A stretch of DNA of 64,000 nucleotides from Gammaproteobacteria bacterium. Its GTDB lineage: Bacteria; Pseudomonadota; Gammaproteobacteria; GRL18. The stretch lies in the NCBI GenBank assembly GCA_015488755.1, contig WFNB01000032.1, forward strand, positions 1-64,000. The letters are read 5' to 3'. This document shows positions 1 to 64,000 of this stretch, piece after piece (position 1 is the first letter of the stretch; each line of letters starts with the position of its first letter). The notes under the pieces were generated by a model. It had not been told where the DNA came from. It saw only the letters and a program-made list of their open reading frames with translations, and did not search any database. A program made the translations under genes and the position numbers.

Positions 1-2
1 AC

Positions 3-236
3 TGGCTTAGAGGTTATGGTCTAATTACTATTATTGACCATAATGATGGCTATATGAGCTTATATGGTCATAATCAGACTCTACTCAAAGAAGTGGGTGA
101 CTGGGTAGAAAGTGATGAAATTATCGCTACAGTTGGTAGCAGTGGTGGCCTCAAAAAGGTCGGCGTCTATTTTGAAATTCGTCATAATGGCAAGCCCTCT
201 AACCCATCACGCTGGTGTAAAAAACAACGACACTAA
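3..236 (+). CDS. envC: Murein hydrolase activator EnvC / M23 peptidase family, C-terminal fragment (truncated by window start)
   Basis: Frame 3 reads WLRGYGLITIIDHNDGYMSLYGHNQTLLKEVGDWVESDEIIATVGSSGG...YFEIRHNGKPSNPSRWC, typical LytM/M23 C-terminus; followed by ctpA and yibQ. Confidence 0.85.
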   Translation, partial: WLRGYGLITIIDHNDGYMSLYGHNQTLLKEVGDWVESDEIIATVGSSGGLKKVGVYFEIRHNGKPSNPSRWCKKQRH

Positions 237-325
237 GCTATTTAGAATAATTATAAATAGCTTGATTATTTATCTATTATGATTAAGCTACACGTAGATT
301 ACTTTTTTTAATTTCGGAGCAATGG

Positions 326-1705
326 ATGTTTAAACCACAGTATTTATCAATCCTTCTTTCTTTGTCATTAGCGCTTAGCTTGTGCTTACCAATGAGTATT
401 GCTAATGCCAAGCCTCCTGCTAAGGTCTCAGAACCTCTGCCACTTGAGATGTTAAAAGAATTTACCGATGCCTTTGCCAGCATTAAAAGTGACTATGTTG
501 AAGATATAGATGATAAGACCATTTTAAAAAATGCTATTAAAGGCATGATGTCTGGTTTGGATCCGCATTCAAGCTATCTGGATGAAAAAAGCTTTAAATA
601 CCTCAAAGAAGGTACCAGTGGTGAGTTTGGAGGTCTAGGTATTGAGATAGGCATGGAAGATGGTTTAATTAAAGTCATTTCTCCCATTGATGATACACCC
701 GCACAACGTGCAGGCATTCAGCCGGGTGATCTTATTTTTCGTATCGATGATCAACCTGTTAAAGATATGGAACTCGATGAGTCTGTCAAGCTTATGCGTG
801 GCAAAGCGGGTACTGAAATCAAATTGTCTATTATTCGTAAGGGTACAGACAAACCATTGAATATCACTTTAAAGCGCGCCATTATTAAAGTCAGCAGTGT
901 TAAGTCACGCTTACTTGAGGCTAATTTTGCCTATTTACGCATTTCCAGTTTTCAGTCCAGAACGGCACAACAACTTAAAAAAGCCTTAAAAAAACTCTAT
1001 AAGGATAACAAAAAACAGGCACTTAAAGGTCTGATCCTCGATCTAAGAAATAATCCAGGAGGGATCCTCAATAGTTCCGTTGATGTAGTCGATACTTTTT
1101 TAAATGATGGCCTAATTGTTTACACCCAAGGACGGGCTAAAGACTCCGAATTAAAGTTTTCTGCTACCCATGGTGATGTCTTAAAGGGAGCACCGATTGT
1201 GGTACTGGTTAACGGTGGTTCCGCCTCTGCTTCTGAAATTGTTGCTGGTGCCTTACAAGATCATAAACGAGCCATTATTATGGGCTCTGATACCTTTGGC
1301 AAAGGTTCAGTACAAACCATTAAGCCTCTGACTCAATCAACGGCCATTAAGTTGACTACCGCGCGTTACTACACACCCTCTGGGCGTTCAATTCAAGCAG
1401 AAGGTATTGTACCTGATATTAGCTTAGCAAAGGTTAACCTAAAAAAGGAACACGATAATGCGTTTACACCAATTAAAGAGTCCGATTTAAAAGGGCATCT
1501 GGAGCACAAAAACGCACGCTCATCCAAAAATACTAAAAAAGAGTCTGCTAAGGAAATACACCCTAATCAAAAAGAATTATCTAAAGAAGATAATAGTGAA
1601 AAAACTGATTATGCACTTCATGAAGCATTGAATCTACTAAAAGGCTTAAATATTCTCAGTGTAAAAAATACCAAGAAGAATACTGTTAAAAAAAGTAACT
1701 ATTAA
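326..1705 (+). CDS. ctpA: S41 family carboxy-terminal processing peptidase
   Basis: Signal peptide, PDZ domain (GGLGIEIGMEDGLIKVISPIDDTPAQRAGIQPGD), S41 motif NGGSASASEIVAGALQDHKRAIIMGSDTFGKGSVQT. Confidence 0.93.
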   Translation: MFKPQYLSILLSLSLALSLCLPMSIANAKPPAKVSEPLPLEMLKEFTDAFASIKSDYVEDIDDKTILKNAIKGMMSGLDPHSSYLDEKSFKYLKEGTSGEFGGLGIEIGMEDGLIKVISPIDDTPAQRAGIQPGDLIFRIDDQPVKDMELDESVKLMRGKAGTEIKLSIIRKGTDKPLNITLKRAIIKVSSVKSRLLEANFAYLRISSFQSRTAQQLKKALKKLYKDNKKQALKGLILDLRNNPGGILNSSVDVVDTFLNDGLIVYTQGRAKDSELKFSATHGDVLKGAPIVVLVNGGSASASEIVAGALQDHKRAIIMGSDTFGKGSVQTIKPLTQSTAIKLTTARYYTPSGRSIQAEGIVPDISLAKVNLKKEHDNAFTPIKESDLKGHLEHKNARSSKNTKKESAKEIHPNQKELSKEDNSEKTDYALHEALNLLKGLNILSVKNTKKNTVKKSNY

Positions 1706-1736
1706 TGTTAAACGGCACCAAAGCTAACACAAAAAC

Positions 1737-2549
1737 ATGATAAAACAACTCATATTAGTTACTTTTTTAGTATTCCCTTTATGTTCTATTAGCCTTACTG
1801 CGGATAGTTCAATAAAAAAAGCTTTACTAAAAAATAACACTCAAACACCTGTTTATATTGCCATTATTATTGATGACTTAGGTTATAAGTTTAAGCAGGA
1901 TAAACGTGCTATTAACTTACCCGGTCAAGTCAGTCTGGCCTTTTTGCCGCACACACCTTATTTAAAACCTCTGGCTAAAAAAGCATATAAAAAAGGTAAA
2001 GATATTATGTTACATTTGCCTATGCAAGCGATATTAGACACCTTTTATCTTGGTCCAGGAGCACTGAAAGATAAGATGACTGAACAGGAATTCAAACAAT
2101 CTGTGCGCAGGAGTATCGCCTCAGTTCCTCACATTAAGGGGGTTAATAACCATATGGGCAGTCTTATTACCAGCCAAAAAACGAAAATGAAATGGTTGAT
2201 GGATGAATTAAGTAAAACCAAACTCTTTTTTGTCGATAGTCGTACAACGGTTAAAACGGTCGCCGAACAAATAGCTAATCAATACCATATACAAAACACT
2301 CGCAGAAATGTTTTTTTAGATCATGAATTAAATTTACCTGCCATTGAATTTCAATTTAATCGTTTAGTTAAATTAGCAAAAAAAAATGGTTTTGCAGTAG
2401 CCATTGGTCACCCCTTTAATAAAACCTTAGATGTATTAGAGGAAAAACTCCCTTTACTTGAATCAATGGGCGTTAAATTAATTCCCATTTCTCAACTAAT
2501 TAAATACCAGTCTGAACAAAAACAACGTACATTGAGTGATGCTCGTTAA
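1737..2549 (+). CDS. Divergent polysaccharide deacetylase family protein (YibQ-like)
   Basis: IAIIIDDLGYK...LPGQVSLAFLPHTPY...HLPMQA...GVNNHMGS...FFVDSRTT...AIGHPF motifs; adjacent to envC/ctpA. Confidence 0.88.
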   Translation: MIKQLILVTFLVFPLCSISLTADSSIKKALLKNNTQTPVYIAIIIDDLGYKFKQDKRAINLPGQVSLAFLPHTPYLKPLAKKAYKKGKDIMLHLPMQAILDTFYLGPGALKDKMTEQEFKQSVRRSIASVPHIKGVNNHMGSLITSQKTKMKWLMDELSKTKLFFVDSRTTVKTVAEQIANQYHIQNTRRNVFLDHELNLPAIEFQFNRLVKLAKKNGFAVAIGHPFNKTLDVLEEKLPLLESMGVKLIPISQLIKYQSEQKQRTLSDAR

Positions 2550-2563
2550 CAAGGAAAATTATT

Positions 2564-3130
2564 ATGAGCAAGGTTCTTGTCCCTTTAGCCAATGGCTGTG
2601 AAGAAATTGAAGCCATTACCATTATTGATGTTTTACGTCGTGCTGAAATTCAAGTAATTACTGCCAGTCTTGATATAGGTCAGCAAGTCACCCCCATAAC
2701 AGCCAGCCGAGGCGTTGTCCTCATCCCTGATATGACATTGGATGATGCTCTATGCCATCACTTTGATATGCTAGTCTTACCGGGTGGCCTACCTGGAGCC
2801 GATCATTTAGACAACGATCAACGTATACACAATTTATTAACAAAAATGGCTGTTACAGGAAAATATACCGCAGCTATTTGTGCAGCCCCAAAGATTCTAG
2901 CTCATGCTCAATTGCTAGAGGGTAAGTCAGCAACCAGTTATCCGGGATTTATTGATAAGATGAACTTAGATAATACACAGGTTAGTGATGAAGCGGTTGT
3001 TATTGACGCGAAAGTAATTACTTCAAGAGGCCCTGCAACGGCAATGGCTTTTGCTTTAAGCTTAGTGGAAGTATTGGTAGGGAAGGAAAAACGTGACGAG
3101 ATTGCTAACGGTTTGCTATTCAAAGAATAA
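2564..3130 (+). CDS. DJ-1/PfpI family protein (YajL/ThiJ-like)
   Basis: MSKVLVPLANGCEEIEAITIIDVLRRA; nucleophile elbow AAICAAPKILA; TSYPGF. Confidence 0.9.
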   Translation: MSKVLVPLANGCEEIEAITIIDVLRRAEIQVITASLDIGQQVTPITASRGVVLIPDMTLDDALCHHFDMLVLPGGLPGADHLDNDQRIHNLLTKMAVTGKYTAAICAAPKILAHAQLLEGKSATSYPGFIDKMNLDNTQVSDEAVVIDAKVITSRGPATAMAFALSLVEVLVGKEKRDEIANGLLFKE

Positions 3131-3173
3131 TATTTGATAGTTTTTTATGGTAGTAACTTTACGTTTATCGAAT

Positions 3174-3207
3174 ACTTAACGAGACTTAGAACTTAACGAG
3201 ACTTAGA
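3174..3207. repeat. 17-bp tandem duplication ACTTAACGAGACTTAGA x2
   Basis: Two exact adjacent copies (3174-3190 and 3191-3207). Confidence 0.9.
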
Positions 3208-3209
3208 TT

Positions 3210-3238
3210 AATAGCCTATCTTTAAAAAACAGGCTATT
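3210..3238. terminator. Stem-loop downstream of the DJ-1 gene (AATAGCCT...AGGCTATT)
   Basis: Perfect 8-bp arms, 13-nt loop; no strong T-tract. Confidence 0.4.
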
Positions 3239-3274
3239 GATCTAGATACTACAACACGCCGAATGGGTGTCTAT

Positions 3275-3517
3275 TTAGCTTTTACTGAGCGTATCTAATA
3301 CCGTGTGTAAGTGCTCAACCATTTCACGACCACTATCGGTTAAATAGCCACCATCTGTTTGAGTAACCATACCTTTATCAAAGAGAGAGCGCGCGGACTT
3401 GATCAAGATCTCATCGGCATCGTGATGGATTTTTAGCCCTTCTAAATGTGATTCTTCGGGAAATTTCGCTAATAATCTGACTTCATCAAATAGAGCGTCT
3501 GAATACGTTTTTATCAT
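3275..3517 (-). CDS. Small conserved protein resembling the TIGR02647 family
   Basis: Likely start MIKTYSDALFDEVRLLAKF (ATG at 3517, overlapping the upstream stop); body LEGLKIHHDADEILIKSARSLFDKGMVTQTDGGYLTDSGREMVEH. Confidence 0.65.
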   Translation of the reverse strand: MIKTYSDALFDEVRLLAKFPEESHLEGLKIHHDADEILIKSARSLFDKGMVTQTDGGYLTDSGREMVEHLHTVLDTLSKS

Positions 3518-4428
3518 AATTCGATAACCATACCTTCTTTGGCAAAAAATGATTCTGTATCGCCACAATATTCTGGTGTACAAAATTTTGCAGTTAACTC
3601 ATCAAGCTGATCATCTGAGCGCAGAGGATCATGATGAAACAGAGCCAGTTTTTTAACCTGTTTGCGTTGAGCAGCCTGACAAACATATTCTAAATATGAA
3701 TGTCCCCAGCCAATGTATTTTTGTTCATATTCTTCTTGAGTATATTGGCTGTCATGTACCAGCAAATCTGCCCCTTCATAGAACTGCTCGATCATAGCAT
3801 TTTGTTCACCTGCAACCAAGTCACCTTCGACAGCCATTTCATGATCATAGTCAGGATCTTCGGGATCAGTGATAAAAACATTACGAAAAATTTCAGTATC
3901 ATAAGCAGTACAAAATACTTTACCTTGATATTCGATTCGATAACCAAGGCAGAGAACTGGGTGATTCAGGTATTTTGTTTTAATAATAATGCCATCACCT
4001 AAATCCATCTCTTCTTCTTTTAAACTGAAATATTGGATATTAGCAGCCAGTTCAGCCTCTCGGATAGGAAAATAACGATAGGTCATTTGTCCACCAACTA
4101 CTTTTTCCAAGGTATCTTCTTCATAAGTCACGGGGCCATAGACACGAATATGTGTACCCGGAACATAGGCAGGCACAAAGAACGGAAAGCCCATAATATG
4201 ATCCCAATGGGTATGGGTTAATAATAAATGCGCTTCTACTGGTTTTTGACGGGTCATTAAATCATTACCAAGCTCTCGAAGACCGGAGCCAGCATCAATA
4301 ATGATTAGACGTTCAATCTCAGGGAAGCGGATTTCAATACAGGGTGTGTTGCCACCATAACGAACGGTATTGATTCCCGGGCAGGGTATTGATCCCCTAA
4401 CACCCCAGAACTTAATTAACATTTTCAA
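3514..4428 (-). CDS. MBL-fold metallohydrolase
   Basis: IKFWGVRGSIPCPG...RYGGNTPC...LLLTHTHWDHIMGFPFF metallo-beta-lactamase motif. Confidence 0.9.
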   Translation of the reverse strand: MKMLIKFWGVRGSIPCPGINTVRYGGNTPCIEIRFPEIERLIIIDAGSGLRELGNDLMTRQKPVEAHLLLTHTHWDHIMGFPFFVPAYVPGTHIRVYGPVTYEEDTLEKVVGGQMTYRYFPIREAELAANIQYFSLKEEEMDLGDGIIIKTKYLNHPVLCLGYRIEYQGKVFCTAYDTEIFRNVFITDPEDPDYDHEMAVEGDLVAGEQNAMIEQFYEGADLLVHDSQYTQEEYEQKYIGWGHSYLEYVCQAAQRKQVKKLALFHHDPLRSDDQLDELTAKFCTPEYCGDTESFFAKEGMVIEL

Positions 4429-4500
4429 ATTACAAGCCTTGAACTATTTTACCCAATGAAACCTTCATTATATAACCTATACCTTGAATTCGCTACAGAC

Positions 4501-4538
4501 GAACGGCTAGCATCACGCTAAAAAATAAGTAGCCGTTC
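4501..4538. terminator. Stem-loop downstream of the HDOD gene (GAACGGCTA...TAGCCGTTC)
   Basis: Perfect 9-bp arms with 20-nt loop; position fits the end of the minus-strand HDOD transcript. Confidence 0.4.
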
Positions 4539-4562
4539 ACTATTATGACTATTTTTCTAGGT

Positions 4563-5441
4563 TTAACTGATTTGTAAGAAGATGGCTGCTTTTTCAATTG
4601 CTTCTTGAATAGTCTCATGCATAGGGGTAAGTTGTTGCCATGATAACGTGCTTTGCTGAAAAATCTCCATAATATGCTCTTCAGCAATAAAATGATTGCC
4701 TGCTGATCCCATATCAAACACATTTGCATAAACATCGGCAATGGCGATGCTAGAAATTAATAACCTATGTTCCTTATCAGATTTTTCTGGCTCATGATGG
4801 TGTTTCATCGCCTCAATAATATTGTTATTAAGTTGCCATTTTTTAGCAATAATATAACCACAGTGTTGGTGGTTAAAACCAAAAATAATTGTTTCTGCCT
4901 GATGTAATGACATTTGATGCTCTTGTGCATAAGCGAGACAAGCGGAGTATTCCTCGGCAAAGCAATGTGCCATAGGAATTTTTCCTAGATCATGTAACAG
5001 GCCAGCAAGAAAAAACTCTTCTCTTTGATTAACAGGGACTTTGTGTTCACCAGCAATTGCTTTAGCCGTGACACCCACACAAAGAGAATGCATCCAAAAT
5101 TTATCCATCAATAAACTCGATTGTTTACTTTCTTTCATATTAGCTAATACAGCGGTACTTAGGGCAAGGTTTTTAACGGTATTAATACCTAAAATAATAA
5201 TCGCACGAGTAAGAGAAGTAATGTGGTTAGGCAGAGCATAATAAGCCGAATTAATAAGCTTGAGAACATTCCCTGCCAATACTGGGTCAAGTGAAATAAT
5301 TTTATTGAGATCATTTGGCGAGACATCTTTTTGATTGCAGATTTCCAGCACTTTGGTGACGGTTGTGGATAAGCTGGGCATTTTATCAATATAGTTTTGG
5401 ATAATCTTCAAGTGCTGTTCTGACACAGAAAAATGCCTCAA
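4563..5441 (-). CDS. HDOD domain-containing protein
   Basis: MPSLSTTVTKVLEICNQKDVSPNDLNKIISLDPVLAGNVLKLINSAYY...LAGLLHDLGKI. Confidence 0.9.
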   Translation of the reverse strand: MRHFSVSEQHLKIIQNYIDKMPSLSTTVTKVLEICNQKDVSPNDLNKIISLDPVLAGNVLKLINSAYYALPNHITSLTRAIIILGINTVKNLALSTAVLANMKESKQSSLLMDKFWMHSLCVGVTAKAIAGEHKVPVNQREEFFLAGLLHDLGKIPMAHCFAEEYSACLAYAQEHQMSLHQAETIIFGFNHQHCGYIIAKKWQLNNNIIEAMKHHHEPEKSDKEHRLLISSIAIADVYANVFDMGSAGNHFIAEEHIMEIFQQSTLSWQQLTPMHETIQEAIEKAAIFLQIS

Positions 5442-5491
5442 TTGGGTGTTAGTAAGATACCTAGTTTAGCAGAAGATATAACAAATAATAA

Positions 5492-5809
5492 CTACGCTTG
5501 AACATCTAAATAACCACGCTCAATGGCCACTTCTAATGCTTTTGAACCTGCAACTAACTCTTCATAAGTTTCTCGCATAATTTTAAGCTCTTTAATCTGT
5601 TCTGGCATAGGCTGTTTATTATTAGAGGTGTTGGCTAAATCAAATAAAGCAGTCAAATAGCGAGCTCTGGCCTGAGCAACCATTTTAACCACTGGATTTA
5701 AGTCATGTAATTTAAGCTCTGTTATTCTGGGGTTTATTTCATCATGATTAATTTCACGTACTGCTTTCTCAAATTGCAATAATAAACGTTTAACATCCAA
5801 ATCACCCAT
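5492..5809 (-). CDS. Conserved hypothetical protein
   Basis: Internal ATG at 5809 preceded by GGAGGTAGG RBS is a better start than 5953 (which overlaps the upstream gene); MGDLDVKRLLLQFEKAVREINHDEIN. Confidence 0.7.
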   Translation of the reverse strand: MGDLDVKRLLLQFEKAVREINHDEINPRITELKLHDLNPVVKMVAQARARYLTALFDLANTSNNKQPMPEQIKELKIMRETYEELVAGSKALEVAIERGYLDVQA

Positions 5810-5822
5810 ACCTACCTCCAAA

Positions 5823-6641
5823 TTAATTATTATCTCCTGAAGACGCAGTATTTTCAGTATCAACACTAATATTATCTGCCACGTTCTCATTCTGTACATC
5901 TGTATTTTCATCTTCACTTTGTTCTGACTGATCGGCTTGAGCCAATTTTTCATCTGCCGCTTCCTGAGCTTTTTGGCTAGACAATTTATTTAATTGCTCC
6001 ATCATAAAGGTCACTTGCTCAATTAATTCAAGCACTCGTGGATGTGTTTCAATGGTTGATTTTTTTAGTGCATGGCTAATATAATAATAATGTTCTCTGG
6101 CCAGCATATACTTACCTTGCTCAGAGTCCATGCTTGCTTTATCTGAGTAATACTGAAATATTTTTTCACATCGTAATAATTTTAGCTCTTCAATAAAATC
6201 TTGCAACTTTGAGGGGCTAATATTTGTATGCCAGCCCTGAGAATTGAGTAATTTAATAAGACGGCGTATGAGTACCAGCTTTGCTTTAAAATCAGCATCA
6301 TCCTTAATCTGAAATTGAGCATTATCTTTTACTTTAGGGTCTTTTTCTGTATTGGCATCGGCCAAAAGCGTGTCAATGCCTCTAAAGTTTCTGTCCAGAT
6401 TTTGGATCATTTGTAGACGAGCCATAATTTCATCGGTCAATAAATTAGTCACACCATCACTAACATTACATACTTGCAAACTTTCTAATAAATCACTCAG
6501 TTCATCAAGGCCTTGTTTTATTCTAAGAATTTTAAGTCGTTTTTCACGCTGTTTTTGCTCGTAAGCTTCTGACACACTATTGACCAAAAGTGTTAGAAAT
6601 AACAAACCGCCAATCACTGCAAAAATAAGATACTCTTCCAT
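5823..6641 (-). CDS. Membrane-anchored conserved hypothetical protein
   Basis: N-terminal TM helix (MEEYLIFAVIGGLLFLTLLVNSV), helical body, acidic low-complexity C-terminus. Confidence 0.75.
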   Translation of the reverse strand: MEEYLIFAVIGGLLFLTLLVNSVSEAYEQKQREKRLKILRIKQGLDELSDLLESLQVCNVSDGVTNLLTDEIMARLQMIQNLDRNFRGIDTLLADANTEKDPKVKDNAQFQIKDDADFKAKLVLIRRLIKLLNSQGWHTNISPSKLQDFIEELKLLRCEKIFQYYSDKASMDSEQGKYMLAREHYYYISHALKKSTIETHPRVLELIEQVTFMMEQLNKLSSQKAQEAADEKLAQADQSEQSEDENTDVQNENVADNISVDTENTASSGDNN

Positions 6642-6693
6642 TATATCACTCTATTTATGCCAAGCTAAAACAATAGGGCAATGAGTAGAATCA

Positions 6694-7464
6694 CTACCTA
6701 TTTTTTTCAATGGCCGATAAAATACCCCGTAAAATATTAAGTTCTTTTTCATCGGGTCTGGCACGATTAAATAAGCGCCTGAGACGCTGCATCATTTGCC
6801 CTGGATGCTGAGGGATAAGGAATTTAACATCCACTAATACCCTCTCTAGGTGTTGATAAAAATATTCCATATCTTTAACTTCAGGGTATTGATAATCAAT
6901 ATTTTTAGGCTGAGTATGCTTAGCCTCACTGGCCTGAAAGATTTCATAACAAAATGTTTGTACTGCAGCCCCTAAATTCAGTGATGAATAGTCTGGATTA
7001 GCAGGAATATAGCCATGAAAATGACATTGCTTCAAGTCATCACCTTGTAAACCACAACTTTCCTGACCAAAAACAACCGCAACCTGTGCCTTTACGGCCT
7101 CTGCTAGCACTTGTTCACCACTTTGTCTGGCCGTCAATAGTGGCAGGCTCATGCCTCGATCACGAGTACTGGTTCCCACAACCAATTGGCAATCACTGAT
7201 GACCTCACTCAGTGTATCGGCAATGATTGCATTTTCTAAAATATCGGTGGCACTGGTTGCTCGAATATATGCCTCTTTATCTAAGCGACAACTTGGGTTT
7301 ACCAGATAGAGACGAGATACGCCCATATTTTTCATAGCTCGCGCCACCGCACCAATATTACCCGGAAACTGAGTATTAATAAGAATAATACGAATATTAT
7401 CTAAAGGATTATCATTAAGCATGCTAGGTTCTGTCATAGAAAGGGTCACTGTCATCCGATACAA
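6694..7464 (-). CDS. trmJ: tRNA (cytidine/uridine-2'-O-)-methyltransferase TrmJ family
   Basis: SpoU motifs NIRIILINTQFPGNIGAVARAMKNMG, VVFGQESCGL, IPANPDYSSLNLGAAVQ. Confidence 0.88.
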   Translation of the reverse strand: MYRMTVTLSMTEPSMLNDNPLDNIRIILINTQFPGNIGAVARAMKNMGVSRLYLVNPSCRLDKEAYIRATSATDILENAIIADTLSEVISDCQLVVGTSTRDRGMSLPLLTARQSGEQVLAEAVKAQVAVVFGQESCGLQGDDLKQCHFHGYIPANPDYSSLNLGAAVQTFCYEIFQASEAKHTQPKNIDYQYPEVKDMEYFYQHLERVLVDVKFLIPQHPGQMMQRLRRLFNRARPDEKELNILRGILSAIEKNR

Positions 7465-7824
7465 CTATGGTTTACTGCTTTGGGGTTTACTGTCTATTGG
7501 ATTTTTTTGTAAGCTAAGCTGTAAGGAATGTCTTATTTTTTGCTTTAAATTATCGTCAATTGAACCTAAAAAATCTAGCTTTGGCTCAGCACTATTAGTA
7601 TCACTGGCATTAATAATCAGACTATCAGGCTTATTAATACGTGCTAATTGTTGCACATCATAGAGAAACTCTGAGGGAACCTGACCAATATTTTCCGTAA
7701 TAACTCCCTTCTCAATGACTAATTTAAATTGACCTTGTCGTTTTTTACGCACATGACCTATTAATAAGGCATCGAAGATTAATAAGATCACCACACCAAT
7801 AATAATAACTAATAATGTACTCAT
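7465..7824 (-). CDS. DUF3634-like small membrane protein
   Basis: One TM helix followed by FKLVIEKGVITENIGQVPSEFLYDVQQLARI. Confidence 0.5.
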   Translation of the reverse strand: MSTLLVIIIGVVILLIFDALLIGHVRKKRQGQFKLVIEKGVITENIGQVPSEFLYDVQQLARINKPDSLIINASDTNSAEPKLDFLGSIDDNLKQKIRHSLQLSLQKNPIDSKPQSSKP

Positions 7825-7917
7825 TTTTTAACCTTTTTAATTAATAAATATTCTGTCTGTATTTGGCTAGGGCAATCAACTATTTGTTCAGTTATTCGTT
7901 CAGTACCTAGCATTAGT

Positions 7918-8577
7918 TTATTTTAAGCCTAATAGTTTATGGGTTTGCAGTGATACCCGCCATTGAGGATGAGTCAAACAATAGTGGATCACTGCAGGTA
8001 AATTATCATCTACTGCTTCATCTACAGCCTGCAAATAAAAACGCTCAAAACTGAGATCAACAAAGGCCTCTGGTGGTAGCTGACTCAGTGGAAACAACAA
8101 TTTTAATTCATTACCCGAACGCTGTTGTAAATTATCCAGTTGCTTAGGGCTAACACAGAGCCAGTCGATACCATCTGGAGCCACAAGTGTACCATTAGTT
8201 TCTACACCAACCTCAAAACCGGCCTGATGCAAATCATCAATTAGCTCAGCAGTTAATTGTAATAATGGTTCACCACCGGTAAAAACCACATAGGGTTTTG
8301 CCCCTGTTGACTTGTGATCCGGTGCCTGTGGCACAGCCTGATGCCAGCAGTGAACAATAGCATGAGCTAACTGCTTGCTATGAGAAAATTTACCACCACC
8401 TTCACCTGTTGTCCCAACAAAGTCCGTATCACAAAAAGGGCAAGCACTGTTGCTACGATCTTTTTCTAAACCGCTCCAGAGATTGCAGCCGGTAAACCGG
8501 CAAAAAACACTGGCACGTCCTGTTTGTGCGCCTTCACCCTGTAGGGTATAAAAAATTTCTTTTACTGAATAAGACAT
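7918..8577 (-). CDS. queE: 7-carboxy-7-deazaguanine synthase QueE (radical SAM)
   Basis: MSYSVKEIFYTLQGEGAQTGRASVFCRFTGCNLWSGLEKDRSNSACPFCDTDFVG: CX14CX2C variant motif; internal ATG 8577 chosen because 8652 runs into the QueD gene. Confidence 0.92.
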   Translation of the reverse strand: MSYSVKEIFYTLQGEGAQTGRASVFCRFTGCNLWSGLEKDRSNSACPFCDTDFVGTTGEGGGKFSHSKQLAHAIVHCWHQAVPQAPDHKSTGAKPYVVFTGGEPLLQLTAELIDDLHQAGFEVGVETNGTLVAPDGIDWLCVSPKQLDNLQQRSGNELKLLFPLSQLPPEAFVDLSFERFYLQAVDEAVDDNLPAVIHYCLTHPQWRVSLQTHKLLGLK

Positions 8578-8587
8578 AATATAAGCA

Positions 8588-9679
8588 TTAATCTGGTAAT
8601 GCTGGGCCTTCTTCACCCCAGCACAAAGTGGCACCACACCCGGGTGTTTCAAAGAGGTCTATACGATCCAATTGAGGTAATTTATCGGCCATTTTATCTT
8701 TAATCCAGATTAAGACACTGCCAACATCAGTATCACCAAGGCCATCAAGCAAATCTAAACGAGCATGATCCAATTGTTGATAAACCGGTTTAAACAGGCG
8801 TTTCACATCACCATAATCAACCGTCCAGCCCATAACCTTATCTAAGGTTGCCGTTAGGTGAAGGCGTATAAGATAACTATGACCATGCAATTGTCGACGC
8901 TTGTTATTGGCATTAACCGATTTTAAACGTAAGGCACTTTCAAAGCGTTGTTCTTTCCATATCCGATAATGACTGCCGTTATAGTGACAACCAGAGGTAT
9001 GGGTTTCATAAACAGTCACCCATGAAAGTTGCACAAAATCTGCCTTGAGCTGTTGCCAAATCCAGTGCGCCAACACTTCTGATGTGGGGTTTTCCAGCCC
9101 CTTGATATCATTTAAACAATGGTAATCTAATTGCTCATGTAAGGCTTGCCAATGATTATCAATGGCATCAAAATCAATGCCCATATCACTGATATTATCT
9201 TGATCAGCATGTAAAATCACTTCAAAACCATGACCATGCATATTGCCACAAGGATGCCCCTTTGGAACATGGGGTAATTGGTGAGCTGCTTCAAAACGAT
9301 AACGGCGCCAGATATGTGCATGACCTTTTTTATCCAGATCGACACCACTATCATGAGTACTTTGAATAGCCACCCGATCAATGGCTGCTAGATTAATTTT
9401 ATGATGGAGCCAACGAGCCAGATTTTCATCGGTGGGAACATCAATGTGTTTATTGAGTAAACTATAATTTAACGGTTCAAGGCTTGTTGCTAATTGTTGT
9501 TTTAAGAAACTCACTTGCTCAGGTGAATTATTGCGATCATTAACGGGTATGGGAACACGTATGGAGGCACTATAACTATGGCCATGCAAATGAGCAGCAG
9601 GATGATTTTTATCTAAAATATCAATCTGGCAGGCCGCTTCAAACGGCATGGTTGCCAAGTACAAAAGAGTGTCTCTCAT
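8588..9679 (-). CDS. queD: 6-carboxytetrahydropterin synthase (QueD) with three tandem PTPS-like domains
   Basis: Three HGH-containing units: FEAACQIDI..HLHGHSYSA; FEAAHQLPHVPKGHPCGNMHGHGFEV; FESALRLKS..RQLHGHSYLI; flanked by queE and queC. Confidence 0.9.
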   Translation of the reverse strand: MRDTLLYLATMPFEAACQIDILDKNHPAAHLHGHSYSASIRVPIPVNDRNNSPEQVSFLKQQLATSLEPLNYSLLNKHIDVPTDENLARWLHHKINLAAIDRVAIQSTHDSGVDLDKKGHAHIWRRYRFEAAHQLPHVPKGHPCGNMHGHGFEVILHADQDNISDMGIDFDAIDNHWQALHEQLDYHCLNDIKGLENPTSEVLAHWIWQQLKADFVQLSWVTVYETHTSGCHYNGSHYRIWKEQRFESALRLKSVNANNKRRQLHGHSYLIRLHLTATLDKVMGWTVDYGDVKRLFKPVYQQLDHARLDLLDGLGDTDVGSVLIWIKDKMADKLPQLDRIDLFETPGCGATLCWGEEGPALPD

Positions 9680-9706
9680 AATTTATTATTACTTATAATC
9701 TGGTCT

Positions 9707-10399
9707 TTATTCTGGATGATTGTGGCTGAAAAATGCAAAACGTTCTACTAATGGATCAGCACATTGTGCCTCAGCAAAGCCTTTGGCTCTCAATTGACAC
9801 GCCTGACAATGACCACAAGGTGGCTGCGCACCATTATAGCAGGTATGCGTATAAGCCATAGCATCCATTGCGCCCAATTTATTGGCCATAGTAACGGTAT
9901 CAGCCTTAGATAAATTCATCAGAGGTGTGTGAATGGTGACAGTATATTCCATGCCTAGTCTCAGCGTTTGTTCCAGTGAGCTGAGCGTGTTTTCACGACA
10001 GTCAGGATAACCGCTATAGTCTGTTTGTGCGACCCCCGTAATTAAGTGCTCAATATTACGCTGATAGGCATAGGCGGCGGCAAAGGTAAGAAACACAAGA
10101 TTTCGTCCTGGCACAAAGGTATTGGGTAATTGTGTGTCTTGCTCTGAACTATCCACCACAGGCCGATCATCAACTAACGCATTACCACCGAGCACTTTAA
10201 AGGTGTCAATAGGTAATATGGCATGTCCAATAGCAGCAATTTCAGCCACTTTTTTAGCCGCCGTAATTTCCACCCGATGACGTTGCCCATAATCAAAAGT
10301 AAGACTGCTGACATTCTCATGACCAAATTCTTTTATTGCCCAGTACAAACAAGTCGTTGAATCCTGACCACCCGATAGTACAACCAACGCTTTACTCAT
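9707..10399 (-). CDS. queC: 7-cyano-7-deazaguanine synthase QueC
   Basis: MSKALVVLSGGQDSTTCLYWA; Zn site CYNGAQPPCGHCQACQLR; ATG at 10399 preferred. Confidence 0.94.
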   Translation of the reverse strand: MSKALVVLSGGQDSTTCLYWAIKEFGHENVSSLTFDYGQRHRVEITAAKKVAEIAAIGHAILPIDTFKVLGGNALVDDRPVVDSSEQDTQLPNTFVPGRNLVFLTFAAAYAYQRNIEHLITGVAQTDYSGYPDCRENTLSSLEQTLRLGMEYTVTIHTPLMNLSKADTVTMANKLGAMDAMAYTHTCYNGAQPPCGHCQACQLRAKGFAEAQCADPLVERFAFFSHNHPE

Positions 10400-10440
10400 A
10401 ATTTTCCTCAATGACTAGGTTTATATTTTAAAACCAGTAT

Positions 10441-10465
10441 ACTCTAGATAAGATGATCTTAAAAA
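10441..10465. repeat. Partial copy (D) of the dispersed intergenic repeat
   Basis: ACTCTAGATAAGATGATCTTAAAAA vs ACTTTGGATAAGATGATCTTGAAAA in the intact copy (22/25). Confidence 0.6.
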
Positions 10466-10474
10466 GATAAACCT

Positions 10475-11077
10475 ATGAACAATAATAAAATACAGCGTCA
10501 TAACGAACGCATGAAACGCCATAAAGAAATAGTCGATGACAAAATTGCTAAGGCAACCATTGAGCAAGGCGTGGTGATTGTTATTACCGGTAATGGCAAG
10601 GGTAAAACCACTTCAGCATTAGGTACGTTATTGCGCAGTTTAGGGCATGGTCATCACTGTGCTTTAGTGCAATTTATTAAAGGCCAATGGGCTTGTGGGG
10701 AAACACAGTTTTTTGCTCAGACTGACAATCTCAAAACATTTACCATGGATACAGGGTTTACTTGGAACACTCAGGATTTTGCCCAAGACAAACTCGCAGC
10801 ACAAACGATTTGGCGGGAGTGCCTACCTTTGTTTAGTGATCCCAATTGTCGCTTAATTGTGCTTGATGAAATAACCTATATGTTTAAATATAACTATTTG
10901 GCTATTAATGAGCTACTCAGTGCCTTAAAAAATCGCCCTAAGCAACAAAATATAATTATTACTGGCCGTGGTGCACCTAAAGAACTGCTCGAATTTGCTG
11001 ATACAGTGAGTGAAATAAAACCGCTAAAACATGCGTTTAATCAAGGCATTAAAGCGCAGGAAGGTATTGAGTGGTGA
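10475..11077 (+). CDS. btuR: Cob(I)yrinic acid a,c-diamide adenosyltransferase
   Basis: VVIVITGNGKGKTTSALGTLLRSLGHG P-loop, ALVQFIKGQW, RLIVLDEITY. Confidence 0.92.
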   Translation: MNNNKIQRHNERMKRHKEIVDDKIAKATIEQGVVIVITGNGKGKTTSALGTLLRSLGHGHHCALVQFIKGQWACGETQFFAQTDNLKTFTMDTGFTWNTQDFAQDKLAAQTIWRECLPLFSDPNCRLIVLDEITYMFKYNYLAINELLSALKNRPKQQNIIITGRGAPKELLEFADTVSEIKPLKHAFNQGIKAQEGIEW

Positions 11078-11144
11078 GACCTAAAGCGACCCTTAGTTTA
11101 TTTAGCTTGATAGTCAGCAAAAAATAGTATTGATAAGCAAGCAC

Positions 11145-12278
11145 CTAATTATCCAAGCGATCAACCTTTACATTTTGAGGATTAACAGGTGGCAGTTTTT
11201 TACCGCCGAATAGGCTTTCAAAGCGCCAACTCATAAAATTAGGACGAGAGAGGTAGTTTTTACTAACAATAAACTCTAAGACACTTTTTAAACGATATAT
11301 GTGTGCCACAGAATCAATACGAATGATCTCATTGCCTCGTTCATCAAAGGCAATAAGTGTTGGTGCATAAAATAAATTAAGCTGATCCGCCCATTGTTTT
11401 GCAGTGATACGTTGGCCATTGGGTGTGATGACTGGGGTGTCTGAATTCATATCTAATTGCACAATGTCAAACTGAGATAATAGTTTTTTAGTCTCTGCAA
11501 ACTCTAATGGTTTAGAGTGTAAGACATCACAGGCATGGCAATTTTGTTGTTCAAAAAAAACCAGTAAAGGATCTTTAGCAGGAAAATGGCTGCGATCTAA
11601 AGCAAAAGGCGGTGACATAAAGAAATCTTCATGGTTCATATCCGTCACTTCAAACTTAGGCGGTGGATTGGCACGTAACATATAATCTCGAAAGGATTCA
11701 TACTTATAATAATCATGGCCAACATATTCTATGGCGGCGCGAAATTTATAGGGAGGGTAAAAGCCACGCAACATGAGTGTCTGCTGAGCTTGAGTATTAT
11801 AAAAGATAAGCGTGGGGGTAAAATTAGCATTTTCACGAAGGGCATACTCACGTTCTGTCATGACTTGACCATCCGGTGTGGTAAGCTCATTACTGCCCCA
11901 AATGTTGATGGGGATGACATCGAAATTTTTTCGTGTATAAGTCTCAATATCTTTTTGGCCAAAATCCTTATCAATTAATGCCTGACAATAGGCACAATGT
12001 TTTTGCCCAAAATAAACAATAATACCTTTTTTCCCTGTATTTTTAGCTTCATTGATATCGTCTGGAAGCTCTAAAAAACTTTTTTTAAACCATTCAGGAT
12101 AAACAATTTCAGGAATAACCGGTTGATCATTAAAACCATTTTCCCAGTCCTCATCCCAATCATCACTTGCTTGCTCGGCAGCAAAACCAGAGAGGCTCAG
12201 TACTGACAAGAGCAGAAAGAAGACTGTCTTATAGCGCTTTTTGTCTACGATATGGTGCATTAGCTGTCGTGTGTTCAT
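11145..12278 (-). CDS. Secreted protein with two thioredoxin-like domains
   Basis: Signal peptide (FFLLLSVLSLSGFAAE); FGQKHCAYCQALID and FFEQQNCHACDVLHS redox motifs. Confidence 0.8.
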   Translation of the reverse strand: MNTRQLMHHIVDKKRYKTVFFLLLSVLSLSGFAAEQASDDWDEDWENGFNDQPVIPEIVYPEWFKKSFLELPDDINEAKNTGKKGIIVYFGQKHCAYCQALIDKDFGQKDIETYTRKNFDVIPINIWGSNELTTPDGQVMTEREYALRENANFTPTLIFYNTQAQQTLMLRGFYPPYKFRAAIEYVGHDYYKYESFRDYMLRANPPPKFEVTDMNHEDFFMSPPFALDRSHFPAKDPLLVFFEQQNCHACDVLHSKPLEFAETKKLLSQFDIVQLDMNSDTPVITPNGQRITAKQWADQLNLFYAPTLIAFDERGNEIIRIDSVAHIYRLKSVLEFIVSKNYLSRPNFMSWRFESLFGGKKLPPVNPQNVKVDRLDN

Positions 12279-12300
12279 TTAGATCAACTCTTGAATAACA

Positions 12301-12365
12301 AAAAATTGGCACCAATGATTTTAAAGTAATTTTTATGTTATTTAAAACCATTCATGCCAATTTTT
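12301..12365. repeat. 65-bp long inverted repeat (25-bp arms, 22/25 complementary, 15-bp loop)
   Basis: AAAAATTGGCACCAATGATTTTAAA - gtaatttttatgtta - TTTAAAACCATTCATGCCAATTTTT. Confidence 0.85.
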
Positions 12366-12530
12366 TTGGCTGTGGGCACTTATAAGTAAATATGGCCATT
12401 TGTTTAATATGATCATTATATACCCTTTATGTGACATACGGGTCTTTTTTATCTATGATTACAAGACCTAACTTAAGTAATCACTTAGTGTTAGCTTCTC
12501 TCATTAATTTAGTGGAATACTTAATCCTTT

Positions 12531-14546
12531 ATGGCTTTAACATCAACATTGCTGGCAAAAAAACAGGCGCATTACCTCTATCAGTCATTAAACCTAACGG
12601 TTGTCAGCCTGTTTCTGGCCGTTTCAATGGTGCTTTATTTATTATGGGATTTACCTAATACTCGAGAAATGGCTCTGTATTGGTATATTGCGAACTTATT
12701 GGTTTTAGCTCTACGTATGTTGATTGGCCGTTTTTATTGGTCTTCCAGCGCTAAAGATAATCCTTATAAATGGATTATCTTGTTTGCTGTTGCTGTGTGT
12801 CTCAATGGTACTATTTTATCTCTGATTATTTTTATTGTGCCAAGTGATCACAGCTTTTATTATACTTATATCTTATTGTTATTAGGCACAATAGCCATTG
12901 CCTCGATTGCCTCATTGGGTATTATTAAGCGGGTATTTTTTACTTACCTTGGTTTTTTGGCCACCCCCTTAATGATATTTTTTATCACCAATAATAATGA
13001 ACTGCATACGTTTCATATATATGGCTACCTTGTTATCTTTCTATTCACCAGTAGCGCCGTAGTACGTATTAATAAAAGCTTAATATCTGCCTTTACCATG
13101 GAGATTGAAAATAAAATCTTAAGAAAAAAACTGACCAAGGAAACCAGTTCACGTTTACATGCAGAGGATGAAATGCGCAATAAAGCACAAGAACTGCAAG
13201 TGCTTAATGAAACCTTAGAAACAAAAGTAAAAGAAAAAACGGTAGAACTTGAGAATCTCGCCTTTTACGATACCTTAACCCAACTACCAAATCGCCATCA
13301 TTTTTATGATTATCTGGAACGGACCTTAAAACGAAATAAACTCAATCAAGATCCCTTTGCCTTATTTTTTATTGATTTAGATGAATTTAAAACTGTTAAT
13401 GACACTTTAGGACATGACTTTGGTGATATTTTATTAACTCAGGTTGCTCAGCGTTTACGTAACATAATGCGTGTGGACGACTTTGTTGCTCGTATCAGTG
13501 GTGATGAGTTTATTATTGTTGTTAAAAAAGTATTGCACCGAAGCAAGTTTATGCAAATTGCTGATAATATTGTTAAAAAAATATCAGAGCCCTATTTGCT
13601 TATTGATACTCAAACCTTTATTAGCTGTAGCTTGGGTATTGTGCTTTATCCTGAAGACGGTGATAACACCAATACCTTAATTAAACATTCTGATTTAGCC
13701 ATGTATTATGCCAAAGAAAATGGTAAAAATTCTTTTTGCTTTTTTAATACTGACCTATATGAGAAAAAAGCCCAGAAATTCATTTTAAAAAATGCCTTAC
13801 AAACCGCCATTCAAAATAATGAATTATCTCTTGTGTATCAACCTAAGGTAAGTTGTGAGGATGCCTCCATATCCAGCATGGAGGTATTGCTTCGCTGGAA
13901 TAGTCCACAATTTGGCTTTGTGCCACCGGATGAGTTTATTGCTCTGGCAGAAGAGTCCAATCAGATTTTAGAACTAGAAGAATTTGTCCTGATAACAGCA
14001 CTCACGCAGGTGAAACAGTGGAATAACAACCTGCATAAAAATCTTTGTGTCGCAGTGAATATCTCCGGCATTCACTTTATGCAAAAAAACTTTGTGCCAC
14101 AAATAGAGGACATTCTTTCTAAACTGGAATTTAATCCTCAAAATTTAGAGTTAGAACTTACCGAATCAGCCTTAATGAGTGATAGTTGGGAAAGCATTGA
14201 AAAACTAGCACGTTTAAAGTCAAAGGGAGTAAAACTCAGTATTGATGATTTTGGTACAGGGTATTCCTCTTTAAGTTATTTGAAACAATTACCCATTGAT
14301 AACCTGAAAATTGATAAAAGCTTTATTGATTGCATTCCAGATGATAAAAATAATACTGCTATTACCAAGGTGATCATTGATCTGGCTCACCAGTTTAATC
14401 TGCAAACCATTGCCGAAGGTGTTGAGCACAAATATCAGTGTGATTTTCTACAAGCAGCAGGTTGTCACTTTATTCAAGGTTATTATTATCATAAGCCCCT
14501 GAGCATTGAAGCATTTGAAAAACTCATAGGAGCCGATCAGCCGTAG
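12531..14546 (+). CDS. Membrane-associated GGDEF-EAL protein
   Basis: N-terminal TM helices; SGDEF in place of GGDEF; EAL-type motifs EVLLRW, NISGIHF, DDFGTGYSSL, LKIDKSFI, AEGVEH, QGYYYHKP. Confidence 0.93.
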   Translation: MALTSTLLAKKQAHYLYQSLNLTVVSLFLAVSMVLYLLWDLPNTREMALYWYIANLLVLALRMLIGRFYWSSSAKDNPYKWIILFAVAVCLNGTILSLIIFIVPSDHSFYYTYILLLLGTIAIASIASLGIIKRVFFTYLGFLATPLMIFFITNNNELHTFHIYGYLVIFLFTSSAVVRINKSLISAFTMEIENKILRKKLTKETSSRLHAEDEMRNKAQELQVLNETLETKVKEKTVELENLAFYDTLTQLPNRHHFYDYLERTLKRNKLNQDPFALFFIDLDEFKTVNDTLGHDFGDILLTQVAQRLRNIMRVDDFVARISGDEFIIVVKKVLHRSKFMQIADNIVKKISEPYLLIDTQTFISCSLGIVLYPEDGDNTNTLIKHSDLAMYYAKENGKNSFCFFNTDLYEKKAQKFILKNALQTAIQNNELSLVYQPKVSCEDASISSMEVLLRWNSPQFGFVPPDEFIALAEESNQILELEEFVLITALTQVKQWNNNLHKNLCVAVNISGIHFMQKNFVPQIEDILSKLEFNPQNLELELTESALMSDSWESIEKLARLKSKGVKLSIDDFGTGYSSLSYLKQLPIDNLKIDKSFIDCIPDDKNNTAITKVIIDLAHQFNLQTIAEGVEHKYQCDFLQAAGCHFIQGYYYHKPLSIEAFEKLIGADQP

Positions 14547-14608
14547 CAAAATTCTGGCATATAAAATGCTTCTCTTAAAGAATAGAAAATATAAAAAGAG
14601 AGTATTCT

Positions 14609-15889
14609 ATGACACTGCAAATTACTGATAAGGCCATGGTAAACAGCCACAATTCTCATAGTATAAAACCACCCATGCAAAGTGATTTTGCCAAAGACTT
14701 TACTTTTCAGCAGCTCATAAGTCAAAAATCAGACACAATAACGATAACCACAAAAACAATAGCCACCAGCAGACCATCTGATAATTTACTATCACTGGGT
14801 ACTCTCTCAGGAGCAAATAAAAATGTTGCCCAACTATTACTCGCAAACCCTGCGCTTAAGGCAAAAACTTGGTCCATTATCCATAATCCCATTAATCAGA
14901 CTAAGGCTTTTCATAAGATCCCCTCAGGTCAGGAAATTTATTTTAATACGCAGACTCAAGAGATCTCTTGGCCTAAAAATAGGCTTCATTCACCCAAGCA
15001 GCAATATAAACAAGTCTCTAGTCAACAAGACTCTGTTTCTAGAGCAATTGCGACACCAATATCAGCTGCACCACAAAAAAAAGTGCTGGGTCAGCTCACA
15101 TCACATCAGTCAACCGTATTAAGTCTCTTGGCACAGCAAGATGAGTTTCGTTTACAACGTTGGAGCATTATCCATTCAGCTTTAAATAAAAATAAAGCAT
15201 TTACCCAAATACCCAAAGGAGCCACTGTTTTTATTGATACACAAAGCAAAGAAATTTCATGGCAGAGCCCTGATAAACAAATGACACAGCCTATCTCTGA
15301 TAATAATACGTTATTGGCAAGGAAACTCGATGATGCCGTAAAGCCTTTTATGGGCACAGACTACAAAAAAATGGATTGTTATACCTTGGTTGTTAATGGT
15401 TTGGAAAATATGGGGGTTCATTACCGAGGCGAAGGCAGTTTAAGTCGGCAACTACTGCAAATGGCTCAAACAGAAGGAAAAGTGAACAATGCTTATTTTA
15501 CTGGGGAAGGGATTACTCAAGCAATGGGAGAGAAAGTCTATGCTCATTCAATTACTAAGGTACAAAATATCGAACAACAAAGTCAGGCCATTTTTAAAGA
15601 CATGCAGGCCTTGATAAAAGCGGGGGATATTTTATCTTTTTCACTAGAAAGCAAGGGGCATACAGGGATCATTTCTCAAAATCAACAGCAATGGACCTAT
15701 ATTAATTCGGGACGCTTAGATCACTCCATTAATGACAACGCTCCCAAACAAGGTGTTGGCGAGGAAGTCTTAGTAAAAGAAATTACCAATTGGCTTAAAC
15801 GAGCTAAACGATACCATGAGTCATTGCAAATTACCGTGGGGCGATTAGATAGTCAAAAATTCTCCAGACTGGATGTCGTCAGTTTATAA
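14609..15889 (+). CDS. Protein with duplicated ~59-aa module and C-terminal NlpC/P60-like (C...H) domain
   Basis: Repeats WSIIHNPINQTKAFHKIPSGQEIYFNTQTQEISW and WSIIHSALNKNKAFTQIPKGATVFIDTQSKEISW; YKKMDCYTLVVNGLENMG ... KGHTGIISQNQQQWTYINSG. Confidence 0.65.
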   Translation: MTLQITDKAMVNSHNSHSIKPPMQSDFAKDFTFQQLISQKSDTITITTKTIATSRPSDNLLSLGTLSGANKNVAQLLLANPALKAKTWSIIHNPINQTKAFHKIPSGQEIYFNTQTQEISWPKNRLHSPKQQYKQVSSQQDSVSRAIATPISAAPQKKVLGQLTSHQSTVLSLLAQQDEFRLQRWSIIHSALNKNKAFTQIPKGATVFIDTQSKEISWQSPDKQMTQPISDNNTLLARKLDDAVKPFMGTDYKKMDCYTLVVNGLENMGVHYRGEGSLSRQLLQMAQTEGKVNNAYFTGEGITQAMGEKVYAHSITKVQNIEQQSQAIFKDMQALIKAGDILSFSLESKGHTGIISQNQQQWTYINSGRLDHSINDNAPKQGVGEEVLVKEITNWLKRAKRYHESLQITVGRLDSQKFSRLDVVSL

Positions 15890-15912
15890 TCTGACGGCAA
15901 GTTATTTAAGAT

Positions 15913-15932
15913 ACCTGAACTCTGGATAAGAT
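15913..15932. repeat. Partial copy (B) of the dispersed intergenic repeat
   Basis: ACCTGAACTCTGGATAAGAT vs ACCTGAACTTTGGATAAGAT (19/20). Confidence 0.65.
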
Positions 15933-16006
15933 AATATTTTTTCCTACAAGTAAAGTGAATGATTTATAATGCTTGCAATTATCGGTCTTTAACTTGGGGA
16001 AACGGC

Positions 16007-17902
16007 GTGTTTTATAGTGATCAGTTTGATGTCATTGTTATTGGTGGTGGTCATGCCGGTACAGAGGCTGCTATGGCAGCCAGCCGGATGGGTGTTAGCA
16101 CCTTACTGATCTCACATAATATAGAAACTCTGGGGCAAATGTCTTGCAACCCAGCTATTGGTGGCATTGGTAAAGGACACTTGGTAAAAGAAATTGATGC
16201 TCTGGGTGGGTTAATGGCCAAAGCAACCGATCAGGGAGGCATCCAGTTCCGCCGTCTTAATGCCTCTAAAGGCCCCGCAGTGCGAGCCACTCGTGCTCAG
16301 GCTGATAGGGTACTATACAAGGCTGCTATACGTTATGCGTTAGAAAACCAAGAAAATCTAAAGCTTTTTCAGCAGGCAGTGACCGATCTCATTATAGAAA
16401 ATGAGCAGGTTGTTGGTGTTGAGACAGAGATGGGGCTAAAATTTCGAGCCAAAACCGTGGTGCTTACTACAGGCACATTTTTAGGTGGTTTAATTCATAT
16501 TGGTTTAGAACATTATCAGGGGGGGCGAGCTGGTGATCCCCCTGCTAACCAACTATCACAACGCTTGCGGGAACTCCCTTTTCGTGTGGATCGCTTAAAA
16601 ACAGGAACCCCCCCACGGCTGGACGGACGTAGTATTAATTTTTCGGTACTTGAAGAACAACCCGGTGACAGCCCCATTCCCACTTTTTCTTTTTTAGGTA
16701 AGGCCAGCGATCACCCACCACAGATCAGTTGTTATATCACCCATACTAATGAAAAAACTCATGAAATTATTCGTACGGGTTTTTCTCGCTCACCGATGTT
16801 TACTGGGGTCATTGAAGGGGTGGGACCTCGATACTGCCCTTCTATTGAAGATAAAATTAATCGCTTTGCCGATAAAACATCGCACCAAATTTTTGTTGAG
16901 CCAGAAGGCTTACAGACTCATGAAGTGTATCCCAATGGCATTTCTACCAGCTTACCTTTTGACATTCAACTGGCTTTTATTCGTTCCATGAAAGGTTTTG
17001 AAAATGCTGACATTGTACGCCCCGGTTATGCCATTGAATATGACTTTTTTGATCCCAGAGATTTAAACGCATCATTAGAAACCCAATTTATTCACGGCTT
17101 GTTTTTTGCCGGACAAATTAATGGTACCACTGGTTACGAAGAGGCCGCCGCACAGGGTCTTATTGCCGGTGCTAATGCCGCCTTGCGAGTGCAGGAAAAA
17201 GAGGCTTGGTCACCGAGACGTGATGAAGCATACATTGGTGTCATGATTGATGATCTGATCACTCAAGGGACATCCGAGCCCTATCGTATGTTCACCTCAC
17301 GAGCAGAATATCGGCTGATACTAAGAGAAGATAATGCTGATTTTCGTTTAACAGAAAAAGGCTATGAGCTAGGGTTGGTAGATGAGCAACGCTGGCGGAT
17401 CTTTAGTGATAAAAAAGCACAGGTAGAAACTGAATTAGCACGTTTAAAAAGCACTCGTATTGGCCCTAATGCCCTAAGCAAAGAAGAAGCCATTCGAGTG
17501 TTAAGCGTTCCCTTAAGCAAAGATTCCAGCTTATATGATTTATTGAGAAGGCCAGAAGTAAGTTATGACTCACTAACAAGCTTGAGCATTGCAGGTAATA
17601 AGCTTGCTGATCCCATTGCCGCTGAGCAAGTCGAAATTCAGAGCAAATATTCGGGCTATATTAAACGCCAACTCGAAGAAATTGATAAACATAAACGCTA
17701 TGAAAATAAGTCTATTCCAGACGATTTTGACTATTTGTCAATCAAAGCCTTATCGTCCGAGGTTCGGGAAAAACTACAACAGGCAAAACCACAGACGATT
17801 GGTCAGGCTGGTCGAATAGCGGGTGTTACACCTGCGGCAATCTCTTTACTTTTGGTGTTTCTAAAAACTTATAAGGCAAATACAAGGCCTGAGGTTAACT
17901 AA
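16007..17902 (+). CDS. mnmG: tRNA uridine-5-carboxymethylaminomethyl(34) synthesis enzyme MnmG
   Basis: Probable GTG start 16007 after GGGGA: (M)[31 protein letters not shown]-track ATG is at 15959. Confidence 0.93.
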
Positions 17903-17904
17903 TC

Positions 17905-18561
17905 ATGCCACACGATTTAACACCTTATTTGCTATCTGGTTTAGCCAAGCAAAACCTAGACTTGCAAACACATGAGCAACAACAGCTTATGCAGTTTATT
18001 ACCTTGCTCAGCAAATGGAATAAGGTTTACAACCTAACCTCAATTAGCAATCCAAAAGACATGATCACTCGACATTTATTAGATTCATTAGTGATGTTGA
18101 CATTTTTTAACAATGACACCGATCAACAAAGCATAAAAGAAGTATTGGATGTCGGCACAGGTGGCGGTATTCCCGGTATTCCTTTAGCAATTTGTCTGCC
18201 GGATATCCACTTTGTATTGCTCGATGCTCGGAGTAAAAAAATACGCTTTATACAAACTGCTATTGCACAATTAGGTTTAAAAAATGTTACCGCTGTGCAT
18301 TCACGGGTAGAAGACTACCATTGCGATCAGCAAGCACAATTTGATCGAATTATCTCAAGAGCCTTTGCTTCTTTAGAAGATATGTTGCTATTTTGCCAGC
18401 ACTTATGCAAAAAACAGGGTAAGTTTTTTGCTATGAAAGGGCAAATTCCCGAAGAAGAGATTGCACAACTGCCAGAAGGCTTTAGAATAGAAGCAATCAA
18501 TGAATTATCCGTAGCAGGCTTAAATGCTCAGAGGCATCTGCTGCAAATTACATTTTCATAA
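17905..18561 (+). CDS. rsmG: 16S rRNA (guanine(527)-N(7))-methyltransferase RsmG
   Basis: WNKVYNLTSI...HLLDSLV...VLDVGTGGGIPGIPLAI. Confidence 0.93.
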   Translation: MPHDLTPYLLSGLAKQNLDLQTHEQQQLMQFITLLSKWNKVYNLTSISNPKDMITRHLLDSLVMLTFFNNDTDQQSIKEVLDVGTGGGIPGIPLAICLPDIHFVLLDARSKKIRFIQTAIAQLGLKNVTAVHSRVEDYHCDQQAQFDRIISRAFASLEDMLLFCQHLCKKQGKFFAMKGQIPEEEIAQLPEGFRIEAINELSVAGLNAQRHLLQITFS

Positions 18562-18565
18562 TACC

Positions 18566-18629
18566 GAACCTAAAACATTAACACTTGCTTAGGCAATAGC
18601 CATTGCCCAAACAAAATTAATTTAGGTTC
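18566..18629. other. Nested inverted repeat in the rsmG-parA spacer
   Basis: Outer arms GAACCTAAA/TTTAGGTTC (9/9) and inner hairpin GGCAAT-agcc-ATTGCC (18592-18607). Confidence 0.6.
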
Positions 18630-18650
18630 AATAGAGAGGAATGCAACGTT

Positions 18651-19451
18651 ATGGCAAAAATTATCGCCATATCCAATCAAAAAGGGGGCGTGGGTAAAAC
18701 TACCACCAGCATTAATTTAGCGGCTTCACTCGCAGCTACACGGCGCCGAGTCCTGCTTGTGGATATGGATCCACAAGGCAATGCAACCACGGGTAGCGGT
18801 ATTGATAAAAATGCTGTGGAATTTTGCGGTTATGATCTACTGATCGCTAGAACCTCTGTGGCAGAAGTTGCTATTCATGTAAAAGAAGCTGGCTATGATC
18901 TGATCCCCGGCAATGGTGACTTAACTGCGGCAGAAGTTGAGTTGATGAACAAGTTTGATCGTGAACGGCAATTAAGCTATCGCTTTAAAGAAGTCGCTGA
19001 TAGCTATGACTTTATTATTATTGATTGTCCTCCTTCACTGAACATGCTGACCGTTAATGCCATGGTTGCTGCTGACAGTATTATGATCCCCATGCAATGT
19101 GAATACTATGCCTTAGAAGGTTTATCTGCTCTAAATGACACCATTAATAGCATTCAAGAAACTCTCAACCCAAAGCTTGAGATTGAAGGTATTTTAAGAA
19201 CCATGTTTGACCCCCGTAACCGTCTGGCAATTGAAGTATCACGACAATTATTAGAGCATTTTAATGACAAGGTCTATCGCACCATCATTCCTAGAAATGT
19301 ACGTCTTGCTGAAGCACCCAGTCATGGTATGCCAGTGATCACTTATGACCGTTCATCCAAAGGTGCTCGTGCTTATCTTGCCCTAGCCGGTGAAATATTA
19401 CGCCGTGATGAAGACAATGAAAAAAGTGCACCACAGGCAAAAAGCGCCTAA
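18651..19451 (+). CDS. parA: Chromosome partitioning ATPase ParA (Soj)
   Basis: MAKIIAISNQKGGVGKTTTSINLAASLA...LLVDMDPQGNATTGSG. Confidence 0.94.
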   Translation: MAKIIAISNQKGGVGKTTTSINLAASLAATRRRVLLVDMDPQGNATTGSGIDKNAVEFCGYDLLIARTSVAEVAIHVKEAGYDLIPGNGDLTAAEVELMNKFDRERQLSYRFKEVADSYDFIIIDCPPSLNMLTVNAMVAADSIMIPMQCEYYALEGLSALNDTINSIQETLNPKLEIEGILRTMFDPRNRLAIEVSRQLLEHFNDKVYRTIIPRNVRLAEAPSHGMPVITYDRSSKGARAYLALAGEILRRDEDNEKSAPQAKSA

Positions 19452-19513
19452 ATATTGGTTAAAAAACGCTCTTTTAGAAAAATAATAAGTATTAGTAAAA
19501 AAGGAATAGGATT

Positions 19514-20392
19514 TTGGTTGGTAAAAAACGTGGTTTAGGTCGAGGCTTAGATGCGCTGCTAAGTAAGAGTGTTAAGCAAGAAAGTACTGTGCAACCAAAA
19601 TCAGATGGTGAATTGCATAATGTCCCTGTAGAACTCATCCAGCCAGGCGTTTATCAGCCTCGTATTGATATGCACCCTGAAGCACTTGAAGAGCTGGCCA
19701 ATTCAATTAAGGCTCAGGGCGTTGTCCAACCGATTATTATCCGCCCTGTGGGAGACAGCACAGCGAGTGGTGACCAGAAGTATGAAATTATTGCTGGGGA
19801 ACGTCGTTGGCGAGCCTCACAAATGGCTGGTCTAGCCGATATTCCAGCCGTTATTCGTGATGTTCCTGATCAAACTGCCATTGCCATGGCTCTGATCGAG
19901 AATATCCAACGCGAAGAACTCAATCCCATTGAAGAAGCCGGTGCTCTTAGGCGCTTAATTGATGAATTCAATATGACTCACCAAATAGCAGCAGAAGCCG
20001 TGGGGCGTTCACGGGCAACCGTATCCAATTTATTGCGTTTACTTGATTTAGAAACAGCAACTCGCAGTCTATTAGAGAATGGTGATCTTGAAATGGGTCA
20101 TGCTCGCACACTGCTGGCCTTAAAAGGTGATGAGCAAAGTCATACGGCTCAGCAAATTGTCGATCAAGGGCTCTCTGTTCGTGAAACAGAACGCCTAGTG
20201 AAAAAAATCCTTAATCCCAAGCCACAGCCAGAAAAAAAGGCTGATCCTAATATTAACAACCTGCAACAAAGTCTTAGTGATAAATTAGGTGCTAAAGTTT
20301 TGTTCCAACATGGTAATAAGGGACGAGGAAAAATGGTCATTCATTACAATACGGTTGATGAACTAGAGGGGATTATTGCCCATATTCGCTAA
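19514..20392 (+). CDS. parB: Chromosome partitioning protein ParB (Spo0J), TTG start
   Basis: KKRGLGRGLDALLS; PGVYQPRIDMHPEALEELANSIKAQGVVQPIIIRP; GERRWRASQMAGL; HTH VGRSRATVSNLLRLLDL. Confidence 0.93.
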   Translation: MVGKKRGLGRGLDALLSKSVKQESTVQPKSDGELHNVPVELIQPGVYQPRIDMHPEALEELANSIKAQGVVQPIIIRPVGDSTASGDQKYEIIAGERRWRASQMAGLADIPAVIRDVPDQTAIAMALIENIQREELNPIEEAGALRRLIDEFNMTHQIAAEAVGRSRATVSNLLRLLDLETATRSLLENGDLEMGHARTLLALKGDEQSHTAQQIVDQGLSVRETERLVKKILNPKPQPEKKADPNINNLQQSLSDKLGAKVLFQHGNKGRGKMVIHYNTVDELEGIIAHIR

Positions 20393-20650
20393 CGGCTCTG
20401 TATCCTCACAATTTACCTTTTTAATCAAGGCTGATTTTTACTGGCACAATTATCTTTTTTAGACTATCGTTTAATGAGGTATCTTATTGATAAAAAGAGC
20501 TAAAATAAAGATCACCAAAAGAGACCAAAAAATAAAGTGAATAAATAGATGAGGGATATAAAGCAAACTGACTTTCCTATCATAGAGAGTAGTATATAGT
20601 GAATGTTACTACCTATTTATGGATAAATATTAGAATATCGTTAATTTCAT

Positions 20651-20679
20651 TGATCTAGCACAAGATAATCTTTATACTC
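20651..20679 (+). promoter_or_regulatory. Putative sigma70-type promoter upstream of the atp operon
   Basis: TTGATC - 17 bp - TATACT, in the ~400-bp parB-atpI spacer. Confidence 0.4.
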
Positions 20680-20793
20680 TACGCTTTGTAAAAGCACCCG
20701 AAATAATAGTGTTAAAAAGAGTCCTAAATCAGCACGTTAAAAGCCCTAAAGCGGGCTGGTAATTAATCGCTTTTTGTTAATAGAAAATGGATA

Positions 20794-21192
20794 ATGAGTG
20801 CCATGAGTTTTGCTGCCATTGTGATGCGCAGAGTAGTTCATAGGCTACTCATAATACAGCTCATGCTAACATTTTTGGTTGCTTTAGCTTATCTTATTTT
20901 GCAAAATGCAGAGGCTTTTACGGCTGCATTTTATGGCGGCACAATTACTCTGTGTGGCACCATGCTAATGGCTTGGCGTATTAATCGGGCAGGTGAAGTC
21001 GCTGCAAGGCAAAAACAGCAGGGCTATATAGAAATTTATATGGGTGCCATACAAAAATTTATTTTGACACTGGTTCTGATGGCATTTGGCATGGGCTATT
21101 TGAAATTGGATCCTTTAACATTACTGGTTTGCTTTGCTATAACTCAAATGAGTTTTGTCGCTAATAAAGTTGATACCAGCCATCATTCTTAA
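20794..21192 (+). CDS. atpI: ATP synthase subunit I
   Basis: Four-TM small protein directly upstream of atpB; AFTAAFYGGTITLCGTMLMAWRINRAG. Confidence 0.85.
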   Translation: MSAMSFAAIVMRRVVHRLLIIQLMLTFLVALAYLILQNAEAFTAAFYGGTITLCGTMLMAWRINRAGEVAARQKQQGYIEIYMGAIQKFILTLVLMAFGMGYLKLDPLTLLVCFAITQMSFVANKVDTSHHS

Positions 21193-21214
21193 TGAATGAT
21201 AATGAAAAAATTGA

Positions 21215-22051
<837 letters not shown>

Positions 22052-22120
22052 CAGCTCAATCTAAACAATTGAGCACAATACTCATTAAATTTTAAAAATA
22101 GTAAATATTAGGAGAAACTA

Positions 22121-22402
22121 ATGGAAGCAGCAATGGCTACAGTTTACGGTTCAACCGCAATCGCTGTCGGTATTATTCTGGCAGCAGCAGGTTTGGGTTC
22201 AGCTTTAGGATGGGGACTTATTTGTTCTAAATTCCTTGAAGGTATCGCCCGTCAACCTGAAATGCGTCCGCAGCTAATGGGTCAAATGTTATTTACCGGT
22301 GGTTTGATGGAAGCATTTCCAATGATCGTTCTGGGTATGGCAATGTGGTTCGTATTTGCAAACCCATTTGCAGCAGCAGTTCAAGCCTCTATCGGCGGTT
22401 AA
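22121..22402 (+). CDS. atpE: F0F1 ATP synthase subunit c
   Basis: GLGSALGWGLICSKFLEGIARQPEMRPQL...GGLMEAFPMIVLGMAMW. Confidence 0.95.
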   Translation: MEAAMATVYGSTAIAVGIILAAAGLGSALGWGLICSKFLEGIARQPEMRPQLMGQMLFTGGLMEAFPMIVLGMAMWFVFANPFAAAVQASIGG

Positions 22403-22506
22403 TTTTTATTCCTTGCGCATGACACTTTCAGTCATTCGCTTAAATAAAATTAATGCCTTCTTTTATTAAAAGAAGTTTAACAAACGATGAACATAGGAAT
22501 TAGGCG

Positions 22507-22977
22507 ATGAGCATTACCGCAACTCTTATAGGCCAAATGATAACCTTTGCGATATTGGTTTGGTTCATAGGTAAATATCTCTGGGGACCAATGACCCAGA
22601 TGATGGATGATCGCAAAAAGCGTATTGCCGATGGTCTTGCCGCTGCTGAACGTGGTGTGCATGAGCAAGAGCTGGCAGAGCAAAGAGCCGCTGAACATAT
22701 TAAAGAAGCTAAAGAGCAAGCAGCAGGCATTCTTGCTCAAGCGCAAAAGCGTGGTGCTGAGATAATAGATGAAGCTAAAATTGACGCCAAGACTGAAGGT
22801 GAACGATTAATTACAGCAGCTAATGCTGAAATTGAGCAAGAGGTCAACCGTGCTAAAGAATCATTACGTGCACAAGTGGTCGATATCACAATTGCTGCTG
22901 CCAGTAAGATCGTCAAGAAAGAGATTGATGCCAAAGCACATGGTGATTTATTAAAAGATGTCGTAGGACAATTATGA
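22507..22977 (+). CDS. atpF: F0F1 ATP synthase subunit b
   Basis: SITATLIGQMITFAILVWFIGKYLWGPMTQMMDDRKKRIADGLAAAER. Confidence 0.94.
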   Translation: MSITATLIGQMITFAILVWFIGKYLWGPMTQMMDDRKKRIADGLAAAERGVHEQELAEQRAAEHIKEAKEQAAGILAQAQKRGAEIIDEAKIDAKTEGERLITAANAEIEQEVNRAKESLRAQVVDITIAAASKIVKKEIDAKAHGDLLKDVVGQL

Positions 22978-23038
22978 GTATAACAATACACGTTGCTATC
23001 GGTTATGCACAAATGAATTACGAAACAAGGACTCCATA

Positions 23039-23575
23039 ATGGCAGAAGTAAGCACATTAGCAAGACCTTATGCGCAAGCAATCTTTAATTTGGCACAGAG
23101 CAATAACACTCTTAAATTGTGGTCTGACACGTTGGCTCTTTTTAAAGAAGTGACAGCGAATGAGTCAATGATTGAGTTAATTAACAATCCAGATATTTCT
23201 GATGAGCAGGTGATCGGTGTGATTGCCGATGTTTGCCAAGATGGGCTGGATGAGCAAGGGAAGAATTTTCTTTATGTGGCAGCAGAAAATGGCCGTTTAG
23301 AAATAATCCCCGTTATTGCTGAAAGCTTTGAAGCTATGCGTGCTGAAGAAGAAGGCAGTATTAAAGCTCAGGTAATTTCTGCTTATGCAGTTAATGCCAC
23401 TCAAAAAAAGAGCATTGCTAGCGCATTGAAAAAGAAACTCGGTCGTGAAGTAACAATTACCACTCAAACTGACAAATCATTGTTGGGTGGCGTGATCATT
23501 CGTGCAGGTGATATGGTCATTGACGGTTCAGTAAAAACACAACTGGAAAAAATTAGCCACTCTTTGCTTAGCTAA
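23039..23575 (+). CDS. atpH: F0F1 ATP synthase subunit delta
   Basis: STLARPYAQAIFNLA...LLGGVIIRAGDMVIDGSVKTQLEKISHSL. Confidence 0.94.
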   Translation: MAEVSTLARPYAQAIFNLAQSNNTLKLWSDTLALFKEVTANESMIELINNPDISDEQVIGVIADVCQDGLDEQGKNFLYVAAENGRLEIIPVIAESFEAMRAEEEGSIKAQVISAYAVNATQKKSIASALKKKLGREVTITTQTDKSLLGGVIIRAGDMVIDGSVKTQLEKISHSLLS

Positions 23576-23602
23576 GCGAGTCGGAACACAGAGGATTAGA
23601 AA

Positions 23603-25144
23603 ATGCAGTTAAATCCATCAGAAATCAGCGATTTAATAAAAAGTCGTATTGAAAATTTTGATGCTAAAACCGAAGCAAATACCGAAGGCACTGTTGTCAG
23701 TCTAAGAGATGGTATTGCATTAATTCACGGTTTAAGTGATGTCATGTCAGGGGAAATGATTGAATTTCCCGATAATATTTTTGGTATGGCATTAAACTTG
23801 GAGCGTGACTCAGTAGGTGCCGTGGTCTTAGGTGACTATAAGCATATCTCTGAGGGAGACAAGGTTAAGTGTACGGGGCGAATTTTAGAAGTACCTGTAG
23901 GTGATGCCTTACTTGGTCGCGTGGTTGATTCCTTGGGTAACCCCATTGATGGCAAAGGGCCGATTGATGCCGCACAAACATCACCGATTGAAAAAATCGC
24001 CCCTGGAGTAATTGCCCGTCAATCAGTCGATCAGCCCGTACAAACGGGTTTAAAATCAGTTGATTCTATGGTGCCTATTGGTCGTGGTCAGCGTGAGTTG
24101 ATTATCGGTGACCGCCAAACAGGTAAAACAGCCGTTGCTATTGATGCTATTATTAATCAAAAAGACTCTGGTATTAAATGTATTTATGTTGCTGTGGGTC
24201 AAAAAGCATCCAGTGTGGCAGCAGTTGTACGTAAGCTAGAAGAATTTGGCGCTATGGAAAACACCATTGTTGTTGCTGCTACAGCATCAGACGCAGCTGC
24301 CATGCAGTATATTGCTCCGTACTCTGGTTGCGCCATGGGCGAGTATTATCGTGATCGTGGTGAAGATGCTTTGATTGTATATGATGATCTGACTAAGCAA
24401 GCTTGGGCATATCGTCAAGTGTCTTTATTGTTGCGCCGTCCACCAGGTCGTGAAGCCTATCCGGGTGATGTTTTCTATCTTCATTCACGTTTGCTTGAGC
24501 GCTCTGCTCGTGTTAATGCTGATTTTGTTGAACAGCAAACCAATGGCGAAGTAAAAGGGAAAACAGGTTCATTAACCGCTTTGCCGATTATTGAAACACA
24601 AGCAGGTGACGTATCTGCTTTCGTACCAACGAATGTTATTTCAATTACAGATGGTCAGATTTTCTTAGAAACAGACTTATTTAACTCTGGTATTCGCCCA
24701 GCCATTAATGCCGGTTTATCGGTTTCTCGTGTCGGTGGTGCAGCACAAACAAAAATTATCAAGAAGCTTGGCGGTGGTATTCGTCTTGACTTAGCTCAGT
24801 ATCGTGAATTAGCAGCATTTGCTCAGTTTGCTTCTGATCTGGATGATATGACCCGTGGTCAAATTGAGCGTGGTCAACGTGTAACAGAATTGATGAAGCA
24901 GACACAATATTCTCCTTATAGTTTGGCACAAATGGCAATCACTTTATTTGCTGCAACCAAGGGCTATCTCGATGATATTGATGTTGCTAAAATAGTCGAT
25001 TTTGAAGATGCTATGCAAGATTATATAAAAGCTAATTTCAAGGACTTAATTGATAAAATTAATGAGTCTGGTGATTACAATGACAGTATTGACAGTGACC
25101 TGCATGAAGCTATTAAAAGCTTCAAAGCAAATAGTAGCTGGTAA
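23603..25144 (+). CDS. atpA: F0F1 ATP synthase subunit alpha
   Basis: [15 protein letters not shown]...[19 protein letters not shown]. Confidence 0.97.
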
Positions 25145-25160
25145 ATAGGAGGCTCTGAGG

Positions 25161-26072
25161 ATGGCAAGCGGAAAAGAGATTCGCACTCAGATCAGCAGTA
25201 TTAAGAATACGCAGAAAATCACCAGTGCAATGGAAATGGTGGCTGCCAGTAAGATGCGTCGCGCACAAGATCGGATGAGTGCATCCCGACCTTATGCTGA
25301 AAAAATGATTGAAGTCGTACATCATTTAGCAAATGCTCATACTGAATATAAACACCCGTTTTTATTAGAACGAGATGTACAGCGTGTTGGTTATATTGTT
25401 GTTTCTTCTGATCGTGGTTTATGTGGTGGCTTAAATACTAATGTATTTAAAGAAACCGTGGCAAGTATGAAAAAATGGCATGAGAAAGACAAAGAAATTG
25501 ATGTCTGTGTCATTGGTTCAAAAGCCAGCGCTTTTTTTAAGCGTATTGGTGGCAACGTAATCTCACATGCAGAACATTTGGGTGATGATCCTAGTATTGA
25601 AGATTTAATTGGCAGCGTTAAAGTCATGCTCGATGCCTATAACGAAGGCAAAATTGATCGCCTTTTTGTGGTGTTCAATAAATTTGTAAATACCATGACA
25701 CAGCAACCTATTGTGGCACAGATGCTCCCCATTGGCCCTTCTCAAAGGGAAAATGATCAACAGGAAAAATATTATGAAGTGTCTGAAGACGAAGCAACAG
25801 ATGGCCGTAAACATCACTGGGATTATTTGTATGAGCCAGATGCGCAAACCGTTATTGATGCACTGCTCATGCGTTATATTGAATCATTAGTTTATCAGGG
25901 CGTTGTGGAAAATGTTGCTTGCGAAATGGCAGCAAGAATGGTTGCAATGAAAAGCGCAACAGACAATGCTGGTGACATGATTGATGACTTGCAACTGGTT
26001 TACAATAAGGCCAGACAAGCAGCAATTACCCAAGAGTTGTCAGAAATTGTTGCCGGTGCTGCAGCTGTTTAA
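25161..26072 (+). CDS. atpG: F0F1 ATP synthase subunit gamma
   Basis: [33 protein letters not shown]. Confidence 0.96.
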
Positions 26073-27512
<1,440 letters not shown>

Positions 27513-27532
27513 TAAGCGCTGAGCAATTGAGA

Positions 27533-27570
27533 TAAGCCCCATCTAAAGAACATACCAAAGACGGGGCTTA
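27533..27570 (+). other. Stem-loop in the atpD-atpC spacer
   Basis: TAAGCCCC/GGGGCTTA perfect 8-bp arms, 22-nt loop, ending ~20 bp before atpC. Confidence 0.55.
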
Positions 27571-27591
27571 GGATTTTAAAGGAGAGTTGCC

Positions 27592-28017
27592 ATGGCAATG
27601 ACCATGAAACTGAATATTGTAAGCGCTGAAAAAGAGATTTTCTCTAATTTAGCTGAAATGGTTATCGTTCCGGGCGAGCTGGGCGATCTTGGTATTTTAC
27701 CCCAACATTCCCAGCTATTGTCTACCCTAAAAGCTGGTGAAGTCGTTATCACTGAACAAGGCGGCAATCAAGAGTCTGTTTATGTATCAGGTGGTCTAGT
27801 CGAGGTGCAACCTCATGTCGTGACGATTCTCTCAGATACTGCTTTAAGAGCAGGTGAACTCGACCAGCAGGCGGCACAAGCAGCAAAGGAACGAGCGGAA
27901 GAAATACTGAAAGATCAAGAGTCTGAGATTAATTTTGCCCAAGCAGAAGCACAATTAGTAGAAGCCATTGCACAATTGAAATTAATAGAAAAATTAAGAA
28001 AAAAGAAAGGCGTTTAA
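27592..28017 (+). CDS. atpC: F0F1 ATP synthase subunit epsilon
   Basis: MKLNIVSAEKEIFSNLAEMVIVPGELGDLGILPQHSQLLSTLKAGEV. Confidence 0.95.
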   Translation: MAMTMKLNIVSAEKEIFSNLAEMVIVPGELGDLGILPQHSQLLSTLKAGEVVITEQGGNQESVYVSGGLVEVQPHVVTILSDTALRAGELDQQAAQAAKERAEEILKDQESEINFAQAEAQLVEAIAQLKLIEKLRKKKGV

Positions 28018-28064
28018 ATATAATTTTAATCTTGATTGTTTCTGCTTAATTTCTCTTTAAACTA

Positions 28065-28092
28065 GGGTCGTATTTAATACGACCCTTTTTTT
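28065..28092 (+). terminator. Rho-independent terminator of the atp operon
   Basis: GGGTCGTATTTAATACGACCC followed by TTTTTTT. Confidence 0.88.
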
Positions 28093-28095
28093 GTC

Positions 28096-28356
28096 TCATT
28101 TTAAAAATTCGGAATAATAGTTGGCCAGTGACTCATTGTTTGTGTAGTGTTTAGGTAGAATAATTAACTCATTTTGATGAGGCGTTATCTTTTGGTCAAA
28201 TTCTTTATAATAATTATCTAAAACTTCAGATACCGTAATTTTATTGGCTTTATTTGTAGTCTTTTTTTGATCGTCACAATACACACTATTTGAAAATAGT
28301 GAGATAGAAGTAATAATAAAAAGCATATAAAAAACCTTAGACATAAGATAAACCAT
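28096..28356 (-). CDS. Small putative secreted hypothetical protein
   Basis: 86 aa with signal-peptide-like N-terminus (FYMLFIITSISLFSNSVYC); no recognised domain. Confidence 0.5.
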   Translation of the reverse strand: MVYLMSKVFYMLFIITSISLFSNSVYCDDQKKTTNKANKITVSEVLDNYYKEFDQKITPHQNELIILPKHYTNNESLANYYSEFLK

Positions 28357-28481
28357 AACTATATTATAATTTAATAATATGGGTAGTCAAACTAAAGATC
28401 AAGGTATCCCATGGTGTTTCTAAGGGTTTTCCCTTGATTTGTGATGAATGTCAATAGAAAATACTAATGAAAGGAATAGCA

Positions 28482-29867
28482 ATGGAGAATAAAATAAAAA
28501 GAACAAGACCTCTTCAAGTCATTATTTTAGCTGCTGGAAAAGGCACCAGAATGTTCTCAAAAAAGCCCAAGGTGCTTCATGAATTAGCAGGAAAAACACT
28601 GCTCAGACATGTTGTGGATAGTGCCACAAGTATGCAGGCAGACTCTATTACTATTGTCTTTGGGCATGGTGGTAATGAGGTTCAGCAGAGCATTGGAAAT
28701 ACTACAGTGAATTGGTGTGAACAAAAAGAGCAACTAGGTACAGGACATGCTGTCCAACAGGCCATTAATACCATTAGTGACTCTGCTGATGTACTAATCT
28801 TGTATGGTGATGTACCACTCTTAAAAGCAGAAACCTTAGAAAAATTAATTTTAGCAAAAAAAGAGGGTTCATTGGCATTGTTGACTGCTTGTTTAGAAAA
28901 TCCATCAGGTTACGGACGGATTGTAAGAAATAAGCACTCAACTATTGAAAAAATTATTGAAGAAAAAGATGCTAATGACAAAATTAAGCTTATTTCAGAA
29001 ATTAATAGTGGTGTCATGGTTGTCAGAGGGGATAAACTGAAATTTTGGTTATCCAAAATTGGTAATAATAATGCCCAGAATGAATACTATTTAACCGATT
29101 TGGTTGAGCTAGCCGTCACTGAAGGTGAAATAGTAGACAGTTATATACTTGATGATCATAAACAAATAGAAGGTATTAATAATAAACTGCAACTCGCTGA
29201 TCTTGAACGAGAACATCAACGAAGACAAGCAAAAAAACTTATGTTAAAGGGTGTCACTTTACGAGATCCCGAACGTTTTGATTTACGAGGTGAATTATCT
29301 ATTGGCCAAGATGTAGTGATTGATATAAATGTTATTATAGAAGGTTCATGCCACATTGGTAATAATGTCAGCATTGGCGCTAATACTATCCTAAAAGATG
29401 TTAACATTGCCGATAATGTAACAATACTAGAAAACTGTATCTTAGAAAAATCAACGATTGAGCAGGCATGTACTATTGGCCCATTTGCCAGACTAAGACC
29501 AGAAACACAATTGGACAAAAATGTAAAAGTAGGTAATTTTGTCGAAATAAAAAAATCTCATATTGCCCAAGGCTCAAAAATAAATCACCTAAGTTACATT
29601 GGTGATACTCAAATGGGTCAAGATGTTAATATTGGAGCAGGCACAATCACCTGTAATTATGACGGCGCCTATAAGCATTTAACTCGTATTGGTGATAATG
29701 CTTTTATCGGTTCTAATACCGCCTTAGTTGCCCCTATAGAAATAGGCTCGTGGGCAACTATTGGGGCAGGTTCTACCTTAAGTAAAGATGCTGAAGCAGA
29801 AAAATTAACGTTCACCAGAGCGACTCAAAAAAGTCTATCTGGATGGCAGAGACCAAGTAAAAAATAG
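28482..29867 (+). CDS. glmU: Bifunctional UDP-N-acetylglucosamine diphosphorylase / glucosamine-1-phosphate N-acetyltransferase
   Basis: [26 protein letters not shown]; left-handed beta-helix hexapeptides; start 28482 preceded by AAGGA. Confidence 0.94.
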
Positions 29868-29875
29868 GAAAATTT

Positions 29876-31702
29876 ATGTGCGGAATAGTAGGAGCCATTG
29901 CAGAGCGAAATGTTGTGGCAATATTAATTGAAGGCCTAAAACGCTTAGAATATCGAGGTTATGATTCTGCTGGTCTTGCTATTCAAGAACAAGGAACAAC
30001 AATAAAACGTTGCCGTTCATTAGGAAAAGTGTCACAGCTTGCAAGTGATGTTAAAAAAAGTGCTATTAAGGGTACCATTGGTGTGGCTCATACACGCTGG
30101 GCAACACATGGTGAACCGGCAGAATGTAATGCACACCCTCATATGAGCGATGAAAATATTGCTCTAGTCCATAATGGTATTATAGAAAATTATGAAGACA
30201 TTAAAAAAGAATTAGAAATCAGTGGTGTCAAGTTTTGCTCTCAGACGGATAGTGAAAGCATTGTTCACTTAATTGGCAAATACAGACAAGACAATCATTC
30301 ATTACTTAAATCCGTACTAAAAACAATTACACACTTAAAAGGAGCCTATGCATTAGGCATTATTGATAACAAAGAACAACGGATTATTGCCGCAAGAAGT
30401 GGTAGCCCTTTAGTGATTGGCTTAGGTATTGGAGAAAATTTTATTGCTTCAGATGTCTCAGCACTACTACCAGTGACACAGCAGTTTATCTTTTTAGAGG
30501 AAGGTGACGTTGCCGATATTACACGAGATTCTATTGTTATTTATGATACAAATAGAATAGCAGTTGAACGTCCGATGAAGACCAGCCAAATCAGTGCCGA
30601 TGCGGTAGAGCGTGGTGAGTATCGACATTATATGTTAAAGGAAATCTATGAACAGCCACAGGCTGTCAGTGATACCTTAGAAGGTCGTATTGATAATGAG
30701 CATGTTTTCACCCAGTCTTTTGGTCATAGCGCTGATAAAATCTTTAAAGAAATTGATGCCGTTTATATCATTGCCTGTGGCACCAGTTACCACTCAGGCC
30801 TAGTGGCAAAATATTGGTTTGAAGATATTGTTAATATACCCTGCATGGTCGAAGTGGCCAGTGAGTTTCGTTATAGAAAAGCAGTCTATAATGAAAAAAC
30901 ATTAATAATAACCATTTCTCAATCCGGTGAAACTGCAGATACGTTGGCCGCATTAAGAGAAGCAAAAAAACAAGGTGCCAAGCATTCTTTAGTCATTTGC
31001 AATGTCCCAGAAAGCTCATTGGTTAGAGAGTCTAGCTTATCATTTATGACCCATGCTGGTCCAGAAATTGGTGTTGCCTCAACCAAAGCCTTTACCACCC
31101 AACTTACAGCATTGTTTATGCTGGTGGTTTGTGTAGCAAAAGAAAAAGGTAATACCACATTAGAAAAAGAAGCCGTTGATGCCTTAAAAAAACTACCCAG
31201 ACAAATTGAAAAAGCATTACAGCTCGACAAACAAATTGAAATCCTATCCAAAGAATTTTCCAATAAACACCACACCCTTTTTCTGGGTCGGGGCACACAA
31301 TACCCTATTGCCATGGAAGGTGCATTAAAACTAAAAGAAATTTCTTATATTCATGCCGAAGCCTATCCAGCAGGTGAGTTAAAACACGGCCCCCTAGCCC
31401 TAGTTGATAATGATATGCCTGTTGTTGCAGTGGCACCAAATAATCAACTCATTGATAAATTAAAATCCAATCTCCAAGAAGTAAAAACCCGTGGTGGTAA
31501 ACTCTATGTTTTTGCCGATAACCATGCTGATTTACTAGCAGAAGATGCTATAACGATAATTAAAGTCGGTGAAATTGACTCCTATATTGCCCCAATGGTT
31601 TTCACCATTCCCCTACAACTTCTCTCTTACCATGTGGCAATAATTAAGGGCACCGATGTTGACCAACCAAGAAATCTAGCAAAAAGTGTTACGGTGGAAT
31701 GA
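29876..31702 (+). CDS. glmS: Glutamine-fructose-6-phosphate aminotransferase (isomerizing)
   Basis: [36 protein letters not shown]-terminal LAKSVTVE. Confidence 0.96.
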
Positions 31703-31785
31703 TGGCTGATTTTTATTGCTACAATTGTGTATATCTAAAAATTCATATGGACTTGTGTTTTAGAGTCTAAGCAGAAGCATTCAAG

Positions 31786-32490
31786 CTAACTTATTAGCGT
31801 TTTTAAACTAATGACCTCAACTTGATCGCTATTAATCTGCCATTTTAAATCATAGTCATAAACTGTAGTCGAATAGATTTTATCAATTTTTTTATAGTAA
31901 TAAGCGCGGTGATCAAGTGATAATAATTGCTGAATAAACTGCTCTATATCGGGGTATTTCTGTTTAGCTTTTAGGCAATCTATTTTTGCTGCCGATGAAA
32001 AAGTAATGCTTAATGTTTGTTCTTTGATTTGATCAGTAAAGCCCCCTTTGGCATTTGGAATGCTGTCACTATAGGGAACATAGGGTTTTATGTCAATAAC
32101 CGGTGTTTTATCAAGTAAGTCAGCCCCTTTTATATTGATAAAGACACTGCCCTGTTTTTGTTCAATGGATTCTATTTTGACTAAGGATAGACCGATAGGG
32201 TTTGGGCGAAAACTGGCGCGTGTTGCAAAGACCCCAAAGCGTTGTTTGCCATCTAATCGAGGTGGTTTTACTGTTGTATTCCAGCCTTTTCCCACATGCT
32301 TATGAAAAATAAAGCTCAGCCATAAGTGAGAAAAGTCCTCTAGACCTTTGGTGGTTTCTAAATCATTATAAGGGGCTAATAATTCAATCGAAGCAGTCGA
32401 TGCACTAACCAAACCTGCCTGTCTTGGGATGGCAAATTTATCTTTATAGCAAGAGTGTATAATAGCAATGGTATCAAAAGTATATTGCAT
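31786..32490 (-). CDS. trmO: tRNA (N6-threonylcarbamoyladenosine(37)-N6)-methyltransferase TrmO (TsaA/UPF0066)
   Basis: LEDFSHLWLSFIFH...RFGVFATRASFRPNPIGLSLVKI; DIKPYVPYSD. Confidence 0.9.
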   Translation of the reverse strand: MQYTFDTIAIIHSCYKDKFAIPRQAGLVSASTASIELLAPYNDLETTKGLEDFSHLWLSFIFHKHVGKGWNTTVKPPRLDGKQRFGVFATRASFRPNPIGLSLVKIESIEQKQGSVFINIKGADLLDKTPVIDIKPYVPYSDSIPNAKGGFTDQIKEQTLSITFSSAAKIDCLKAKQKYPDIEQFIQQLLSLDHRAYYYKKIDKIYSTTVYDYDLKWQINSDQVEVISLKTLIS

Positions 32491-32536
32491 CGTGCAGACT
32501 CCATTGAGTTAACTTATAGCAACAAAATCTAAATGA

Positions 32537-33667
32537 TTAAGGCTTAGGCAAGGCATTAGCTAGGCGACGTGTTTCCTCTAGTAATTCAGATACCGATTGC
32601 CCAAGACAAGTAAAATGACCCATTTTTCGACCTGCTCTTGCTTCTCTTTTGCCATATAAATGCAGTTTAACATTTGGGTTAGAGAGTAGTTGTGTCCAGT
32701 CAGGCTCACCATTTTGCCAAATATCACCCAGAATATTAAACATGACCACGGGTGATAAAAGCTCTGTACTGCCTGCTGGCAGACCACACATCATTCTAAC
32801 TTGTTGTTCAAATTGTGATGTTTTGCAGGCATCTATGGTGTAATGACCGCTATTATGAGGGCGAGGAGCTACTTCATTAATTAATAATCTATCATCGCTC
32901 GTATAGAAAAATTCAACCGCCATAATGCCGCAATAGTTGAGTTTTTCTGAAAAAGCTGAGGCTTCATTAATTGCTTGATCTAATATTCTTTTTGCTAAGT
33001 TACTCGGTACGGCTGTATATTCAAGAATACCATTAACATGATGGTTTTCACCTACAGGATAACAGGTGATTGCTCCATTAATACCACGGGATAATACCAC
33101 TGAGACTTCAGAGGCTAAACTGACTTTCTCTTCAAGTACACAAGGTACGGATCCCATTGCCTCAAAAGCAGCAATGGCTTCGTCCAGATTATTGATAATG
33201 GCTTGGCCTTTGCCGTCATAACCAAAGCTGGCGACTTTTAAAATAGCGGTGCTGGCAATTTGATTAAGGGCAAAGTCGAGATCATCTTGTTCATAAATGG
33301 GGAAAAATTTAGCCGTTTCAAAACCATTGTCGGCAAGAAATGTTTTCTCAGCAATTCGGTTTTGAGCAATTTCAACTGCCGAAGAAGAGGGTCTAACAGG
33401 TACAGATTGTTCTAATTTCTTTAATGTTTCAGAAGGAATATTTTCAAATTCAGTGGTAATGGCATCGCAACTTTTTGCTAACTGCTCAATTGCCCATTGA
33501 TCACTATAAGAAGCATGAATGTGTTCATCCGCAATTCTTCCCGCAGGACTGTCTGGATCAGGGTCAAGGACAATAACGTGATAACCCATAGCATGTGCAG
33601 CCATCACAAACATTCTTCCTAACTGGCCTCCGCCGAGCATGCCAAGTGTTTTTCCTGGTAGTATCAT
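32537..33667 (-). CDS. purK: 5-(carboxyamino)imidazole ribonucleotide synthase
   Basis: GMLGGGQLGRMFVMAAHAMGYHVIVLDPD; EVAPRPHNSGHYTIDAC. Confidence 0.95.
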   Translation of the reverse strand: MILPGKTLGMLGGGQLGRMFVMAAHAMGYHVIVLDPDPDSPAGRIADEHIHASYSDQWAIEQLAKSCDAITTEFENIPSETLKKLEQSVPVRPSSSAVEIAQNRIAEKTFLADNGFETAKFFPIYEQDDLDFALNQIASTAILKVASFGYDGKGQAIINNLDEAIAAFEAMGSVPCVLEEKVSLASEVSVVLSRGINGAITCYPVGENHHVNGILEYTAVPSNLAKRILDQAINEASAFSEKLNYCGIMAVEFFYTSDDRLLINEVAPRPHNSGHYTIDACKTSQFEQQVRMMCGLPAGSTELLSPVVMFNILGDIWQNGEPDWTQLLSNPNVKLHLYGKREARAGRKMGHFTCLGQSVSELLEETRRLANALPKP

Positions 33668-33695
33668 GAGTAAACCTTATACAAAAATAGAATAA

Positions 33696-34193
33696 TTAAC
33701 AGGGTAATTCCATTTCAAGAACAGTTTGTGCTTGTTTTTCTCTGAACGCCTGTAACTTGTCTGCTATTATAGCATCTTCAATAGCAAGCATGGATACGGC
33801 ATATAAACCAGCATTTGCAGCACCTGCTTCGCCAATAGCAAAGGTGGCAACGGGAATACCCTTAGGCATTTGTACAATGGATAATAGTGAATCCATCCCT
33901 TTTAGATAACGTGAATTAACGGGTACACCTAAAATGGGAATGGTTGTTTTTGCTGCGAGCATACCAGGTAAATGAGCAGCACCACCTGCACCAGCGATAA
34001 TACATTTAATACCTCTATCTCGTGCTTGCTCTGCGTACTGGTAGAGCAAATCAGGTGTCCGATGTGCGGAGACAACCTTAGCTTCAAAAGGAATACCAAA
34101 GTCTTTAAGTTGTTGGCAAGCATTTTTCATGACATCCCAGTCACTATTACTGCCCATGACAATTCCTACAATGGGGTTTTTACTATTACTCAT
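33696..34193 (-). CDS. purE: 5-(carboxyamino)imidazole ribonucleotide mutase
   Basis: [47 protein letters not shown]. Confidence 0.95.
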
Positions 34194-34235
34194 ATTTTTT
34201 CACTTTAACGCATTTTTAAAAATCGGCCATAAACT

Positions 34236-34264
34236 AAAAAGGACGGTAAGTTACCGTCCTTTTT
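34236..34264. terminator. Symmetric rho-independent terminator between fba and purE
   Basis: AAAAAGGACGGTAAGTTACCGTCCTTTTT; T-tract in both orientations. Confidence 0.85.
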
Positions 34265-34329
34265 AATCGAGCTAAAGTCAGTCAGAAGAGCAGTTGCCGT
34301 TATTCTCTGAGCTAACAATAAAATTTCTA

Positions 34330-35394
34330 TTAAGAAATTTTAGGATCGAGCTCGCCACTTGCATAGCGACTGATCATAGTCTCTAATGTTTGAATCTTAA
34401 TTTTAGAGGCATGACCGGCGCTACCAAAAGCTTCAAAGCGCGCTTTACAAATGCCTGACATAGCTGCTGTAGAGGCCTTAAGGAATTTACGTGGATCAAA
34501 GTTAGCTGTATTTTCAACCATAAATTTACGCACAGCGCCAGTAGATGCCATACGCAAGTCGGTATCAATATTAACTTTACGCACACCATTTTTGATGCCT
34601 TCTACGATTTCATCAACAGGGACACCATAAGTTTGACCCATGTCACCACCATAGTTATTGATAATCTCTAACCACTCCTGAGGTACAGAAGAAGAGCCGT
34701 GCATAACTAAATGAGTATTAGGAATGCGCTTATGAATATCAACAATACGATCAATGCGTAACACATCACCTTCTGGCTCTTTAGTAAATTTATAAGCACC
34801 ATGAGAAGTACCAATAGCAATCGCTAAAGCATCGACACCTGTTTGTTTAACAAATTGAGCCGCTTCTTCAGGATCGGTCAATAATTGATCCATATCTAAT
34901 TTGCCGTCAGCACCATGACCGTCTTCTTCACCCATCATGCCGGTTTCTAATGAACCCAAGCAACCTAACTCACCTTCTACAGAAACACCGCCAGCATGAG
35001 CCATTTTAACAACTTCAAGTGTGGTATTTACATTATATTCAAAGCTTGAAGGCGTTTTCATATCTGCTTCTAGAGAACCATCCATCATAACAGAGGTAAA
35101 ACCAGACTGAATTGAGCGTAAGCATACTGCTGGCTCTGAGCCGTGATCCTGATGCATAACAACAGGAATATGAGGATACATTTCAACTGCTGCTGAAATT
35201 AGGTGACGTAAGAATGGTTCACCTGCATAAGAGCGAGCGCCTGCTGAACCTTGCATAATAACAGGAGAATCTGTTTCATCAGCGGCCTGCATAATGGCAT
35301 GAACTTGCTCCATATTATTAACGTTAAAAGCGGGTAGACCAAAGTCGTTTTCTGCTGCATAGTCTAGTAATTGACGCATTGAAATCAAGGCCAT
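34330..35394 (-). CDS. fba: Class II fructose-bisphosphate aldolase (Calvin-cycle subtype likely)
   Basis: [56 protein letters not shown]. Confidence 0.93.
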
Positions 35395-35524
35395 CTTGAC
35401 TCTCCTGTGTTAGGTTATTTTGGTTATAAATTATTAGTATGAAATATATTTATATCATACTATGTGTAAAAATTAATATTTTTTTAACAAGTTATTTTGG
35501 TAATTCGTATATTATCTTGATTAC

Positions 35525-36976
35525 TTATTCATCAAAATCAGGTTCAACTAATTCACCGACGGTGACAATTTTCATGGCATTGGTACCACCCATGACACCC
35601 GCCAAATCGCCTTTAGTTATAATGACTCTATCACCATCTCGAACAGTACCTCGACGCTTAAGTTCATCAATGACTTCCATATTGACTTCGGCATGATCCG
35701 TTGTGGTAATATCAAAACTAACGGGTACAACCCCACGATAAAGGGTAACTTTACGACGGGTATCAACATGTCCAGTAAAGGCAAAAATAGGAATACCTGA
35801 ACCGATACGAGACATCCATAATGTTGTAGAACCTGATTCAGTCAGGGCAACAATGGCTTTTACTTTAAGATGATTTGCCGTATACATGGTTGACATGGCA
35901 ATGGCTTCATCAATCTGAGAAAAGTTTGTATGCATTCGATGCCCAGATTGGCTAACTTGGCGTTGCTTTTCTGCTTCGCGGCACACTCTATCCATTGCTA
36001 TGATAGCTTTATCAGGGAATTTTCCAGCGGCTGTCTCTGCCGATAGCATAACCGCATCGGTGCCATCTAAAACAGCATTGGCGACATCAAACACTTCTGC
36101 TCTGGTGGGTATCTGGTTTTCAATCATTGATTCCATCATCTGAGTGGCAGTAATGACCACCCGGTTCATGGTGCGTCCCAAACTGATAAGACGTTTTTGA
36201 ATAGGTGGCAAAGAGGCATCGCCTATTTCTACACCCAAATCACCACGGGCAATCATAATAGCATCCGATGCTTCAATGATGTCTTCAATGCAGTTAAGCG
36301 CCTCTGCACGTTCTATTTTTGCTACTAAGCCACCATGGCCACCAGCTGCTCTAAATAATTTACGTGCTTGATGAATATCATCAGCGCAAACAGGGAAAGA
36401 AACAGCCAGATAATCAGCACCCATTTGAGCCGCTGTTTTAATATCTTTTTTATCTTTTTTACTTAGCGCATTAGCAGAAAGACCACCACCTTGTAGATTA
36501 ATGCCTTTGCGATCAGAGAGTTTACCACCAACAACGACACGGCAAATTACTTTTTGCTTATCAATACGATCAACCCAAAAAACTAAGCGGCCATCATCAA
36601 CAAGTAAATTATCACCACGTTTTACATCACTCACTAAGGCTTTATAGCTGATACCAACACTATGTTGATTGCCATCAATATTGGGTAATTCAGCATCAAA
36701 GGTAAATTCATCACCTTCTTCAAGTTCAATAGGACCATTTTTAAAACGTTCGATGCGGATCTTAGGGCCTTGTAGATCAGCCAGCACTCCGACCTGACGG
36801 CCAAATGCTCTTGCTCGTGAACGTAACTTTTCTGCTCGGGCAAGGTGCTCTTCAGCGGTGCCGTGTGAAAAGTTAATGCGCACAACATCTACACCTGCCT
36901 CGATGATCTTGTCTAAAACTTTGGGATCATCGGTTGCTGGTCCAAGTGTTGCGAGAATTTTTGTTCGTCTAAACAT
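35525..36976 (-). CDS. pyk: Pyruvate kinase
   Basis: RRTKILATLGPATDDPKVLDKIIEAGVDVVRINFSHGTAEEH; MIARGDLGVEI. Confidence 0.95.
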   Translation of the reverse strand: MFRRTKILATLGPATDDPKVLDKIIEAGVDVVRINFSHGTAEEHLARAEKLRSRARAFGRQVGVLADLQGPKIRIERFKNGPIELEEGDEFTFDAELPNIDGNQHSVGISYKALVSDVKRGDNLLVDDGRLVFWVDRIDKQKVICRVVVGGKLSDRKGINLQGGGLSANALSKKDKKDIKTAAQMGADYLAVSFPVCADDIHQARKLFRAAGGHGGLVAKIERAEALNCIEDIIEASDAIMIARGDLGVEIGDASLPPIQKRLISLGRTMNRVVITATQMMESMIENQIPTRAEVFDVANAVLDGTDAVMLSAETAAGKFPDKAIIAMDRVCREAEKQRQVSQSGHRMHTNFSQIDEAIAMSTMYTANHLKVKAIVALTESGSTTLWMSRIGSGIPIFAFTGHVDTRRKVTLYRGVVPVSFDITTTDHAEVNMEVIDELKRRGTVRDGDRVIITKGDLAGVMGGTNAMKIVTVGELVEPDFDE

Positions 36977-37027
36977 TGACTGATCTGCTATAGTAAAGTG
37001 TTGTCAGGATAAGTATTATTCTAGTGC

Positions 37028-38206
37028 TTAGCCTTTTGCACGTTCTTCTAAAATAGCAACGGCAGGTAGTTTTTTACCTTCAAGAAACTCTAAAAAAGCC
37101 CCTCCACCAGTTGAAATATAGGAGACTTTATCAGAGATATTGTATTTATCAACAGCGGCTAAGGTATCACCCCCACCTGCAATTGAAAATGCAGGTGACT
37201 CGGCAATAGCCATTGAAATTGCTTTTGTGCCTTCACCAAATTGATCAAATTCGAATACGCCAACAGGGCCATTCCAGACAATGGTACCGGCTTTCATAAT
37301 AACATCAGCCAATGCTTTGGCACTATCAGGGCCAATATCAAAGATCATGTCATCGTCAGTGGTATCTTCTACATTTTTCAAAGTAGCTTCAGCACTTTCA
37401 GAAAACTCTTTAGCACAAACGACATCAGTAGGTACAGGGATATCACCACCACGCGCTTGAGCAGCTTCTTTAAGGCTTTTAGCCGTCGCAACTAAGTCTT
37501 CTTCGTATAATGATTTACCCACGTTATAGCCATCAGCAGCAATAAATGTATTGGCAATACCACCACCGACAATCAATTGATCAACTACTTTTGAAAGTGA
37601 TTCAAGTACGGTCAACTTCGTTGACACTTTAGAACCACCGACAATAGCTACCATAGGACGTGCGGGATTGTCTAAGGCTTTACCAAGTGCTTCTAATTCA
37701 CCTGCGAGTAAGGGTCCTGCACAGGCAGTGGGGGCAAATTGTGATGCACCATAGGTTGAGCCTTGTGCTCTGTGAGCGGTACCAAAGGCATCCATTACAA
37801 ATACATCACAAAGAGCAGCATATTTTTTAGCTAAGTCTTCGGTATTTTTCTTTTCGCCTTCATTGAAACGGACATTTTCTAGAAGTACAACTTCACCTTC
37901 ATCTACTTCAACACCATAAAGATAGTCTTTGGCAAGACGAACTTCTTGTCCTAATAAGAAAGACATATGTTCAGCAACAGGAGCCATTGAAAATTCTTCG
38001 TTATACTCACCTTCAGTTGGACGACCAAGGTGTGACATAACCATGACTTTGGCACCAGCTTTTAAAGCCAGTTCAATGGTAGGTAACGATGCACGAATAC
38101 GTTTATCTGATGATACTTTGCCATCTTTAATTGGAACATTTAAGTCTTGACGGATTAGAACGCGTTTTCCGGATAAGTCCAAATCGCTCATTTTAATAAC
38201 TGACAT
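37028..38206 (-). CDS. pgk: Phosphoglycerate kinase
   Basis: [57 protein letters not shown]. Confidence 0.96.
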
Positions 38207-38346
38207 GTAAATTCCTCTTTGCTGAATATCTTTGGGTATAGTTCTAATAACTATTTAAATAGTCTTTAAGACTTGTCTATAAAAATTATTTAGATAGTAA
38301 TTAAGTAATACTACTTTATGCTATTTTTATGATGGAGTAAAAAACA

Positions 38347-38381
38347 CTAAAGAGCACCAGTGTTACCTAGGTGCTCTTTAG
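38347..38381 (-). terminator. Rho-independent terminator of gap
   Basis: CTAAAGAGCACC/GGTGCTCTTTAG 12-bp arms, followed on minus strand by TGTTTTTT. Confidence 0.82.
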
Positions 38382-38426
38382 TATTTAACCAAATTTAATA
38401 GCTGTGATTAAATCTGGTTGTTCCCC

Positions 38427-39434
<1,008 letters not shown>

Positions 39435-39537
39435 TTATTCTCCTAACTCGTAATTAAAATTTATACTATTCTGATAATAACTCTTGTGTTACTTCAACAA
39501 GAGCTATTTTGAATGTTTATCAAATGCTTGCGTTCTA

Positions 39538-41511
39538 TTATGCAATGCTTTCAACGGTTTTTACAACGTTCTCTATAGTAAAGCCAAATTCTTTAAATAG
39601 AACATCGGCAGGTGCTGATTCACCAAAGTGATCAATACCAACAACAGCATCTGCATATTTATACCATGCATCGGTAACGGCTGCTTCAACGGCAACAGTA
39701 GGTATACCCTTAGGTAAGACTGATGCTTTATAGTCAGCATCCTGAGCATCAAAAATATTAGTTGAAGGCATTGATACAACACGAATTTTCTTAGCACTCA
39801 TTTGCTCTGCTGCACCCATTGCTAAGGCAACTTCAGAACCGGTACCAATAATAATTGCATCTGGAGTGCCATCACAATCTTTAAGAATGTAACCGCCTTG
39901 GCTAATGGCAGCAATTTGTTCATCTGTACGTGTTTGATGTGGCAAACCTTGGCGAGAGAATATCAGACAAGATGGGCCTGTTGCACGTTCTGCAGCTTGT
40001 TGCCATGCAACCGCTGACTCAACAGCATCACATGGACGCCACACAGCCATATTAGGGATCATACGCATGGTTGGAATTTGCTCAACCGCTTGGTGTGTTG
40101 GGCCATCTTCACCCAAGCCAATGGAATCATGTGTATAAACAAAGATTGAACGAATTTTCATTAATGCGGCCATACGCAGAGCATTTCGTGCGTATTCGGA
40201 GAACATTAAGAAAGTAGCACCAAATGGAATCAATCCGCCATGCAGTGCGATACCATTCATAATGGCTGACATAGCAAACTCGCGAACACCATAATTGACG
40301 TAGTTGAAGACGTCATTTTCACACATGGGCTTATAGCCAGACCATTCAGTCAGGTTAGAACAACCTAAATCAGCAGAACCACCAAACATTTCGGGTAACA
40401 TAGGTGAATAGGCTTCAATGCTAGCTAAAGATGCCTGACGTGTTGCTGGGCTTTTAGCATCGGCATTCACTTGGGCAATATATTTAGCCGAGTTGTCGGC
40501 CCAGTCTGTGGGTAATTCACCAGACATGCGACGCTCAAATTCAGCGGCTAATTCAGGGTGAGCGGCTTTATAAGCAGCAAATTTATCATTCCATGCGGCT
40601 TCTGCAGTAGCCCCTTTTTCTTTTGCATCCCAACCAGCGTAGACATCATCAGGCACTTCAAAAGCACCATAATTCCAGCCTAAAGCTTCTTTAGTCAGCT
40701 TAATTTCTTCGTCACCTAATGGTGCGCCATGACAGGCATGACTGCCACCTTTATTAGGTGAACCATAACCGATGGTTGTTTTACAACAAATCATGGTTGG
40801 CTTGCCTGTTTCGGCTTTGGCCGCTTCGACTGCCGCAGTCAGTGCCGCAGCGTCATGACCATCGACATCAGCAATAACGTGCCAGCCATAAGATTCAAAA
40901 CGTTTTGGTGTATCGTCAGAGAACCAGCCTTCAACATGACCATCAATAGAAATACCATTGTCATCCCAGAACGCAATCAGCTTGCCCAAACCTAAGGTGC
41001 CAGCAAGTGAGCAAGCTTCGTGAGAGATGCCTTCCATTAAGCAACCATCACCTAAAAACACATAAGTGTTATGATCAACAATTTCATGACCATCGCGGTT
41101 GAATTGTCCAGCCATTGCTTTTTCAGCAATCGCCATACCAACACCATTAGTGATACCTTGACCTAGTGGTCCTGTGGTTGTTTCTACACCAGGTGCATAA
41201 CCATACTCTGGGTGTCCGGGTGTTTTAGAGTGTAGCTGGCGGAAGCTTTTGAGATCATCAATTGAAAGGTCATAACCAGTCAGATGAAGCAATGAATAAA
41301 TTAGCATAGAACCATGACCGTTTGATAAAATAAAACGATCTCGGTCAGCCCAATCTGGGTTTGCCGGATTATGATTCATGAAACCATTCCACAGCACTTC
41401 TGCGATATCAGCCATACCCATCGGCGCACCGGGGTGACCTGAGTTTGCTTTTTGTACGGCATCCATACTTAATGCACGAATAGCATTGGCTAGTACCTTA
41501 CGTTCTGGCAT
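39538..41511 (-). CDS. tkt: Transketolase
   Basis: [63 protein letters not shown]. Confidence 0.96.
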
Positions 41512-41568
41512 ACGTTTCTCCTGGAATTAAGGAATTTCTAATTAAAAATTTATCAAGTTTTTCATTGT

Positions 41569-41592
41569 CGCTTATCTCAACGCTTATCTCAA
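41569..41592. repeat. 12-bp tandem duplication CGCTTATCTCAA x2 upstream of tkt
   Basis: Exact adjacent copies 41569-41580 and 41581-41592. Confidence 0.85.
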
Positions 41593-41861
41593 CAAAAGAC
41601 AGCAACTTTAATTGAGATTTTCCCGACATTATACTTAGCATAAATAGCAGTTTAGGGAATATAATAGAAATCAGGTATAAAGTACAACTTTATTTTTTAA
41701 TAGTTTGTATAAGTTTTTACTTATAACAAGGCTTAGTAAATGCTTAACTTTGAATCATTTTAAGCATTTTAATTCAATAGCTTAATGTTTAAAAAAAGAA
41801 GGCAAGCTCTAGATTTTATAATTTTTTTGCTACAAATAACTTTGCCAAATATTGATAATTG

Positions 41862-42416
41862 TCAATCAAGCCATTTAATAGAACAACCCATGCTGGGAAT
41901 TTGTTCGGTGGGTCCTATGCCTGATTGAGCAATTTGCTTCATTGCTTCAAATAAGTCACGTTTGACACCTTCTGGTGCTGTATCTTTTCGTGAGGCGTCT
42001 AAACGGCCTCGGTATTGCAATTTAAGGCTCTTGTTATAACCAAAAAAATCTGGCGTGCAGACAGCACCATATTGCTTGGCTACTTTTTGGTTAGCATCTA
42101 ATAGATAAGGAAATGAAAATGCTAAAGATTGAGCTAGTTTTTTCATGTTTTCAGGGGAATCTTCATCATATTGTGTGGCATCATTTGACATAATAGCAAC
42201 ACTATTAATGCCCAATGATTTTAGCTCTAAAGTATCTCGTATTAAACGTTTAAGTATGGCCTTAACATAAGGGCAGTGATTACAAATAAACATCACCAAT
42301 AAGCCATTTTCACCACAGCATTTTTTTAGATCCCACAATTCTCCGCTGGTATCAGGCAGTGAAAAATCAATAGCAGGCTGATTAAAATCACAAATAGGCG
42401 ATTGTAGACTGACCAT
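41862..42416 (-). CDS. Thioredoxin-like / AhpC-TSA family protein
   Basis: FSLPDTSGELWDLKKCCGENGLLVMFICNHCPYVKAI. Confidence 0.88.
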   Translation of the reverse strand: MVSLQSPICDFNQPAIDFSLPDTSGELWDLKKCCGENGLLVMFICNHCPYVKAILKRLIRDTLELKSLGINSVAIMSNDATQYDEDSPENMKKLAQSLAFSFPYLLDANQKVAKQYGAVCTPDFFGYNKSLKLQYRGRLDASRKDTAPEGVKRDLFEAMKQIAQSGIGPTEQIPSMGCSIKWLD

Positions 42417-42460
42417 TTAGAGACCCCGTATATTTTTTAGGTTAAAATTGTGCGCTTATC

Positions 42461-42540
42461 ATAACCTGAACTTTGGATAAGATGATCTTGAAAATAACTT
42501 CAATGACGTTACTTATTCAGTTATCCAGAACTCAGGTTAT
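42461..42540. repeat. 80-bp palindromic repeat, intact copy (A) of the dispersed intergenic repeat
   Basis: Terminal inverted repeats ATAACCTGAACTTTGGATAA (42461-42480) / TTATCCAGAACTCAGGTTAT (42521-42540), 16/20; TTATCATA at both ends (42456-42463, 42537-42544). Confidence 0.8.
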
Positions 42541-42604
42541 CATATCACTAAAAACTATGAATTTTATTCAATTTATCATTCATTTTCTTTAAAATATATA
42601 AAGT

Positions 42605-42623
42605 TAGACCAATAAGGTCTAAA
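42605..42623. other. Hairpin in the metK leader (TTAGACC-aataa-GGTCTAA)
   Basis: Perfect 7-bp arms, 5-nt loop, ~40 bp upstream of metK. Confidence 0.5.
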
Positions 42624-42661
42624 ATTATGGGTTAATAATTAGTTAAATAATAGGAATTATT

Positions 42662-43822
42662 ATGGCCAATAGCCACTTGTTTACCTCTGAATCTGTTTCC
42701 GAAGGGCACCCCGATAAAGTTGCCGATCAAATATCTGATGCGATTCTTGATGCAATTTTAAGTGAAGATAAAGCTGCCCGTGTCGCTTGTGAAACAATGA
42801 TAAATACCGGTATGGTTGTTATCGCAGGTGAAATAACAACCTCTTCTTATATTGATATGCAGCAAGTGGTACGAAACACTATTAAAGAAATTGGCTATAA
42901 CCATTCTGATATGGGTTTTGATTATCGTTCTTGTGCCGTATTAACGTGTATTGATAAGCAGTCGGCTGATATTGCTATGGGCGTGGATGTGACCGATAGC
43001 CACGAACAAGGTGCCGGTGATCAAGGCCTCATGTTTGGTTATGCGAGCAATGAAACAGATGTACTCATGCCCGCTCCTATTACTTATGCTCACCAACTCG
43101 TTAAACGCCAAGCAGAGGTAAGAAAGTCAGGTTCTTTAAACTGGTTACGTCCAGATGCTAAAAGTCAGGTGACCTTTCGCTATGAAAATAATGTACCAGT
43201 GGGTATTGATGCCGTTGTTTTGTCTACCCAACATGATGCTGATATTGCTATTGATACTTTACGAGAAGCTGTTATGGATGAGATTATTAAACCCATCCTG
43301 CCAGAAAAATGGTTAAGCAAAGACACTAAATTTCATATTAACCCAACAGGACGTTTTGTTATTGGCGGGCCTGTGGGCGATTGTGGTTTAACAGGACGTA
43401 AAATTATTGTTGATACTTATGGTGGTATGGCACGTCATGGAGGAGGGGCTTTTTCGGGTAAAGATCCTTCTAAAGTTGATCGCAGTGCCGCTTATGCGGG
43501 TCGCTATGTTGCTAAAAACATTGTTGCTGCAGGTTTGGCTGAACGTTGCGAAATACAGGTGTCTTATGCTATTGGTGTGGCTCAACCCACATCGATTTCA
43601 GTCAACACCTTTGGGACAGCAAAAATTAGTGATGAAAAGCTGGTTGCTCTGATTAACGAACATTTTGATTTGCGTGCTGGTGGTTTAGTTAATATGCTGG
43701 ATCTATTACGTCCTATCTATAGAGCAACGGCAGCTTATGGCCATTTTGGTCGTGATGAGGCGGGATTCAGCTGGGAAAAAACCGATAAGGCAGAGGCTCT
43801 GAAGTTAGCAGCGGGCATTTAG
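42662..43822 (+). CDS. metK: S-adenosylmethionine synthetase
   Basis: [60 protein letters not shown]. Confidence 0.97.
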
Positions 43823-43895
43823 ATTAACCATTAAGTGGCTTAATTGAGACATTGCTAAGCCAGAAAATAGAATAGACATATAATTAGGGATCATA

Positions 43896-45302
43896 ATGAG
43901 TACATTTACAGATTATAAAGTAGCTGATATCAGTCTTGCTGAATGGGGACGCAAAGAAATTGCTATGGCTGAAGTTGAAATGCCGGGGCTAATGGCTTTA
44001 CGAGAAGAGTATAAAGGTAAAAAACCTTTAGCAGGCTGTCGTATTATGGGCAGTATTCATATGACCATTCAGACAGCCGTATTAATAGAGACATTGGTTA
44101 ATTTAGGTGCTGAGGTACGTTGGGTTTCTTGTAATATCTTTTCTACTCAAGATCATGCTGCCGCCGCTATTGCTGCGCAAAATATCCCTGTTTTTGCTTG
44201 GAAAGGTGAAACCATTGAAGAATACTGGTGGTGTACTGAGCAGGCATTGATGTGGCCTGATGGTAAATTAGCTAATATGATCCTAGATGATGGCGGTGAT
44301 GCAACATTATTGGTACATAAAGGTGTTGAATTTGAAAAAGCCGGTGCTATCCCTGCAACTAAGGCTGGTGATAATGAAGAATATCAGGCCATATTAGACG
44401 TATTACGCCGGACAATAAAACCAAATGCAACAATATGGCAAGATATTGCAGGCAGTATTAAAGGCGTAACAGAAGAAACCACAACAGGCGTGCACCGCCT
44501 CTATGAAATGCAGGAAAAAGGTGAGTTATTATTCCCTGCTATGAATGTGAATGATTCTGCTACCAAATCTAAATTTGATAACCTTTATGGCTGTCGTGAA
44601 TCCTTAATTGATAGTATTAAACGGGCAACCGATGTCATGATTGCCGGTAAAATCTGTGTCGTTTTAGGTTATGGCGATGTCGGTAAAGGCTGTGCTCAAG
44701 CCTATCGAGGCATGGGGGCTACCGTTTGGGTAACGGAAATTGATCCCATTTGCGCCTTACAGGCCGCAATGGAAGGCTATCGTGTTGTTGATATGAACGA
44801 AGTCGCTTCTATGGGAGATATTTTTGTTACTACAACAGGTAATGTCAATGTCATTAACCATGATCATATGGCCGCCATGAAGAATGAAGCCATTGTGTGT
44901 AATATTGGCCACTTTGATTCTGAAATTGATATTGCTTCTCTGGAAAAATATGAATGGGAAGAAATTAAACCCCAAGTCGATCATGTTATTTTCCCCGATG
45001 GTAAGAAAATTATTATTCTAGCTAAAGGCCGTCTAGTCAATCTTGGTTGTGCCACAGGACATCCTAGCTTTGTCATGTCAGCCTCTTTTACCAATCAGGT
45101 AATGGCACAAATTGAATTTTTTACTAATGCTCAAGCCTATGAAAATAAAGTTTATATATTACCTAAGATACTGGATGAGAAAGTCGCTCACCTCCACTTA
45201 ATGAAAATTGGTGCTAAGCTGACCCTCCTTTCTAAGGAGCAGGCCGATTACATTAATGTACCTCAAGAAGGTCCTTATAAAGCCGATCACTACCGTTATT
45301 AA
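43896..45302 (+). CDS. ahcY: Adenosylhomocysteinase
   Basis: [62 protein letters not shown]-terminus. Confidence 0.97.
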
Positions 45303-45341
45303 AACGGTTCTGACTACTATTAATTTACTTAAAGTGCATAG

Positions 45342-46187
45342 ATGACTATGAGTTCACAAACACAGCCCATTAGTTTTGAATTTTTTCCAACAAAAACACC
45401 AGAAGGTGCCACTAAGCTTGCGCTGGTTCGTGAGAAATTAAGCGTGCTCAAACCACACTACTTTTCGGTGACCTATGGTGCGGGTGGCAGTACTCAGGAA
45501 GGCACCATTAATACAGTCAAAAGTATCAAGGAGGCAGGTTATTCAGCTGCCCCTCACTTATCCTGTATTGGTTCTACTGAGACTGGCATTCGTGACATTT
45601 TAAGCACCTTTAAAGACATTGGTATTAATCGGATTGTTGCCTTGCGAGGTGATTTGCCCTCTGGGCATCGTGATGTGGGTGAATTTCGCTATGCCAATGA
45701 ATTAGTCGCATTTATTCGTGCAGAAACAGGTAGCCATTTTCATATTGACGTGGCAGCTTATCCAGAAGTGCATCCACAAGCAAAAAATTCACTAAGTGAT
45801 CTAAATAATTTTATAACAAAAATGGATGCCGGTGCTGATAGTGCCATCAGCCAATATTTTTTTAATATTGACGCTTATCTTTATTTTGTTGATAGTTGTG
45901 AAAAAGCGGGGATGGATAAGCCAATTGTGCCGGGTATTATGCCCATAACAAACTATTCACGTCTTGCTGGCTTCTCTGATATGTGTGGTGCAGAAATCCC
46001 GCGCTGGTTAGCCAAGCGTTTGGAAGCCTATGGTGATGACATTGATTCCATTAAAGCCTTAGGCTTAGAGGTTGTTTCTGATCTATGTGAAAAGTTATTA
46101 GCAGCGGGGGCACCCGGCCTACATTTCTATACTCTAAATCAAAGTAAAGCAAGCTTAGAGATTTGCCAAAATATCGGCCTTAAATAA
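45342..46187 (+). CDS. metF: Methylenetetrahydrofolate reductase
   Basis: ISFEFFPTKTPEGATKL...FSVTYGAGGSTQEGT; RIVALRGDLPSG. Confidence 0.95.
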   Translation: MTMSSQTQPISFEFFPTKTPEGATKLALVREKLSVLKPHYFSVTYGAGGSTQEGTINTVKSIKEAGYSAAPHLSCIGSTETGIRDILSTFKDIGINRIVALRGDLPSGHRDVGEFRYANELVAFIRAETGSHFHIDVAAYPEVHPQAKNSLSDLNNFITKMDAGADSAISQYFFNIDAYLYFVDSCEKAGMDKPIVPGIMPITNYSRLAGFSDMCGAEIPRWLAKRLEAYGDDIDSIKALGLEVVSDLCEKLLAAGAPGLHFYTLNQSKASLEICQNIGLK

Positions 46188-46207
46188 GGTGTATACATTA
46201 TACGTGG

Positions 46208-46963
46208 CTAAGCAAAAATCAGCTTAATGCCCACGCTAATAGTTATCAGTTCAAAAATACGCTTAATCCACTGATTTTTAGATATTATGGCTAGATGAGC
46301 GCCGGTATAGCCACCCAAGAAAGATCCTATCAAGAGAGCTGGCAACCAGTCCCACTGAATGGTACTGAGCATACCAAGTGTCAGAGCACCTGTACCATTC
46401 CAAAAAATACCGACTAACACCAATGTGTAAGCAACCGCTGTTTTATAGTCAAGACCAAACCAACGGATAATCCATAGGGTAACAAACAGCCCAGTACCCG
46501 AAGTTAGGGAGCCATTAAGAAGTCCTATCAGACACAATATAATACCACCAATAATAAAGCCGGAAGTATTATGGTGAATAGGTTGGTATTGTTGTCCTAG
46601 GTTTGGCTTTGACCAAGAATATACACCAAGAAAAACTGTTAGTACCCCTAAGGCAATTTCTGCTTGGCGTTCAGGGACTTGTATTATCATAAAGCCTCCA
46701 GTGATGACTCCTGGAATACCCGATAGTAGAACAAACAAAGCAAAAGAAAGGCTTAATTTCCCTGAACGTAAATGTCGTATGGTTGCTCCTACCCCCAGTG
46801 CAACACTGGCAATCTTATGGGTAGCTAAAGCAATACTGAAGGGTAAACCAAGGAAGATAAGCATAGGTAGCTGGATTAATCCAGCACCACCACCGGCAAA
46901 AGCAGAGAAGGTATTAGCAATATATGAAATAAGTAAGAGTAAAAATTGTTCGCTAATTAGCAT
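46208..46963 (-). CDS. TSUP family (TauE/SafE) transporter
   Basis: Multiple TM helices; NTFSAFAGGGAGLIQLPMLIFLGLPFSIALATHKIASVALGVGA; likely start ATG 46963. Confidence 0.85.
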   Translation of the reverse strand: MLISEQFLLLLISYIANTFSAFAGGGAGLIQLPMLIFLGLPFSIALATHKIASVALGVGATIRHLRSGKLSLSFALFVLLSGIPGVITGGFMIIQVPERQAEIALGVLTVFLGVYSWSKPNLGQQYQPIHHNTSGFIIGGIILCLIGLLNGSLTSGTGLFVTLWIIRWFGLDYKTAVAYTLVLVGIFWNGTGALTLGMLSTIQWDWLPALLIGSFLGGYTGAHLAIISKNQWIKRIFELITISVGIKLIFA

Positions 46964-47198
46964 ATAAACCTTTAAATTTATTAAAAATACCAAGCATTTG
47001 CTATTCTATACGCTGATAAAATGTTATATATTAGTCTAAGTAAAAATAATAATAAGTTAAAACTCAAATACCTATGATACTTGCATGATTTTAGATTGAT
47101 TTTTATAAAGCTTACTTTGTGTAATTATCCCTATAACGGGTAGTGATTAATATACTTCAATAATATTGCTATTTTATAGACTTCTTAATAAGAACAAC

Positions 47199-48212
47199 AT
47201 GACTGAAAATAAACTAATGCAACTATCCATAAAGTCTTTGACGCTATACTCTGCCTTTTTAATGATATTTTTTACCAATACATTTTTGCTAAGTGAATCG
47301 TTTGCTGCGAGCAGTAGCTACATTAAATGCTGGAAAAACAAAGAGAATATGACAGAGTGCGGTAATCGTGTTCCAAGGGAGTATTATAACACGCAGGTTC
47401 GTTATATTGATAATTCAGGTATTACTAGAAAAATTAAAGAAAGAACAAAAACACAAGAAGAGATTGAGGCTCAAATTGAGTTACAACAATTACAAGCCAA
47501 AAAAGATAGAGAAAGAAAAAAACTGGTCGATTATGATCGAGTATTGTTAAAAACGTATCTTACTATTGATGACTTGCTCGGCTCTCTAAATTCAAGGCTT
47601 GCTATTATTGAATCGCGTAGCGCAATATTAGATTCAAACCTTACTATCAAAAAACGTAAATTTTCTGATTTGGTAAAACGGGCTGCAAATATAGAGCGAG
47701 CAGGCAAAAAAATACCCAAAGGACTTACCGAACAATTGGAATTGGCACGCAGTGATTTAAAAACCATACAAAATCGTAAAAAGGAGCAACAAGAGGAAAC
47801 TCGTAAGCTTAAAGAAGTTTTCGCTCATGATGTGGAACGCTTTATTTTAACTAAGTCTCAACGGATTAAATACAGCATGTCATCACCGAGTCAGTCAAAA
47901 AAATTACGTGCTGCACACCTTAGTTGTATTGATTCTCAATGTGATAAAAAATGGCAACAAGCAAATAATTTTATTAAGCAATATGCGACAACAAAGATTC
48001 TATACAATACCAATTCTATCTTAGTGACGGGCATTCCAATTAAAAATCATGATATTGCTATGAGTCTTTCAATATTGGATGCAGAAAAAAAATCAGAGAA
48101 AGTGATTATTTTTCAAATTCGTTGTAATCGCTTACGTGAAGGACAGGAGTTTTGTGATGGCAAAGAAATTAAGAATTTATTAAAAGAGTTTAAAACCATT
48201 GCTTACAACTAA
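47199..48212 (+). CDS. Secreted coiled-coil hypothetical protein
   Basis: Signal peptide (FLMIFFTNTFLLSESFAASS), N-terminal YIKCWKNKENMTECGNRVPREYYNTQ, long helical/coiled-coil middle, C-terminal Cys-containing region. Confidence 0.65.
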   Translation: MTENKLMQLSIKSLTLYSAFLMIFFTNTFLLSESFAASSSYIKCWKNKENMTECGNRVPREYYNTQVRYIDNSGITRKIKERTKTQEEIEAQIELQQLQAKKDRERKKLVDYDRVLLKTYLTIDDLLGSLNSRLAIIESRSAILDSNLTIKKRKFSDLVKRAANIERAGKKIPKGLTEQLELARSDLKTIQNRKKEQQEETRKLKEVFAHDVERFILTKSQRIKYSMSSPSQSKKLRAAHLSCIDSQCDKKWQQANNFIKQYATTKILYNTNSILVTGIPIKNHDIAMSLSILDAEKKSEKVIIFQIRCNRLREGQEFCDGKEIKNLLKEFKTIAYN

Positions 48213-48238
48213 ATAACAAGCTCTCTTAAATTAAGATA

Positions 48239-48835
48239 TTAGATTTTTTCTGATACTAAAAATGAACTTACAAGAGCCCATTTTTTAGGCCAATCTTCAT
48301 CTGGGTTTTTAGTAAACTGGCTTCTTACATACCGATTGAGTTGTCCCTCCAAAATACTCAGCAATAAACTGGCAAACAAGTGGCTATTACTACCTTGGTA
48401 GGAAAAGTGTTTGCTTAGCTCCCCTGCTCTTAATATTGACCTTAGCTGAGTTTCTATGCGTTCAAAAAACTGGTTGCTACGCTTAAGCAAACGCTCATTT
48501 TCACCGACTAAAGCATCCCCCAATAAAATACGAGTAATCCCTGGATTGCGTGTGGAAAATACTAGAATAATGGCCATAATATTTTCTATTTGTGCAATAG
48601 GGTCATTATTATTAGCTATTGACTGAGTAATAAGACCAAAAACAGCTGTTTCACTAAAGTCGATCAAGGCATCAAACATTTTTGCTTTACTAGGAAAGTG
48701 CCTATAAAGCGCCGCCTCTGAAACACCCACGGCTTTAGCAAGGTTTGCAGTGGTAATACGTTCCCCTGGCCTTTGCTCTAATTCCAGAGCAAGTGCCTGC
48801 AAAATCTGTTCTTTACGATTATTGGCTTTAGTCAT
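48239..48835 (-). CDS. slmA: Nucleoid occlusion factor SlmA (TetR family)
   Basis: RKEQILQALALELEQRPGERITTANLAKAVGVSEAALYRHFPSKAKMFDALIDF; synteny with dut/coaBC/radC. Confidence 0.92.
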   Translation of the reverse strand: MTKANNRKEQILQALALELEQRPGERITTANLAKAVGVSEAALYRHFPSKAKMFDALIDFSETAVFGLITQSIANNNDPIAQIENIMAIILVFSTRNPGITRILLGDALVGENERLLKRSNQFFERIETQLRSILRAGELSKHFSYQGSNSHLFASLLLSILEGQLNRYVRSQFTKNPDEDWPKKWALVSSFLVSEKI

Positions 48836-48855
48836 AATATTATGTGTCTTTAAAA

Positions 48856-49785
<930 letters not shown>

Positions 49786-49804
49786 TCAAAGTTATCGTTG
49801 TAAA

Positions 49805-52339
49805 TCAAAAGGGGAATTTTAGTTTTGGCTCAATAGCCATAAGAGCACTCTTAAAGGTACTGGCAATGCGTTGTAAGGCTTCTTCATCATCCGCTTCAAA
49901 ACGCAAAGTAAGGTTGTCAGTTGTATTAGAAGAGCGAACCAAGCCCCAACCATCAGAGTACTCCACTCGAATACCATCAATATCAATAATTTTTGCCTCA
50001 TCAAAACAACTAAGATCAGCGCTAAGTGTTTCTATAATCTCAGGGGCATTATCTGTCGCAATAAGAATTTCAGGCGTATTAAGTGAATCGGGTAGTTCAG
50101 CAAATACCTGGCGTGATTTTCTCAGATCAATAGATAACACTTCTAAAATTCTAGCGGCAACAAATAGGGCATCATCAAAGCCAAACCATCTCTCTTTAAT
50201 AAAAATATGACCACTCATTTCACCAGCAAGCAATGCGCCTGTTTCTAGCAATTTGCTCTTCATAAAGGAATGGCCACTTTTGCACATTTGTGTCTTACCG
50301 CCAAGTTCACGGACAAAACTATCTAGTTTCCATGTTGATTTAACATCATATAAAATAGTTGCATCGGAGTTTCGTGATAAAATATCTTTTGCTAGGAGCA
50401 TTAATATCCGATCGGGCCAGATAATTTCACCACCAGAGGAAACCAAAGCAATCCTGTCGCCATCACCATCAAAGGCAATACCAAGTTCAGATTTTGTTTC
50501 CATTACTTTTTCTATTAACTCAGACAAATTTTCAGGGCGACTGGGATCAGGAGCATGATTAGGGAAGTTCCCATCAACTTCTTCATTAATAATTGTAATA
50601 TTACAGCCAAGTTGTTCAAAAAATGTGCTGGCAAACTTTCCAGTGACACCATTAGCACAATCAATAACAATATTCATAGGGCGAGCTAAAATCACATTGC
50701 CTGTTATCTTAGTTATATACTCTTCTAAGACATTTGCTTGGGATAAAGTACCTTCTCCAGTAACACGTTCACCTTTAATGACTTTTTGTTTAAGCGCTTG
50801 TAACCTTGCTTGACTATAACTATGACCTGATAACATGATTTTCATGCCATTATAGTTTGCTGGATTATGGCTAGCGGTTACAATAATACCATTGCCTGCC
50901 GTTTTTGTTATGGCAGAAAAATAGAGTATTGGACTGCTGACCATACCAATATCCATGACATCAATACCACTTTCTAACAAGGCATCAATCAATGACTTGA
51001 CTAACTTTTCACTACTATTTCGGCCATCATAGCCAATTGAAATTTGGCTCTGTTGTTGCTCAACCATTTCTTTGGCAATACCATAGGCAATTTGTCGAAA
51101 TACTTCAGGGTTAACAAATTCACCTACGACACCTCTGATATCATAGGCTCTGAATATTTTATCTGTTACATGGTGTAAATATTCAGCTTCATCTTCATTA
51201 CTTTCGTCAAGGATAATGCCATTATTGGTATTGTATATACTATTAGTGATGTCCTTGCTTTTGGTAATATTAGGTGAATCATGAGTAGTGGCAACACTAT
51301 TGCTGGTGCTTTTATTCTGTTGCCTTTGAGGCAGTAAAATTTCTTGACTAATACGATATTTTTTAATTTTCAGGATAGCTAAAGTGATTGAAACTAAAAA
51401 TAATAGTATGCCTAAGAATAACGCAATGATAGCGGGCAATAGGGATAGGATAGGAGCAAAATCTTGTTGAGCTATTGGCCAAAATTTTAGCATCCATGGA
51501 GAATAAGGGATTTTTTTAGAAACACTTAAGGGCAGATATTGAAGCTCTTGAAGCCCTTTTTTTACCAACACAGTACGAAGGTTTGAAAAAGATTGAGTAA
51601 TTTCAAGATAGCCATTATCAGTACTAAAAGTAGCTATCAATTTATTTATAGCGCTTTGAGGGTAGTGAACGATAATAAATCCCAAAGTAATGTTTTTCTT
51701 TTGCTTAGTGTCCGTATAATTAACCCGCTTTGCTAAGATTAATTGAGCATTGTCTTCATTGGCACGATGTACTTCAGCACGGACATTAGAATCAAAATTG
51801 CTAGAGTGTATATTTTTGAGTTCATTTAAAAGAGACAGCATCGCATAGCCCATATTAGGCTGATCGATGATCTCATCATCTTTAAAATTAGCCGGAATAA
51901 TATTGATACTAACATTAGGACCTAAGCGTGCAGTGAGTTCAACTTTAAAAATGTCTTGCCAGTTGGGTTTGTTAAAATTCTTTATATAGTGATTACTTTG
52001 TAAGGTACGACTTACTACTGCAAATTTTTTCTTTAATATGAGTTGAGATTGTCTAGCAATTATATCTAATTCATTTTTGGCTTGTTGCGTTAAACTTTGT
52101 TTGTGGCTTTCGTCAGAATAGTCTTTTGCTAAAGAGGCACCATAGAGCAAGATAAAAGAAGCAATTAACATAAGTAAAAGATAGAAAAGACTGCGGATTA
52201 GTTGTTTTTTCTGATCATCAACAGGAATTTTTTCTTTTAAGTTTGATTTTTTTGAACGTTCTTTATTAAGATCTTGCCTACGATTTGAAGCAATTTCTTC
52301 ATCGATCATTGCCTGAATTTTTTCTTTTGTTTCATTCAT
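49805..52339 (-). CDS. algC: Phosphomannomutase/phosphoglucomutase with N-terminal membrane-anchored region
   Basis: Core KIFRAYDIRGVVGEFVNPEVFRQIAYG...TASHNPANYNGMKI...FDGDGDRIALV; two TM helices and intervening ~200 aa precede the core. Confidence 0.92.
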   Translation of the reverse strand: MNETKEKIQAMIDEEIASNRRQDLNKERSKKSNLKEKIPVDDQKKQLIRSLFYLLLMLIASFILLYGASLAKDYSDESHKQSLTQQAKNELDIIARQSQLILKKKFAVVSRTLQSNHYIKNFNKPNWQDIFKVELTARLGPNVSINIIPANFKDDEIIDQPNMGYAMLSLLNELKNIHSSNFDSNVRAEVHRANEDNAQLILAKRVNYTDTKQKKNITLGFIIVHYPQSAINKLIATFSTDNGYLEITQSFSNLRTVLVKKGLQELQYLPLSVSKKIPYSPWMLKFWPIAQQDFAPILSLLPAIIALFLGILLFLVSITLAILKIKKYRISQEILLPQRQQNKSTSNSVATTHDSPNITKSKDITNSIYNTNNGIILDESNEDEAEYLHHVTDKIFRAYDIRGVVGEFVNPEVFRQIAYGIAKEMVEQQQSQISIGYDGRNSSEKLVKSLIDALLESGIDVMDIGMVSSPILYFSAITKTAGNGIIVTASHNPANYNGMKIMLSGHSYSQARLQALKQKVIKGERVTGEGTLSQANVLEEYITKITGNVILARPMNIVIDCANGVTGKFASTFFEQLGCNITIINEEVDGNFPNHAPDPSRPENLSELIEKVMETKSELGIAFDGDGDRIALVSSGGEIIWPDRILMLLAKDILSRNSDATILYDVKSTWKLDSFVRELGGKTQMCKSGHSFMKSKLLETGALLAGEMSGHIFIKERWFGFDDALFVAARILEVLSIDLRKSRQVFAELPDSLNTPEILIATDNAPEIIETLSADLSCFDEAKIIDIDGIRVEYSDGWGLVRSSNTTDNLTLRFEADDEEALQRIASTFKSALMAIEPKLKFPF

Positions 52340-52443
52340 AAAATCAGATTCCCTTTGAATTCATTACTTAAACATCTTATGGCTGCTCTAAAATTGTGAA
52401 CAGGTTTGTCTACGTCTATACTATTTGTAAACGCCACAGATAA

Positions 52444-52457
52444 AGTAAGTGCTTACT
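52444..52457. promoter_or_regulatory. Palindromic 14-mer AGTAAGTGCTTACT (copy 1)
   Basis: Exact reverse complement of 54288-54301; resembles SlmA-type operator. Confidence 0.45.
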
Positions 52458-52465
52458 ATCGAGAA

Positions 52466-52498
52466 ATAGCCATACTTACTTAGTTAGATAGTGGCTAT
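52466..52498 (-). terminator. Stem-loop downstream of dut (ATAGCCA...TGGCTAT)
   Basis: Perfect 7-bp arms immediately after the dut stop on minus strand. Confidence 0.45.
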
Positions 52499-52502
52499 AT
52501 TT

Positions 52503-52958
52503 TCAGTGTGTTCCTGTATGCCCAAAGCCACCTTCTCCACGCTGGCTTTGTTCAAATGACTCAACAAGCTTAAATGTTGCTTGCACAACAGGAACAAACA
52601 CTAATTGTGCAACCCGCTCGCCCGGCTTAATGGTAAAAACCGTGTCACCTCTATTCCAACATGAGACAAAGAGTTGTCCCTGATAATCAGAATCAATTAG
52701 GCCGACTAGGTTACCCAATACGATACCATGTTTATGACCTAGGCCTGAGCGTGGCAGAATCACTGCCGCTAAATCATTATTAGCAATATGAATGGCAAAA
52801 CCAGTGGGGATTAAGAGTGTTTCTCCTGGTAAAAGATCATGTGGTTCATCAAGGATTGCTCTTAAATCTAGGCCTGCAGAGCCTTGTGTTGCATATTCTG
52901 GTAATGGAAATTCTGTACCAACTCTGGGGTCAAGAATTTTAATATCAACTTCATTCAT
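52503..52958 (-). CDS. dut: dUTP diphosphatase
   Basis: [53 protein letters not shown]. Confidence 0.97.
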
Positions 52959-53018
52959 AGCTTATGGATATCCTTCTGGAGTGTCAAATAAAGATTCCAT
53001 AGAAAGATTCTTTATTAT

Positions 53019-54269
53019 TTAATTAAAATAAAGTAAGGCAACTTCATTAAGTAATTGGCTTGCTAGCTGTTTTTTACTGGCCAGAGGCAATTTTTTTTGC
53101 CCCTGTAAAATTTCTTTTTTATGCCCTTCTTTATGCCATAGTTGTGCTTTCCAAAATAAGTGTAACTCATTATTATCGACTTCAAAACCTTGATCAGCAC
53201 CAACCTTATTAGCAACGATTATATCAAGATTTTTATTGTTTAATTTATTGCGTGCGTAGTTTTCAAGATTATCTGTCTCAGCGGCAAAACCGACACATAA
53301 AGGTTTATTCTCCAGCTTCGCAACATCAGATAAAATATCAGGATTTTTTTGTAATTCGATTATTAGGGTGTCCGCATTTTTTTTAATTTTTTTCTGGGCA
53401 AGCTTAATAGGACGATAATCAGCAACCGCAGCAGTAGCAATAAATATATCAGCCTGTGTGACTTCTTCAAAGACAGCATCATGCATTTCTTGAGCACTAC
53501 GAACAGTAACTAAGTCAACACCTGAAGGGGCATTTAATGCCACAGGGCCGCTGATAAGAGTCACCTTAGCTCCTTGCTTCTGTGCTACTTGAGCAATAGC
53601 ATACCCCATTTTACCACTACTACGATTACTAAGATAACGTACTGGGTCAATATCCTCGATAGTTGGACCTGCAGTAATTAAAATACGTTTGTTATACAGA
53701 GGTGTTTGCTCTGCTTGATTAGTGAATGTTTTTTGACAAGCCGATAATAGTACCTCAGGTTCTTCCATTCGGCCTGGACCATTATCACCGCAGGCTTGCT
53801 CACCAATGGCTGGCCCACAAATAGAAAGCCCATCTCTTTGAGATAGGCTATTAATATTATTTTTAGTGGCTTCATTTAACCACATTTGCTGGTTCATTGC
53901 CGGAGCAATCAATAGTGGAGCCTTACTTGCTAAGCATAATGTTGTCAGTAGATTATCAGCCATGCCACAAGTGATTTTAGCAATGGTATTGGCTGTTGCT
54001 GGAGCAATTAGAATTAAATCAGCCCATTGTGCCAATTCAATATGTCCCATACCAGCCTCAGCACTGAGATCAAATAATGAACTGCGTACTTCCTTAGTGG
54101 ATAACGCCTGAAAGGTAATACTACGAATGAATTGTTGGGCAGAAGCAGTCATAACCACTTGCACTTGAGCACCTTGTTTGATCAGCAGGCGCAAAAGTTC
54201 AGCAGATTTGTATGCAGCAACTCCACCACATACACCTAAAATAATTTTCTTTTGATTGAGAACGGACAT
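53019..54269 (-). CDS. coaBC: Bifunctional phosphopantothenoylcysteine decarboxylase/phosphopantothenate-cysteine ligase
   Basis: KKIILGVCGGVAAYKSAELLRLL; APAMNQQMW; ITAGPTIEDIDPVRYLSNRSSGKMGYAIA. Confidence 0.96.
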   Translation of the reverse strand: MSVLNQKKIILGVCGGVAAYKSAELLRLLIKQGAQVQVVMTASAQQFIRSITFQALSTKEVRSSLFDLSAEAGMGHIELAQWADLILIAPATANTIAKITCGMADNLLTTLCLASKAPLLIAPAMNQQMWLNEATKNNINSLSQRDGLSICGPAIGEQACGDNGPGRMEEPEVLLSACQKTFTNQAEQTPLYNKRILITAGPTIEDIDPVRYLSNRSSGKMGYAIAQVAQKQGAKVTLISGPVALNAPSGVDLVTVRSAQEMHDAVFEEVTQADIFIATAAVADYRPIKLAQKKIKKNADTLIIELQKNPDILSDVAKLENKPLCVGFAAETDNLENYARNKLNNKNLDIIVANKVGADQGFEVDNNELHLFWKAQLWHKEGHKKEILQGQKKLPLASKKQLASQLLNEVALLYFN

Positions 54270-54287
54270 AGGGCTATTTTACCGATT

Positions 54288-54301
54288 AGTAAGCACTTAC
54301 T
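54288..54301. promoter_or_regulatory. Palindromic 14-mer AGTAAGCACTTACT (copy 2)
   Basis: Exact reverse complement of 52444-52457; in the coaBC-radC divergent spacer. Confidence 0.45.
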
Positions 54302-54430
54302 GCAACACTAAAAAGCAAACAAAATGGCCTTTGTAAGAAAATGCCTGCAAGTGAAACAAATACTATCAGTTAAGATGTTTAGTAAGAGCATGAGTGATGG
54401 CATAGATTTATAAATTTTTTGGAGAGCAAG

Positions 54431-55105
54431 ATGACAATTATTGACTGGCCTGAGGCTGAACGCCCAAGGGAGAAGCTGTTACAACGGGGTGCAGAGGCAC
54501 TGACAGATGCTGAATTATTGGCTATTTTTTTACGCACAGGAACAAAGGGTTTAACAGCAATTGATCTAGCCTATATTTTACTAAATGAATTTTCTTCATT
54601 ACGCAATTTATTTAATGCCAGTTTAGAAGAGTTTTGCCAATGCAAAGGGGTTGGGCCGGCCAAATATGTACAATTGCAAGCAGTATTGGCAATGTCAAAG
54701 CGCTATCTTCATGAAACACTGGCACAGCAGGATGTTATTAGTAACCCTCAAGCTTCCCAACAATATTTAATTCAACAACTTAGAGACCGGCCTCATGAAG
54801 TGTTTGCGGTTTTATTTTTAGACAACCGCCATCAGGTTATTAAATTTGAAGAATTATTTCATGGTACTATTGATGGGGCATCAGTCTATCCAAGAGAAGT
54901 CGTTAAAAAAGCACTTGAGTATAATGCGGCGGCACTTATTATTGCCCATAACCATCCATCAGGGGTCGCTGAACCAAGCCTTGCAGATGAACAAATAACA
55001 TTACGTCTTAGAGAAGCACTGGCCTTAGTCGATATTCGTTTACTGGATCATTTTATTATTGGCAATGGGGAAACCATTTCCCTAGCGCAACGAGGTATCC
55101 TTTGA
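54431..55105 (+). CDS. radC: DNA repair protein RadC (JAB/MPN domain)
   Basis: [58 protein letters not shown] 54431 after GGAGAG. Confidence 0.95.
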
Positions 55106-55120
55106 TGCGGTTCGGTTATC

Positions 55121-55157
55121 TAACTTGAACGCTGGATAAAATGATTTTGAAAATAAC
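55121..55157. repeat. Partial copy (C) of the dispersed intergenic repeat
   Basis: TAACTTGAACGCTGGATAAAATGATTTTGAAAATAAC vs TAACCTGAACTTTGGATAAGATGATCTTGAAAATAAC (32/37). Confidence 0.7.
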
Positions 55158-55185
55158 GTGTTTATACTAGAAATACATGGTTACT

Positions 55186-55644
55186 TTAAGGATTATTGCT
55201 TATTCGAACGATAACATCAAAGGAATCAATTTTACTATCTTTGGGAAGTTCATTTTGTATAAAGGAGGGATCAATATGTTTTTGTATATCAATTAATAGG
55301 CCCGTATCGACATTATAGAAATGTTGATGTGGTTTGGTATTGGTATCATAAAAAGTTTTTGTTGAATCAACAAAAATCTCATTAAGTAAGCCTTTTTTAA
55401 CAAATAAGCCTAATGTATTATAAACAGTCGCCTGAGATACCTTCGTGTGCTTAGCTGCTACTGCTGTGTATATTTGTTCAGCCGTCATATGCTGGTGTTT
55501 TGCTAATAGCATATTAGCAATGGCAATTCGCTGTGCAGTAGGATAAATACCATGAATACGAAGAGACTCACTAGCATTATAGGTAGTATTGGGTACAGAA
55601 TTGTCCGTGGCTAATTTTTTTAAAGGCATAATAATACAGGTCAT
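55186..55644 (-). CDS. Fur family transcriptional regulator (PerR/Irr-like, no CxxC structural zinc motifs)
   Basis: RIHGIYPTAQRIAIANMLLAKHQHMTAEQIYTAV...VSQATVYNTLGLFVKKGLL...KPHQHFYNVDTG. Confidence 0.88.
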   Translation of the reverse strand: MTCIIMPLKKLATDNSVPNTTYNASESLRIHGIYPTAQRIAIANMLLAKHQHMTAEQIYTAVAAKHTKVSQATVYNTLGLFVKKGLLNEIFVDSTKTFYDTNTKPHQHFYNVDTGLLIDIQKHIDPSFIQNELPKDSKIDSFDVIVRISNNP

Positions 55645-55708
55645 TAAGAATATTAAAAGATCAGTATAGCATAATTTTATAGGTAGTTATGCTAATCCAT
55701 AAAATTAG

Positions 55709-55731
55709 CTAACACTTGAAGTAAGTGTTAG
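55709..55731. promoter_or_regulatory. Inverted repeat CTAACACTT-gaagt-AAGTGTTAG in the Fur-rubrerythrin spacer
   Basis: Perfect 9-bp arms. Confidence 0.45.
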
Positions 55732-55783
55732 TACTATTATTAAATTATAAAAGAAAATACCAAGGCTTATCTTTAAGTTTTCT

Positions 55784-55798
55784 TTATAATGATTCTAA
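55784..55798. promoter_or_regulatory. Candidate PerR box TTATAATGATTCTAA
   Basis: 14/15 match to the PerR consensus TTATAATNATTATAA (N counted as match), upstream of rubrerythrin. Confidence 0.55.
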
Positions 55799-55905
55799 AT
55801 ATAATGTATTTCATCTGGAATCTGCTATTATCACTTATTTATAACCGTATTTTCTGAGTAGTTTTTAAGAATTTTTTCTAATATCAAATAATGAGGCCTA
55901 TTAAC

Positions 55906-56565
55906 ATGAGACAATATGAATCCTATCAATGTAAACACTGTGGTAATGTTGTAGAAGTGCAGACTGCTGGTGGTGGAACATTGACCTGTTGTGGTGAAGC
56001 AATGACAATGGCGACAGAAAACTTAACCTTAGTTAATTTAATGAAAGCTTTTGCAGGTGAATCTCAGGCAAGAAACAAGTATGAATATTTTTCTAAAGTT
56101 GCTCAAAAAGAAGGCTATCGGGATATTGCCGAGCATTTTCAACGAGCAGCCAATAATGAAAAAGTCCATGCTAAACTTGAACTGGCATTACACAATCGTA
56201 TGCTGAGTCAAAGCAAAAATAACTTTGGTAATACCCAAGAGAACTTAATCTCTGCCATTGCTGGCGAAAGCTATGAAAATATTACCATGTACCCAGATTT
56301 TGCCGCCATTGCAGAAGCTGAAGGGCATCAAGAAGCAGCAACTCTTTTTAAGGGAATTGGTCAAATAGAGGTGGAGCATGAAAACATGTATAAAATGCTT
56401 TTAGACAGACTGGAGGCAAAGGCTGAATTTGTCAGTGAAAATGATAATGAAGCTTGGATTTGTGAGGTCTGTGGTCATGTGCATTATGGTAAAAAAGCGT
56501 TAAATATATGCCCTGTGTGTAACCATCCTCAGGAATATCAATCACGATTAAATAGCAAAAAATAG
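55906..56565 (+). CDS. Desulforubrerythrin-type protein (desulforedoxin-like + rubrerythrin diiron + rubredoxin domains)
   Basis: [49 protein letters not shown]...[48 protein letters not shown]. Confidence 0.9.
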
Positions 56566-56592
56566 GCTCTTATCTATTTTTGGACGGGCTCC

Positions 56593-56619
56593 TAGGATCT
56601 TATTTACAATAAGATCCTA
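56593..56619. terminator. Perfect 12-bp hairpin between convergent genes (probable bidirectional terminator)
   Basis: TAGGATCTTATT-tac-AATAAGATCCTA. Confidence 0.6.
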
Positions 56620-56635
56620 ATAATGTACTTAGAGG

Positions 56636-57865
56636 CTAAGCTGGTTTACTATGCAATTGCTTAAGTTCAGCTACTAGGGAATCAAGGAGTTCTGTAGAAC
56701 CTTTTTCCAATTGTTTCATATCATCAGATTCCAATAATTGGTTTACTCCTTTGAGTAAGTCAGCAATACCCTGTGTACCGTCGGCAAAATTATTTTTGGC
56801 AATAGGATTATCAAATAGTTGATCCAATTGTTTAATAAAAGTGCTTATTTCTTTGAGACCATTTTGAGTATTTGCTTGCTCAGATTGGGGTAGGGTATTG
56901 GGTTGATAGCTACTATAAGTACTGATAGCTGTCTGACGAGATTCCTGATAACTTAAGTTTAGAGAAAAACGAGTCAACTCTTTGGAGTCAAAGTTCATTT
57001 CCGTCGCTGTTTTAAACGCTTGTTGAGTATCACCGGAAAAAAACTGATTAGAGACCTGAGCAATATTTTTGAGTAAGTCATCTATTGCTTTTTGCTCGTC
57101 TTTATCCAAATTACCATCGACTTGATAGCTGATCCCTGTACTGGCAGAAAAACTCTGGGATTGACTATAACTGCTCCCTTCTTTGTTTTGGCGATAGTAT
57201 TGTTCTGATTGTGCACTCTGTTCTTTAAATAGATCAATCAGTATTTTATCACCATCCGCAGTTGTAATACTGACTTGTGTGCTTTCACTTCGGGCATAAC
57301 TATTTTCTATAGACGCTTCTTGAACATTTTTATTCTTTGCTTGCTCAGTCTCATCTTTTGGTGCTTCATCTTGACCATTAATTTTCTGATCCAGACGATC
57401 CAATCCTTGTTGGATGAGCTTATAGGTTGAGTCTGCATCCGATTTGACTTTGCCATTAAGCACATCCAAACTGTCAAGAATATCTCTTGCTTCAGCAAAC
57501 CCCTTTTCAATACCTTCTCTCGCCTGAGTAAGTAATTTATTCTGTTGCTCATTGTCACCACCGGCTAAAATGCGCCCGGAAACAAAACCTAAAATTCGTT
57601 CGGACACTTTTTCAGGGGTGTAATCATCAGCATTTAAACCTTTAAGCTCAATACCTTCTTCTTTAAAACGTTCTTTAAGTTTATCAGCGATTTCACGGTT
57701 TACTATTGCTTGAGTTTTTTCTGGGGTTAACACACCAATTGAGACATCATCGCTGGCTTTATTAGCAATGCTTTTTGGTAATATATTGGCTTTTGCCAGA
57801 TTATTAGTCAAAAGTTGGTTTTTTGTGGTGATAGCGGATAAAGATGCTTGCATGTTTGGCTCCAT
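56636..57865 (-). CDS. DUF5610-like protein
   Basis: LTPEKTQAIVNREIADKLKERFKEEGIELKGLNADDYTPEKVSERILGFVSGRI...AREGIEKGFAEARDIL. Confidence 0.65.
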   Translation of the reverse strand: MEPNMQASLSAITTKNQLLTNNLAKANILPKSIANKASDDVSIGVLTPEKTQAIVNREIADKLKERFKEEGIELKGLNADDYTPEKVSERILGFVSGRILAGGDNEQQNKLLTQAREGIEKGFAEARDILDSLDVLNGKVKSDADSTYKLIQQGLDRLDQKINGQDEAPKDETEQAKNKNVQEASIENSYARSESTQVSITTADGDKILIDLFKEQSAQSEQYYRQNKEGSSYSQSQSFSASTGISYQVDGNLDKDEQKAIDDLLKNIAQVSNQFFSGDTQQAFKTATEMNFDSKELTRFSLNLSYQESRQTAISTYSSYQPNTLPQSEQANTQNGLKEISTFIKQLDQLFDNPIAKNNFADGTQGIADLLKGVNQLLESDDMKQLEKGSTELLDSLVAELKQLHSKPA

Positions 57866-58178
57866 TCTTAACCCTTAAGTCATTATATTTAATAAGGGAT
57901 TTACTCATTTAAGTGTACTGTGACGCCAATATATCTCGGTTTAATTCACTCTCTATAAAAACAGTTTTACAGTCTTTTTATGTGCTCTTTTGCACCACTT
58001 TGTCGCATATTTAATAAAAATAGCTTGGCTGTCCCACCTATTAGCGTCTAGGTATGATTTTTCTTTATTATTTTACACTTCCACCTTTCCATTCTACCTA
58101 AAATGAGATATATTCAGCGCTTATATATATCCCCCTTTTTTTGAATTAAGGATTGAGTTAAGGAAGGTCAAAGAAGCC

Positions 58179-59189
58179 ATGCGTCATCGTGTAACTATAC
58201 AACCCAGTGAACACCAATTTTATGTTGAATCAAATGAAACTGTACTTGATGCAGCCCTACGCCAAGGGATCAATCTGCAATACGGTTGTCGCAACGGTGT
58301 GTGTGGTGCTTGCAAAGGTAAATTACTAAAAGGCGACATTTATTATGATGAAGATCCTTTTGCCCTAAGCGATGAAGAGAAGGATGACAATCAAGTATTG
58401 TTCTGTGCATCATTTGTAGATTCTGAATTAGTGATAGAAGTAGAAGAAGTGGAGCTTGATAGCGCCATTGAAATTAAAAGCCTCCCTTGTCGTGTGCATG
58501 AAATGAATCATCTAGCCGATGATGTCATGCAGGTTTTTGTTAAGCTACCGGCATCTGAGCGTCTGCAATTTTTATCTGGACAGTATATTGACATTCTTCT
58601 TGAAGATGGTCGCCACCGCAGTTTTTCTATTGCTAATGCCCCCCATAATGATGAGTTTTTAGAGCTACACATTCGTTTGGTTGAGCAAGGACTCTTTACC
58701 CCCAAAGTATTTAACTCCATGCAAGCCAAAGATTTATTACGCATCGAAGGGCCTCATGGGAGCTTCTTTTTTCATGAAGACTCCAATAAGGATATTTTGC
58801 TCGTTGCTGGTGGTACCGGCTTTGCGCCAATAAAAAGCATTATTGAGCACTTAATTAATGAAAAAAATACACGTCCAATTTACCTTTACTGGGGTGCTCG
58901 TACACAGGCTGATCTCTATATGAAAGAATTGGCTGAGCAATGGGCTAGCAATCAGACAAATATAAGCTTTATACCGGTATTATCTAATGCAGAATCTGAT
59001 ACCACTTGGTCTGGCAGAACAGGTTATGTTCATGATGCGATAGTAAAGGATTTTGATGATTTATCGGTCTTTGATATTTATACCTGTGGTCCACCTGCTA
59101 TGATTAAAGCGGCAGAGAAAAGTTTTACCGAGAAGGGCATGACTAAGGAGCAATTTTTCTATGACTCTTTTGATTTTTCTACAGAATAA
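58179..59189 (+). CDS. 2Fe-2S ferredoxin-FAD/NAD(P) oxidoreductase (CDP-6-deoxy-delta-3,4-glucoseen reductase-like)
   Basis: YGCRNGVCGACKGKL...VLFCAS ferredoxin motif; HRSFSIANAP; LLVAGGTGFAPIKSI; YTCGPPAMI. Confidence 0.9.
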   Translation: MRHRVTIQPSEHQFYVESNETVLDAALRQGINLQYGCRNGVCGACKGKLLKGDIYYDEDPFALSDEEKDDNQVLFCASFVDSELVIEVEEVELDSAIEIKSLPCRVHEMNHLADDVMQVFVKLPASERLQFLSGQYIDILLEDGRHRSFSIANAPHNDEFLELHIRLVEQGLFTPKVFNSMQAKDLLRIEGPHGSFFFHEDSNKDILLVAGGTGFAPIKSIIEHLINEKNTRPIYLYWGARTQADLYMKELAEQWASNQTNISFIPVLSNAESDTTWSGRTGYVHDAIVKDFDDLSVFDIYTCGPPAMIKAAEKSFTEKGMTKEQFFYDSFDFSTE

Positions 59190-59273
59190 CATTCACAGAC
59201 TAACTACTCAGTAAAGCCTTATTGAATAATAAGCTATTACAGAAATATTCAACTATTTTTGTAATAGCAGACA

Positions 59274-60509
59274 TCAACAACTGAGCATCAAAGGCAATTC
59301 TTCATTAAGTTTAATCACCTCTACTTTGGTATTAAGTAACAGACCTTCCCGATAGCAATTCATCGCTTCTACAGAATCATCCAGCTGATTTTCATACAAT
59401 TTACCAAGCAATTGATAGGCCTCTGTACTAGGTGCTACCGCAATGCTTTCAGAAATATAATCGCGTGCTTTACCCCATAACTGATTATAAATACTCAAAC
59501 GGCCAAGCGTTAATAACAGCTCTGCACTGCGACCATTATCACTGAGCCATGACTCGGCTTTTTCTAATTGTTTAGCAACATCGGGCTCTTTTACTTGACC
59601 ATAAAGTAGAATTAATGCCGCATCCCAATGGTGCTTAAGCCCTTCTCTAATCAGCTCCAGAACTTGATCATGATCACCCAAAGATAATAATAATTGACAG
59701 TAAAATTGAATCATCTCTGGCTCGGTACGTGTTGCTTTAGGTAAGCGTTGCCATATTAGATTGAGTTCGCCCTGATTTTTACTTTGCAAGGCTTGTAACA
59801 TTAAGCGCTTACTCAAGGCCTGTTCATACTGGCTTAATTCCTGATAGCTAAAAATATTATTCTTACGTAGTTCCGGCAATAATTTTTCTAAATCTTGCCA
59901 GCTATTGAGTTGCTGGTAGACTCGAAATAACATTTTCAATACCTGTTGATGCTTGGGTGCCAAGGTACGTAAATGCATTAGAGTAGCCAAGGCTTGTTCA
60001 GCCTGACCATCTTTAATCTGTAATTCTGCCTGAGTCAAACCAATCGCAATATCCGCCTGAGGATCACTCTTATGAGCCTGTAATAAATAATCATCTCGGC
60101 GTTGTTGGGCGCCACCTTCTTGAGCAGCTCGGGCAGCTGCCAGATAATTTAAAATTGGCATGCCACTGGTATGAGCACTTTTGCGCAAATGGTTTTCTGC
60201 TTCACGCCAATTACCTTCAGCTAGTTCAATATAGCCTTGATTGCAGTTTTTAAGCGCCTTTAATGTCTTACGGTTTTGGTTCCAATGGTTGATCTGAGAA
60301 GGAAATTTAATGGTCTTAACAATTAAAAAAACCAATAACAAAATGCTGGCAATAATAGTGCTCAAGACACCTATTAACAAGACCATAGTACCTTCTATGC
60401 TCCAGTCACCATGACTGAGCAAGGCATAGCCAGGATCTTCTTTGGCAATCAAGGCAAGATAAACCGCAATAATAAGAAAAATCAGTGAATAAAAAAGCAG
60501 TTTTATCAT
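59274..60509 (-). CDS. hemY: HemY family protein (heme biosynthesis-associated TPR protein)
   Basis: N-terminal TM pair, GYALLSHGDWSIEGTMVLLIG, TPR-like repeats; downstream of hemX. Confidence 0.88.
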   Translation of the reverse strand: MIKLLFYSLIFLIIAVYLALIAKEDPGYALLSHGDWSIEGTMVLLIGVLSTIIASILLLVFLIVKTIKFPSQINHWNQNRKTLKALKNCNQGYIELAEGNWREAENHLRKSAHTSGMPILNYLAAARAAQEGGAQQRRDDYLLQAHKSDPQADIAIGLTQAELQIKDGQAEQALATLMHLRTLAPKHQQVLKMLFRVYQQLNSWQDLEKLLPELRKNNIFSYQELSQYEQALSKRLMLQALQSKNQGELNLIWQRLPKATRTEPEMIQFYCQLLLSLGDHDQVLELIREGLKHHWDAALILLYGQVKEPDVAKQLEKAESWLSDNGRSAELLLTLGRLSIYNQLWGKARDYISESIAVAPSTEAYQLLGKLYENQLDDSVEAMNCYREGLLLNTKVEVIKLNEELPLMLSC

Positions 60510-61663
60510 CTCTTAGCCTCTTGCTGTTGTTCAAGCTCTTTTTGGTAGGCACGCAATAATTTAATGGATTTGGAAATATCAGGCATGGTACCTGTAATGC
60601 TCATTTTTTTCAGTGTATGCAATTCTTCAATGGTCTGTTTAATAGCAGAGCTTTCTGGATCAAAAAATTCTGTTAACCATTGCGTAGCTTCTGTCAAACT
60701 CTCAACAAACAGTGTTTTTTGTCCCAATAAAAGTGACCGCCGTGCCGTTTCAAGTTTTAACTGTAAATTTTGCTGCAAAAAAAACTGCTCTTTGGGTGTC
60801 ATAAGTGCTTTAGGGGACTTATCTAATTTACGAAAGACCACTAAGGCTCTCAATTCATGCAAAAAGTCTTTACCTACTTGTTCTAAATCAGCACTATCAT
60901 GGGAGGCTTTTTTATCGACTAAATCTGCTATTTTTTTCTTGGTATTCACTTGAGTGTATAAAATAGGCAGCGAGGGTAACATTTTAATAATGCTAGCCAA
61001 ACGAGCAGCCATGCCAACAATATCGGGTTGTCGAAGTGCTTTTAGTTGCTGAATCTCGTCTCGGATCTGTGTTCTAGTTTCAATGGTTGCCGGATCACCT
61101 GTATCCAGTAAGCGAGAATCCGCAGCTTCTAAGGCAGCAATTGAGGTCGCCACATCTTTTTGTAGTTTTAAACTATGATTAGCCACTAATAGTAAATATT
61201 CAACTTCAGCCAATACCCAACCAATACGCTCACGTCCTTTTTGTTTAAATAATACATCCAATGACTGCAACATTTGTTGATTGCTTAAAGCCACTTTTTT
61301 AGATAAGGCTTCTGTGGTTTGTTGCTGACCAGATACCTGCTGCTGAAATTGTTGTTGCTCAGCGCTAATGCGTGCCATTTTATCAGCCATTGTTGTTAGC
61401 TGTGCACTGATACCACCGTCTACTTTAACGGCTAATGCCGATAAATCGGTTCTGGTCTTCTCCATTTTCTGGGAAAATTCGGCACGATTTTTCTCTAAAC
61501 TCTGAGCGAGTAAAAAAGTAATACCCGCAGATGCTAAGGAAAAGACAATGGCTAAAAAGATAAAAGCCGAAGCAACACCAGATGATGCAGTTTTTGCTTT
61601 ATCAACGTTCAGTTCATCATTTTCAATATCTTGCTTGTTTACTTTATCAGGGGTTTTATTCAC
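60506..61663 (-). CDS. hemX: HemX family protein
   Basis: Single TM near N-terminus then coiled-coil; RIGWVLAEVEYLLLVANHSLKLQKDVATSIAALEAADSRL. Confidence 0.9.
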   Translation of the reverse strand: MNKTPDKVNKQDIENDELNVDKAKTASSGVASAFIFLAIVFSLASAGITFLLAQSLEKNRAEFSQKMEKTRTDLSALAVKVDGGISAQLTTMADKMARISAEQQQFQQQVSGQQQTTEALSKKVALSNQQMLQSLDVLFKQKGRERIGWVLAEVEYLLLVANHSLKLQKDVATSIAALEAADSRLLDTGDPATIETRTQIRDEIQQLKALRQPDIVGMAARLASIIKMLPSLPILYTQVNTKKKIADLVDKKASHDSADLEQVGKDFLHELRALVVFRKLDKSPKALMTPKEQFFLQQNLQLKLETARRSLLLGQKTLFVESLTEATQWLTEFFDPESSAIKQTIEELHTLKKMSITGTMPDISKSIKLLRAYQKELEQQQEAKR

Positions 61664-61681
61664 TTTGTTTTCCCATTTATT

Positions 61682-62482
61682 TCATATTGATTGTGTAGTT
61701 ATTTTAGCCCATTTCAAAACACTGTCCAATAAGGCCTGATTACTTGCCTTATTGGCAATCAAAATAGTATTTTTAAAGCCTATTTTTTTGGCATTACGCG
61801 CCATTTTTTCAGTCACAACGACCAATGGTGTTTGCCTAACCTGTTGCCAATACTGCCCATCTAGTAAAGAAACTAAATTCATTAGACCTTCATTACTGGT
61901 TAGTGTAATAACGTCGGGTGGCTGCTTAGTCCAAATGTTGGCCAGTTGCTGTGCTTCATATTGTGGCTTAATACGTTGATACACCTCAGCATAAGAAACA
62001 ATAGCTCCTCGCTGCTTCAAGCTATCAGAGAGTAATTCTCGACCACCACAACCGCGAAAGATTATAATATGCTTATGATTAACATAATTGGCTTGTAAAT
62101 CATCTAAGGCCAGCAAGGCTTCTGTATTATACTGATCTCTAGGGTAGATATCTGCTGTACGTCCGAGTATTTGCTGTATTTTTAAGGCACTGGCTTGACC
62201 AATGGCCACAAGCTTGAGTGTCTTAGGAATAGCGCCCAATGAGCGCAATTTTTCTAGGCCATATTCAACCGCATTAGGGCTAATAAAAATAGCAAAGGAA
62301 ATTTGAGATAACTGCCTCAGTTGAGTCTCTACTTGCTGTGAAACAGGTATGGGTTCAATGGCAATCAGTGGTAGGCATATAGCCCTAGCCCCTGTCTCTT
62401 CAAGCATATCACATAATGCTTGTATTTGGTGTGCTGGCCGAGTGACTAGAACCCGAATCCCAGCTAAAATTTTACTTTGCAT
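61682..62482 (-). CDS. hemD: Uroporphyrinogen-III synthase
   Basis: GIRVLVTRPAHQIQALCDMLEETGARAICLPLIAIEP; ATG 62482 preferred; upstream of hemX-hemY. Confidence 0.88.
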   Translation of the reverse strand: MQSKILAGIRVLVTRPAHQIQALCDMLEETGARAICLPLIAIEPIPVSQQVETQLRQLSQISFAIFISPNAVEYGLEKLRSLGAIPKTLKLVAIGQASALKIQQILGRTADIYPRDQYNTEALLALDDLQANYVNHKHIIIFRGCGGRELLSDSLKQRGAIVSYAEVYQRIKPQYEAQQLANIWTKQPPDVITLTSNEGLMNLVSLLDGQYWQQVRQTPLVVVTEKMARNAKKIGFKNTILIANKASNQALLDSVLKWAKITTQSI

Positions 62483-62588
62483 CTGCCATCCTAAATATTT
62501 CAGCTTAAACAAGCAGTTGTCTATTTATAAGCAATATTATTCAATATAGACTAAAATGTACCATAAACATCAACAATAATCCTTACTT

Positions 62589-63101
62589 ATGCCTAAAAAC
62601 AAGTCGTTATACTGTATTTTAATTTTTCTTATAGTCACTATTTTGAGCTCACTTACTCTCGCAAGTGATACTGCTCAGAGACACCGCCCTAAGGTCAAGC
62701 AAATCACAGATTTACGGATTGCGGCAAATGAAGCACGGTTAAAAAAAGTGCCTATTTTATTAATGTTTGGTACAACAAGTTGTCCTTATTGTCGCTTATT
62801 AAAAGAAGACTTTTTAATTCCCATGCTAATATCAGGAGATTATGAGCATAGGGTATTAATTCGAGAAGTTCATGTAACACCACGAGCCAAGCTGATTGAT
62901 TTTTCAGGAGAAGATATTTCTGTTAAAGAATTTAAAAAACGCTATAAAGTCAGGCTTTATCCAACCACTATTTTTATTGATGCCAATGGCAAACAATTGG
63001 TCGATAGCATTTTAGGAGTCACCACACCGTCTTTATTTGGTGGTACATTGGATGATCAAATTGATAGGGCTTTAGCTAAATTGAAAAAAAGAAACCACTG
63101 A
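62589..63101 (+). CDS. Secreted thioredoxin-fold protein (SoxW-like)
   Basis: Signal peptide; LLMFGTTSCPYCRLLKEDFL; VRLYPTTIFID. Confidence 0.82.
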   Translation: MPKNKSLYCILIFLIVTILSSLTLASDTAQRHRPKVKQITDLRIAANEARLKKVPILLMFGTTSCPYCRLLKEDFLIPMLISGDYEHRVLIREVHVTPRAKLIDFSGEDISVKEFKKRYKVRLYPTTIFIDANGKQLVDSILGVTTPSLFGGTLDDQIDRALAKLKKRNH

Positions 63102-63165
63102 AACATAACCTTTAAAGCTAATTGCGTGGATTGTACTGTCTAATGGTAGCATGCAATTCAACAGA

Positions 63166-63294
63166 AGTCGGGCTGATTATTGTAAACCGACTAGGCCAGA
63201 GATTACTTAAACAATCTCAGTTTGCAATAACAACTAGATGTTGTACCAGTTTTAAATGAATTAATTTATTATCTTAAATAAATCAGCCTCGACT
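63166..63294. ncRNA. Candidate structured RNA / complex inverted repeat in a convergent intergenic region
   Basis: 16-bp closing helix AGTCG-GGCTGATT-ATT with AAT-a-AATCAGCC-t-CGACT (two 1-nt bulges), internal hairpins GAGATT/AATCTC (63199-63218) and ACAAC/GTTGT (63230-63244). Confidence 0.35.
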
Positions 63295-63362
63295 GGGAAC
63301 CATTTGTACCCAGTTGTGAGCTTGCTTTAATCTATTTATGAGTTGAACCTAGAGAGTCGGCT

Positions 63363-63731
63363 TCAATTAAGTTTACGTTCATGACCGGCATCACTGAGTT
63401 TTTGCAAATAGTCCTGCCACATTTTTTCTTGGTTTTTTCCATAATTATAAAAAAGATCCCATGAAAAAATACCACTATCATGGCCATCGGTAAATTCAAT
63501 TTTTATAGCATAGTTACCAACTGGTTCGAGGTTTTTTATATTGACATTTTCTTTACCTACTTGCAGTGTTTCTTCTCCTGGTGCATGACCTCTAACCTCT
63601 GCTGAAGGTGAGTGTACACGTAAGAATTCACTAGAAAAATGAAACCGAGAGCCATCATCAAAAGCAATTTCTAATTCACGGGACTTAGAATGCAAATTAA
63701 TTTCAGTCGGTGTGGGTGTTTTTTGAGACAT
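63363..63731 (-). CDS. DUF971 domain-containing protein
   Basis: PTEINLHSKSRELEIAFDDGSRFHFSSEFLRVHSPSAEVRGH...YAIKIEFTDGHDSGIFSWDLFY; adjacent to hslU. Confidence 0.88.
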   Translation of the reverse strand: MSQKTPTPTEINLHSKSRELEIAFDDGSRFHFSSEFLRVHSPSAEVRGHAPGEETLQVGKENVNIKNLEPVGNYAIKIEFTDGHDSGIFSWDLFYNYGKNQEKMWQDYLQKLSDAGHERKLN

Positions 63732-63795
63732 AATAATTTTACCTTATTCTTCTTTCTATAATTTTTTGCTATTGCTTCTTCTTGCAGTTTTTCAA

Positions 63796-64000
63796 TTACA
63801 AAATGTAGCGCGATAAATCTTCATTAACGGCAAGTTCACCCAGTTGCTTATCAACATAGTGACCATCAACAACTAAGGTCTCACCATTTTTATCAGATGC
63901 GTCATAAGAAATAGATTCCAATAAACGCTCCATAATGGTGTGTAAACGCCGTGCGCCGATATTTTCAGTCGACTCATTGACGGTAAAAGCAACCTCTGCA
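63796..64000 (-). CDS. hslU: ATP-dependent protease ATPase subunit HslU, C-terminal fragment (truncated by window end; not in ORF track)
   Basis: Minus strand reads [67 protein letters not shown]. Confidence 0.93.

Follow-up and report, generated by a model that had tools for sequence, protein, structure and literature searches.

A transposed MITE beside metK, its probable IS982-family mover and the TwoAYGGAY RNA core of its full-length relatives

A short inverted-repeat unit between a redoxin-like gene and metK in the genome of a Gammaproteobacteria bacterium is, judging from its sequence and that of its relatives, almost certainly a transposed MITE, and the joint reading, in which it is a MITE copy with an IS982 transposase as its mover, is highly probable. 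The unit alone is an ordinary core-less remnant; its full-length relatives (family MITE-1) contain a structured core matching the TwoAYGGAY RNA motif, and the same core is found in a second MITE family. The unit lies in what we call the window, namely, the whole 64,000-nucleotide stretch of DNA that was analysed (contig WFNB01000032.1).

When the unit was used as a query against its own genome (3.53 Mb, 122 contigs), 68 matches were returned, mostly paired, with the query's left half followed by its right half more than 100 bp further along. The family consensus is 187 bp with flanking TA included, and the typical element is 183 bp, with ends ACCTGAACTCTGGATAA and TTATCCAGAACTCAGGT. A pattern scan for such ends, allowing up to three mismatches, found 44 left and 57 right ends in the genome, and the reversed-pattern control found 0. 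Among the fetched loci there were 44 distinct two-ended copies (truncated copies exist besides), mostly of 182–184 bp, with seven of 209–212 bp and four of 73–82 bp. The first-pass annotation of the window had described a dispersed intergenic repeat family, and the genome bears this out: the 44 copies are far from chance-level matches only, and none overlaps an ORF of 100 or more amino acids, all being intergenic. Short, bounded by terminal inverted repeats, devoid of coding capacity and present in many copies, MITE-1 has the defining traits of a MITE. Sister elements with MITE-1 ends and core are also present in congeners, and a search for MITE-1 in phages or plasmids found no match. The idea that the lone right ends are halves of a longer element was rejected, in that no opposite end accompanied by a transposase was found at IS distance.

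Direct repeats of 6–7 bp, mostly TANNTA, flank 38 of the 43 readable MITE-1 copies when the ends are taken as ACC...GGT; after permutation of right flanks between copies, a mean of only 4.6 copies (maximum 10) had a duplication. We dropped the boundary AACC..GGTT (4-bp duplications) for ACC..GGT (6-bp), since no longer repeat is obtained otherwise and IS982 ends, too, begin with AC.

The seven 209–212-bp copies (L004, L059, L104, L108, L110, L127 and L128) form a subfamily in which about 26 additional bp, GCCCGAAGGAAGTACTCTTGGGGTGC, supply one more AGGA beside the second hairpin of the core.

The RNA core and its two carriers

The 183-bp form folds into a single long hairpin that forks at its tip into two hairpins (z = –10.4), with ATGGAT and AAGGAT around their loops. 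The Rfam model for TwoAYGGAY (RF01731), a motif described in 2010 (PMC2864571), matched four own-genome copies at 43.5–44.6 bits, above its gathering score of 43, with others just under. In both that motif and full-length MITE-1, a longer stem stands over two hairpins with loops of the AYGGAY type; the differences are that in this species the second loop reads AAGGAT and the window copy is without the motif, and that here two MITE families, each with target duplications, carry the motif. Of the 40 long MITE-1 copies, 35 have two GGA loops, always 23 nt apart. Other Rfam identities (Ysr224, microRNAs, a viral pseudoknot) were rejected, all scoring below their own thresholds, Ysr224 moreover on the strand opposite the core. 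Every named database match to the core was a MAG, under the label Gammaproteobacteria, Pseudomonadota or Thiohalomonas.

Covariation was assessed on 33 divergent cores from several genomes, chosen by loop sequence regardless of stems; because of this choice, the invariance of the loops across genomes is partly built in. The stems were paired in 80% of cells (shuffle maximum 60%), 346 cells were changed on both sides (shuffle maximum 164), and slid structures scored below the unslid one. This strong stem covariation is not a selection effect; in the long outer stem, correction between palindrome arms could account for part of it.

The second family, MITE-2, is found in the same genome as a 152-bp element with ends CATAGGTAGGTACTTAA, 10-bp duplications in six of its eight copies and the same two-hairpin TwoAYGGAY core (L130:586-737, and 152-bp elements in L135, L136, L137, L138, L139, L140 and L127). 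A 156-bp chimera at L125:3097-3252 combines MITE-1 ends, a MITE-2 core and one MITE-2 end, with the 6-bp duplication TAAATA. Since MITE-1 and MITE-2 have unlike ends and duplication lengths, they would be moved by different transposases, at least two of which would have mobilised the core. That one core has two carriers favours a role of the core itself, without saying which.

One candidate role is the binding of CsrA, which was proposed for TwoAYGGAY in 2014 as an independent prediction (PMC4333381). The second hairpin, CUACAAGGAUGU, agrees with the CsrA SELEX consensus RUACARGGAUGU in 11 of its 12 positions; sites separated by 10–63 nt are within the reach of one CsrA dimer (PMC7652899), and the genome encodes a canonical CsrA, adjoining an aspartokinase-like gene. 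With this consensus and spacing, the two-GGA-loop core looks like a candidate CsrA-binding RNA. It resembles the CsrA/RsmA-sequestering sRNAs CsrB, RsmY and RsmZ in its repeated GGA in hairpin loops, at a spacing that suits bridging by a CsrA dimer; in contrast to them, it offers two sites per copy only, at many dispersed loci and with no evidence of its own promoter. Transcription of the core would probably come by read-through from neighbouring genes, and a CsrA/RsmA dimer is the ligand that we consider likeliest for a transcribed full-length core, although we put such binding at somewhat less than an even chance.

A serious alternative, to which we likewise give a little under half of our confidence, is that MITE-1 is purely selfish, its hairpin core being kept for transposition or as a DNA cruciform, not for CsrA binding by RNA. 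Consistent with this, the divergence of the core among own-genome copies is only mildly lower than that of the rest of the element (3.6% vs. 4.9%), the GGA-loop positions are not clearly better conserved than the rest, copies that lack the core and nonetheless have duplications exist, and the GGA strand has no clear orientation bias relative to neighbouring genes among MITE-1 copies. However, a purely selfish element does not readily account for the same core in two MITE families whose ends are unrelated and whose duplications differ in length, nor for a chimera in which it was swapped, and the GGA is kept in the loops while the stems are rewritten; a role in DNA only needs no ANGGA loop.

Returning to the CsrA-binding interpretation, it can be extended to the proposal, which we regard as speculative and on balance unlikely, that unrelated MITE families in the genus captured, swapped and spread a candidate CsrA-binding RNA module, with transcribed copies that titrate CsrA or put sites for it onto many mRNAs; if true, transposition would tune or rewire the Csr regulon. 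In any event TwoAYGGAY gains a mobile carrier, which offers a reason for its many dispersed copies, and the question of whether transposons scatter binding sites of a global RNA-binding regulator is made testable. In our literature search, mainly of non-subscription papers, neither TwoAYGGAY nor a CsrA-type site was found reported within a MITE. A parallel is seen in Coxiella burnetii, whose QMITE1 and QMITE2 are, like MITE-1, bacterial MITEs, of about 50 copies each, some of which give rise to small RNAs (PMC5896051); these are different elements, with duplications of 2–3 nt for QMITE1, described in a paper that mentions neither CsrA nor IS982.

A further class of TwoAYGGAY repeats occurs in congeners G001, G004 and G005 (L238, L240, L241, L242, L244 and others), often as inverted pairs 120–190 bp apart; these repeats have degenerate CTTTTGATTTTGCTC-like pyrimidine-rich flanks and end near CGAACG. 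In another family of the class, genome G032 has at least 28 RF01731 matches, many spanning only model positions 45–113 with near-identical scores, which suggests a recent dispersed repeat there too; these matches fell outside the pattern by which cores were recognised in the present analysis.

The probable mover

An exact end sequence in G005 proved to mark the left end of an IS, through which related ends were traced in G011, in G008 and in several contigs of G003, the last of which stop inside the IS. The IS982 transposase model (NF033520) has a match within the G008 element, some 200 bp in from that end, and another at G011:C40, where the stop of the ORF is followed by TTATCCAGATCTCAGGTT; PF13612 agrees in both. 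These two transposase pieces come from different genomes and are either broken or run off the end of a contig; an intact IS with these ends was not recovered. MITE-1 is classed as an IS982-type MITE because an IS982-family transposase is encoded by those IS elements of the genus whose ends match, and on these sequence matches IS982 is strongly indicated as the mover.

Published IS982 ends start with AC, and the duplications of the family are 2–10 bp long (PMC7335449), a range that includes those of MITE-1. Set against the IS982 end consensus AC(N)6T(N)5TT, ACCTGAACTCTGGATAA fits at AC, at T9 and at the first T of TT, with TA in place of TT. MITEs derived from IS982 are known from Cardinium, for example MITECca01 (PMC9769881), which, in the accessible part of its description, shares with MITE-1 the AC start and a T as ninth base of the inverted repeat (as does the IS982 family; PMC7335449) and also a short transposase-less form, many copies and a mostly intergenic location. 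The structured RNA core of MITE-1 sets it apart, none being described for MITECca01 in that same part.

An IS982-family transposase would act on the AC-starting inverted ends and duplicate 6–7 bp of a TANNTA-like target; MITE-1 itself would be non-autonomous and moved in trans. The first-pass annotation had suggested seeking an autonomous transposase with matching ends; an IS982 transposase behind such ends was encountered in congeners, in the incomplete elements of G008 and G011. No such transposase was found in the 122 contigs of the unit's own assembly, where multicopy IS elements may have been collapsed or lost. As for an autonomous IS with these ends in the own genome, none was found by DNA, and the sole IS982-model match there was weak and lay in a 459-aa ORF.

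Palindromic, intergenic and dispersed, the copies might recall extragenic palindromes of the REP/ERIC type, spread by RAYT or gene conversion and not by IS982. We consider this very improbable because the target duplications are clear, consistently of 6–7 bp, and they are joined by matching IS ends. The annotation had left the choice open with its wording of a small non-coding REP/MITE-like element, and it is the MITE half that is upheld, by the duplications, the empty site described below and the IS982 transposase behind matching ends.

In G005 the left end of the IS (L162:3029-4760, G005:C43) is interrupted by what, from our reading of its reverse-transcriptase ORF, looks like a group II intron.

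The copy between the redoxin-like gene and metK

The inverted-repeat unit had been placed at 42461–42540, in the spacer between a thioredoxin-like gene and metK, and it is there, between divergent gene starts: 47 bp before the redoxin/thioredoxin-like gene (41862..42416, minus strand; PF00578) and 124 bp before metK (S-adenosylmethionine synthetase; 42662..43822, plus strand; PF00438, PF02772 and PF02773). Its 20-bp inverted arms are real, with 17 positions paired by our recount in place of the 16 first given, and the palindrome AAGATGATCTT is present as an 11-mer with its first base at 42479 (42478 as first given) and an unpaired base at its centre. The 8-mer TTATCATA does occur at both borders, as reported; it is repeated owing to a 7-bp target duplication, TATCATA, at 42457..42463 and identically at 42538..42544, which is single in the empty-site reconstruction, so that of the two origins first offered for the border repeat, target duplication or palindrome, the former is substantiated. 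The duplication also moves the limits of the 80-bp unit inward, to an element proper of 74 bp (42464..42537, plus strand; ACCTGA...TCAGGT) with both ends matching the family. The left terminal inverted repeat, ACCTGAACTTTGGATAA (42464..42480, plus strand), equals the family end and the congener IS ends save for single bases, and the right one, TTATCCAGAACTCAGGT (42521..42537, plus strand), is exactly the family right end and near the IS right end TTATCCAGATCTCAGGT in L184.

This copy had been taken for intact and for the founder of its family, and it is neither. It is an internally deleted derivative of the 183-bp element: aligned to the consensus, about 110 bp are gone, and the junction ATG (42503..42505, plus strand) joins consensus positions 1–39 to 152–183. 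The core was probably lost by slippage at the long hairpin, in an internal deletion. The middle is missing from each of the four short copies, among which this one is counted, and their breakpoints differ; therefore the deletions look independent. Both AYGGAY hairpins are absent with the deleted core, and an Rfam search at the copy gave no TwoAYGGAY match. The fold of the remaining unit with short flanks beats all 200 of 200 shuffles (z = –3.1).

Empty sites in relatives, another prospect raised at first pass, were found for this copy. In G002, G003 and G014 the orthologous metK spacer is without the unit, its flank blocks standing 51 bp apart vs. 123 bp here, and when the element and one duplication are subtracted from the window sequence, alignments to congener spacers cross the junction. 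This comparison, made against several congeners, concerns the window copy alone, and the spacer has diverged, so that the empty site is well defined towards metK but drawn with less precision at its opposite border.

That the unit is instead a conserved regulatory palindrome of this spacer, an operator or RNA element, might be thought from its good fold and its place between divergent gene starts, but we give the idea hardly any credence, given that the congeners lack the unit, that promoter-like sites in the region are at about the shuffled level with no promoter or terminator inside the unit, and that near-identical ends stand beside dozens of unrelated genes. As a MITE copy, it would now be a passive leftover in the spacer that separates the divergent redoxin-like gene and metK.

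Parts of the unit had been reported to recur in three other spacers of the window, of which one withstood scoring with a profile from 33 full copies, where the best of 20 shuffled windows reached 10.8 bits. The 20-bp arms themselves have no second match elsewhere in the window with up to three mismatches allowed. The candidate at 10441 was rejected as a family copy, its 7.7 bits being indistinguishable from chance by score. The match at 15913..15936 (plus strand), at 10.7 bits, is likewise at the level of the best shuffled window; its first base coincides with the start of the element's end sequence, and it is possibly a solo left end, though not a secure one. The third, reported at 55121, is a truncated left-end fragment of the MITE-1 family (55124..55159, plus strand) that scores 14.8 bits, above 20 of 20 shuffled windows, and has a blastn match over 55113–55157 (E = 1.7e–8).
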